Positions 1 through 35,588 of a stretch of 35,588 bases of DNA are shown one piece after another (the first letter of the stretch is position 1; each line of letters starts with the position of its first letter). The notes under the pieces are model-generated. The model had not been told where the DNA came from. It searched no databases and worked only from the letters and a program-made list of their open reading frames with translations. The translations under genes were made by a program, and so were the position numbers. Origin of the DNA: a virus; IMG/VR virus record IMGVR_UViG_3300017735_000039, positions 1 to 35,588 of that record. One strand, 5' to 3'.

Positions 1-1584
1 ATTGGCCCAGTGGCAGTAACATGGGAAGGTCGCAAGCGGTTGGGTTATCCATCGGATACTCAGCAACGGTGCCTCGACATGGTGTCGGACGACGTAAAAC
101 GTAGAGCCTCTATGATTGTAGATGCGATACAGAACTTGAAGACTGGTGTCACTGGTATGGGCGAGGTCAACAAGAGTGAGGCATACGAAGGCTGTCTTGA
201 GTTACACAAACTAGCGGAGAAAATATCTAATGACTACACAACAGAACGAAACGAACAAGAGCGAGACGGCAATGGCGACAATGGCACTGCCCCAAATAAT
301 GAGCGTACTTCTGGAGGAGGACGGAGCGCCAAAGATAGCGAGCAGTCTGGCCCTACTAACGGAACGGGAAATCAAGGAGATGATGGAAGTCCTACAGTTC
401 CAAATCCAACAAGCTCTACTGGACATGGCTCTCAAGCTGATGACAAAGGACAAGCAGATAAAGACACTCAAAGCGGAGATAAGCCAAAACAAATAGATGG
501 GACTGACCCAAACCACGCCGACGTATGGACTGAGAACAATGCCCCCGACCCAGTATCCCCTGAGTTGGGTCAAGCACTCGATGTCATAGTCAATCAGGTA
601 AATCAGAAAACCAAAAACGGCTATCGTGTACTGAATAGAAACCAAGACATGTGGCGTGTACCGAAGGGTGTGAAGGTTGGCACTTCATTGATTACCAAAG
701 TGTCTCGTATCTTGGATGATAAGCATGGCGATAGGTACTACAGTAATCGTCTATCCAACATGTCCAACAAGCTAGGTACAATGCGACGTAAGTTGGAGCG
801 TGCCTTGATGTCGTCGGCTCGTGTCAGGCATGAGAGCGGTAAGCGTACTGGCAAGTTGGATACTCGTCGGCTAGTCAACATCATGCAGTTCGATCCCAAT
901 GTATTCCGTAGCAAGATAGAGACCAATGCTATTGATACTGCGGTGTCTATCTGCGTTGACTTGTCGGGTTCAATGAACGGTCAAGAGATTGAGTTGGCTA
1001 CCGATTGTTGCGTTGCTATTGGCGAGGCATTGACTGGCACCAACGTATCGCTTGAGATTACTGGTCACAAGACCACCGTAAGGATGAGCGGTGATCGTCA
1101 GCGAGGCGGGGTAAAGTACAACCGTACTGATGGTATCAGCATGTTCATGTTCAAGCCATTCGGAAAGACGATGAAGCAATCTCGTACCGCCCTTGGTAAC
1201 ATGCCTAACTGTACTGGTGGTGCCAATGCTGATGGTGACAGTTGGTTGTATGCAGTGGAGCGACTAGCACAACGTCCTGAGAAGCGACGTATCTTCATTG
1301 CCATGTCCGATGGTAGGCCTGCCTACACAAGTGACCTACCAAAGACCCACTACTCACACACATCAAACTGTGTTGCTTTCATTCAGCAGATGGGAATTGA
1401 TGTTGTCGGTATTGGTATCCTCGATGACTGTGTGAGGCAGTTCTTCCCTCGCTACGTCGTGGTGCAAAACCTCGACGACCTAACCAAACAAGTGATGGAT
1501 CAGCTTGGCAAGCTACTACTTGGTGAACGGTTCGCTGTTGATAACAGTGACCTCATCAAAGGAGTTGCTCGCAATGTCAAGTAA
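1..1584 (+). CDS. cobT: CobT-like protein with C-terminal VWA domain (5' end beyond window)
   Basis: The C-terminal third (about residues 305-500, counted from the GTG at 10) is a von Willebrand A domain. Its MIDAS motif DLSGS is at 317-321, a CTGG threonine loop is near 401, and MSDG is near 432-435. An acidic, Gly/Ser/Asp-rich low-complexity linker (about 80-180) precedes it, as in the CobT subunit of aerobic cobaltochelatase. Cellular CobT works with the AAA+ protein CobS to insert cobalt into the corrin ring during B12 synthesis. The frame stays open to base 1 and the expected N-terminal part is missing, so the gene probably starts left of the window; GTG at 10 is only the first usable start. 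No CobS or CobN is visible. In phages such a protein may instead act as a MoxR/VWA-type remodelling partner; that is inference. Confidence 0.75.
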   Translation: MGPVAVTWEGRKRLGYPSDTQQRCLDMVSDDVKRRASMIVDAIQNLKTGVTGMGEVNKSEAYEGCLELHKLAEKISNDYTTERNEQERDGNGDNGTAPNNERTSGGGRSAKDSEQSGPTNGTGNQGDDGSPTVPNPTSSTGHGSQADDKGQADKDTQSGDKPKQIDGTDPNHADVWTENNAPDPVSPELGQALDVIVNQVNQKTKNGYRVLNRNQDMWRVPKGVKVGTSLITKVSRILDDKHGDRYYSNRLSNMSNKLGTMRRKLERALMSSARVRHESGKRTGKLDTRRLVNIMQFDPNVFRSKIETNAIDTAVSICVDLSGSMNGQEIELATDCCVAIGEALTGTNVSLEITGHKTTVRMSGDRQRGGVKYNRTDGISMFMFKPFGKTMKQSRTALGNMPNCTGGANADGDSWLYAVERLAQRPEKRRIFIAMSDGRPAYTSDLPKTHYSHTSNCVAFIQQMGIDVVGIGILDDCVRQFFPRYVVVQNLDDLTKQVMDQLGKLLLGERFAVDNSDLIKGVARNVK

Positions 1585-1780
1585 CATCACTGGCCTACGT
1601 ATCCCCGCTGAGTGGTTCGGTCTTATCCCAGGCAGACCACTTAGCTTCTGGAAGCGTGTTCGTCGTCGCGTCAAGCAAGCGAATGTACGACTGCGTGACT
1701 ACAACAAAGTTAGGGCAATCGCTCTAGCTGAACCCTATCCAATCAATAAGGAACAAACACATGACGAAATCTTTAGATAA
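1574..1780 (+). CDS. Small basic hypothetical protein (68 aa)
   Basis: The ATG at 1574 overlaps the end of the CobT-like gene and has AAAGGAG nine bases upstream, so this start is preferred over the ATG at 1505, which lies deep inside the upstream gene. The product is basic, with an Arg/Lys cluster (WKRVRRRVKQANVRLRDYNK) in the middle. I recognise no family. Its stop overlaps the next gene by 20 bases, which fits translational coupling in a plus-strand operon with the CobT-like gene. Confidence 0.6.
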   Translation: MSSNITGLRIPAEWFGLIPGRPLSFWKRVRRRVKQANVRLRDYNKVRAIALAEPYPINKEQTHDEIFR

Positions 1781-2273
1781 CATTACCAAGACTATCACTG
1801 ACAACACACTTGCTGAGTACGGTGTCGTTGAGAAACCTAAGCCAACCCCAGTGTTCAAGACTGTGACTACTAAGCGACAGTCTGATAGCACACCTGACCT
1901 CTTCCGCGTGGCTTCACCTCGCAAGGTAGTCAAGCCATTGCAAGAAGAGACCGCACTCGAAGTCATGCAACAGAAGTTGTACGTCAGACAGTGTGAGTTG
2001 GAGCGCATGATTGACAAGCCCGACGACTGGACTATGGCAAAGGGTCAAGCCGATGCAGAGATTGGTCGGCATGATTGGGAAGACTTCACACTCACCATTG
2101 CCAAGTACATTGGTGTTGCGATGGATGCTCGTGGTCTCAAGTGGAAGTCGGGCCATGACTGGTCGCTGGAACGTGGTGCATTGGTCGAGCATATCAACAA
2201 GTTCGTGAAGGACAATGCCGTGTTCCGTGATGCGAGTGGTCGCAACTACTTAATCAAAGTGAAGGGAGAGTAG
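1761..2273 (+). CDS. Hypothetical protein (170 aa)
   Basis: ATG at 1761 is preceded by AAGGA with eight-base spacing. The first 60 residues are Thr/Pro/Lys-rich and probably disordered. The C-terminal 100 residues look helical and soluble, with a Trp/Asp/Lys-rich segment (DDWTMAKGQADAEIGRHDWE). There is no signal peptide, membrane segment or catalytic motif I can recognise. It sits in the plus-strand operon between the small basic gene and a run of very short genes. Function unknown. Confidence 0.65.
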   Translation: MTKSLDNITKTITDNTLAEYGVVEKPKPTPVFKTVTTKRQSDSTPDLFRVASPRKVVKPLQEETALEVMQQKLYVRQCELERMIDKPDDWTMAKGQADAEIGRHDWEDFTLTIAKYIGVAMDARGLKWKSGHDWSLERGALVEHINKFVKDNAVFRDASGRNYLIKVKGE

Positions 2274-2275
2274 GC

Positions 2276-2443
2276 ATGAAGAAGTTTGCAGTTGAAGTTG
2301 AGGTTGTAGTTAGGCGTTCGGTAATTGCCGATGCCGACTATGAGTTCACGGCTAAAGAGTTAGCCAAGAAAGAAGTCGTCAACCTCGTTGGCGGTTATGA
2401 ACCACAAGTATTATTTGTAAGGGAGATTAAAGACGATGACTAG
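2276..2443 (+). CDS. Small hypothetical protein (55 aa)
   Basis: This short frame starts with ATG at 2276, two bases after the upstream stop, with GGGAG inside the upstream gene at good spacing, and stops at TAG 2441-2443. The product starts MKKFAVEVEVVVRRSVIADA and reads as alternating beta-strand residues followed by a helix (FTAKELAKKEVVN). It resembles the many small beta-alpha orphan proteins in phage early operons. The next protein has a similar opening (FREVVVCVYVSADNEDEAS), so the two may be divergent paralogues. Confidence 0.55.
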   Translation: MKKFAVEVEVVVRRSVIADADYEFTAKELAKKEVVNLVGGYEPQVLFVREIKDDD

Positions 2444-2597
2444 TTTTGATTTTAGAGAAGTTGTCGTTTGTGTCTACGTCAGTGCAGATAACGAAGACGA
2501 AGCATCAAATATAGCTGAAGAAGAGTTGACCTACTTGTGTAGCTTAGACAATGCGCTCGTAGGTTTCACACTAGAAGGAGATAAAGACAATGGATAA
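2436..2597 (+). CDS. Small acidic hypothetical protein (53 aa)
   Basis: ATG at 2436 overlaps the previous stop by eight bases and GGGAG lies ten bases upstream; the stop TAA is at 2595-2597, inside the start of the next gene. The product is acidic (run NEDEASNIAEEEL) with a predicted beta-strand then helix. Tight overlaps on both sides and good ribosome-binding sites are the main support. No family recognised; possibly a paralogue of the 55-aa protein just upstream. Confidence 0.5.
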   Translation: MTSFDFREVVVCVYVSADNEDEASNIAEEELTYLCSLDNALVGFTLEGDKDNG

Positions 2598-3030
2598 GCT
2601 AACCATGATTGAAAAAGTAATGGCAACTATGGATGCCAAGGAGACACGCACACTCATCATGTTGTGCAACGATAGGCTCGCCGCGCTTGGAGAGCCTATA
2701 CACGTCGGGGTTCCTGCCCCGACCCCATCTCATACGACCAAGAATAGGGGAGGCTTTCGTCGTCGGCCTTATCACCTGAAGGAGATGCCCGACACTAATC
2801 GTTCGGGCCTCAAGACGTTCAAGGATTTGGATACTGATTGGGTCAACGACTTACAGGCCTACGGTAAGCCTGTATTGTGTGCCGTTCGTGGTCAACCATA
2901 CCACGTTATCCAGTACAAGAAGGGTGCCAACCTTATGATTGGTACTGTCAGCATTGCGGATGCTGAACAACTAAGCTGGGGTCAAACAGTTTATGATGCA
3001 ATCAACGACACATTCAGTCCAAAGATATAG
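2590..3030 (+). CDS. Hypothetical protein (146 aa)
   Basis: The start at 2590 has AAGGAG with nine-base spacing. An N-terminal helix (residues 1-32) precedes a Pro/Arg-rich basic linker (about 41-66, with GGFRRRP), and the C-terminal half looks like a small alpha/beta fold (DWVNDLQAYGKPVLCAVRGQ onward). There is no transmembrane segment and no catalytic motif that I can name. It is part of the plus-strand run of small genes after the CobT-like gene. Confidence 0.6.
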   Translation: MDKLTMIEKVMATMDAKETRTLIMLCNDRLAALGEPIHVGVPAPTPSHTTKNRGGFRRRPYHLKEMPDTNRSGLKTFKDLDTDWVNDLQAYGKPVLCAVRGQPYHVIQYKKGANLMIGTVSIADAEQLSWGQTVYDAINDTFSPKI

Positions 3031-3043
3031 AAGGGAAAATGAA

Positions 3044-3256
3044 ATGGATAATATAAAAGCACTACATAAAGAGAGAGACAATCTCATGTCTGCAATAGAT
3101 CAGAAAGATGCCTTCATTAACAAGATTAAATCATGGTTGATAGATGAGGTTAATCATCCGCAATGTGATGGAGCTGATGATATCTGTGAGGGCAGACACG
3201 AATGTGCTGAGGGTTTACTCAATCAAATAGAAAAATGGGAGAATGAAGATGAGTAA
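3044..3256 (+). CDS. Small acidic coiled-coil protein (70 aa)
   Basis: ATG at 3044 follows GAAGGGAAAATGAA. The same frame is open further upstream, but only by running into the previous gene. Residues 3-35 form a charged helix likely to be coiled coil (KALHKERDNLMSAIDQKDAF). Residues 36-60 hold three Cys and three His (HPQCDGADDICEGRHECAE), which could bind a metal. This Cys/His pattern is common in small phage proteins of unknown role. No function assigned. Confidence 0.55.
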   Translation: MDNIKALHKERDNLMSAIDQKDAFINKIKSWLIDEVNHPQCDGADDICEGRHECAEGLLNQIEKWENEDE

Positions 3257-3410
3257 AAATACTTGGGGTTACATTTATGGAGATGAATGTGACGATCTGT
3301 GGGAGCATTTTGGTATGCCCGAAAGAAACAAAAATGATCGCATGAAAGTTGAACTGATAAACTTTGAAACGGAAGAGGAGTATGGAGATGGCTTACGTAA
3401 TTGTAATTGA
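3249..3410 (+). CDS. Small hypothetical protein (53 aa)
   Basis: ATG at 3249 overlaps the upstream stop by eight bases and has GGGAG with seven-base spacing; it stops at TGA 3408-3410. The product starts MSKNTWGYIYGDECDDLWEH and is acidic and aromatic. It overlaps the next gene by about 23 bases. Support comes from the ribosome-binding site and the operon spacing only; I recognise no family. Confidence 0.45.
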   Translation: MSKNTWGYIYGDECDDLWEHFGMPERNKNDRMKVELINFETEEEYGDGLRNCN

Positions 3411-3621
3411 TACCTTGTGCAATGGACATCAAGCATGGGGGCAAGAGAGTGGCTTGCTAGAAATCTATAACACCGAAGCAGAAGCGCAAGCAGAGATCGA
3501 CGAGACCTTTGCAGACTTGCGACGTAATCAAATTGAAAGCGGTATAACACCAGACGAAGAAACAGATGAGTTTGTGCTACCGTTGCATGAATATGTTCGT
3601 GGTAAAAAGACGATCATATAA
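3388..3621 (+). CDS. Small acidic hypothetical protein (77 aa)
   Basis: ATG at 3388 has GAGG eight bases upstream. The ATG at 3382 is too close to that site, and a TTG at 3364 has no site of its own. The product has an N-terminal strand (AYVIVIDTL), an acidic helix (EAEAQAEIDETFADLRRNQI) and a short basic tail. It is the last gene of the leftmost plus-strand block; a hairpin follows at 3626. No function recognised. Confidence 0.55.
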   Translation: MAYVIVIDTLCNGHQAWGQESGLLEIYNTEAEAQAEIDETFADLRRNQIESGITPDEETDEFVLPLHEYVRGKKTII

Positions 3622-3625
3622 AAAT

Positions 3626-3651
3626 GGGGCAGACGAACCACCATCTGCCCC
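3626..3651. terminator. Hairpin after the first plus-strand block, probable terminator
   Basis: GGGGCAGA (3626-3633) pairs perfectly with TCTGCCCC (3644-3651) across a 10-nt loop, right behind the stop at 3621. On the plus strand no T tract follows. On the minus strand the stem is followed by ATTTTTAT, which is a better intrinsic terminator for leftward transcripts. It may work in both directions. Confidence 0.5.
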
Positions 3652-3652
3652 A

Positions 3653-3670
3653 CAACTACACACCAAACCA
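3653..3670 (+). repeat. 18-bp direct repeat, copy 1
   Basis: CAACTACACACCAAACCA is identical to 5618-5635, about 1.97 kb away. The two copies bracket the LuxR-HTH and integrase genes, each lying in the non-coding region ahead of a regulator gene. Confidence 0.8.
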
Positions 3671-3674
3671 AGAA

Positions 3675-3713
3675 GGTTCAGCACTACATCTATACACTTT
3701 GTTTTGCTGAACC
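3675..3713. repeat. 9-bp perfect inverted repeat, possible operator
   Basis: GGTTCAGCA at 3675-3683 and TGCTGAACC at 3705-3713, separated by 21 bases. The centre-to-centre distance of 30 bases is about three helical turns, which suits a dimeric regulator, but no protein can be assigned. Confidence 0.5.
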
Positions 3714-3762
3714 ACAATATAGCTAGACAAACGTCTATCGACGTGAGATAACGTGTCTTAAT

Positions 3763-3781
3763 AATGTAACACAATGTAACA
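3763..3781 (+). repeat. Two tandem AATGTAACA elements
   Basis: AATGTAACA at 3763-3771 overlaps the spacer of a second copy at 3773-3781, ten bases apart (one helical turn). The same core occurs inverted at 12614-12622, in variant form at 10226-10234, and in a palindrome at the right edge. Confidence 0.55.
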
Positions 3782-3851
3782 ACGAAAGAACGGCGAGCGA
3801 TTAGGAGAATGTTCGTCAAGACCTCTTACCGTTTTCAGGAGGCAAACTTAA

Positions 3852-4376
3852 ATGGAGACTATAATGAATACAAAAACAACAACAAAAAAGGCAACCACAA
3901 TTTATGAATTAGAAAATAGATTAACTCATTTAGAAGACACTATACGACTACTACAAAGCTCGTTCGAGTTAATGAGTGCCTCAATCGTGGGGTTATCGGA
4001 AAGACCACACGAAGAGAGGGATACTATCCCGAAGAATACATGCAATGCGGATTTTCTTATACGTTTTACAGAGAAACAACATGCAACTATGCAGTTACTA
4101 TCGCTAGGCAAAACGAACAGAGAGATCGCAAGGTTACTTGGTGTGCAAGAAAGCACCGCCAAGGTACATGTTAGAAGCATAATGAAAAAGACCAACACGT
4201 CTGAACGACGTGAGATTGTAGCCCACTACAGAACCACACTACAACATTGCACGGCAGAAGAGTACGAAACCTATGCTGGGCTACCTAAAGATTGGGCTAT
4301 ACATCCTGAGCAATACACAACTACCACCAACAAACTGAAGGAAAGTAATCATGTTAAAATTGGAGAAACGTCGTGA
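3852..4376 (+). CDS. LuxR/GerE-type HTH transcriptional regulator (174 aa)
   Basis: Residues about 72-125 match the LuxR/FixJ DNA-binding domain: FTEKQHATMQLLSLGKTNRE, then EIARLLGVQESTAKVHVRSI as the helix-turn-helix. There is no receiver or autoinducer-binding domain. Instead residues 17-48 form a probable coiled coil (ELENRLTHLEDTIRLLQSSF), which could make it dimerise constitutively or bind a partner. ATG at 3852 is chosen because AGGAGG lies nine bases upstream; an internal ATG at 3864 is less well placed. The gene overlaps the integrase by 26 bases, so the two are probably co-expressed. A role in controlling lysogeny is inferred from this position. Confidence 0.8.
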   Translation: METIMNTKTTTKKATTIYELENRLTHLEDTIRLLQSSFELMSASIVGLSERPHEERDTIPKNTCNADFLIRFTEKQHATMQLLSLGKTNREIARLLGVQESTAKVHVRSIMKKTNTSERREIVAHYRTTLQHCTAEEYETYAGLPKDWAIHPEQYTTTTNKLKESNHVKIGETS

Positions 4377-5352
4377 CGTATATCACATAGTCGGAACCTT
4401 TGCTGGCAAGCGAGTGAGAGAAACCACTCGCATACCAGTGGCACATCCCGACGGAAAGAAACTGGCGGAGCAAAAACGTATCGAACGTGAGCAACAGATA
4501 CTCACACGTAACTTTAATGGCCCGACCAACAAGACTATCGACAACGCTATCGAAGACTATCGCGGCTTCAAGAAGATGGAAGGCCGACTATCCCCTGACA
4601 TGGATAGAAAGATAGATATCATCAGCGACTACTGGAAAGGCACGAGGCTCGACGACGTAACAACTCAGTCGGTTCAGACTTATGTTGTGAACACGATGGG
4701 TCATCTGAAACCAAACAGCATCCGAAGATACCTCAACCAACTACGTGCCATACTGAACTATGCGTCAGAACTTTATGGTTGGAAGTGTCCTAAGTTTATG
4801 ATGCCCTACGTTGACGACGCGAGAGATGTTCATCTCGATGCTGACCAGGTGAACGACGTACTGATGTACTTCCTACGTAAAGAACCAAACTATTACCCAC
4901 AGATTTTACTGTTGGTTGATACTGGTGCAAGGCTTAGTGAGATGCTTCGCCTCGAACCAACGTCGTTCCGTGCTGAGGTTGTGAAGATACGTCGAACCAC
5001 GTCTAACAAGCAGAAGACTATCACTCGTGATATTCCCATGACACCCGACGTGACTAAGCTAGTCGAACATGCTTGGCCTAAACGTGGATTGAATAGATGG
5101 AACGATAGCAAGAGTGCTTCGGCTACCTTGAACAAGGCAGTCAAGAGAGCATGTATGCACCTCAATATTCCACCGATTAGGATACATGATTTGCGCCACA
5201 CGTTTGCATATCTCGCCGCAAAAAATGGTGCTGACTTGGGTGACTTGCAGTATCTTTTAGGACACGCTGACATATCTATGACAATGAGGTACAGAGGCTT
5301 TATCCAAAGCAGAGCAAGGTCTGTAGTGGTTAGTAGTCGGACACCTCTTTGA
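4351..5352 (+). CDS. int: Tyrosine-type site-specific recombinase (phage integrase, 333 aa)
   Basis: The C-terminal catalytic domain (about 160-320) has the expected tyrosine recombinase residues: Arg194 in TGARLSEML, Lys220/222 in the beta-hairpin region, His279 and Arg282 in IHDLRHTF, His305 in LLGHADISM and the nucleophile Tyr314 in TMRYRGF. Residues about 60-150 form the core-binding (SAM-like) domain, and the N-terminal 55 residues resemble an arm-binding part. Length is normal for the family. The enzyme would integrate the phage at a host att site and, with a directionality factor, excise it. ATG at 4351 has AAGGA eight bases upstream. It is translationally coupled to the LuxR-HTH gene and followed by a repeat-rich non-coding stretch that may be attP. 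Confidence 0.93.
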   Translation: MLKLEKRRDVYHIVGTFAGKRVRETTRIPVAHPDGKKLAEQKRIEREQQILTRNFNGPTNKTIDNAIEDYRGFKKMEGRLSPDMDRKIDIISDYWKGTRLDDVTTQSVQTYVVNTMGHLKPNSIRRYLNQLRAILNYASELYGWKCPKFMMPYVDDARDVHLDADQVNDVLMYFLRKEPNYYPQILLLVDTGARLSEMLRLEPTSFRAEVVKIRRTTSNKQKTITRDIPMTPDVTKLVEHAWPKRGLNRWNDSKSASATLNKAVKRACMHLNIPPIRIHDLRHTFAYLAAKNGADLGDLQYLLGHADISMTMRYRGFIQSRARSVVVSSRTPL

Positions 5353-5356
5353 TATA

Positions 5357-5377
5357 TCTGACACATAATTGACACAC
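5357..5377 (+). repeat. 21-bp direct repeat, copy 1 (possible integrase arm site)
   Basis: Begins TCTGACACATAATTG and ends CACAC. It matches 5543-5563 at 20 of 21 positions; the one difference is A or T at the sixteenth base. It starts five bases after the integrase stop. Confidence 0.7.
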
Positions 5378-5542
5378 GAGGTTTCAAAAATTGGTAGAAA
5401 TTTTAGGCACAGCAAGGGTTACAGCGGACATTTACCGTGTCCGTCCCGGGGAGCCAAAGCACGTCTTCACACGTCTTCCGAAAATAAAACCTAGTAAAAT
5501 CAATGGTCTGTTAGACACGTCGTTGTGTCCCTACTTGACATC

Positions 5543-5563
5543 TCTGACACATAATTGTCACAC
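5543..5563 (+). repeat. 21-bp direct repeat, copy 2 (possible integrase arm site)
   Basis: Second copy of the repeat at 5357-5377, 186 bases downstream. In this copy the T substitution creates an inverted repeat TGACA-N6-TGTCA. Confidence 0.7.
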
Positions 5564-5565
5564 TA

Positions 5566-5594
5566 TTGATAAGATTTAATGCTTGTTTTATATC
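5566..5594 (+). promoter_or_regulatory. Possible sigma70-like promoter for the 5661 gene
   Basis: TTGATA (5566-5571), a 17-base spacer, then TATATC (5589-5594). The -35 is a 5/6 match and the -10 a 4/6 match to consensus. It points at the HTH gene starting at 5661. Confidence 0.35.
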
Positions 5595-5617
5595 TATTAG
5601 CTTGTTAAGTATATATC

Positions 5618-5635
5618 CAACTACACACCAAACCA
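5618..5635 (+). repeat. 18-bp direct repeat, copy 2
   Basis: Identical to 3653-3670. It ends 25 bases before the ATG at 5661, in the expected leader of that gene. Confidence 0.8.
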
Positions 5636-5660
5636 CATATCTAAACGAAAGGTTCGCAAC

Positions 5661-6086
5661 ATGTCAGCGACACAACATAAGGCCCACAAGAAGCACAACT
5701 TCTTGGATGGTGAAGCACTGATACTTCTTCAAGAGAAATTAAACGAGGGTATGAGTTATCATGCCGTCGCTAAGTTACTTAAATGTGATCCGACTACCGT
5801 CAGAAACTTTGATCCGAAGCGCAAAGAATATCGTGACGATTTATTTCGTATTAGAACTCAATCTAAAAATAAATTTCGACACAAAGGCCAACGCAAATCG
5901 GCAACACTGCGGAAGCAGATCGACAACACTGCGGTTCGATACCAACCTATGAAGGGTATATCCTTCGAGGCATCTGAATACATTCATGCTTGCGCGTTAG
6001 TCTTCAAGAAATCTCATGCTCAAATTCTGGATGAGATGGTTAAGGCTTGTAAAAAATTAAAGGCGGTAACTCTGCATGACAAATAA
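5661..6086 (+). CDS. HTH-containing protein (141 aa), probable DNA-binding regulator
   Basis: Residues about 18-50 read as a helix-turn-helix of the Hin-resolvase/transposase type (LLQEKLNEGMSYHAVAKLLK followed by CDPTTVRNF). The middle is strongly basic (residues 52-92). The C-terminal 45 residues hold a helical segment that looks like a ribbon-helix-helix-style motif (ISFEASEYIHACALVFKKSH). The start at 5661 has AAGG nine bases upstream. It overlaps the next HTH gene by 11 bases, so the pair is probably one transcript. It could be an excisionase or an early regulator; nothing in the sequence settles this. Confidence 0.6.
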   Translation: MSATQHKAHKKHNFLDGEALILLQEKLNEGMSYHAVAKLLKCDPTTVRNFDPKRKEYRDDLFRIRTQSKNKFRHKGQRKSATLRKQIDNTAVRYQPMKGISFEASEYIHACALVFKKSHAQILDEMVKACKKLKAVTLHDK

Positions 6087-6372
6087 TAAAAGGGGAAGGC
6101 CTCGGCCTGACCCCTCAACCCTACGCATAAATCCTTTACTCAAGGAGACCTTTGGACTGATTGATAGTGGTGGGTTTAATGTAACTGACATTGAACTCGC
6201 CGCTGGTCTGGGGTATCGAACCATGAGTAGATGGATGAAACAGAATGGCGCACGACTTGATAGTGTCGAAGCTGTACTGAATGTCATGGGTTACTCGTTG
6301 GAGATTAAACACCATGAATATATTTCACCTGAGCATGTGTCCAAGAAAGTCGGCAAGCTATCTGTGCGATAA
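6076..6372 (+). CDS. Small HTH protein (98 aa), phage repressor-like
   Basis: The N-terminus is basic (NNKRGRPRPDPSTLRIN). Residues about 35-75 look like an XRE/lambda-repressor type helix-turn-helix (FNVTDIELAAGLGYRTMSRW), followed by a helix typical of phage repressors (LDSVEAVLNVMGYSLEI). ATG at 6076 overlaps the previous gene by 11 bases; its ribosome-binding site is weak, which suggests coupling. There is no C-terminal peptidase domain, so it would not be a LexA-type cleavable repressor. Likely a DNA-binding regulator next to the integration module; its target is unknown. Confidence 0.6.
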   Translation: MTNNKRGRPRPDPSTLRINPLLKETFGLIDSGGFNVTDIELAAGLGYRTMSRWMKQNGARLDSVEAVLNVMGYSLEIKHHEYISPEHVSKKVGKLSVR

Positions 6373-6793
6373 GCACGTTAGTAAAATGTTTCTTGAAACT
6401 GGACAAATGTTATCAACCGTCCATCGACAACACGGCGAAAACCACGATGGGCTTTATAAGATTGCTCACCCCCACCACCCTATGACTAAGTGGTGTGGTC
6501 TGACATCAGGTAATTATCGTTGGGCTTATGCACACATGTGTGAGTTAATGAGCCAACACTGGTTGAGATATAACACTACGCACAAGACTATGTATCGTAT
6601 GTGTCATCTAACTGAGCCACCACCCAATATTAGAGAGGGGGGTTTCACTATCCCACCTCTCTGTATGCCTGACCAATACAAGTCGAAGAGCCACGTTGCT
6701 TCTTATCGAATGTATTACTGTAAAGAAAAATCCCACTTCGCTAAGTGGGTTAAAGGACAACCAGTACCATTCTGGTACGATGCCATTTCATAA
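6314..6793 (+). CDS. Conserved phage protein of unknown function (159 aa)
   Basis: The sequence follows a pattern I know from many phages: an MNIF start, then CDKHVSKMFLETGQMLSTVH, HPMTKW, a GNYRWAYAH segment, CMPDQYK and SYRMYYCKEK with FAKW near the end. This known pattern fixes the start at ATG 6314, which also has GGAG ten bases upstream, rather than a longer frame from 6281. Length agrees with the family. It is His-, Trp- and Cys-rich and has no membrane segment. I know no proven biochemical role for the family. It overlaps the HTH gene by 59 bases and is the last plus-strand gene before a convergent block. Confidence 0.75.
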   Translation: MNIFHLSMCPRKSASYLCDKHVSKMFLETGQMLSTVHRQHGENHDGLYKIAHPHHPMTKWCGLTSGNYRWAYAHMCELMSQHWLRYNTTHKTMYRMCHLTEPPPNIREGGFTIPPLCMPDQYKSKSHVASYRMYYCKEKSHFAKWVKGQPVPFWYDAIS

Positions 6794-6903
6794 TGGGGTG
6801 TGTTCCTTCACGCTTGCTTTGCCGACTGGCGTATCGCCCGACTACTGCTACGCAGACACCCCGCACCGAGAGGTGAGAACATAACTGCTAAGTGTCGGAT
6901 CGG
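6794..6903. other. Convergent intergenic gap
   Basis: 110 bases between the plus-strand gene ending at 6793 and the minus-strand gene ending at 6904. GGGGTGT (6795-6801) can pair with ACACCCC (6856-6862) only across a 54-base loop. No clear bidirectional terminator is visible. Confidence 0.4.
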
Positions 6904-7191
6904 CTACTCTTCCTCTTCATCAACAACCTCAATCGTTAGGGCTGACATAGCCCCTTCGGTTAAGGCCGACGAGAACATCATCGCGGACATGTAGCTCATG
7001 TATATTCTATTCTCAGGACTGAAGTGTACCAGTATTCCGTTCGGCATCATCTCAATAATCGGAGCTACTAATTCTGCTGGCGACCCATCGTCCTTAACCA
7101 CGCCCATCATAGGGCGTTGCGCTAACTCTAGGTCGGTGTCAACGTCGGCTGTCCCGTCCGCTAACTCTTCCGCATAATCCCACGAAGACAT
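6904..7191 (-). CDS. Acidic hypothetical protein (95 aa)
   Basis: ATG at 7191 lies inside the 3' end of the HNH-like gene (53-base overlap), with GGAG about twelve bases upstream, which is long spacing. The product is strongly acidic, ends with DEEEE and has a Met-rich stretch (MSYMSAMMFSSALTEGAMSA). It is the last gene of the minus-strand block and converges on the gene ending at 6793 across about 110 bases. No family recognised. The Met-rich helix and acidic tail could suit a small inhibitor or a chaperone-like partner, but that is a guess. Confidence 0.5.
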   Translation of the reverse strand: MSSWDYAEELADGTADVDTDLELAQRPMMGVVKDDGSPAELVAPIIEMMPNGILVHFSPENRIYMSYMSAMMFSSALTEGAMSALTIEVVDEEEE

Positions 7192-7630
7192 CTAAAGGTA
7201 ATCTCCCTCTCATAAAATTTATTGAGGCCACTACTAACTGTATGTTGTCCTTTGTATATCCCTCATCTTCACGGATGCGGTCAATAGATAAGTTGTTACT
7301 CTCCCATTTGTTCTTGTGGATAGCACCATACTCTAATGTCATATCAGTTAAGGCACACAAACCAAACTGTCTCTTATATATGTCGAGGACATCATCAAGA
7401 GACAGTTCAAAATACACGCCTTGTTTACGACGCGCATGTTTAAGTTGTGATATTTTTCTTTTAAGGTAGCCAGATAAAGAACTGTTGCGCTTGCGTCGGT
7501 CAGCCATTCTACACGGCTTGCAACACGCTTCCCTTCTGACATTACCTTCCGCTCTGCGCTTATCAGTATAGTACCAGTATTGATCTGCGTTTTTTATTTG
7601 GTCGCAGGAACGGCAACGATGCCGTTCCAT
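7139..7630 (-). CDS. HNH-like endonuclease with N-terminal zinc ribbon (163 aa)
   Basis: The C-terminal half carries a His-Me-finger-like core: CALTDMTLEYG, then NNLSIDRIREDEGYTKDNIQ and LVVASINFMRG, the order found in phage HNH proteins that read SIDRID..GY..DN..LV..N.MK. The N-terminus has a Cys4 zinc-ribbon pattern: Cys6 and Cys9 in HRCRSCDQ, and a second CxxC in ACCKPCR near 36-41. A basic linker lies between them. The usual catalytic histidine is not obvious (SIDRI where many families have a His), so activity is uncertain. The ATG at 7630 has no clear ribosome-binding site and follows the upstream stop by five bases, so it may be translated by coupling. Possibly a free-standing homing-type nuclease or a nicking enzyme. 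Confidence 0.65.
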   Translation of the reverse strand: MERHRCRSCDQIKNADQYWYYTDKRRAEGNVRREACCKPCRMADRRKRNSSLSGYLKRKISQLKHARRKQGVYFELSLDDVLDIYKRQFGLCALTDMTLEYGAIHKNKWESNNLSIDRIREDEGYTKDNIQLVVASINFMRGRLPLDVFVGLCGRVSGRDSRR

Positions 7631-7635
7631 GCTAG

Positions 7636-7791
7636 TTAGGCTTTAAGTGAACGTCTACGTGCTGTCTTACCAGCATACGCTCTAACACCAGCGGCCTTTC
7701 GGTTAGCACCAGACTTGGCACCAGACTTAACTGCCGACTTACCAAGTTTCTTGGCAGTCGCCATCTTCCCGTAAGAGTTACGTGTAGGCAT
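7636..7791 (-). CDS. Tiny Lys/Arg/Ala/Gly-rich basic protein (51 aa)
   Basis: ATG at 7791 has AGGAG with about six-base spacing; the stop TAA is at 7636-7638. The product starts MPTRNSYGKMATAKKLGKSA and ends TARRRSLKA. It has many Lys/Arg residues and no acidic residue, like histone-tail or protamine-type peptides. It sits between the HNH-like gene and a 271-aa protein. Five other tiny basic proteins occur in this window. Binding to DNA or packaging in the virion is inferred from composition only. Confidence 0.65.
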   Translation of the reverse strand: MPTRNSYGKMATAKKLGKSAVKSGAKSGANRKAAGVRAYAGKTARRRSLKA

Positions 7792-7805
7792 TTGATTTCT
7801 CCTGA

Positions 7806-8621
7806 TCAGAAGTGGATTGATTGAGGTGTCCAGATATTTACTGGCTCACCATAGGGGTTTGGGTTTTCGTATTCGGTTACAGTCATGCGTCTCTGGTAAT
7901 AGACTTGATCACCAGCACCGTAGAGGCCTGTCGTATGAGTTGAGTTGGAGGAGTTAAGCACACACGCTACTCGTTGCGTGATGCCCGACCCCCATGAATT
8001 TAACTGTTGCTTGGGTCTAATCATATCTGGCCCAGAGTTGTACCCACGCCAAAGGAACCCACCTACGTCGAAGTCTGAGCCAACACGCCACATCATATCA
8101 AGCATGTCGTAAGTGTTTGCCGCTCTGTAAATACAGAACTGTGCCTCAAGGACAATCAAACTGTCGTTGAGAACAGGCGTGTAATACAAGTAAAGCCCAG
8201 GAACTATATCGCCCCGACCAGAACCAGCCGCAACGCCAACGCCACCCCAGTGGGTGATTGTGTAGTTTGCCGTCCGTGACGAACCGTCTTCTGTGGTGTT
8301 AGTAGCACCGTCGTAGATTGTTGTTACAGACTTGACCATCTTACTTCCAGCACGAGGATCGTAGTCAGGACGAATAGAACCGACTTGCTGTGGGTTTCTT
8401 TCCTGCTTGCCCCAAGGCCCGCTTAGTCGGTAGCCACCAAAGTCTGCGTTGTTGTCTTGTGAGCCGTGGTCTGTTCTTTTTTCTGTAATGCCCCACATGT
8501 TTCCTGCTGGGTCATAATCAGTAACGAGGTTGCCTGAACGCACAGCTTCGTCGTACTCAGCATAGTCTGCCTTGTACTCACTGTTCGGTAATTGTTTCAA
8601 AGGCTCATTAGTTTTACGCAT
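7806..8621 (-). CDS. Unrecognised beta-rich protein (271 aa), possible virion or attachment protein
   Basis: ATG at 8621 is preceded by GGAG with good spacing; a TTG at 8633 would extend the frame by four residues and lacks such a site. The product is rich in Gly, Tyr, Trp, Asn and Thr, with repeated short strand-forming stretches (VGSIRPDYDPRAG, IVPGLYLYYTPVLNDSLIVL). It has no signal peptide and no membrane helix. That composition suits a structural or adhesin-like phage protein, but no domain is recognised. It lies among small late-like genes on the minus strand and overlaps the upstream gene by eight bases. Confidence 0.6.
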   Translation of the reverse strand: MRKTNEPLKQLPNSEYKADYAEYDEAVRSGNLVTDYDPAGNMWGITEKRTDHGSQDNNADFGGYRLSGPWGKQERNPQQVGSIRPDYDPRAGSKMVKSVTTIYDGATNTTEDGSSRTANYTITHWGGVGVAAGSGRGDIVPGLYLYYTPVLNDSLIVLEAQFCIYRAANTYDMLDMMWRVGSDFDVGGFLWRGYNSGPDMIRPKQQLNSWGSGITQRVACVLNSSNSTHTTGLYGAGDQVYYQRRMTVTEYENPNPYGEPVNIWTPQSIHF

Positions 8622-8988
8622 CTTTATCTCCAAGAGTTGTTACAGTATGGACAAAGAAGATTGCGTAGTCGTCCGCAACATGTCCTTCGTATGTGTCGAA
8701 TAAGTCTGACTTCTCACCATCTGGGTGATGCCCTTCTATCCAGACCCCATCGTTTGAAGTGTTGAGTTTCTCGATGAAGCTGTAGAAATCATCCACTGAC
8801 ATATTGTCAAACTCAGTCCAAGCGATAACTGTTACGTCGTCTCTTTCCCTGTCATTGATTATTTCAACGACATCATCAAACTCTTCAATTACGTGTACGT
8901 CAACTGACCTCTGCAAAACTTGGGCAGACCAACGCGACACTTCATCCCGAACCATATCTTCAATAGCTTCCCCCAGGATACCAGCCAT
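8614..8988 (-). CDS. Acidic hypothetical protein (124 aa)
   Basis: ATG at 8988 directly follows the stop of the upstream tiny basic gene (TAAATG), with GGGG upstream. The protein is very acidic, with many Asp/Glu in the middle (VIEEFDDVVEIINDRERDDV), and looks like a mixed alpha/beta fold. No catalytic motif is evident. An acidic protein encoded next to a tiny cationic one may be chance or may reflect a binding pair. Function unknown. Confidence 0.6.
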   Translation of the reverse strand: MAGILGEAIEDMVRDEVSRWSAQVLQRSVDVHVIEEFDDVVEIINDRERDDVTVIAWTEFDNMSVDDFYSFIEKLNTSNDGVWIEGHHPDGEKSDLFDTYEGHVADDYAIFFVHTVTTLGDKDA

Positions 8989-9255
8989 TTAACATCCCCA
9001 CCTACGTCGGGCCGCGCAGATACGTTTCTTGGGTGTCTTCGAGCAACTAATATTGTGCATCTTCATTTGACCAGCAGACCTTTTACAGTAAGAGTTCTTA
9101 CGTTTACCGCCACCTGGCTGTGGTGCCTTGAGTTTAGAGCCACACTTACTGTTGTACTTCGCTCTTCCCTTGGCTGTAAGGCCAGCCCCTTTAGAGGCTG
9201 GCTTTTTCTCACCACGACCTACAGATAATTTGACGTTACATCTCTTCTTCGCCAT
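8989..9255 (-). CDS. Small Lys/Arg/Cys-rich phage protein (DUF6321-like, 88 aa)
   Basis: Residues 22-66 contain GAGLTAKGRAKYN, SKLKAPQPGGGKRKNSYCKR and SAGQMK, the pattern I associate with a small basic protein family (DUF6321) widespread in phages and environmental viruses. It has five or more Cys and a C-terminal CAARRRWGC. ATG at 9255 lies inside the end of the nuclease gene (20-base overlap). The pI must be very high. It may bind DNA or be a virion component; no function is proven to my knowledge. A terminator-like hairpin for the opposite strand lies inside this gene at 9181-9207. Confidence 0.7.
   Translation of the reverse strand: MAKKRCNVKLSVGRGEKKPASKGAGLTAKGRAKYNSKCGSKLKAPQPGGGKRKNSYCKRSAGQMKMHNISCSKTPKKRICAARRRWGC
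9181..9207 (+). terminator. Intrinsic-terminator-like hairpin, plus strand, inside a minus-strand gene
   Basis: GCCAGCC (9181-9187), an 8-nt loop, GGCTGGC (9196-9202), then TTTTTCTC. The structure is a textbook rho-independent terminator for rightward transcripts but lies antisense within the 88-aa basic protein gene. It could stop readthrough from the plus-strand genes ending at 6793, or it may be chance from the coding sequence (codons for KPASKGAG). Confidence 0.45.
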
Positions 9256-9754
9256 TGTTTACCACCAACTTCAAATTCGTTTTGCTCTTTGATAGTGGCA
9301 CAACATTGTCTTCGGGTTCGTCCTCGTCGGGCGTGAATATGATTTGCATACCAGCCTCTTCACCATTGGGTTCCATAGTAGTGATACCCATCTCCCACAA
9401 GAAAGCCTTATACATTGGTAGCCAATCACCCAGTCTCATCACGACTAAGCTCTCTGCTGTGTCCATGTTATTCTTTCTGTTAATTACTACAGGGATGTCA
9501 CGACTACGAGACTTCTCGATACCACGTTCAGCCTGTTCCATTGCTGGGTAAGGACTGAAGCGTTCAGTTCTCTTGGCTTCTACCCACATAAAGGGTACGC
9601 CGTTTAAGTCGGCTTCCCCGCCACCAAAGTTATTACGCCCGCCGCCTGATAGTGGCGCACGATGTATGTACCCCGCATCATCGAACAGCCAATGGTCTAA
9701 CCACTTAGCTAATTCTCTTTCGTATCCATCGCCCTTACGCTTTTGCTTGCTCAT
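9236..9754 (-). CDS. PD-(D/E)XK nuclease, Holliday-junction-resolvase-like (172 aa)
   Basis: The first 85 residues follow the Hjc/VRR-type resolvase order: KGDGYERELAKWL with Glu12/Glu14, a Gly-rich loop (APLSGGGRNNFGGG), Asp49 in GEADLNG, and Glu59-x-Lys61 in MWVEAKR, then a helix with Gln74 (PAMEQAERG). These are the metal-binding and catalytic residues of the fold. The C-terminal 60 residues are acidic and probably flexible. Such an enzyme would cut branched recombination or replication intermediates. ATG at 9754 has AAAGG seven bases upstream and overlaps the previous stop in an ATGA. The wider block also holds the primase-helicase, which fits a DNA-processing role. Confidence 0.75.
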   Translation of the reverse strand: MSKQKRKGDGYERELAKWLDHWLFDDAGYIHRAPLSGGGRNNFGGGEADLNGVPFMWVEAKRTERFSPYPAMEQAERGIEKSRSRDIPVVINRKNNMDTAESLVVMRLGDWLPMYKAFLWEMGITTMEPNGEEAGMQIIFTPDEDEPEDNVVPLSKSKTNLKLVVNNGEEEM

Positions 9755-10179
9755 TTCTTAGCCTTTCCTGTTCCACGGTTCTCTTTGCCGTGTGGTGATA
9801 GGCCGTGAAACTTGTACGACCCTAGTCTTTCAGTCATAGGAGTAGCATCGCTTACATCTGAGAAGATGAAGTCGTCAGCTATGCCCTGACTTTCATTAAG
9901 TTGTTTGCATTTGTCGCAAATGTACTGCCACTTAGGCATCGTATTTTTCTTACGACACTTCAAGCAGTCACGATCCCAAGTCTTCATCTGGGATTTATGG
10001 GATGGTGCCACTGCGTATTTAGCCCCATCAAATTCGGCAAGCCCCTCGCGGACGAGTATGCGTTTTAGTGTATCGGTGCAGACCTCCATGTAAGAGGCCA
10101 TTTCTTTATAAGTAAATCCATCATCCAACATATTAGAGAGAGCTTCCCGATCATCATCAGTGATCGGTTTTCTATTCAT
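9751..10179 (-). CDS. HTH and zinc-finger DNA-binding protein (142 aa)
   Basis: Residues about 8-40 form a helix-turn-helix (DDREALSNMLDDGFTYKEMA, then EVCTDTLKRILVREG). Residues about 72-93 form a Cys4 zinc ribbon (CLKCRKKNTMPKWQYICDKC). The combination indicates a sequence-specific DNA-binding protein, as in many small phage regulators. ATG at 10179 is chosen because GGAG lies about six bases upstream; a GTG-like extension to 10212 runs into a hairpin and has no such site. The gene overlaps the nuclease gene by four bases (ATGA). Confidence 0.65.
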   Translation of the reverse strand: MNRKPITDDDREALSNMLDDGFTYKEMASYMEVCTDTLKRILVREGLAEFDGAKYAVAPSHKSQMKTWDRDCLKCRKKNTMPKWQYICDKCKQLNESQGIADDFIFSDVSDATPMTERLGSYKFHGLSPHGKENRGTGKAKK

Positions 10180-10199
10180 TGTTTCTCCATGTTGAAAGA

Positions 10200-10220
10200 G
10201 CAACCCCACCAAGGGGTTGC
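10200..10220 (-). terminator. Perfect 8-bp hairpin ahead of the 10179 gene
   Basis: GCAACCCC (10200-10207) pairs with GGGGTTGC (10213-10220) across a 5-nt loop. Read on the minus strand it is followed by TCTTTC. It could be a weak terminator or attenuator between the primase-helicase and the downstream genes. Confidence 0.45.
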
Positions 10221-10225
10221 GATAT

Positions 10226-10241
10226 TGCTACATTTTCTCTC
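10226..10241 (-). repeat. 16-bp element shared with 12615-12630
   Basis: TGCTACATTTTCTCTC matches TGTTACATTTTCTCAC at 12615-12630 in 14 of 16 positions. Both are non-coding and lie 50-80 bases ahead of minus-strand start codons. Confidence 0.5.
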
Positions 10242-10272
10242 TTGACCCTTTCCCTATATCTTTGTGTATAAT
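10242..10272 (+). promoter_or_regulatory. Possible plus-strand sigma70-like promoter in a minus-strand block
   Basis: TTGACC (10242-10247), a 19-base spacer and TATAAT (10267-10272). Box matches are good but the spacer is long and it points into the 3' end of the primase-helicase gene, so it would make an antisense RNA. Low confidence. Confidence 0.25.
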
Positions 10273-10301
10273 GTTCTTACAGAACAGAACAGTACAAACG
10301 C

Positions 10302-10353
10302 CAAGGCCTAAACGGCCTTGTCGCTTTCCGTAACAGTATAGTTCGTACTATAC
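10302..10353. terminator. Two hairpins at the end of the primase-helicase gene
   Basis: CAAGGCC/GGCCTTG (10302-10308 and 10314-10320) with a 5-nt loop, and GTATAGT/ACTATAC (10336-10342 and 10347-10353) with a 4-nt loop that overlaps the stop codon at 10348-10350. On the minus strand they are the first structures after the gene, so termination or 3'-end protection is likely. No long T tract follows. Confidence 0.4.
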
Positions 10354-12354
10354 AGTAGTGTTTACCAACCATGCTTCGACCTCGTACTTCGGGATACTCA
10401 GCTTCCGACTTACATCTTCAACTGACATTCCTTTATGAATATGTAACCAGACAGCTTGCTGTTTAGGTGATGGTGTATGTACTAGATACTCGGTGCCATC
10501 AACCAATCTCTCTGCCCAACCTATATAATAAGTTCTATGCAGTTCAGTTTGTGTTCTTACTTTACCGAATGATATTTGCTGAACCATCTTCAAGCGACTG
10601 TCTGCTTCCAACTGTCTCTCTAAAAATGTAGTAGCTGAATAGATTGTTCCATCAAATGCTGTGACTGATAGGTCAGCATCATGCAATCCAGCCTTAGTCT
10701 TCGCTACTTGTTTGTCACGAAAGACCTGAGTTACCATGACTTGTGTGTCGATGTCGGTAAGTTGCGCTGTTGACCCAGCTTCCCTACCTAGTCCACCCTC
10801 ACCTGGTTTGTTTCTATGGTGTACTAATACCACACTTGCTTTGAATTTAGTTCTGATTGACTTAGCTACGTGGTTTACCTTGAACCATTCTGCCGCGTTT
10901 GCTTCTTCCAAACCACCGAAGGCGTTACGTACTGTGTCAATGACTACGATGTCTGGCTTCACTACTTCCAACCAGTCACCTAGTAACTGGAACCCTGCCT
11001 CAGTTCCTAAGTTCATTTCTCCACCATCGTCGGCTGATATAAGAGATGGCGACCACATGTTAAAGTTGTCACCGCAGTCACCAAACATATTGATGAAGTT
11101 GCGAAATCTATATAGGACTGTGCGACTAGGGTTATCGTAATCTAAGTACAACACTTTGGCTGGCTTCTGACCGAATGGGCCGAAGGCTTCGTTGCCTGAC
11201 GCAAGGCTGACTAGCATACCTTGTAGGAAGAATGACTTGCCGTGACCGTTGTACCCCACAACCTGAGTGATTGTCTCAGAAGGTATAACAGGGTCAGCCC
11301 AATAGCTTGTCTCACCTAGCGTATCAATCAAGCGGTCAACATCTGTACCACGAATAGGTACAAGTCTTCCTAGCTTTGGTGCTTCCTTTACCTTAACAAT
11401 ACGAAGACCTTCTTTGTCGTAGTCTTCTGGATACTGTCTTCTATCCATTTCAACGACACTACGTATCTTGGTTTGTATCCAAGCCTCTGTCTGTCCTTGG
11501 TCATACCCAGTGCTGTCAAAAAATTCGTCGTGAAATTTAGCTACTGATAAGTGCAAGTCATCTGTTGATAAACCTTGCCTAACCTTCTGCCCTATGTAAC
11601 GAACCATCCATATGTCTGTGCCGTCACCTTCTTGTAGCTTGTGACCTAAGTGAGCCACTCTTCTTTTGACCTGATCATATACTGGGAGTGTGTCCTCGAC
11701 CTTCGCCATCTTTACATTAGATAGATTTAGATTGCCGAACTTGAACTCACCGACTTGAGGTGCAACAACCTGATCGGGTGCGCCCTTCCACACATGGTCT
11801 TCTAAGTCATCAAGGTTCAACCCATAACCAAGTTCCATGTAGTAGTTATGAACTACTTTGTTGTCTTTAAGTTTGATTGATGGGGGCATCACGACGTAGC
11901 CACCATCTCCACGAAGGTCTAAGCCTTCAAGGTCAGGCCAGTTTCTCGTTACGCCGCCGACGTTGTTGCCAAATCTTTGACCGTGTTGAGGGTGCGAGAA
12001 ATAGTAATGCCGACCTCGTGCTGTATGCACAATGAAAGGAGAAGTTATATTGTTCTTCTCTGCATACTCTACTGACTGCTCGTTATCGCAGTCCAAAACA
12101 ATAACGCCACTGATAGAACCAGTGACGAGTGCCATATTAAATACTGGTACTACATTACCATTGTCAGTTGTAACACCATTCTCGAACCACTCTTCAACTT
12201 CTTCCATTGTGGTGGCTTCGGTTTGATATTTCTTCCATCCGATTAAAGGCTTCTTGCTCTGCAAAGAGAGGGGGATTATACACCACCCTCTCTCGACAGC
12301 CTCAATCGAAGCATTATATAAAGCGTTACGCCACTTCGTTGTTTCTTCGTTCAT
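10348..12354 (-). CDS. Primase-polymerase and RepA-like helicase fusion (about 668 aa)
   Basis: The N-terminal third (about 15-190) is a PrimPol/bifunctional primase-polymerase domain: VIVLDCDN near 84-91 supplies the metal-binding Asp pair, TARGRHYYF near 111-119 the nucleotide-binding His, and LDLRGDGGYVVMPPS near 145-159 is the conserved last motif. The middle (about 345-560) is a RecA/AAA_25-type ATPase with Walker A GYNGHGKS near 367-374, Walker B DIVVID near 468-473, and LVHHRNKPGEGG. The C-terminal 30 residues form a helix-turn-helix (MSVEDVSRKLSIPKYEVEAW). It probably primes and unwinds phage DNA at the origin. ATG at 12354 has AGGA eight bases upstream; ATG at 12363 is also possible. 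It overlaps the Cro-like gene. Confidence 0.88.
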   Translation of the reverse strand: MNEETTKWRNALYNASIEAVERGWCIIPLSLQSKKPLIGWKKYQTEATTMEEVEEWFENGVTTDNGNVVPVFNMALVTGSISGVIVLDCDNEQSVEYAEKNNITSPFIVHTARGRHYYFSHPQHGQRFGNNVGGVTRNWPDLEGLDLRGDGGYVVMPPSIKLKDNKVVHNYYMELGYGLNLDDLEDHVWKGAPDQVVAPQVGEFKFGNLNLSNVKMAKVEDTLPVYDQVKRRVAHLGHKLQEGDGTDIWMVRYIGQKVRQGLSTDDLHLSVAKFHDEFFDSTGYDQGQTEAWIQTKIRSVVEMDRRQYPEDYDKEGLRIVKVKEAPKLGRLVPIRGTDVDRLIDTLGETSYWADPVIPSETITQVVGYNGHGKSFFLQGMLVSLASGNEAFGPFGQKPAKVLYLDYDNPSRTVLYRFRNFINMFGDCGDNFNMWSPSLISADDGGEMNLGTEAGFQLLGDWLEVVKPDIVVIDTVRNAFGGLEEANAAEWFKVNHVAKSIRTKFKASVVLVHHRNKPGEGGLGREAGSTAQLTDIDTQVMVTQVFRDKQVAKTKAGLHDADLSVTAFDGTIYSATTFLERQLEADSRLKMVQQISFGKVRTQTELHRTYYIGWAERLVDGTEYLVHTPSPKQQAVWLHIHKGMSVEDVSRKLSIPKYEVEAWLVNTTV

Positions 12355-12547
12355 TAGTTTCATCCTGTAAATATTTGTGTAAGTTTAAGTCTGGGTTTGC
12401 ATAGGCTAGTCTAGCTAGTATGTCGGTGGTTATTGTGTTGGTCTTCACCCACCTATATGGCTGTGTTCGGCTCTTGCCTGTGGCCTTCGCCACCTCATTC
12501 GCTCCCCCACAGTCGTCAACTAGCTGACGTACATCGAAGGTATACAT
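12326..12547 (-). CDS. Cro/CI-like HTH protein (73 aa)
   Basis: Residues 6-45 resemble the Cro/YdaS type helix-turn-helix (RQLVDDCGGANEVAKATGKS then RTQPYRWVKTNTI). Small size and the lack of any other domain fit a Cro-like repressor. ATG at 12547 has AAAGGAG eight bases upstream; a GTG- or ATG-extended start at 12568 would place that site inside the gene. It is transcribed divergently from the replication operon at 12707 across a 159-bp control region and overlaps the primase-helicase by 29 bases, so it is the first gene of the minus-strand block. A switch role is inferred. Confidence 0.72.
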   Translation of the reverse strand: MYTFDVRQLVDDCGGANEVAKATGKSRTQPYRWVKTNTITTDILARLAYANPDLNLHKYLQDETNERRNNEVA

Positions 12548-12706
12548 AGTTAATTCTCCTTTACCCATCTTTATAAGTCTAAGATACGTCTATTGACCAG
12601 CGTTGTCTTAATTTTGTTACATTTTCTCACATGTAAGACAGTTGTGTTTCGATGTGTATTTGGTATGTTAAGTCACCGAAACAAAAACAGATAGAGGAGT
12701 AGCCCT
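12548..12706. promoter_or_regulatory. Divergent control region between Cro-like gene and replication operon
   Basis: 159 bases without a gene. A possible leftward promoter is TGGTCA (12594-12599, minus) with TATAAA (12570-12575, minus), 18-base spacer. A weaker rightward one is TTGTGT (12642-12647) with TATGTT (12664-12669), 16-base spacer. Candidate operators are GTCTA at 12577-12581 and 12588-12592 (11 bases apart), GTCTTA at 12605-12610 facing TAAGAC at 12634-12639, and TTACAT/ATGTAA at 12617-12636. The blocks ACGTCTATTGAC (12586-12597) and GTCTTAATTTTGTTAC (12605-12620) resemble sequences upstream of the LuxR-HTH gene. Confidence 0.5.
12615..12630 (-). repeat. 16-bp element shared with 10226-10241
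   Basis: TGTTACATTTTCTCAC, 14 of 16 identical to 10226-10241. It contains the reverse complement of the AATGTAACA core and lies in the divergent control region. Confidence 0.5.
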
Positions 12707-13117
12707 ATGGATACATGGGAAGAATACGAGAGCCAAGGTGAGGTCGAAGGACTAGCCAAGATGGCAGAAGAATACGGAAGGTTAGTAAACCAGATAGATA
12801 AACTGGTAGAGAAAGCCGAAACTCTTAAAACAAAAATTGAAGTTGAGTTCCCTGCCGATGCGGGTGAGTTTAATAAGCAAGCGGGAAGCTACATGGTAAC
12901 GCTCAATAGACAAGAGCGGTGGTCATGGGATAAAGAAATTCTCGAAACAATTTTCTCATCATCAACTACGCTACCTGAGTTTGTGCGACGCACGTACTCA
13001 GTTGACAAGAGGAAGTTTAAGTCGCTCGACGAAGGACAGCAGAGAGAACTACTCCCTGCCCTGACGAGAAAAGGTGGCACTGTAAAAATATCAGTAAAGA
13101 CAGGGGGTCTAGGATAA
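12707..13117 (+). CDS. Hypothetical protein of the replication operon (136 aa)
   Basis: First gene of the rightward operon; ATG at 12707 follows GAGGAG. Residues about 10-50 form a long amphipathic helix likely to be coiled coil (EGLAKMAEEYGRLVNQIDKL, then VEKAETLKTKIEVEF). The rest is a small alpha/beta part ending in strands (KGGTVKISVKTG). Similar small proteins precede Sak4-type ATPases in other phages, from memory. Its TAA is followed at once by the ATG of the ATPase (TAAATG), so they are coupled. A role as a recombination accessory factor is inferred from this place. Confidence 0.6.
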   Translation: MDTWEEYESQGEVEGLAKMAEEYGRLVNQIDKLVEKAETLKTKIEVEFPADAGEFNKQAGSYMVTLNRQERWSWDKEILETIFSSSTTLPEFVRRTYSVDKRKFKSLDEGQQRELLPALTRKGGTVKISVKTGGLG

Positions 13118-13921
13118 ATGTTTGAACCAATGAATACTTCGGATCACACAACAGCCTATAGGAAAACACTTCTATATGGGCATCACGGATGGGGTAAGAC
13201 TACTCAGTTTACCCACTACCAAAAACATTTTGGCAAAGGGTTCATCTTATCTGGCGAGAGTGGGTTAAGTTCTATCCGCGACGCTGGTATTGACTACTTA
13301 CCTTTTACCTCATGGAGCAACTCATCCAATCCAGAAGAAGGTAGCTACAGCTTTGTTGATATCTTCAAGTGGATGATGACTGATGACTTCAAATCTAAAG
13401 GTTACAAATGGATTGGAGTAGATAGCCTCACCGAACTCAGCGACATGAGCATGAAGCACTGCGGAGAGAAAGCAGATGCGGAAGCTAAGAAGGCTGGCAA
13501 AGCGGTGAACGGTTTTCAGATATTCTCTGACCATGCAAAAAATCTTATAGGTGCATGTAAGGCTATGCGAGATATGCCGTGCCACTTTCTTGTTACCGCC
13601 CTCGCTAAAGAGGGGCAAGACGATAAGGGCAATGTTGAGTATTGGCCTATGGTATCTGGTAAGCAGTCTCAACAACAGCTACCAGGAATTTTCGACAATG
13701 TATTCTGTGGTGTACGCCATACCGCCGACGCTAATAACCAATCAGGTGATGGCAAGGTAATAAGGTATGTAGTTACTGAAGAGTACATGGGTTGGAAGGG
13801 CAAGGTTCGTGATGAACGTCGCCGTCTAAGACCTGTTGAACAGACAGGAAGTCTCGTTGCCCTATTCAAAAAGATGGATATGGAAGACGAGGAATTTAAC
13901 AAAGCAAAAGGGAGTGAATAA
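13118..13921 (+). CDS. Sak4-like RecA-fold ATPase, single-strand annealing recombinase (267 aa)
   Basis: Walker A GHHGWGKT lies at residues 21-28 and Walker B in YKWIGVDSLTEL near 97-108, followed by SDHAKNLIGACKAMRDMPCH and FLVTALAKEG, the order of the AAA_24/Sak4 phage ATPase family. Length is normal for Sak4. Such proteins are RecA-core ATPases that help anneal single strands and act with the phage SSB. The SSB gene follows with a one-base TAATG overlap, and an exonuclease gene is close behind, which gives a complete recombination set. A C-terminal charged helix (KKMDMEDEEFNKAKG) may contact partners. Confidence 0.82.
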   Translation: MFEPMNTSDHTTAYRKTLLYGHHGWGKTTQFTHYQKHFGKGFILSGESGLSSIRDAGIDYLPFTSWSNSSNPEEGSYSFVDIFKWMMTDDFKSKGYKWIGVDSLTELSDMSMKHCGEKADAEAKKAGKAVNGFQIFSDHAKNLIGACKAMRDMPCHFLVTALAKEGQDDKGNVEYWPMVSGKQSQQQLPGIFDNVFCGVRHTADANNQSGDGKVIRYVVTEEYMGWKGKVRDERRRLRPVEQTGSLVALFKKMDMEDEEFNKAKGSE

Positions 13922-14433
13922 TGAGCTTCACATTTAATAGCATGAACCTCAAAAATGTTGAGGTATCAGAAAACTCAATACTGCCAGAAGGCAACCACAT
14001 CGTAGAAGTAACTGAAGCTAAGTCTGTAACCAAACCAACTGGTGCGGTTCAGATCGAAGTTCTTATGCGCGAGGTTGTTGATGGTAAGAAGACTATCAAA
14101 GACTGGATCGTAGTACACAATCCTAACTACCCGAAGAACGCAGAGATTGGTCTGTCTAATCTAAAGGCAATGCTTATTCACGGTGGTCACAACAATCCAG
14201 ACAACCCGTTCCCCGACGACGATGTGTCTGTGATGAAGGGCTTAGTCTTTGGTGTGTACGTCGGTACATCCGAGTACAACGGCAAGACAAGCATGAAGAT
14301 TAAGAAGTACAAGTCAGCAAAAGATGTTGATGGAGACTTTAATCTTCAAGCTATGCGTGACCCTATGGGTGCATCAGTAGCTTCTGCTACAGCGCAGACG
14401 AAAGACAACCTCGACGACGACATTCCGTTTTAG
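13921..14433 (+). CDS. ssb: Single-strand DNA-binding protein, DUF669 type (170 aa)
   Basis: The body (about 1-125) reads as a beta-rich OB-like fold: an EGNHIVEVTEA strand pair, DGKKTIKDWIVVHNP, GLSNLKAMLIHGG and GVYVGTSEYNGKTSMKIKKY. This matches the DUF669 family that usually sits next to Sak4. The C-terminus ends NLDDDIPF, the acidic tail with terminal Phe that cellular and phage SSBs use to bind partner proteins. ATG at 13921 has GGGAG seven bases upstream and shares its A with the preceding stop. A strong terminator follows. Confidence 0.82.
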   Translation: MSFTFNSMNLKNVEVSENSILPEGNHIVEVTEAKSVTKPTGAVQIEVLMREVVDGKKTIKDWIVVHNPNYPKNAEIGLSNLKAMLIHGGHNNPDNPFPDDDVSVMKGLVFGVYVGTSEYNGKTSMKIKKYKSAKDVDGDFNLQAMRDPMGASVASATAQTKDNLDDDIPF

Positions 14434-14448
14434 TCTAGGTAGTTTAAC

Positions 14449-14470
14449 GGGGGGCTTCGGCCCCCCTCTT
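14449..14470 (+). terminator. Strong intrinsic terminator after ssb
   Basis: GGGGGGC (14449-14455), a TTCG tetraloop closed by C-G, GCCCCCC (14460-14466), then TCTT. The UUCG-capped 7-bp all-GC stem is very stable. It separates the ATPase/SSB genes from the exonuclease gene and may reduce rather than abolish downstream expression. Confidence 0.85.
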
Positions 14471-14508
14471 CACATCAGGTTAGTCTTTCTTGCATTGGAA
14501 AAAAGTTA

Positions 14509-15300
14509 ATGGATATCACGAAGTTGATAACAGAGTTCTGGGAAAAAGATGAAAAGGAAAAGGCCAGAGCATACATTGGTGCTAGTAGTGTAGGCCACGA
14601 CTGTACCGCCATGCTCTCATTTTCTCATCGAGGATACCCAAACAACCCGCCCGACCAAAGGCTGAAGCGTATCTTCAGAGATGGTCATAGGATCGAGTAC
14701 GTTGTGGTGTCCGACCTAACCAAAGCTGGTATTCATGTAATGGAAAAAGACCCGATGACTGGCAAGCAGTGGAGATACACTGACTACCACGGTCATGCTA
14801 TGGGTAATGCTGACGGTATACTTGAGACAGAAGAAGGCACAGCAATCGTAGAGATTAAATCTATGAACGATGCCAAGTTCAAAGAGTTTGTTAAGAAAGG
14901 TGTGCGCTCTAGCCACCCGACTTACTATGCTCAGATGCAATACCTAATGGGTTTGTCAGATATGAAGAGGGCTATCCTCGTATCATACAATAAGAATAAC
15001 TCTGACTACCACCACCAATGGATAGACTTTGATATCTTCTACTACAATTCATTGAAGCAGAAGGTAGAAGACGTAATCAATGGTCACGGTAAGAAGCTGT
15101 CAATAGACGAGAGTGACTGGAGATGCAGGGGTTGCTTCAAGAGAGATGCTTGCTGGCAAGGTAAAGAACCAGCAGAGAAAACCATTAAGACATGCGGCAA
15201 TGCTACCGCATCTACTACTAACGCAGAGTGGACATGCAAGAAGGGTTGCGTTGAAACTTGTCAGGACTGGGTAAGGTATATTCCGTATGAAAAAAGCTAG
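14509..15300 (+). CDS. Cas4/RecB-like PD-(D/E)XK exonuclease with Cys cluster (263 aa)
   Basis: Catalytic residues are visible in order: His/Cys near 30-32 in ASSVGHDC, Asp102 in GNADGILE, Glu115-x-Lys117 in AIVEIKS, and the QxxxY-type motif in YYAQMQYLM near 139-146. Cysteines at 32, 206, 209 and 215 or 229 (WRCRGCFKRDAC, TCGN) match the four-Cys pattern that holds an iron-sulphur cluster in Cas4/AddB-type nucleases; cluster binding is inferred. A second Cys group (CKKGCVETC, 243-251) may bind zinc. The enzyme would resect DNA ends for the Sak4/SSB pair. The ribosome-binding site (GGAAAA) is weak. Confidence 0.78.
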   Translation: MDITKLITEFWEKDEKEKARAYIGASSVGHDCTAMLSFSHRGYPNNPPDQRLKRIFRDGHRIEYVVVSDLTKAGIHVMEKDPMTGKQWRYTDYHGHAMGNADGILETEEGTAIVEIKSMNDAKFKEFVKKGVRSSHPTYYAQMQYLMGLSDMKRAILVSYNKNNSDYHHQWIDFDIFYYNSLKQKVEDVINGHGKKLSIDESDWRCRGCFKRDACWQGKEPAEKTIKTCGNATASTTNAEWTCKKGCVETCQDWVRYIPYEKS

Positions 15301-15505
15301 TGGATGGTCTGGCCCTATACCCCCTGCCATTGCCAAGTGCAGTGACATGTGGGTAGCAAGAGGGTTCAAGAAATTGTGCAAGGAAGCACAAGAAGTTCTT
15401 TACATGCAGAAGAGTGAAAAAAGAAACGAGCGTGAGGCAAACTTAAACAAACGCCTAGCGGAATTGATACATCAAGCGGAGAGGGAAAATGCAAAAAAAA
15501 ATTGA
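15287..15505 (+). CDS. Small basic helical protein (72 aa)
   Basis: ATG at 15287 overlaps the exonuclease gene by 14 bases, with AAGG nine bases upstream. After a short N-terminal part (GWSGPIPPAIAKCSDMW) the rest is a charged helix (KSEKRNEREANLNKRLAELI). It overlaps the next coiled-coil gene by 17 bases. No family recognised; the two helical proteins may pair. Confidence 0.55.
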   Translation: MKKASGWSGPIPPAIAKCSDMWVARGFKKLCKEAQEVLYMQKSEKRNEREANLNKRLAELIHQAERENAKKN

Positions 15506-15707
15506 ATTGGAACTTGAGCATAAAATCCTTCGGATACGAGACCGCATACGCGATGTCGAGTGGCAGATTGAGCAATGCAATCAAGATGCAAAAGAACGTG
15601 AAGGGCTGAACGCAGAGAGGCACCGTGCCATAGATAAACTGCGTCACCTACAGGACGACTTATATAAACACAAAGTAGATAATGTTGGAGAAGCAGATGA
15701 GACCTAA
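15489..15707 (+). CDS. Small coiled-coil protein (72 aa)
   Basis: ATG at 15489 follows GAGGGAAA. Nearly the whole chain is a heptad-like charged helix (LELEHKILRIRDRIRDVEWQ, then NAERHRAIDKLRHLQDDLYK). No catalytic motif. It overlaps the dNMP kinase start by 11 bases. A structural or adaptor role in the replication block is possible but unsupported. Confidence 0.55.
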   Translation: MQKKIELELEHKILRIRDRIRDVEWQIEQCNQDAKEREGLNAERHRAIDKLRHLQDDLYKHKVDNVGEADET

Positions 15708-16245
15708 AGTAATTGGACTGGCTGGTAGACTTGGCTCTGGAAAAACCCTAGCGGCTGACATGCTGTGCGCTAAGTATGGGTTTGTTAAAGTTAAGTTTGC
15801 ACAACCAATTAAAGATATGATGAGGTCTCTAGGGCTTGACGACAGACACATTGAAGGCGAGTTGAAAGACGAGCCATGTGAATTGCTAGACGGAGAGACA
15901 CCACGATGGGCGATGCAAAGTCTTGGAACGGAATGGGGACGCTCCCTGATAAGCGAAAATCTATGGCTGAACAGGTGGCAAAAGCTGGTGGACAAGCACC
16001 TCAGTATGAACACCAACGTAGTAGTAGACGACATGAGATTTCAGAACGAGTTAAAGATGGTACGGGGATTGAACGCCCAGGTGATCGTACTGCTACGCAA
16101 CGATCAGAAAGAAGGGGGTCACTCGTCTGAGGGTCTTGACCTTAGTAGTGTGAACGCTGATTTAGTAGTTGATAATACTGGGTATTCCCCTCAACAACTA
16201 ACACAAGCTATCGACGCTTGGTGGATTTCTTCCAGCTTATCCTAG
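15697..16245 (+). CDS. Deoxynucleoside monophosphate kinase (182 aa)
   Basis: The P-loop GRLGSGKT is at residues 10-17 and is followed by AADMLCAKYGFVKVKFAQPI, the substrate-side helix seen in phage dNMP kinases of the T4 gp1/P-loop NTPase type. A WAMQSLGTEWGR segment near 70-81 and VVVDDMRFQNE near 108-118 (Walker B-like with the lid Arg) also fit. It would phosphorylate dNMPs to dNDPs, feeding phage DNA synthesis. ATG at 15697 has GGAG at six-base spacing; ATG at 15682 is possible but less well placed. The 3' end overlaps the convergent minus-strand gene by 38 bases. Confidence 0.82.
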   Translation: MRPKVIGLAGRLGSGKTLAADMLCAKYGFVKVKFAQPIKDMMRSLGLDDRHIEGELKDEPCELLDGETPRWAMQSLGTEWGRSLISENLWLNRWQKLVDKHLSMNTNVVVDDMRFQNELKMVRGLNAQVIVLLRNDQKEGGHSSEGLDLSSVNADLVVDNTGYSPQQLTQAIDAWWISSSLS

Positions 16246-16426
16246 ACGGGCCAGTCTTCTTCTTCGCAGATGAGTTGCACTGAGCCTTAGTAGGCCGACA
16301 TGCTGGATAGCCCTTTCGCTTTTCACCCTTCTGCCTACCGCAAGTCTTGCCAGTCTTGCAGTCTATCCATCCCTTACCACCATTACGGCTGAACCACTTT
16401 CGTAATCCGTCACTACTTGAGGGCAT
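16208..16426 (-). CDS. Small Lys/Arg/Cys-rich protein (72 aa, DUF5872-like)
   Basis: ATG at 16426 has TAGGAG about seven bases upstream. Residues 6-60 read DGLRKWFSRNGGKGWIDCKT, CGRQKGEKRKGYPACRP, TKAQC, which I recall as a small basic phage/viral protein type with evenly spaced Cys (DUF5872-like). Four Cys could bind zinc. The tail is Lys/Ser/Arg-rich. It is the last gene of the long minus-strand late block and converges on the dNMP kinase. A virion or DNA-binding role is inferred from composition. Confidence 0.68.
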   Translation of the reverse strand: MPSSSDGLRKWFSRNGGKGWIDCKTGKTCGRQKGEKRKGYPACRPTKAQCNSSAKKKTGPSRISWKKSTKRR

Positions 16427-16865
16427 TTTTCGCTCCTATTAAAAAGTAACCAAACGCGACTAGCGCGGCGAAGCCTAGTATAAGAAGGAAAGACACGCAT
16501 ACTATTTCTACTATTTGGTCGCGCTTCTTTTTGGCAATCTTCGCATCTTCTATTCTTTGCTTACGTATCTCAACCCTTAGTGTGACAAGCTCTTGCCACG
16601 CTCCCATACCACGAGAGTACAAAATTATTTCACGGAGTTCGTTCTCCATGTCTTCCGCTTTCTTCTTGTCCATGAAAGTGGTTAGTGCTTCTTCTTCCAC
16701 ACTCCTAAAAGCAGACGACTTCTTTTTTTTGTGGGCATTATTTATCTGGTCTATAGAACCCCATAGCTTACCGATGTCTTTAGCTAAAGAAGTTACTTCC
16801 TTCCCAGCGGCAATCCCAGTTTTGATTGCGCCGAAAGCGGCGATAGCTGTACTAATTGGTTCGAT
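16413..16865 (-). CDS. Membrane-anchored helical phage protein (about 150 aa) with an apparent ATC start
   Basis: The C-terminus carries one transmembrane helix (IVEIVCVSFLLILGFAALVA region), preceded by a charged helix (LREIILYSRGMGAWQELVTL). The first canonical start, GTG at 16700, gives only 95 residues. The frame continues upstream with a sequence typical of this phage family, from memory (IEPISTAIAAFGAIKTG, GKEVTSLAKDIGKLWGSIDQ). No ATG, GTG, TTG or CTG exists in that extension. GAGG at 16874-16877 is ideally spaced from ATC codons at 16868 and 16865. The preceding tiny gene lies in the same frame and ends at TAA 16881-16883, so stop readthrough is another possibility. Likely a late membrane protein near the lysis genes. 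Confidence 0.6.
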   Translation of the reverse strand: MEPISTAIAAFGAIKTGIAAGKEVTSLAKDIGKLWGSIDQINNAHKKKKSSAFRSVEEEALTTFMDKKKAEDMENELREIILYSRGMGAWQELVTLRVEIRKQRIEDAKIAKKKRDQIVEIVCVSFLLILGFAALVAFGYFLIGAKNALK

Positions 16866-16880
16866 GATATATGCCTCAAG

Positions 16881-17042
16881 TTAATTCTTTTTCTTTACTG
16901 GCGTACAGCTCTTCTTCTGAACGCCTCTTGTCACATATCTTGCTATGTGCATAGACCTGTTGCTACTCAGTCTATCGCTTTTGTTGCCAAAAGATTTTGC
17001 ACCTTCCCTAGCAAGCTGTTGTTTGCATTTACTGTCTGCCAT
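16881..17042 (-). CDS. Tiny basic Cys-containing protein (53 aa)
   Basis: ATG at 17042, stop TAA 16881-16883. The product starts MADSKCKQQLAREGAKSFGN and ends SCTPVKKKN; it is Lys/Arg/Ser-rich with two Cys. It overlaps the upstream membrane protein by 14 bases and has GGAG 10 bases upstream. It belongs to the set of tiny cationic proteins in this late block and resembles similar short viral proteins I recall. Its frame continues past the stop into the next gene. Confidence 0.6.
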   Translation of the reverse strand: MADSKCKQQLAREGAKSFGNKSDRLSSNRSMHIARYVTRGVQKKSCTPVKKKN

Positions 17043-17334
17043 CTTCCAGCCTCTCCACTCTTATGTTCAGTTTAGTTATTACAAGCTCAAGCTCTCTGAC
17101 CCGCTTAATATTTTCTTTCACCTCTGCTGGTGGCTGGAAATCATCTATCCAATCGTCGTTCTCTTCTATCTCCACCATCATCATCTCTTGCTCATGCTCA
17201 AGAAATGACAGCCGTTCCGTTAAACCGAAGTAAACCCAAACACTAACGGCTGTAAAAGCAATCATACTTATCAGGTTGCGAAGAGGTATTGTGACTTCAC
17301 TAGCTTCATTCAAACGTGTCGCTACTTGTTTCAT
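17029..17334 (-). CDS. Small membrane and coiled-coil protein (101 aa)
   Basis: One transmembrane helix near residues 19-38 (RNLISMIAFTAVSVWVYFGL) is followed by an acidic region and a C-terminal coiled coil (VKENIKRVRELELVITKLNI). The layout (short cytoplasmic N-terminus, one helix, then a coiled coil) resembles a small conserved protein found near lysis genes of marine podovirus-like phages, and also the i-spanin layout, though no Rz-type partner is recognised. ATG at 17334 overlaps the upstream stop in an ATGA. Confidence 0.65.
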   Translation of the reverse strand: MKQVATRLNEASEVTIPLRNLISMIAFTAVSVWVYFGLTERLSFLEHEQEMMMVEIEENDDWIDDFQPPAEVKENIKRVRELELVITKLNIRVERLEDGRQ

Positions 17335-17483
17335 TTCTTCTTACCGCCAATCTTATAGTTCTTTGCGCCGACCTTTCGGCACCTAACCATGTGACCACTG
17401 CGGTAGGCTGAGTTTTGTGGCATCGCTCGTGCTACCTTCTTGTAGCAAGCATCTTTCTTCGTCGCCTTTTTCTTAGTCGCCAT
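17331..17483 (-). CDS. Tiny Lys/Arg/Cys-rich protein (50 aa)
   Basis: ATG at 17483, stop TGA 17331-17333. The product has KDACYKKVARAMPQNSAYRS, then GHMVRCRKVGAKNY, a pattern (DACY-KV...SAY.SG..V.CRKVGA) I recall from many phages and environmental viruses. Two Cys and about one third Lys/Arg. It is coupled upstream by TAATG and downstream by ATGA. Function not known; a virion DNA-binding role is plausible. Confidence 0.68.
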   Translation of the reverse strand: MATKKKATKKDACYKKVARAMPQNSAYRSGHMVRCRKVGAKNYKIGGKKK

Positions 17484-17629
17484 TACTTCTTACCCTTCTT
17501 CTTTAGAATACACGGGCATGGCCTGGTCAACATGTTGCCCTTCTTGCCACCCTGGGCATACTTCGTCGGGCGTTCAGATTGCTTGACGTTGCCTGCTGAC
17601 CTGATACCTAAAACTACTTTGCCGTGCAT
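17483..17629 (-). CDS. Tiny Lys/Gly/Cys-rich protein (48 aa)
   Basis: ATG at 17629 shares bases with the endolysin stop (TAATG), and its own TAA shares a base with the next ATG. The product starts MHGKVVLGIRSAGNVKQSER and ends RPCPCILKKKGKK, strongly basic with a CPC motif. No acidic residue except one Glu. It is another member of the tiny cationic group, expressed with the lysis genes by translational coupling. No family name assigned. Confidence 0.6.
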   Translation of the reverse strand: MHGKVVLGIRSAGNVKQSERPTKYAQGGKKGNMLTRPCPCILKKKGKK

Positions 17630-18087
17630 TAGTCGCCCCATATTTCAAAGTGTGGAGCATCAATAAATGGCCTCTTGCCTTCTGATCTCCTGACATCAAT
17701 ATAGCTTGTCATGGCCCATTCCATCGTCCCGTCAAACTCAGCAATGTCGTGTACGTGCCACGCCGCACCCCATCTAATTTTGACACCGAGTTCTTTTGCC
17801 GCCTTCTTAATAGCGTCAGCTACATCATCATAGACGTTGAGTTCCCATGTATGCCTGCCGCCTACGTAGGCCAACAAGTCCACAGCTTTACCTTCAAGAT
17901 GCTTTGACTTCATGGTTTGTGATGCACCTTTGTCGAACAGTTCCTTCTGTTCTTCTTCAGTTCTCATGCCACAGATGACACCAAAGTCTACGTCGGTTAG
18001 CTCAATAGCTCGGCAGACCACATCAACTAGGCGTTGGTCTACACCCACTAACTTGTCTAAGCTCTTAGCTGATAATGCGTATGTCAT
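17629..18087 (-). CDS. Endolysin, M15-type L-alanyl-D-glutamate peptidase (152 aa)
   Basis: The zinc-site motifs of the VanY/M15 fold are present: SKHLEGKAVDL with His63 and Asp70, and APHFEI with His146; a WHVHD segment lies near 110-114. The N-terminal MRTEEEQKELF segment also matches phage M15 endopeptidases. No signal peptide or cell-wall-binding domain is present, so a holin would release it. It would cleave the L-Ala-D-Glu or similar peptide bond in peptidoglycan. ATG at 18087 has GGAG six bases upstream; GTG at 18099 would put that site inside the gene. It overlaps the holin gene end by four bases (ATGA). Confidence 0.85.
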   Translation of the reverse strand: MTYALSAKSLDKLVGVDQRLVDVVCRAIELTDVDFGVICGMRTEEEQKELFDKGASQTMKSKHLEGKAVDLLAYVGGRHTWELNVYDDVADAIKKAAKELGVKIRWGAAWHVHDIAEFDGTMEWAMTSYIDVRRSEGKRPFIDAPHFEIWGD

Positions 18088-18464
18088 TTCTTTCTCCACT
18101 TATCTAGTCCACGTATGCCGACTGCCGCCGTACATACAATTAAAAGTAAATTTGTGTACCAGTCAGGTAGCTCATTGAGCCTGTCAAATCCCGACTTAAC
18201 TACGTTCTCCATCCCAGGCACGAAGACTAGGACGCATGGGATTAGAACCACAATGGTAACTAATTCGTCTTTCCACGATCCTTGCGTACCCTGCGCCATA
18301 AGTAGTTCCCACTTACTATCGTGGGTAGCCGCAGTCTCCATAACCTTTGCTTTAGCTGTCGCTTCAGCTATGGCTACAGTTGACTTAGCTTTCTGTTTGT
18401 CCACCTTCGACTGAAGGAACGACCCCGCCAGACTGGTCAGTGGCCCTATCAGTGCAGTTATCAT
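18084..18464 (-). CDS. Holin (126 aa)
   Basis: The N-terminus is a hydrophobic/amphipathic helix (MITALIGPLTSLAGSFL). A charged Ala/Lys helix follows (KAKSTVAIAEATAKAKVMET), then WELLMAQGTQGSWKDE and two transmembrane helices near 68-86 and 103-118, with a basic C-terminus (LDKWRKK). This order, including the GSWKDE motif, is what I know from holins of podovirus-like phages. It lies directly upstream of the endolysin with an ATGA overlap. It would form the inner-membrane lesion that lets the M15 enzyme reach the wall. ATG at 18464 has GGAG six bases upstream. Confidence 0.8.
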   Translation of the reverse strand: MITALIGPLTSLAGSFLQSKVDKQKAKSTVAIAEATAKAKVMETAATHDSKWELLMAQGTQGSWKDELVTIVVLIPCVLVFVPGMENVVKSGFDRLNELPDWYTNLLLIVCTAAVGIRGLDKWRKK

Positions 18465-18606
18465 CTGTCTCTCCGTTACAACATTCGACTACATAGAACT
18501 TGCAAACACTACATTGTAAGTGTCCATGTACTTCTACTTCTTTCATTTGACACAAGCACCTTGGGCATCTGTTTTGCTCTAGGTACTTTTTGAAGTGTCC
18601 TTTCAT
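18385..18606 (-). CDS. Small zinc-ribbon protein (73 aa)
   Basis: Two CxxC pairs, CPRC near 14-17 and CSVC near 32-35 with HGHLQ between, make a zinc ribbon; two more Cys (ECC) follow. I recall similar short ribbons (CPRC.GQM....HGH.QC..C) beside phage lysis genes. ATG at 18606 overlaps the previous stop in an ATGA and is preferred to the ATG at 18627, which lies deeper in that gene. Its 3' end overlaps the holin gene by 80 bases in another frame. Function unknown. Confidence 0.62.
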   Translation of the reverse strand: MKGHFKKYLEQNRCPRCLCQMKEVEVHGHLQCSVCKFYVVECCNGETDDNCTDRATDQSGGVVPSVEGGQTES

Positions 18607-18797
18607 TTCTTCTCGCTTCCGAGCCATACTGCAAACGCCCCTGTCATGCTACCACTGACAACGCTAATCATTGCGCTCTGCTGGGTGCTGATGTCATCAA
18701 GAGAAATTCCCCATTCGATGACGCGGATATACATAGCCGTCATAACCAGCATCATTATACGTGGCCCGACTTTGTGCCTTAGTAGGACATCACTCAT
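18603..18797 (-). CDS. Small two-helix membrane protein (64 aa)
   Basis: Two hydrophobic helices are seen, near residues 12-28 (PRIMMLVMTAMYIRVIEWG) and 41-58 (SAMISVVSGSMTGAFAVW), with a short turn holding ISLDDIS. The MSDVLLRHKVGPRIMML start and the MTGAFAVWLG end are familiar from phage lysis regions. It could be a second holin or an antiholin. ATG at 18797 has AAGG ten bases upstream and overlaps the previous stop in an ATGA. Confidence 0.65.
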   Translation of the reverse strand: MSDVLLRHKVGPRIMMLVMTAMYIRVIEWGISLDDISTQQSAMISVVSGSMTGAFAVWLGSEKK

Positions 18798-18997
18798 GTT
18801 AGTCTGCCCTTACCTAGCTTGTTACACTTGTAGGATACAGGGTGATAACCTGGCATGTACTGATGAACGAACGGCCCCATCTCATGTATGCGAGAAACGC
18901 ATCGTTCTCTAGTTTCGTACGGCCCTCTCTGGTCGTGAAGTTCAATGCAGTTGCTATTGTCTCCCATGACACATATCAGAAGTATTGCCTTAAACAT
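18794..18997 (-). CDS. Small secreted-like protein (67 aa)
   Basis: The N-terminus MFKAILLICVMGDNSNC has a short hydrophobic stretch and a Cys, but a very short basic region, so a signal peptide is possible but weak. The remainder has three Cys and several His/Tyr. ATG at 18997 overlaps the giant gene stop (TAATG) with GGAGG seven bases upstream, so it is coupled to the giant gene. No family recognised; the place suggests a lysis or envelope function. Confidence 0.55.
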   Translation of the reverse strand: MFKAILLICVMGDNSNCIELHDQRGPYETRERCVSRIHEMGPFVHQYMPGYHPVSYKCNKLGKGRLT

Positions 18998-21900
18998 TAG
19001 AAACCCTCCGTTCCAAATCCACCGCCGCTGAACCCACTGCCCCCTGCAAAGCCCAGCTTAGATGCAGACTTCTTGTTGCCACTGCCAGCTTCTCCAGCGA
19101 TGCTGTCAACAACATCCTCTTTGAAACCACGTATGCCACCAGCAATCGGGATACGGCCTATGACTGATCGTACTGCTTCTCTTCGGCGTGCCGCCTTGTC
19201 GTCAAAGGCACCCATTGGGCCTGCTACAAATACGTCGTAAGCATCTTCTGCTGTACCTACGGCTGGGCCAAAGATGGCACCCGCTGTTCTGACAAAGCCG
19301 AACTTACCGTTGTCTGCCTGCTCTGCTGTATTGTAGAGAAGCTCACCGAATAGACCCAGACCACCAATAGCCATCATACCTTCTAGGTAGTTACCCATTA
19401 TCTGATCGTTGTCACTGCCTTCTTCGAGACCGAACATGCTCTCAGCCATTGTACCTAGTGGGCTATTGGTCAGCTTACGTTTACGTAGCTCACGACTTTC
19501 GTTGTCTTCACCACCACGAGACTGGACAATATCTTTAATGCCCGCAGAAGCGTAACCCATGCCAACACCAGCAGTCGCCAAGTACATCGCAGGGTAAGGA
19601 TTACCCTGAATTGCCTCGTTGTATACATGCTTTGACATACGAGCCATCATCAACTGGAAGCTCTTCAACTGGAAGAACATAGAACCCCACGGGGTTTGCG
19701 CCCACGTAGGTATGTCATTCGGATTAGGTGTGAAGATAGCCTCGTTAGTGAAACGCATTAGTGCATAACGCAACTGCTTGTTAGACATAAGGTCAGTGTC
19801 ACGTATATCATTTAACACTGGTGCATCGAAGGAAAGGAAGTCTGTACTGGCGTTCTCTCCAGTCATACCGTAACGCTTCAAGAAACGCTCAGATGCCTTG
19901 AACGACTTACTACCTTGCTTGCCTGCTGACGCTAGTCTTCGGGCTTTAGCTATCTCAGACTTAAACGCCTCGAACCCTACAAGACCAGCAATCTCACGTT
20001 GCATGTTTGTCCAAGGTGTAAGAAGAGTAAAGTTAAAGAAGCTGTTCTGTACCTTTTGAGAGCCTTCCCCTGCCATCTGCACCATTCTATCGTGCATCAA
20101 GTTCTCTACACCAACGCCGATATTCTTTGCGGCGGCGCGATAAGATGGGTCAACACTATACCATTGCTTCTGAGCCTTTAAGAACGCACCCATGTTTCCT
20201 GAACGGACGAGCGGTAACGCTACGTCGCCAAGTGAGGTGAGAGTTGTAAAGGCCAACAACGAGATTGAGTTAAAGGCTTTCACGTTTCGTGAAACTAAGT
20301 AAGGCACTTTAGCATCTGAGAACTTAACAAGAGGACGCTTGTTCATAATGTCCGTCATGTTCTCTGCGAGCTTCTTAGCACTCTCAGGCATATTGCCATC
20401 AGGGTAATCCTTCATGGCATTGACTATGCTATCAACCCTTACACGAAGATTAGGGTCAGCTTGGTCAGGAGCCTCGAACTTAGACAAGATAAGGTTACGT
20501 GCGCCTTCCACGCTCTTGTCTTCTTGGATCATAAACTTTGCTTCTTCAAGCATCTGCTTAATGTTAGCATGGTTGTCTTTAAGTGCTGGCACAACCAACT
20601 GTTCGATAGGTGCTTCTTCCTGATACTGTCTGTACTTGTAGACAACCTTCTTGTTTGACATCAGAGTTTTGACAGCACCATCCACGCCTTGAGTGGCAGT
20701 GGTTATGTATGATGAGAAGCCATGACCCGCCGCACCAAACTGTTTTGTTAGTGCAACCTTCCTTGTAGTTCTGTCAAAGTAAGAAGCAATCAAACCATCT
20801 AAGTCGTTTACCAGAAACTCTTCCATGAAGTCGTACTGGCCTGGCTCTAGGTTGATAACCCTGTTGTAGAACGGATCGCCAACAGCCCGACGTAGAACGT
20901 CGTCACCATATGTCTCGCCGTCAGTATCCAACAACGTGTTGATAAACTCTTCAGATTTTCTGTTAGCCGCAGACGGGTCTAACGGAACATCCTCGAAGTC
21001 CATCTTCCTGCTTTCATCAAAGAAGTATTGAGCAAATGCGGCCTTCGCCTTCTTCGGATTGGAACGCATAAGTTCTATATCCCACTGCTGTGGTACATAG
21101 AAGTCTCCACTACTACGACGGCTATCACCAACTGGAAGGCCAGCTTCAAGCATACGCTCTCGCTCACTTTCAAAAGCTGAGATGATCTGTCTAGCCACGC
21201 CTTGCTCTTGATTATTTAGTTCACGTACAGCCATCTCACCTCTACGTATAGCACCAAGTATTCTTTGGTGAGACTGAGGTGAACTCTCTAGGTCTGCTTT
21301 GCCAGTGAACTTGTTAGGTAAGAAAGACATTGAACGTCTTGCCCAACGCTTTGCCCAGCCACTATTGTCGGGCAGGCTTTTTAGTGCGTTATAAATTGGC
21401 AGAACTTTATCGCTCAAGTCTACGTCGTGCCTCTCGTAAAGGCCTGTACCATTTTCAGGTTTGATAAAGTCACCCATCCAACTAGCACCCATCTCACGTA
21501 GACGTTGGCTGTTCTCACGGAAGTAACTGAAGACTGATGAGTTCTTGCGAACTGTGTCAATGTCTTCTGCGCTTGGGGCTTCCTTGCGTATCATCCTACG
21601 TAATGGCTTTACTAGGTCTGGCACGCCAGCCTCTTGCATCTTACGTGCAACGCCAACCATGTCATCGACACCAATGGTTCTCTGTTTCATAGCCATGCTG
21701 GACAAGACTTCACCACCTACTCCAACTGTGCCTGGCTGACCAAGTACGCTGTAGTACATGCCGCGTCTGTCGCTGTCGAATACGTCGGCGTTTACGTGCT
21801 TCATGTGGTTAGGATTGAACGTCACTACTTCACGTAGCTTCTCACCAAAGCCAACGTCGGCAATAATGCCTTCGTATCCTTCGGACTTTAGGAACTGAGA

Positions 21901-24900
21901 TAGTTTCTTACGACCCATTAAATCTTCTTCGTGCGTTCTGGTTTGAACAGAACGAGCGTTAGGGTCAGTCATCTCAGACGATAAGCGAGAATAAAACACA
22001 TCACCTGACATGCCGTCGCCTTGCTGAATTAACTCTGCTAAAGCACGATGGCTATCTCCTGAGATGTACCCACCGTTTTGCGCGGAAGCTAACATGTGAG
22101 AGATATCGCTTTTGTCTCCAGTACCATATTGGAACATTGTGTCACTGGTGAAACGGTAGTGCTTCTTTGTTCTTACGAACATTGGGATAACGCCACCCAT
22201 AGACTTGTTACCTGTAAGTCTTGCGAAGGCTTCCTTAGTCGCTTCAAGACGTGCAGTGTAGTCTGCTATACGTGATGCACCTAGCTCGTCGTCTCCAGCC
22301 TTCCAGCTTTCTTCTTCTAGGAACCTTTGCTCTTCATCCATTTTTGATATGAGTGCTTCGGCATCCGCTTTCTTGTCACCTTCTAACTTCTCTACGACGT
22401 TTCTATAAGCGTCCATTCTAGTGCCATCGGCATAGCCTTCGGCGTACTGAGGATTGTTAGTGGTGTAAGTGCCTTCACCGTACATGCCATCTTCTGATGG
22501 ACGTATATAAGCATCAGGGTTTCTGGCTCTATTGAACTCATCAATGACAGGAGTGCCGTGATACATAACGTGATCAGCAATGTTCTCATCAGGGTCAAGT
22601 CCAAGGAACTCTCTTAGTAGTAGCTCCTTCTCTCTACCCAAACTCTTAACAATATCTTTACCGTAAGCTGGTGCTAGTGATGCACTAACTGTTGGGTACT
22701 GATAAGTGTTCACAGCATTTTTGATTGGTGTTGATGTACGCTTCTTAGCAAACATGTCGCCATGATATGTCATCTGACGATACATCTGCTTCATTGACTT
22801 ACGACCTATCATACCGTTTAGTACATAAGCAGTGAACTCATAAAGCCTGTCAGCAAGTTGACTTAAATATCCTTTAACAGTTAAGTCAGCCATACCGCCA
22901 TCGCCATAACGGACATTAAAGATATCTCCTTTAGCCACTCGTTCTGCCATCCACTGACCCCAGCTTTCGACAAACCATTCTTCTGCTACGTCGCTGTCTT
23001 TGTATCCGTCCACCTTTCCGTACAACTCCTTTATCTTTAGAGCGGCAGGGTCGTTCTTGTCCATTGCTTCCTTGAAGCCTTGTAACATGTGGTCTCTGTC
23101 GATATCTTCAAATGTCGAACGACTAATCATGTGTCCGATTTCGTGCATCATATCTACAGGGTCAGCATTACCTTCGTTAATACCAATAGCAAAGGTACGC
23201 ATCTGTTTGCGAAGAGAGTTAAATGGCGCACCATTTAGTCGGGCAGTCTCAGCGAAAGCCGCTTTAGTCCCAGATGGAGCTACCTCTCCAGATAACTTAT
23301 AAAGGTCTTGGACACTCATAAACGTAGTGTTGTTCTCAACCAAGTCGGTAGCTGTGCGCCCCATTAGGTTAAGCATACGATAAAGCATTGTTCGAGAAGT
23401 GTACTCAACCTTCTTGTTACGGTGAGTAATCTTACCAAGAACCTCTTTGATAGTGGCAGGCGCATCACCTGGCACACCGTTCATGGCATCTACTGTGCTA
23501 CGTTGTTTGGTCTCGATGTCCAGCGCACGACCAACTATACTAGACTTTACCTTAATAGGGTTCTCAGTCTTGTTAGCTAAGTAGCTGATAGCTGTCTGTG
23601 CTTTGTCCCACTCGCCAGTCACCATTGCTTCGTCGTAGACTTTGCGTGCATCTGGGACAGACTTGATAGACCTTAGTGCCTCAAGCTCTGCATCGTTAAG
23701 CTCGTTGAAAGGCTTAGTGTAAGGGCCAGCCTGCATACGAGTGTAGACTTCTTGCTTCATCTCTATTACTTCTGGTGTGTTAGAACCAACCGCTCTGATT
23801 TTTTCCAGAAGCTCATTAGTGCTTATCGTCTTTGGAGAAGCATTAACTACTGGGTCTACAACATCCACTTCAGCAGAACCAAACACTTCGTCTTGTGCTT
23901 TCATTATGCTTTCTAGCAATGTCTTAGCCAGACGCTCGTTCTTTTTACTGACAGCCTTTGCGTATCTCTTGGCCTTCATGTTGCCTGCCTTGTATACGCG
24001 ACCAGTCTTATCAATGTTCGGAGCAACGGAGCCTGTCTTGTTGAAGTTACGGTTGAACATATTAACGAACTCGTCGAGGCCACCGTCCAGAGCTACGATC
24101 ATATCGTTTGCCTGCTGTACTAAGTATGCTTCAAGAACTTCGTCTGCTCCCTTACGTCCCATCATCTGCTGAATGATGTCAGCATCACGTTCAAACATAC
24201 TCTCCAGTGAACCACTAGTTGTGCCAAAGTCTGCTGGTGTCATAAACGCCATAGCCTCATCTGGCACTGACAAGATGTCACCACCTTCTTGAGTTTCTAT
24301 TAGTCGTTGCAGTTCAGCAGAGCGAGCCGCTTCAGTCATATCTGACTTGTCAAAGTTATCCAATGCCCCGACTAGACGTTCGTCTTGAAGGGTTCTCATT
24401 GTCTTGAATGACTGTGACAACATACGACCACGAGCGATACGTGCGTCCATGTACGCAAAAGGCTTAACAGTCTTCCCGTTAGGAAGACGTATCTCTGGCT
24501 TGTTAGCATAAGCTGGTCGGCCTTTGCTATCATAACTATCTAATGCAGTTACACGTTTGCCACCTTCAATGATATTACCACTGGCATCCTTACGGTTTCT
24601 GTGTGTCTTCTCACCTGGCTTACCACCATACATACCGTATATACGCCGTGATGTTCTCTCCAGAATATCAGCAAGTATTGATGCGTCATGTCCAGCCGCG
24701 CCGCCCATACGTAGTGCTTCTTCAAGCTCTACTTGCATAGCACGCAAGTCGTTAAGCTGTTGTGCCGCCAGTCTTACTGGAGCGTCGGAACCATTACTAT
24801 TCACTTTGGCTAGTAGGTGTTCAAACTGATTATGGATTGGACGACCAGCGGATACAGAACCATCTGCAATCTTAGGGTCAGGCATAATACGGTCAAACAA

Positions 24901-27900
24901 CTCAACCATCTGTGGATCAAGCTGATCATCAAGGCCAAGTATACGACGAACAAGAGCTTCCGCTTTTCTTCCCACATCCATGAAGAGCCTGCTCAACAAG
25001 CTACCAGTAGAACCCTTACGAGTATTGGCTACGTAGATGGCAAACTGGTTAGCAAAGAACTCAGATGGGCTTCGTATCTCAGCGTCGGTAGAGATGCCTG
25101 GAAGTCTTTTCTTTAGGGCGGCAATGTCTGCGCCGTCAGAGCCGACGTAGCCACGAGCTATTGTCCAGAACTCCATGCGTTCAGCAGGGGTCATCATATT
25201 CTGGTAAGCCCAGTGTCCCATCTCATGTGCAAAGTTCAGAGCATCTGGTTGCTGTGATGAAGTACCAATTACAATCTGGTTGTTCTGGTCTTCAGCAAAT
25301 CTTCCTGGCTGGTGGTATCCATAGGTCTTGTCGCCTTTGTCAAACACAGGCATAGCGTCTGAGCCTTGGCGGTTTGGAGAACCAGATATCATGTTGAAGA
25401 TGCTAAGTATCTCGCCTTTCTCTGCGGCGTTCATACCAGCTATCTGCTGAGACAAATTCTTATAAGACTTCTGCCTAGTCTGGTTTGGTAGCTTAACACC
25501 GTTCGGAGCAAACTTTGCCAAAGCATCATACATGGTCTGCAAAGACTTAACTTGGAAGTCATAGTCTTCAATGCTCTTGAAGCTAGACCATTCAATGTCT
25601 TCAACGTCAGCTATGTATCTAGCCAACTTACCAACTGTGTCCATGTTACCAGTGCGGATTGGCTCTGGCATTAAAGACATAAGTGCTTCTGTGGCGTTGT
25701 CTTGGTTAAGAGGCATGTTGTCTAGTTCATTGATATGGACTGGACGATTAGCCCTAGCTCTTGGTGAGGTAGGAAGGTTTGCTGTTGCGTCAGGTATTAC
25801 TGGCTCTGTTCTACCAGCTTGTGCGCCAGTCAACCTGTTGCCACCAAAGGACTGGAACTCGTCATCTGGGTTCAAAGGTCGGAAAGACTTACGAGCATGT
25901 ACTGTACCAGAGCGTGTGTTGTCACCCCTTGGGTTCATCATGTCTACGTCGCCCATAACGTACTGGTCTGGACGCAGGCCTGCTGTGATTTCAGAAGAAC
26001 TGTTCTGTACTTTGCCACCCTTTAGAGGGTTTACATTTAGTACCCTTGTTCCCTTTGCTGTACCGTAATCTTTGTGCTTCGGGTCTGTCACTTGTAGCGC
26101 AAGTGTCTTGCCTTGAGACATCTGGTCTTGTGTGATTACGTCTGCAACTGGGCGACCTTCAGTGGCGTTAGCCATTGGGTCTTCGGAAGCTGTTGTAGCT
26201 GGAACATCTTCAACGGCATCGTACCTTTGTGTGTGATGATAATCAGGTATAGTGACAGGGCTTGGTGCTTCAGCAATCTCTTGTGCCACACCTTTCCCAT
26301 CTAACATTTGGTCAAGCTCTTTCTTCGCAGACTTAGCCACCAACTGCATAGCTTCGTTACGAGTAGATGCTTTTACCGATACAACGCTTTCGCCATTACG
26401 ACGAATGACTTGGTATGAACCATCTTCAAACTTCTTGATGGTTCCCAGATTGCGACCATCCACAAAGAAGTTGTGAGTGTTGTCACTTACTGTCTGGTAC
26501 TGAACGTCCTTACTCATGTTGTAAGCACGCTTGCCAATCTGAACTATGTTAGGATTAGGCTCGCCCTTTGGTCGTGTATCTGGCTTAGTAGCTTGTATCT
26601 TCTGCTCTGCATCAGCTTGAATTTCCATGACTGACTGACGCACTTCTTGAGGTGCCATGTCGCCTTTGTTCTCATGTAAGTATTCAATCTTAGATGCTTG
26701 CTCTTGGTACGCAATGTTAGCAAGGTCTTCTTGGTTTGCGTAATACTCAGCACGGATTTGATCTTCGTCGGTGAACGTGTGGTTGAATACATCTTCCATC
26801 TCCTGAAGCATTTCACTTTCAGGAACCTGTTCGTTTGACGCTATGTCTTGCTTGTTACGATAATCAGCACGAGCCGCTCTCTTAATACTAGCCAGTGTTT
26901 TGACAGCCGCCTTCGCATCGTCGCTCTTAATAAGTTGACGCTCACGAGGAGACATGCCCTCAAGCATTTCATTCAACTTCTTATTAAGTCGGGCTATCTC
27001 TTTCTTTAGTCCGAGTGATTTCTGAGCATCCTGTTTAGCTTCAGCTTTACGTAGTTCTTTGATAGCACCAGACTTACGTGCCTGAACATCAAAGTACCTA
27101 CGGATAGGTTTAGCTCTGTCAGTCTCAACTCTATTGGCAACTACTGTACCCTTATCACTGGTGACAAGTGGCTTATAATCTTCACGTAGCTTGAGCAAAA
27201 CATCTTCGTAATTATCAGTAGATGTGAGTTCACTTAGATTGCGAGAAACACGCATGGCTTCGTTCATACGTTCCTGTGCCGCGTCGAGCTTCTCGTTTGC
27301 CTTTGGTATCTTCTTCTGGAAATCATCGTCTGACCCAGCTTCAATCTTGGCGATATTGTCTTGCGCCCTTTGAACTGCGTTACGAGCCTTGTTCATTTCT
27401 GACATAGCCGCTTCGTAATCGCGTGGGTCTTTACGACTTTGACCACTGTCTTTAGCTTCTTCAGCCGCATCAATACTACGCTGTCTTACAACAGGGTCTT
27501 GTGCGCCAGCCATAGACTTATTGCGTTCAATCATCGCCTCTTCATTAAGACGACGTGAGCTTTCAGCTTGGTCGTAGATGTATAGCTTGCCATCACGAAC
27601 AGTCGATATCTTGGTAAACGTGCCACCGTGATATTCGTTGCCGCTCGCAGGGTCTAGGCTTTGAAGCATCTTTTGGATTGAGCCTATCTGACGAGAACCT
27701 AGTTCTTTGCCAGAGCCAGCCTTGCCAGTACCCATCGTTACGTTCTGAAGGTTACGCTGTATGCGACCAATATGATCACCGTGTCCATCAAGGATTTGGT
27801 CTTCATTCAAATCCATTGGGCGTGTTGTACGTGTGGCTGACTGCTTGGCATCAAAGAATTTACCGTTAGCATCCATAGACTTGTAAGCCTGTGCTTGGAT

Positions 27901-30594
27901 GAACCGCTCAAGAATTGCATCTTGAGTAGCTGTGACCAACTTAATCGCACTGGCTCTATCGAGCTTACCATTACGAACCATGTGCTTGATGGTAGCTTCT
28001 TTCATAGCTGTCCATTCAAGACGTAGGTCTGCTGGCATTAACTCTACTTGCTGTTGAACGAAGTCTGATATGTCCTGTACTTCACCGTTGTCAGGAGAGT
28101 TTAATATCTTACCTTCCTTCAGTGCTGAGAAGTGATTAACGATGTCTTGATAGAAGCCACCTTCTCCAAACCTACGACGAGCTATATCAAGCATCTCATC
28201 AATGGTTGCAAAGCCCATCATCTCTGTGTCTAAGTTCACAGCATAACGAGTGGCCTGACGTGAACGCCATGAACGGAATGCCTGTTCAGCGTGAGGTTGT
28301 AAGTTAGCTGGCACGCTCGCTTCGATGAGAGCGGATGCTACGTCGTCATCATACATGCTATCAGGCACACCGCCTTTACCGCTCAGATTGAGCAGTCTTT
28401 GCCAGGCACGCTGACCACGAACCATGTTTACAGTTTCTTTTACTGCTGTACGTCGTGATTGAATTGCCTCTCTGCTATTACCAGATGGCATTGATTTAAT
28501 TATTGTTTCGCTTTCGTCGGTACGCAAGCCTAAGTCTTTGAACTCTTTCCTGATATTCCTAACGGTAGGAGAGAACTCATTGTCGAGGTATTCGTTAAGA
28601 ACTACTTCGTTGTCAACTTCAGCTACAGGGGCTACGTCGTCAGCTTCAGGAGTTATAGAAGAACCATCAGTAGATGGTTCTTCTACTGGGGGAGCTTGTT
28701 CAGGATTTGTGTTGTTGATTTGGTCAACAGCATCCTTCTGCTGTGAGCCAAACTGTTCTTCAAGAGTACGCTGTTCTTCCTTGAGAGCCACGGCTTCTTT
28801 GTCGATAGCCTCACGTCTGTTCTTTAGTGTCAGGTACTCAGGGTTGTCTGTTCCGTCTTCTAGCTTTTCAGGTAGGTTAGCCATCTCACGATCAAGACGC
28901 TTACCTTCGTAGGCGATGCTACCTTTACGGCGACCATCAAGACGGTTTGTTATATCACCAATACGTTGCTCTAATGGCACAGCTTCATCAGCCGCCGCCG
29001 CTTCAGCAATATCGACTACTTGCTCTACTGTGTCTGATGCCGCTTCTTCTAGGTTCGGTGCCTGTGGTGTTCTTGCAGTATCAGGGTTCTGAACCGCATC
29101 AGGAGCATTAAGAGATGTAAGTTCAGGCTGTTCAGGTAATGAGCTTTGAACAGTAAAGCCTTCACCTTCTAATCCCTCTACTGGTAACTGCTCTGGAGCT
29201 TGATCAAAGTAATCATCAATACGGTCAGCCGATAGACTGCCGCCACTTTCTATTTCGCTTCTGGCTTTGAGTACGAACGCATTGTAATCAGACTGTTGAC
29301 GCTCATAGTACGCAGACAGCTTATCCAGTACAGGGCTTTTGGTTTCCCCAGTTTCAGCCATACGAGCTTGCTCTGCGGAAATCTTAGCTTCTGTCTGCTT
29401 CTTTACAATAGGCCAAGAGCTTATGTTCTTGATACGTGTTATCTTTTCTTCGAGAGGCTGTAGAGCAATACGCTCTAGTCTGGTAGCCTCGTCTACTTCA
29501 CCGTTCCTACGTAGCTCTTCGATCTCTTGTTGGTAAGTAGCTCTCTCTTCCTCGGCACCTTTAAGTGATTGCTCAAGAGTGGTTGATGTGTCCATCTCTA
29601 TGTCAGCCATATCACCACGAGGAGCTACTGTTGGAGAAGCTATTCCACCAGTTGTGTCTACTCGACCAGCCGCATTAGCGGCACGGTCAGCCATACCACG
29701 AGTGATAGAGCTTCTGTCTAAATTCTTGCCTGTACGTTTGCTTACTTCAGCAAGACCTTCGTCGCTTAATTGTGTAATTCCTTTTCCTGCCGCCGCAGAA
29801 CTGGTGTCATCAAAGGCTCTACCTACAATCGGTATCTTCTGAGCCATGCCTTTTATAGCACCCGTTGGAGCAATAGCACCACCGAGACCCATACCAGCAC
29901 CCATTAAGCCACCTGTAAATGCGCCTGTACCAGCCGCAAGGCCAGCACGCATATAGCTTACGTCGTCTTGTAGACCGACTGCTACGTTACGGTTCTGGAT
30001 ACCGATGTCGGCTACGCCTTCTGCAATACCAGAAGCGACTGCTTCGCCTTTAGCACCAGATGTTATACCAGCAGTGATACCTTTTCCGATTAACTGACTT
30101 TTGGTTAAGCCTTTCGCGGCTGTACCAACAGCCAGACGAGCGGCCTGTCCACCAGCACCGAAACCAATCAAGTTGATTGGATCGGCAAGCATAGCCATAC
30201 CACCTTCAAGGATGGCAGAACCAGCACCGTCTACGCCAAATGGTAGAGCGTCATATACTTGTTGGATACGCGCTAGTCGTTTGGTCTGACTGTCGCTTGA
30301 TGTGTTAGCATCATATACGTCTCGACCAATGGAAACTGTGTTTAAGTTACGCCATCTACGGTCATTAAGGTAATAGTCAATTACGTCTTCTTGACCATTG
30401 AAAGACTTTCCGTCTCTCTCACCGTAGTAATCGTATAGGTCTTGAAGAAATCTATTGTCGCTGAGGAGTGTCTTAGCAGTATCCTCGTTTAAGTTAGAGG
30501 CGTAGTCTGCCTGACCGTACTGTCCTGAGTTAATGTCAGAGCCAGTCGCGTTGTTAAGGGAATCAAACCCTTTACCTTTATGCGTAAATGCCAC
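18997..30594 (-). CDS. Giant polyvalent virion protein (3865 aa): two zincin motifs, ADP-ribosyltransferase-like segment
   Basis: Residues about 115-250 are Gly/Ala-rich hydrophobic stretches typical of ejection proteins. Long charged coiled-coil and low-complexity parts follow (about 330-1400). A first metalloprotease motif HEMGH is at 1790-1794 with a likely third ligand Glu1845 (SPSEFFAN). A second, HEIGH, is at 2484-2488 with Glu2538/2539 (AEEWFVESW). An ADP-ribosyltransferase-like segment begins at YHGT (His2679), with GEGTYTT (Tyr2710). The last 700 residues resemble the C-terminus of other phage giant proteins (a RFTNEAIFTPNPNDIPTWAQ region near 3610). GTG at 30594 has GGAG seven bases upstream. 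It follows two shorter ejection-type proteins, so it is probably packaged and injected, acting in the envelope or against host defences. Enzyme activities are predicted, not shown. Confidence 0.85.
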   Translation of the reverse strand: MAFTHKGKGFDSLNNATGSDINSGQYGQADYASNLNEDTAKTLLSDNRFLQDLYDYYGERDGKSFNGQEDVIDYYLNDRRWRNLNTVSIGRDVYDANTSSDSQTKRLARIQQVYDALPFGVDGAGSAILEGGMAMLADPINLIGFGAGGQAARLAVGTAAKGLTKSQLIGKGITAGITSGAKGEAVASGIAEGVADIGIQNRNVAVGLQDDVSYMRAGLAAGTGAFTGGLMGAGMGLGGAIAPTGAIKGMAQKIPIVGRAFDDTSSAAAGKGITQLSDEGLAEVSKRTGKNLDRSSITRGMADRAANAAGRVDTTGGIASPTVAPRGDMADIEMDTSTTLEQSLKGAEEERATYQQEIEELRRNGEVDEATRLERIALQPLEEKITRIKNISSWPIVKKQTEAKISAEQARMAETGETKSPVLDKLSAYYERQQSDYNAFVLKARSEIESGGSLSADRIDDYFDQAPEQLPVEGLEGEGFTVQSSLPEQPELTSLNAPDAVQNPDTARTPQAPNLEEAASDTVEQVVDIAEAAAADEAVPLEQRIGDITNRLDGRRKGSIAYEGKRLDREMANLPEKLEDGTDNPEYLTLKNRREAIDKEAVALKEEQRTLEEQFGSQQKDAVDQINNTNPEQAPPVEEPSTDGSSITPEADDVAPVAEVDNEVVLNEYLDNEFSPTVRNIRKEFKDLGLRTDESETIIKSMPSGNSREAIQSRRTAVKETVNMVRGQRAWQRLLNLSGKGGVPDSMYDDDVASALIEASVPANLQPHAEQAFRSWRSRQATRYAVNLDTEMMGFATIDEMLDIARRRFGEGGFYQDIVNHFSALKEGKILNSPDNGEVQDISDFVQQQVELMPADLRLEWTAMKEATIKHMVRNGKLDRASAIKLVTATQDAILERFIQAQAYKSMDANGKFFDAKQSATRTTRPMDLNEDQILDGHGDHIGRIQRNLQNVTMGTGKAGSGKELGSRQIGSIQKMLQSLDPASGNEYHGGTFTKISTVRDGKLYIYDQAESSRRLNEEAMIERNKSMAGAQDPVVRQRSIDAAEEAKDSGQSRKDPRDYEAAMSEMNKARNAVQRAQDNIAKIEAGSDDDFQKKIPKANEKLDAAQERMNEAMRVSRNLSELTSTDNYEDVLLKLREDYKPLVTSDKGTVVANRVETDRAKPIRRYFDVQARKSGAIKELRKAEAKQDAQKSLGLKKEIARLNKKLNEMLEGMSPRERQLIKSDDAKAAVKTLASIKRAARADYRNKQDIASNEQVPESEMLQEMEDVFNHTFTDEDQIRAEYYANQEDLANIAYQEQASKIEYLHENKGDMAPQEVRQSVMEIQADAEQKIQATKPDTRPKGEPNPNIVQIGKRAYNMSKDVQYQTVSDNTHNFFVDGRNLGTIKKFEDGSYQVIRRNGESVVSVKASTRNEAMQLVAKSAKKELDQMLDGKGVAQEIAEAPSPVTIPDYHHTQRYDAVEDVPATTASEDPMANATEGRPVADVITQDQMSQGKTLALQVTDPKHKDYGTAKGTRVLNVNPLKGGKVQNSSSEITAGLRPDQYVMGDVDMMNPRGDNTRSGTVHARKSFRPLNPDDEFQSFGGNRLTGAQAGRTEPVIPDATANLPTSPRARANRPVHINELDNMPLNQDNATEALMSLMPEPIRTGNMDTVGKLARYIADVEDIEWSSFKSIEDYDFQVKSLQTMYDALAKFAPNGVKLPNQTRQKSYKNLSQQIAGMNAAEKGEILSIFNMISGSPNRQGSDAMPVFDKGDKTYGYHQPGRFAEDQNNQIVIGTSSQQPDALNFAHEMGHWAYQNMMTPAERMEFWTIARGYVGSDGADIAALKKRLPGISTDAEIRSPSEFFANQFAIYVANTRKGSTGSLLSRLFMDVGRKAEALVRRILGLDDQLDPQMVELFDRIMPDPKIADGSVSAGRPIHNQFEHLLAKVNSNGSDAPVRLAAQQLNDLRAMQVELEEALRMGGAAGHDASILADILERTSRRIYGMYGGKPGEKTHRNRKDASGNIIEGGKRVTALDSYDSKGRPAYANKPEIRLPNGKTVKPFAYMDARIARGRMLSQSFKTMRTLQDERLVGALDNFDKSDMTEAARSAELQRLIETQEGGDILSVPDEAMAFMTPADFGTTSGSLESMFERDADIIQQMMGRKGADEVLEAYLVQQANDMIVALDGGLDEFVNMFNRNFNKTGSVAPNIDKTGRVYKAGNMKAKRYAKAVSKKNERLAKTLLESIMKAQDEVFGSAEVDVVDPVVNASPKTISTNELLEKIRAVGSNTPEVIEMKQEVYTRMQAGPYTKPFNELNDAELEALRSIKSVPDARKVYDEAMVTGEWDKAQTAISYLANKTENPIKVKSSIVGRALDIETKQRSTVDAMNGVPGDAPATIKEVLGKITHRNKKVEYTSRTMLYRMLNLMGRTATDLVENNTTFMSVQDLYKLSGEVAPSGTKAAFAETARLNGAPFNSLRKQMRTFAIGINEGNADPVDMMHEIGHMISRSTFEDIDRDHMLQGFKEAMDKNDPAALKIKELYGKVDGYKDSDVAEEWFVESWGQWMAERVAKGDIFNVRYGDGGMADLTVKGYLSQLADRLYEFTAYVLNGMIGRKSMKQMYRQMTYHGDMFAKKRTSTPIKNAVNTYQYPTVSASLAPAYGKDIVKSLGREKELLLREFLGLDPDENIADHVMYHGTPVIDEFNRARNPDAYIRPSEDGMYGEGTYTTNNPQYAEGYADGTRMDAYRNVVEKLEGDKKADAEALISKMDEEQRFLEEESWKAGDDELGASRIADYTARLEATKEAFARLTGNKSMGGVIPMFVRTKKHYRFTSDTMFQYGTGDKSDISHMLASAQNGGYISGDSHRALAELIQQGDGMSGDVFYSRLSSEMTDPNARSVQTRTHEEDLMGRKKLSQFLKSEGYEGIIADVGFGEKLREVVTFNPNHMKHVNADVFDSDRRGMYYSVLGQPGTVGVGGEVLSSMAMKQRTIGVDDMVGVARKMQEAGVPDLVKPLRRMIRKEAPSAEDIDTVRKNSSVFSYFRENSQRLREMGASWMGDFIKPENGTGLYERHDVDLSDKVLPIYNALKSLPDNSGWAKRWARRSMSFLPNKFTGKADLESSPQSHQRILGAIRRGEMAVRELNNQEQGVARQIISAFESERERMLEAGLPVGDSRRSSGDFYVPQQWDIELMRSNPKKAKAAFAQYFFDESRKMDFEDVPLDPSAANRKSEEFINTLLDTDGETYGDDVLRRAVGDPFYNRVINLEPGQYDFMEEFLVNDLDGLIASYFDRTTRKVALTKQFGAAGHGFSSYITTATQGVDGAVKTLMSNKKVVYKYRQYQEEAPIEQLVVPALKDNHANIKQMLEEAKFMIQEDKSVEGARNLILSKFEAPDQADPNLRVRVDSIVNAMKDYPDGNMPESAKKLAENMTDIMNKRPLVKFSDAKVPYLVSRNVKAFNSISLLAFTTLTSLGDVALPLVRSGNMGAFLKAQKQWYSVDPSYRAAAKNIGVGVENLMHDRMVQMAGEGSQKVQNSFFNFTLLTPWTNMQREIAGLVGFEAFKSEIAKARRLASAGKQGSKSFKASERFLKRYGMTGENASTDFLSFDAPVLNDIRDTDLMSNKQLRYALMRFTNEAIFTPNPNDIPTWAQTPWGSMFFQLKSFQLMMARMSKHVYNEAIQGNPYPAMYLATAGVGMGYASAGIKDIVQSRGGEDNESRELRKRKLTNSPLGTMAESMFGLEEGSDNDQIMGNYLEGMMAIGGLGLFGELLYNTAEQADNGKFGFVRTAGAIFGPAVGTAEDAYDVFVAGPMGAFDDKAARRREAVRSVIGRIPIAGGIRGFKEDVVDSIAGEAGSGNKKSASKLGFAGGSGFSGGGFGTEGF
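28656..28685. repeat. Perfect 13-bp hairpin inside the giant gene
   Basis: TAGAAGAACCATC (28656-28668), a 4-nt loop AGTA, and GATGGTTCTTCTA (28673-28685). On the coding strand it encodes EEPSTDGSS in the low-complexity region. Such an uninterrupted stem in a coding region is unusual; it may pause ribosomes or simply reflect the Ser/Glu-rich codons. Confidence 0.7.
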
Positions 30595-30668
30595 AGTGAT
30601 ACTCCAGTTTTCTCTGCGTTAATATGTAAATACAGATTAACGTGAGATAACCAGAGCAGTCGTCCCTA
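30595..30668 (-). promoter_or_regulatory. Short gap between the 737-aa and giant genes with inverted repeat
   Basis: Contains CGTTAAT (30617-30623) and ATTAACG (30636-30642), a perfect 7-bp inverted repeat with a 12-nt loop, and ACGTGAGATAAC (30640-30651), which also occurs at 3741-3752. The ribosome-binding site GGAG for the GTG at 30594 lies at its end. It may hold an extra promoter or an mRNA structure for the giant gene. Confidence 0.4.
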
Positions 30669-32882
30669 TCAGTTATCGAAGTCGCTTGGGTTTAACCCAC
30701 CAAGAGAGACACCATTTAGGTTGAACAAGTTAAACAAGCCCCTGTCGGTCATTGGTCTACCACGTAACTGAACACCTTGTTTTCTGTAAGCCTCTGCCAT
30801 TTGTTTAATAATACTTGCTTGCCATTCTCTTACGCTATCGAATGAACCACCTTGCACTATACCGTATGCAGGGTTAGGTCTGATGCCCGCTACTGCTTGG
30901 TTTCTGCCGTTGGCTATCGTTAGGTTAGCAATGTCTGCTCCCATATCTAATAAGTCTTGGCTTGCGCGTTGCCCTGCTAGACCCAGATTTACAGTAGGTG
31001 CTGGCAAGACAGCACTGTTACTGTCTGCTGGTATTATGTCGCCATCAACTACGGAATATAAATTACCAGGAACTAGAGCGTTGCCAGTGTTATCCTTCAA
31101 AGTTCCAGAGCCAGCTAATGCTTGGTAATTGCCATTGCCCATTATCTTTAGTGCGCCGTCAGGAACAATTTGAGGCTTGAAAGAAGATATCTCTAATTCG
31201 TTAAGTTGCTTGTTAATCTCTGCTTCATACTTCTTCATCATTGCGTCGATGTTGCCATTCGGGCCTTCAGCAAAAGCACCTCTTGCGTTCACCATAAGGC
31301 GCACATCTTCTCGCATTTGTTCCATAGCCGCATCTTTAATTTTCTGCAACTGTTCTGATATCTCTTCTTCACTGGCACCAATCTGTAACTTGAAGTTTGA
31401 AGACTTGATGGCACTTTCTATTTTAGCCTTGAAGTCAAGAACCTCTTCCTGAACCACTATTTCTATGTCAGAGCCAGGTTTAATCTTCATGGAAGACATG
31501 TTCACTTCTTTAATTGCCTCAACATACTCTGCGTTACTTACTAAAAGTCCTTGTGATACAAGAAAGTTCGTCATCTCTTGTGCGGCTTTTGGGGTGAAAG
31601 CACCATTGATTACGTCTTTACCGTACTCTTCTTCCAGTCTTTTCATAATTTGAGTTGGATCAAAGGCTGGAACGTGGGTGGCTACCAATGAAGAGAACAC
31701 ACCAAAGCCCAGCTTGTCTTTTTCAAAGAAGCCAGTCTTTGCCATACTATTCATTTTAGCTTGAGCCGCTACCAATGCAGTCTGACCTTTAGTATCGGCG
31801 GCTTTGAGTGCGTTTTGATAGTCCGCTTCATATTGAATACCCTCACGGCTTGCCGCCGCGCTGATAAACTTCTTGAACGTCGGGTCTTCTATGCTCGTTG
31901 CTTCACTAAGACCATTGTTCCTACGCATAAGATTATAAGCGTCCAATACCTTTTTGTCATCGTACCCAAGCGCATCAAACGCCACAACAAATTCACTACC
32001 AGCGGCAAGAGCGTCTTTACCGAACTGCTCTTCCCTTGCAAGGGTGTCTGCTGTTACAGCGTTACTCTGTCTCATTTTAAGTCTTGCTACAATACTAGCG
32101 TGAAGTTCTTTATACTCTTGTGATGTTCTGTCTAAATTAACTTTTGCCTGCGTTATTATGGATGTTGCTTCATTTTCTAAGTTCTCATCTTTTAAGTGAA
32201 GCATGTCAGTACCCTTGTAGTTATTAACAAGGGTCTCAGCAGAAGCAGTAGCAGTAGTTAAATCGCTAGACTGCCTGTTGTTTATTATTTCTTTTATGCT
32301 GTTCTTCTTCCATTCTGGAAGGTTATCAGCGTTCATTATTTTTTCCGCGTCAGCTACAGTTCTTATGTCTTTAAGACGTAGGTCTACGTAGTTGTCTGCC
32401 GCTTCAGCCCTAGAAGACAGAATGGTTTCACCATAACGACTTGAGTTCTGTGTCCACAGTCTCTCACCAAGTTCTTCTTGGCCTACGAAGTTCTTCATAA
32501 AATTAAGTTTTGCACCAGCAGGGTTGCTAGGGTCGCCGTCTAAATTTTGACCGACGAAGGTATCAAATATCTGTAGCTCTTTATCCTTACGGGTTACTTC
32601 GTTGGCTTGCTCTGCCCTACGAGTTTCTAATGCACGCTCGTTGGTACGCTTGGCTAAGTCGCCAAGCATCTGACCTGGCCCCATGTCGCGCAGAAAGAAA
32701 GCATCATTGCCTGCTAGGCTCTGTCTATAAGACTGCAAGTCTTCAGCCGTTACGTCCTCACCTAACTCAGCCTTGGCCTTTCGGTAGTTCATAAAGGCGG
32801 TTCTGTTGTCCTTGCGCTTTTTATCAATGCGATCTTCTTGCTTATTATAAGCATCGAAGTAAGCGGATGAGAAACGAGCCAT
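30669..32882 (-). CDS. Putative internal virion (ejection) protein, 737 aa
   Basis: The protein is long, soluble and helical: charged helices in the first 350 residues (KRTNERALETRRAEQANEVT) and a Gln/Glu-rich helical part near 480-570. The C-terminal 170 residues are Gly/Pro/Asn-rich and include a DGDIIPADSN segment and a basic QLRGRPMTDRG motif near the end. There is no signal peptide or enzyme motif. Its position between a 303-aa Gln/Ala-rich protein and a giant protein matches the gp14-gp15-gp16 order of T7-like ejection proteins; that analogy is from gene order, not sequence. Start ATG 32882, two bases after the upstream stop. Confidence 0.65.
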   Translation of the reverse strand: MARFSSAYFDAYNKQEDRIDKKRKDNRTAFMNYRKAKAELGEDVTAEDLQSYRQSLAGNDAFFLRDMGPGQMLGDLAKRTNERALETRRAEQANEVTRKDKELQIFDTFVGQNLDGDPSNPAGAKLNFMKNFVGQEELGERLWTQNSSRYGETILSSRAEAADNYVDLRLKDIRTVADAEKIMNADNLPEWKKNSIKEIINNRQSSDLTTATASAETLVNNYKGTDMLHLKDENLENEATSIITQAKVNLDRTSQEYKELHASIVARLKMRQSNAVTADTLAREEQFGKDALAAGSEFVVAFDALGYDDKKVLDAYNLMRRNNGLSEATSIEDPTFKKFISAAASREGIQYEADYQNALKAADTKGQTALVAAQAKMNSMAKTGFFEKDKLGFGVFSSLVATHVPAFDPTQIMKRLEEEYGKDVINGAFTPKAAQEMTNFLVSQGLLVSNAEYVEAIKEVNMSSMKIKPGSDIEIVVQEEVLDFKAKIESAIKSSNFKLQIGASEEEISEQLQKIKDAAMEQMREDVRLMVNARGAFAEGPNGNIDAMMKKYEAEINKQLNELEISSFKPQIVPDGALKIMGNGNYQALAGSGTLKDNTGNALVPGNLYSVVDGDIIPADSNSAVLPAPTVNLGLAGQRASQDLLDMGADIANLTIANGRNQAVAGIRPNPAYGIVQGGSFDSVREWQASIIKQMAEAYRKQGVQLRGRPMTDRGLFNLFNLNGVSLGGLNPSDFDN

Positions 32883-32884
32883 TG

Positions 32885-33796
32885 TTAAATCCCAGCGTTC
32901 TTTAAGCGTTTGGTTAGGTCAGCGTTTTGTTGCTTTAGTTCAGCCAGTTCTTTAGAAGAAGCGTTCGTAAAGTTGTCATCTTTACCAAGCATGAAGCCCA
33001 AGTTGTTGCCATACTTTGTACTAAGGTTCGCGCCCATTGTGCCACGAGCCTTTGCGCTGTCCGTTGCCATATTGCCCCTTGCAGTTGCCATATCTTCACT
33101 CGCACCACGAGCGTATTCATAGCCCGCGTTAGCACTGTCTGGCATGACACCTTTGAGATTATCAATAGCGGACTGATAGCCAAGTCCCACATCTTTAGTA
33201 GCCATTTCTCTGCCAGCGAATAGAGTGTCTTGATTTGCTTGTGTACGATTGATAGCCGCATTGTAAGCCTCCTGATCTATTTTACGCATCTGGTCTGCGT
33301 ATGATGTTGATAGTTCACGTTGGCTGTCTTTGAAACGGTCTGATCTATCCATGCCTTTTGCAATGGCATCTGCGTATCCCTGAGAGCTTACCCTGTCTAT
33401 CGTGTTGTTTAAGTCGCCCATCATTTGCTCTCTTATCTGAGCATAGTTGGCGTTGATGTCACCTTGGCTTGCGCCTTTGAAATCACCCATAGCATCACGA
33501 GCTTGATTGATAGCCTGTTCAAGCATCTGTGAACGGTTCACAATACCTTGACGTATGCCAGCTTCTTCTGCGGCACGTTGCCTAGCCAAACCCAACTGCT
33601 CTTGTGCAATTTGTTGTTGTTGAGCTAGTGCTTGAGCCGCTAATGCTTCGTCTTCGTTTGACTGCTTGTAAGCGTTCATGTAGTCGAATGTAGAACCAGC
33701 CGCTTGCGCGAGCATACCTTTACGAGTGGGATTACCATCCTCGTCGGTTCCCATATATCCGTTATACATTTTGCCTAGAAATTCACCGATAGCCAT
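32885..33796 (-). CDS. Putative internal virion protein, Gln/Ala-rich (303 aa)
   Basis: The N-terminus (MAIGEFLGKMYNGYMGTDED) is followed by a Gln/Ala-rich helix (EALAAQALAQQQQIAQEQLG). Long helical stretches continue to the C-terminal coiled coil (KELAELKQQNADLTKRLKNA). Small size, Ala/Gln composition and its place as the first of three consecutive genes fit the T7 gp14-type ejection protein; this is an analogy from gene order. ATG at 33796 has AGGGG upstream and follows the previous stop by ten bases. Confidence 0.65.
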   Translation of the reverse strand: MAIGEFLGKMYNGYMGTDEDGNPTRKGMLAQAAGSTFDYMNAYKQSNEDEALAAQALAQQQQIAQEQLGLARQRAAEEAGIRQGIVNRSQMLEQAINQARDAMGDFKGASQGDINANYAQIREQMMGDLNNTIDRVSSQGYADAIAKGMDRSDRFKDSQRELSTSYADQMRKIDQEAYNAAINRTQANQDTLFAGREMATKDVGLGYQSAIDNLKGVMPDSANAGYEYARGASEDMATARGNMATDSAKARGTMGANLSTKYGNNLGFMLGKDDNFTNASSKELAELKQQNADLTKRLKNAGI

Positions 33797-33806
33797 TTAG
33801 ACACCC

Positions 33807-34670
33807 CTAGATAAATCTACTACCAAAGCCCGTTCTCTCACTGATCAGATTACGAGACAGTGGCCCACGAGCAGTATATACAGCGCGAGGGTCGTTAGGA
33901 GAAAAAGCAACAAGCTGTTGCTGATTTGCTGTAGGCAGTACGTAGTTTACGTCGGGGACTACTGAAGAGCCTGGTGCAATCATAGGCTGGTTAGGATCAG
34001 GCTGAATATCAGACTGTGCTTGAGCAACAGGAGTATCTGTCTGCTCTGCTCCTGGTGGTGCCATATTCTCAACAACTTGATTTGAACCACCTAATGCTCT
34101 GGCTCCGAATGACTGAGAACCCACACCGACTTCTCCACCTGGCGTGGCAGAACCCATCTGCTGTTCAACAGTAGCGTCTTCACCTGGCACTTCACCGCTG
34201 TATCCCTGACCTTGACCTTTAAGGAAGGCACCACGGTTTTTTGAAGTAAAGGGAGATGTCCCAGTATTAAAACCTTTGTCTCCACCTAATGCGTTTGCTA
34301 AAGCGTTACCCACACTGCCTGACTTCAAGAAGTCATCGTCACCTAAGTCTTGCGTGCCTCTGTCGCCCATACGGAACTCAGTAGACTGACCTTCGGATAA
34401 AAAGTCTGTAATCATCTTCATCTTAGGAACATTGTCTGGGTTAGTCGCTTGGTCAACTACGTTGTTTCCAGATGGGTTATACCCACCCTTTTTCTTCCCT
34501 TTAGAAAGAGGACTACTGCCGCCGCTAACACCTTGGTTGTTGTCGTCACCACCATCCCTATCGTTAGGGTCTTTGGGTGCGCCAAAAGAAATAGTCTTGT
34601 TGGAACCTTTTACGTAGCCTTGTGGTGGCCCTTGTGCTGGGCCATTGTCATTTGATGGTGATCCACACAT
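33807..34670 (-). CDS. Gly/Pro/Asn-rich virion-like protein (287 aa)
   Basis: Almost the whole chain is low complexity: Gly, Asn, Asp, Pro and Ser, with few hydrophobic residues until the C-terminus (PNDPRAVYTARGPLSRNLIS). ATG at 34670 is chosen because TAGGAGA lies at about seven-base spacing; a start at 34706 would overlap the upstream gene and lacks such a site. It follows the right-edge gene by ten bases and resembles it in composition. Probably a disordered structural or scaffold-type late protein; no family recognised. Confidence 0.6.
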   Translation of the reverse strand: MCGSPSNDNGPAQGPPQGYVKGSNKTISFGAPKDPNDRDGGDDNNQGVSGGSSPLSKGKKKGGYNPSGNNVVDQATNPDNVPKMKMITDFLSEGQSTEFRMGDRGTQDLGDDDFLKSGSVGNALANALGGDKGFNTGTSPFTSKNRGAFLKGQGQGYSGEVPGEDATVEQQMGSATPGGEVGVGSQSFGARALGGSNQVVENMAPPGAEQTDTPVAQAQSDIQPDPNQPMIAPGSSVVPDVNYVLPTANQQQLVAFSPNDPRAVYTARGPLSRNLISERTGFGSRFI

Positions 34671-34680
34671 TTTATGTCTC

Positions 34681-35588
34681 CTATCCGAATAATATTCCGT
34701 TGCCAATACCTGAGCGACGTTTGTTTCGATTCACTTCGTTTCTACTGGCTGTTCTAAATGTAGCAGAACCGAAGTCTCTATTCTTCCCCTTGGTTAAGTA
34801 GTTACCAAAACCACTATCCATACCACTTAGCATCGTTACGCCAGCGGGTAGCTTTTTATTACCGTCACCCAATGGGTTAGTAAGTCCCAAGTTACCATCG
34901 AGAAGAGTGTTTACGTCGCCGCCATCGCCTATAGTAGACTTCATCTTAGCTAGTGCCGCGCCGCCACCGTTATCGTCGTTACTCTGGTTGTTGCCTTTGT
35001 TATTGTCACCGACGCTCATCGTTCCTTTTTTAGTGGCAGTGCCGTCCTTGACGTTGAAGTTGGCTGGGTCTGTTACATCTATATCCATGCCCCCACCGCC
35101 AGCAGTTGACCCTTCCAGTTTTATGTCTGACTGCACGTTTGATGTCATATTACCTTTAGGTGTTACACCCATGCCCGCAGGGCCACCAGAAGTGTTTCCT
35201 ATGTTGCCTAAGTTCATATTGGCATCGTCACCCAAAAGATTATTTGCCGCCGTTGATGCTAATTGATTAGTACCCGCCGCCGCGAGTTGAGCGAGTGCCG
35301 TATTTTTAGTGGCGTTGTAAGCAAACTTGCCTGCTGTTGTGGAAAGGTTGCCTCCTACTGCGTTTGCGAGTGTATCACCAACATTATAGTTGAGGTTTAT
35401 ATCCGCGTCAGTCTGACCTGTCTTGAACTTATTATAACCATCTTGCGTAAAAGGAGTGCTGGCACTTACATTCAAACCACCCGCGAGCATACCAGGGACA
35501 CCGCCCACGTAGGCACTGGCAAAACTGCCAAGTATGTTCGCCGCACCTTCACCTATGTGCTGTCCTTGTGTTTGTAATGTTACATTAC
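34681..35588 (-). CDS. Gly/Asn/Ala-rich virion-like protein (5' end beyond right edge)
   Basis: The frame is open from the right edge through 35508 (first GTG) to TAG at 34681-34683, giving 302 visible codons, so the true start lies outside the window. The N-terminal visible part is Ala/Gly-rich and mildly hydrophobic (ILGSFASAYVGGVPGMLAGG). The centre is Gly/Asn/Asp-rich (NNKGNNQSNDDNGGGAALAK) and the C-terminus basic (ASRNEVNRNKRRSGIGNG). Likely a late structural protein in the same operon as the ejection proteins. Function unknown. Confidence 0.6.
   Translation of the reverse strand, partial: NVTLQTQGQHIGEGAANILGSFASAYVGGVPGMLAGGLNVSASTPFTQDGYNKFKTGQTDADINLNYNVGDTLANAVGGNLSTTAGKFAYNATKNTALAQLAAAGTNQLASTAANNLLGDDANMNLGNIGNTSGGPAGMGVTPKGNMTSNVQSDIKLEGSTAGGGGMDIDVTDPANFNVKDGTATKKGTMSVGDNNKGNNQSNDDNGGGAALAKMKSTIGDGGDVNTLLDGNLGLTNPLGDGNKKLPAGVTMLSGMDSGFGNYLTKGKNRDFGSATFRTASRNEVNRNKRRSGIGNGILFG

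Follow-up and report, generated by a model that had tools for sequence, protein, structure and literature searches.

T7 gp16, or internal virion protein D, is a peptidoglycan transglycosylase of 1318 aa that exits the virion before the DNA does, and ejected multidomain proteins are already known. The polyvalent proteins of Iyer et al. 2017 contain many enzymatic domains, including a zincin-like peptidase and an ADP-ribosyltransferase (ART), and they are predicted to be packaged and injected; cutting by the zincin and early modification of the host by the ART have already been proposed for such proteins generally, and the virion RNA polymerase (vRNAP) of N4, which also bears a zincin, is packaged unprocessed (PMC5512222). 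ARTs were found in just 3% of siphoviruses and podoviruses in a 2022 survey (PMC9503650). The cultured phage CRP-810 has been described together with its group, in which cobS and cobT are nearly universal with an uncertain role; its gp36 is annotated as "internal virion protein D", its gp35 and gp34 as "hypothetical", and the word "polyvalent" does not occur in the main text of the paper (PMC11288001).

The window analysed here is a virus record of 35,588 bases, and it contains a giant reading frame of 3865 codons with zero internal stops. We propose, with a probability of about three in four, that its product is the terminal ejection protein of a phage, probably a short-tailed one of the CRP-810 type, in which a carrier of the T7 gp16 class is loaded with enzyme cargo. 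An ejected virion protein is the best reading because of the position of the gene, the homologies of the two flanks and the ejectosome precedent. The features of the giant are as follows.

18997-30594, minus strand: predicted giant ejection-type polyvalent protein (GTG start, 3865 aa, 427 kDa).
30602-30605, minus strand: GGAG, a Shine-Dalgarno-like motif read from the sequence, 7 nt before the GTG of the giant.
29875-30525, minus strand: N-domain, residues 24-240, overlapping the Gly/Ala-rich residues 111-260.
24865-25527, minus strand: zincin 1, residues 1690-1910 (HExxH plus Glu; predicted fold matching lethal factor and PPEP-1).
25213-25227, minus strand: HEMGH, residues 1790-1794, of zincin 1 (third ligand E1845 at 25060-25062).
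22795-23442, minus strand: zincin 2, residues 2385-2600 (HEIGH, residues 2484-2488, at 23131-23145; EEWF from residue 2538).
21715-22632, minus strand: ADP-ribosyltransferase domain, residues 2655-2960 (H2679, Y2710, E2908).
19000-21597, minus strand: C-terminal core, residues 3000-3865, T7 gp16-like by PHROG profile and predicted fold.

As the sequence-only reading had described it, this single 11.6-kb frame is open from the GTG throughout, and it takes up 32.6% of the window, close to the one third estimated. The same reading had mentioned hydrophobic Gly-rich segments and long coiled coils. Residues 111-260 are indeed 41% Gly plus Ala; "hydrophobic" fits poorly, since a single 19-residue Kyte-Doolittle peak exceeds 1.3 in the whole protein, at residue 3444. 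Long coiled coils are unproven because heptad periodicity (p<0.01) was detected in just 3 of 63 segments, one of them within residues 351-1350, a variable region with 32% charged residues (DEKR). The two metalloprotease motifs are present, HEMGH at 1790 and HEIGH at 2484, where the composition of the protein predicts 0.03 HExxH motifs.

Scans of the whole giant against Pfam and PHROGs gave zero matches, and trimming into segments was needed; among the trimmed segments, none apart from the ART scored above a Pfam cutoff, and PF18857 (the LPD38 polyvalent domain) had no match in the window, its control likewise matching nowhere. Sequences of solved structures, searched with profiles of the whole giant, its C part, the ART and the zincins, returned chance or coiled-coil matches only; 4x52, a zinc finger antiviral protein aligned at E 0.12 to the ART motif, came nearest to being of interest. 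A Foldseek search of the PDB with two large multi-domain models gave nothing below E 0.1. The PDB fold matches of the giant come from the VIA comparison and range from Z 5.8 to 9.5, where, according to the warning of that comparison, a Z below 8, or below about 13 in helical regions such as the C-terminal core, may mean a common arrangement only.

The gene content places the phage in the marine CRP-810-type group. Of 24 window ORFs compared by tblastn, 12 match CRP-810, the closest named phage; 11 of these are collinear and one (6281-6793) is displaced. The window is a fragment in which no capsid, portal or terminase gene was recognised; a CobT-like VWA protein (PF11775, E 2.5e-25) lies at its edge, at 1-1584. 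CRP-810 gp36-gp35-gp34 (OR671924, PMC11288001) has the domains of the giant in the same order, its C part being 34.8% identical to that of the window over 97% of the query, and homology runs unbroken across both gene boundaries; it differs in having three annotated ORFs, which divide the sequence into an N part, the zincins with the ART, and a C part. CRP-810 is the sole cultured phage found with this layout.

Relatives were collected with the C-terminal part. Viral-contig searches gave 16 loci, the best 80 of 243 and the best 80 of 356; a genome-contig search gave three loci and CRP-810 was added, for a total of at least 155 loci with domain hits. After 45 loci whose C-terminal end was identical to that of another had been dropped, 110 distinct related loci were left among the matches listed; 12 loci from comparison phages and the second CRP-810 part were outside the domain scan. 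A complete C-bearing ORF is present in 47 of the 110. When the same domain order was sought in these virus collections, 44 of the 47 proved to be single giants of 2917-4126 aa with the order N-domain, zincin 1, (zincin 2), ART, C-terminal core, 41 of them with both zincins and three without a recognised zincin 2. The other 63 rows end at contig ends and agree in domain order as far as it is visible. The giant is thus conserved across the phage group, and for that reason an artefact in the form of a recombined gene is ruled out. A related idea is that the single ORF is itself the artefact and that the true products are separate genes, as in CRP-810 gp36, gp35 and gp34. The three remaining complete C-bearing ORFs, those of CRP-810, L113 and L168, do come from split or stopped frames, and a continuous frame is also absent in L042 and L148 (duplicates, outside the count). 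The preponderance of single giants makes separate products extremely improbable, however, and one boundary in CRP-810 points the same way: an exact 31-bp tandem duplication (L001, 24067-24128) lies at the gp35/gp34 boundary and is absent from the close relative L104, which is 91% identical in the C part.

A three-gene ejection-type cluster (303, 737 and 3865 aa) had been suggested from the sequence, and it is present and recurrent in relatives. The genes next to the giant are the following.

30669-32882, minus strand: 737-aa protein upstream of the giant, in the position of T7 gene 15.
32885-33796, minus strand: 303-aa protein that opens the three-gene cluster, in the position of T7 gene 14.
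17629-18099, minus strand: peptidase M15 protein (PF13539, E 2.5e-6), probably for lysis, encoded downstream of the giant.

In L005, L009 and L011, the gene immediately preceding the giant encodes a relative of the 737-aa protein, with 27-33% identity over the last 200-320 residues of the latter (E 1e-19 to 1e-34). The ORF upstream of the giant has 697-874 aa in 21 of the 22 loci with a complete one, the exception being L166 with 274. The 737-aa protein is recognisable in the nearest relatives only, though an ORF of similar size sits there group-wide, and by these comparisons its divergence is fast. A relative of the 303-aa protein (E 1.6e-13) is found at 485-1246 of L077, at the start of the cluster in that locus. 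Both neighbours were unmatched by library families and gave no profile link to T7 gp15, T7 gp14 or the pelagiphage neighbours, nor did the 737-aa protein to the neighbours in TL-2011b, the Vibrio phage and phiA008.

The two flanks of the giant are related to known virion proteins. The N-domain has homologues at the N-terminus of pelagiphage proteins annotated "internal virion protein D" (tblastn E values reaching 1e-21; hhalign 99.9%, E 1e-37) and matches CRP-207 gp39 more weakly (hhalign 97.4%). No Pfam transglycosylase was detected in residues 1-320, where a T7-like N-terminal lytic domain was looked for, and the first 300 residues of the HTVC019P internal virion protein D, the homologue of the N-domain, have none either.

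The C-terminal region had been likened to other giant phage proteins, and by profile and fold it can be placed in the T7 gp16 class. Over 130 residues the core matches phrog_342 at E 1.3e-8, a family called "internal virion protein with endolysin domain", and it also matches phrog_684 (E 3.2e-8). In a model predicted by AlphaFold for residues 2640-3839, with a mean pLDDT of 75.4, it aligns with T7 gp16 (7eyb_I, identity confirmed) at Z 8.7 over 253 residues with an rmsd of 5.5, which is moderate for a helical region; the PhiM1 ejectosome (8vb2_A) follows with Z 7.9 and the E1004 core with Z 6.9, all three core proteins being within the first 16 rows of the fold comparison. Direct comparison of T7 gp16 with the C profile in hhalign was not significant (16%, E 0.0016). 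The C-terminal part finds further matches in the ejection clusters of three phages, TL-2011b, Vibrio phage 1.138.O and Aeromonas phage phiA008 (hhalign 98.5-99.2%); the first two of these distant relatives match phrog_342 over nearly their full length (E 5e-210 and 8e-125), and the phiA008 protein matches other virion-protein families. We consider that the C-terminal core resembles T7 gp16 by PHROG profile and, moderately, by predicted fold. A Foldseek search of BFVD gave 49 matches with an E of 0.001 or less; these include internal virion proteins and proteins named "large polyvalent protein associated domain-containing", and because relatives bear this name, the kind of protein is already known.

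Between the flanks, the first of the proposed metalloproteases held up in the fold comparison, which for zincin 1 is led by lethal factor (Z 7.2); PPEP-1 has Z 5.8, in a list where unrelated helical proteins reach Z 6.9. In the model of residues 1640-2640 (mean pLDDT 79.6), secondary structure and alignments give strands, then the HExxH helix, and a helix that contains E1845. Zincin 1 is thus predicted to have a lethal-factor/PPEP-like fold, in agreement with the lethal-factor relation and the motif residues given for this peptidase class by Iyer et al. (PMC5512222). For zincin 2 the model gave no fold match, and its HExxH helix is not preceded by strands; by profile comparison (hhalign 93.5%, E 2.2e-7, motifs in register) this segment is a homologue of zincin 1.

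The fate of the two motifs was followed in 68 rows, the window included, that were scored for both zincins; four others, gapped at the zincin 1 motif, had been removed. Of the 68 rows, 31 have two intact motifs, 30 only that of zincin 1, seven only that of zincin 2, and none lacks both. In three more rows zincin 1 is intact and zincin 2 is unrecognised, so that every one of the 71 rows retains an intact HExxH in one zincin or both. In zincin 1 the third-ligand Glu shares the fate of the HExxH, kept or lost, in all 71, and both are kept in 64. A quick tree built from 86 C-domains shows one change of zincin 1, six of zincin 2 and four of the ART His. An intact motif in every row hints at a shared self-processing function. 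The loss pattern is only suggestive, because the seven losses of zincin 1 belong to one clade, and the rule that both are never lost has no statistical support with one zincin 1 event and six zincin 2 changes; an independent-pairs test found one usable pair and had no power.

These counts bear on what the zincins do. They may be effectors that attack host proteins after entry, like the ART, and not processors of the giant, which is a possible if doubtful reading. Host targets are one of the options listed for such peptidases in Iyer et al. 2017 (PMC5512222), the repeated loss of zincin 2 is what is expected of a dispensable effector, and the evidence for action in cis is weak, with few independent events and with zincin 1 kept about as often (64/71) as the ART His (81/92). 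The retention of one of two homologues in 71/71 rows, on the other hand, fits a shared function in cis better. In that case the giant could be a self-cutting delivery vehicle, with duplicated zincins that are redundant, either of them freeing the cargo from the N-domain and core after passage through the portal, and with the ART as the released effector. We regard this proposal as rather unlikely; if it were true, CRP-810, split into N part, zincins with ART, and C part, would be a natural case in which the covalent link is unnecessary.

The ART-like segment named in the sequence-only reading has the signature YHGTP (2678) and GEGTY (2706), and the call stood: the trimmed region matches PF18760 (ART-PolyVal) with E 7.3e-10 and 40.2 bits, compared with a cutoff of 31.2, a match that was missed when the whole giant or the whole record was scanned. 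ART-PolyVal is matched by 40 of 64 members at E <= 0.01. The best fold match is 9k3a_B residues 1418-1601 (Z 9.5, 175 residues), followed by tankyrase catalytic domains with Z about 6. In ungapped rows the His is absent in 11 of 92 and the Tyr is kept in 90 of 93, and the column of E2908, which would be the third catalytic residue (His-Tyr-Asp type), is Asp or Glu in 96 of 98. In L031-L043 the His is replaced, mostly by Asn, and this clade also lacks the zincin 2 motif. That some members have neither the zincin 2 motif nor the ART His, and that the C-terminal core and N-domain are related to structural proteins, would suit a giant with a purely structural or scaffolding role in the capsid core, its zincin and ART folds being relics or assembly aids. 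The high retention of the zincin 1 motif with its Glu, of the ART Tyr and of the acidic residue argues against this, and we judge it quite improbable.

We return to an ejection protein with enzyme cargo as the preferred reading. A gp16-like core combined with internal protease-like segments and an ART implies that the protein probably delivers enzymes into the bacterium at infection. About 2,700 residues of other sequence, including the two zincin-type segments and the ART, separate the N-domain from the gp16-like core. The giant would be present in particles, assembled in the capsid on its C-terminal core, and would be ejected with the first DNA, the core helping to form the DNA conduit. A zincin may then cut the giant in cis and free the middle part, and the ART may modify a host protein early in infection, like T4 Alt. 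T4 Alt is an injected ART.

Possible novelty of this exact layout had been suggested in the sequence-only reading. The layout extends beyond the window to its phage group, and no published description of it was found in the literature searched, with subscription papers mostly outside. On the ejection reading, a core of gp16 type should be able to bear enzyme cargo thousands of residues long in marine phages of a widespread group, and the cultured member CRP-810 makes this group directly accessible to experiment.

Among the known systems, ORF27 of the cyanophage A-4L of Anabaena (9k3a chain B, from a pre-ejectosome) has an ART-like domain at residues 1418-1601 with YHGT and GSGTY, which Pfam does not call an ART and which the ART profile of the giant group reaches at no more than 39% (E 3e-4). 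It differs from the giant in its length of 1717 aa, in having no HExxH and in the place of its ART, near the C-terminus and not internal, and no profile match was found between ORF27 and the N and C parts of the giant. In the A-4L locus (L169, 20116-25269) this solved ejectosome protein is annotated merely as a tail protein. Aeromonas phage phiA008 gene 66 (2050 aa) has a related C-terminal core and a HELGH zincin motif; it carries a staphylococcal nuclease domain and, by profile comparison, no ART. Nuclease and zincin (L102, 4976-11128) look like another cargo on the same gp16-like carrier. The vRNAPs of N4 and Roseovarius Plymouth podovirus 1 are also very large proteins with a zincin, the latter with an ART as well (PMC5512222); unlike N4-type vRNAPs, the giant has no match among phage RNA polymerase families. 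The polyvalent proteins share its enzymes, and flanks formed by an internal-virion-protein-D N-domain and a gp16-like core are not described in the available part of that paper (PMC5512222). T7 gp16 has the C-terminal core in common with the giant and is likewise the last product of a three-gene cluster; it differs in having no insert comparable to that of the giant, whose N-domain in turn is without the transglycosylase. The giant links structural work on T7-type ejectosomes with the computational class of polyvalent proteins.
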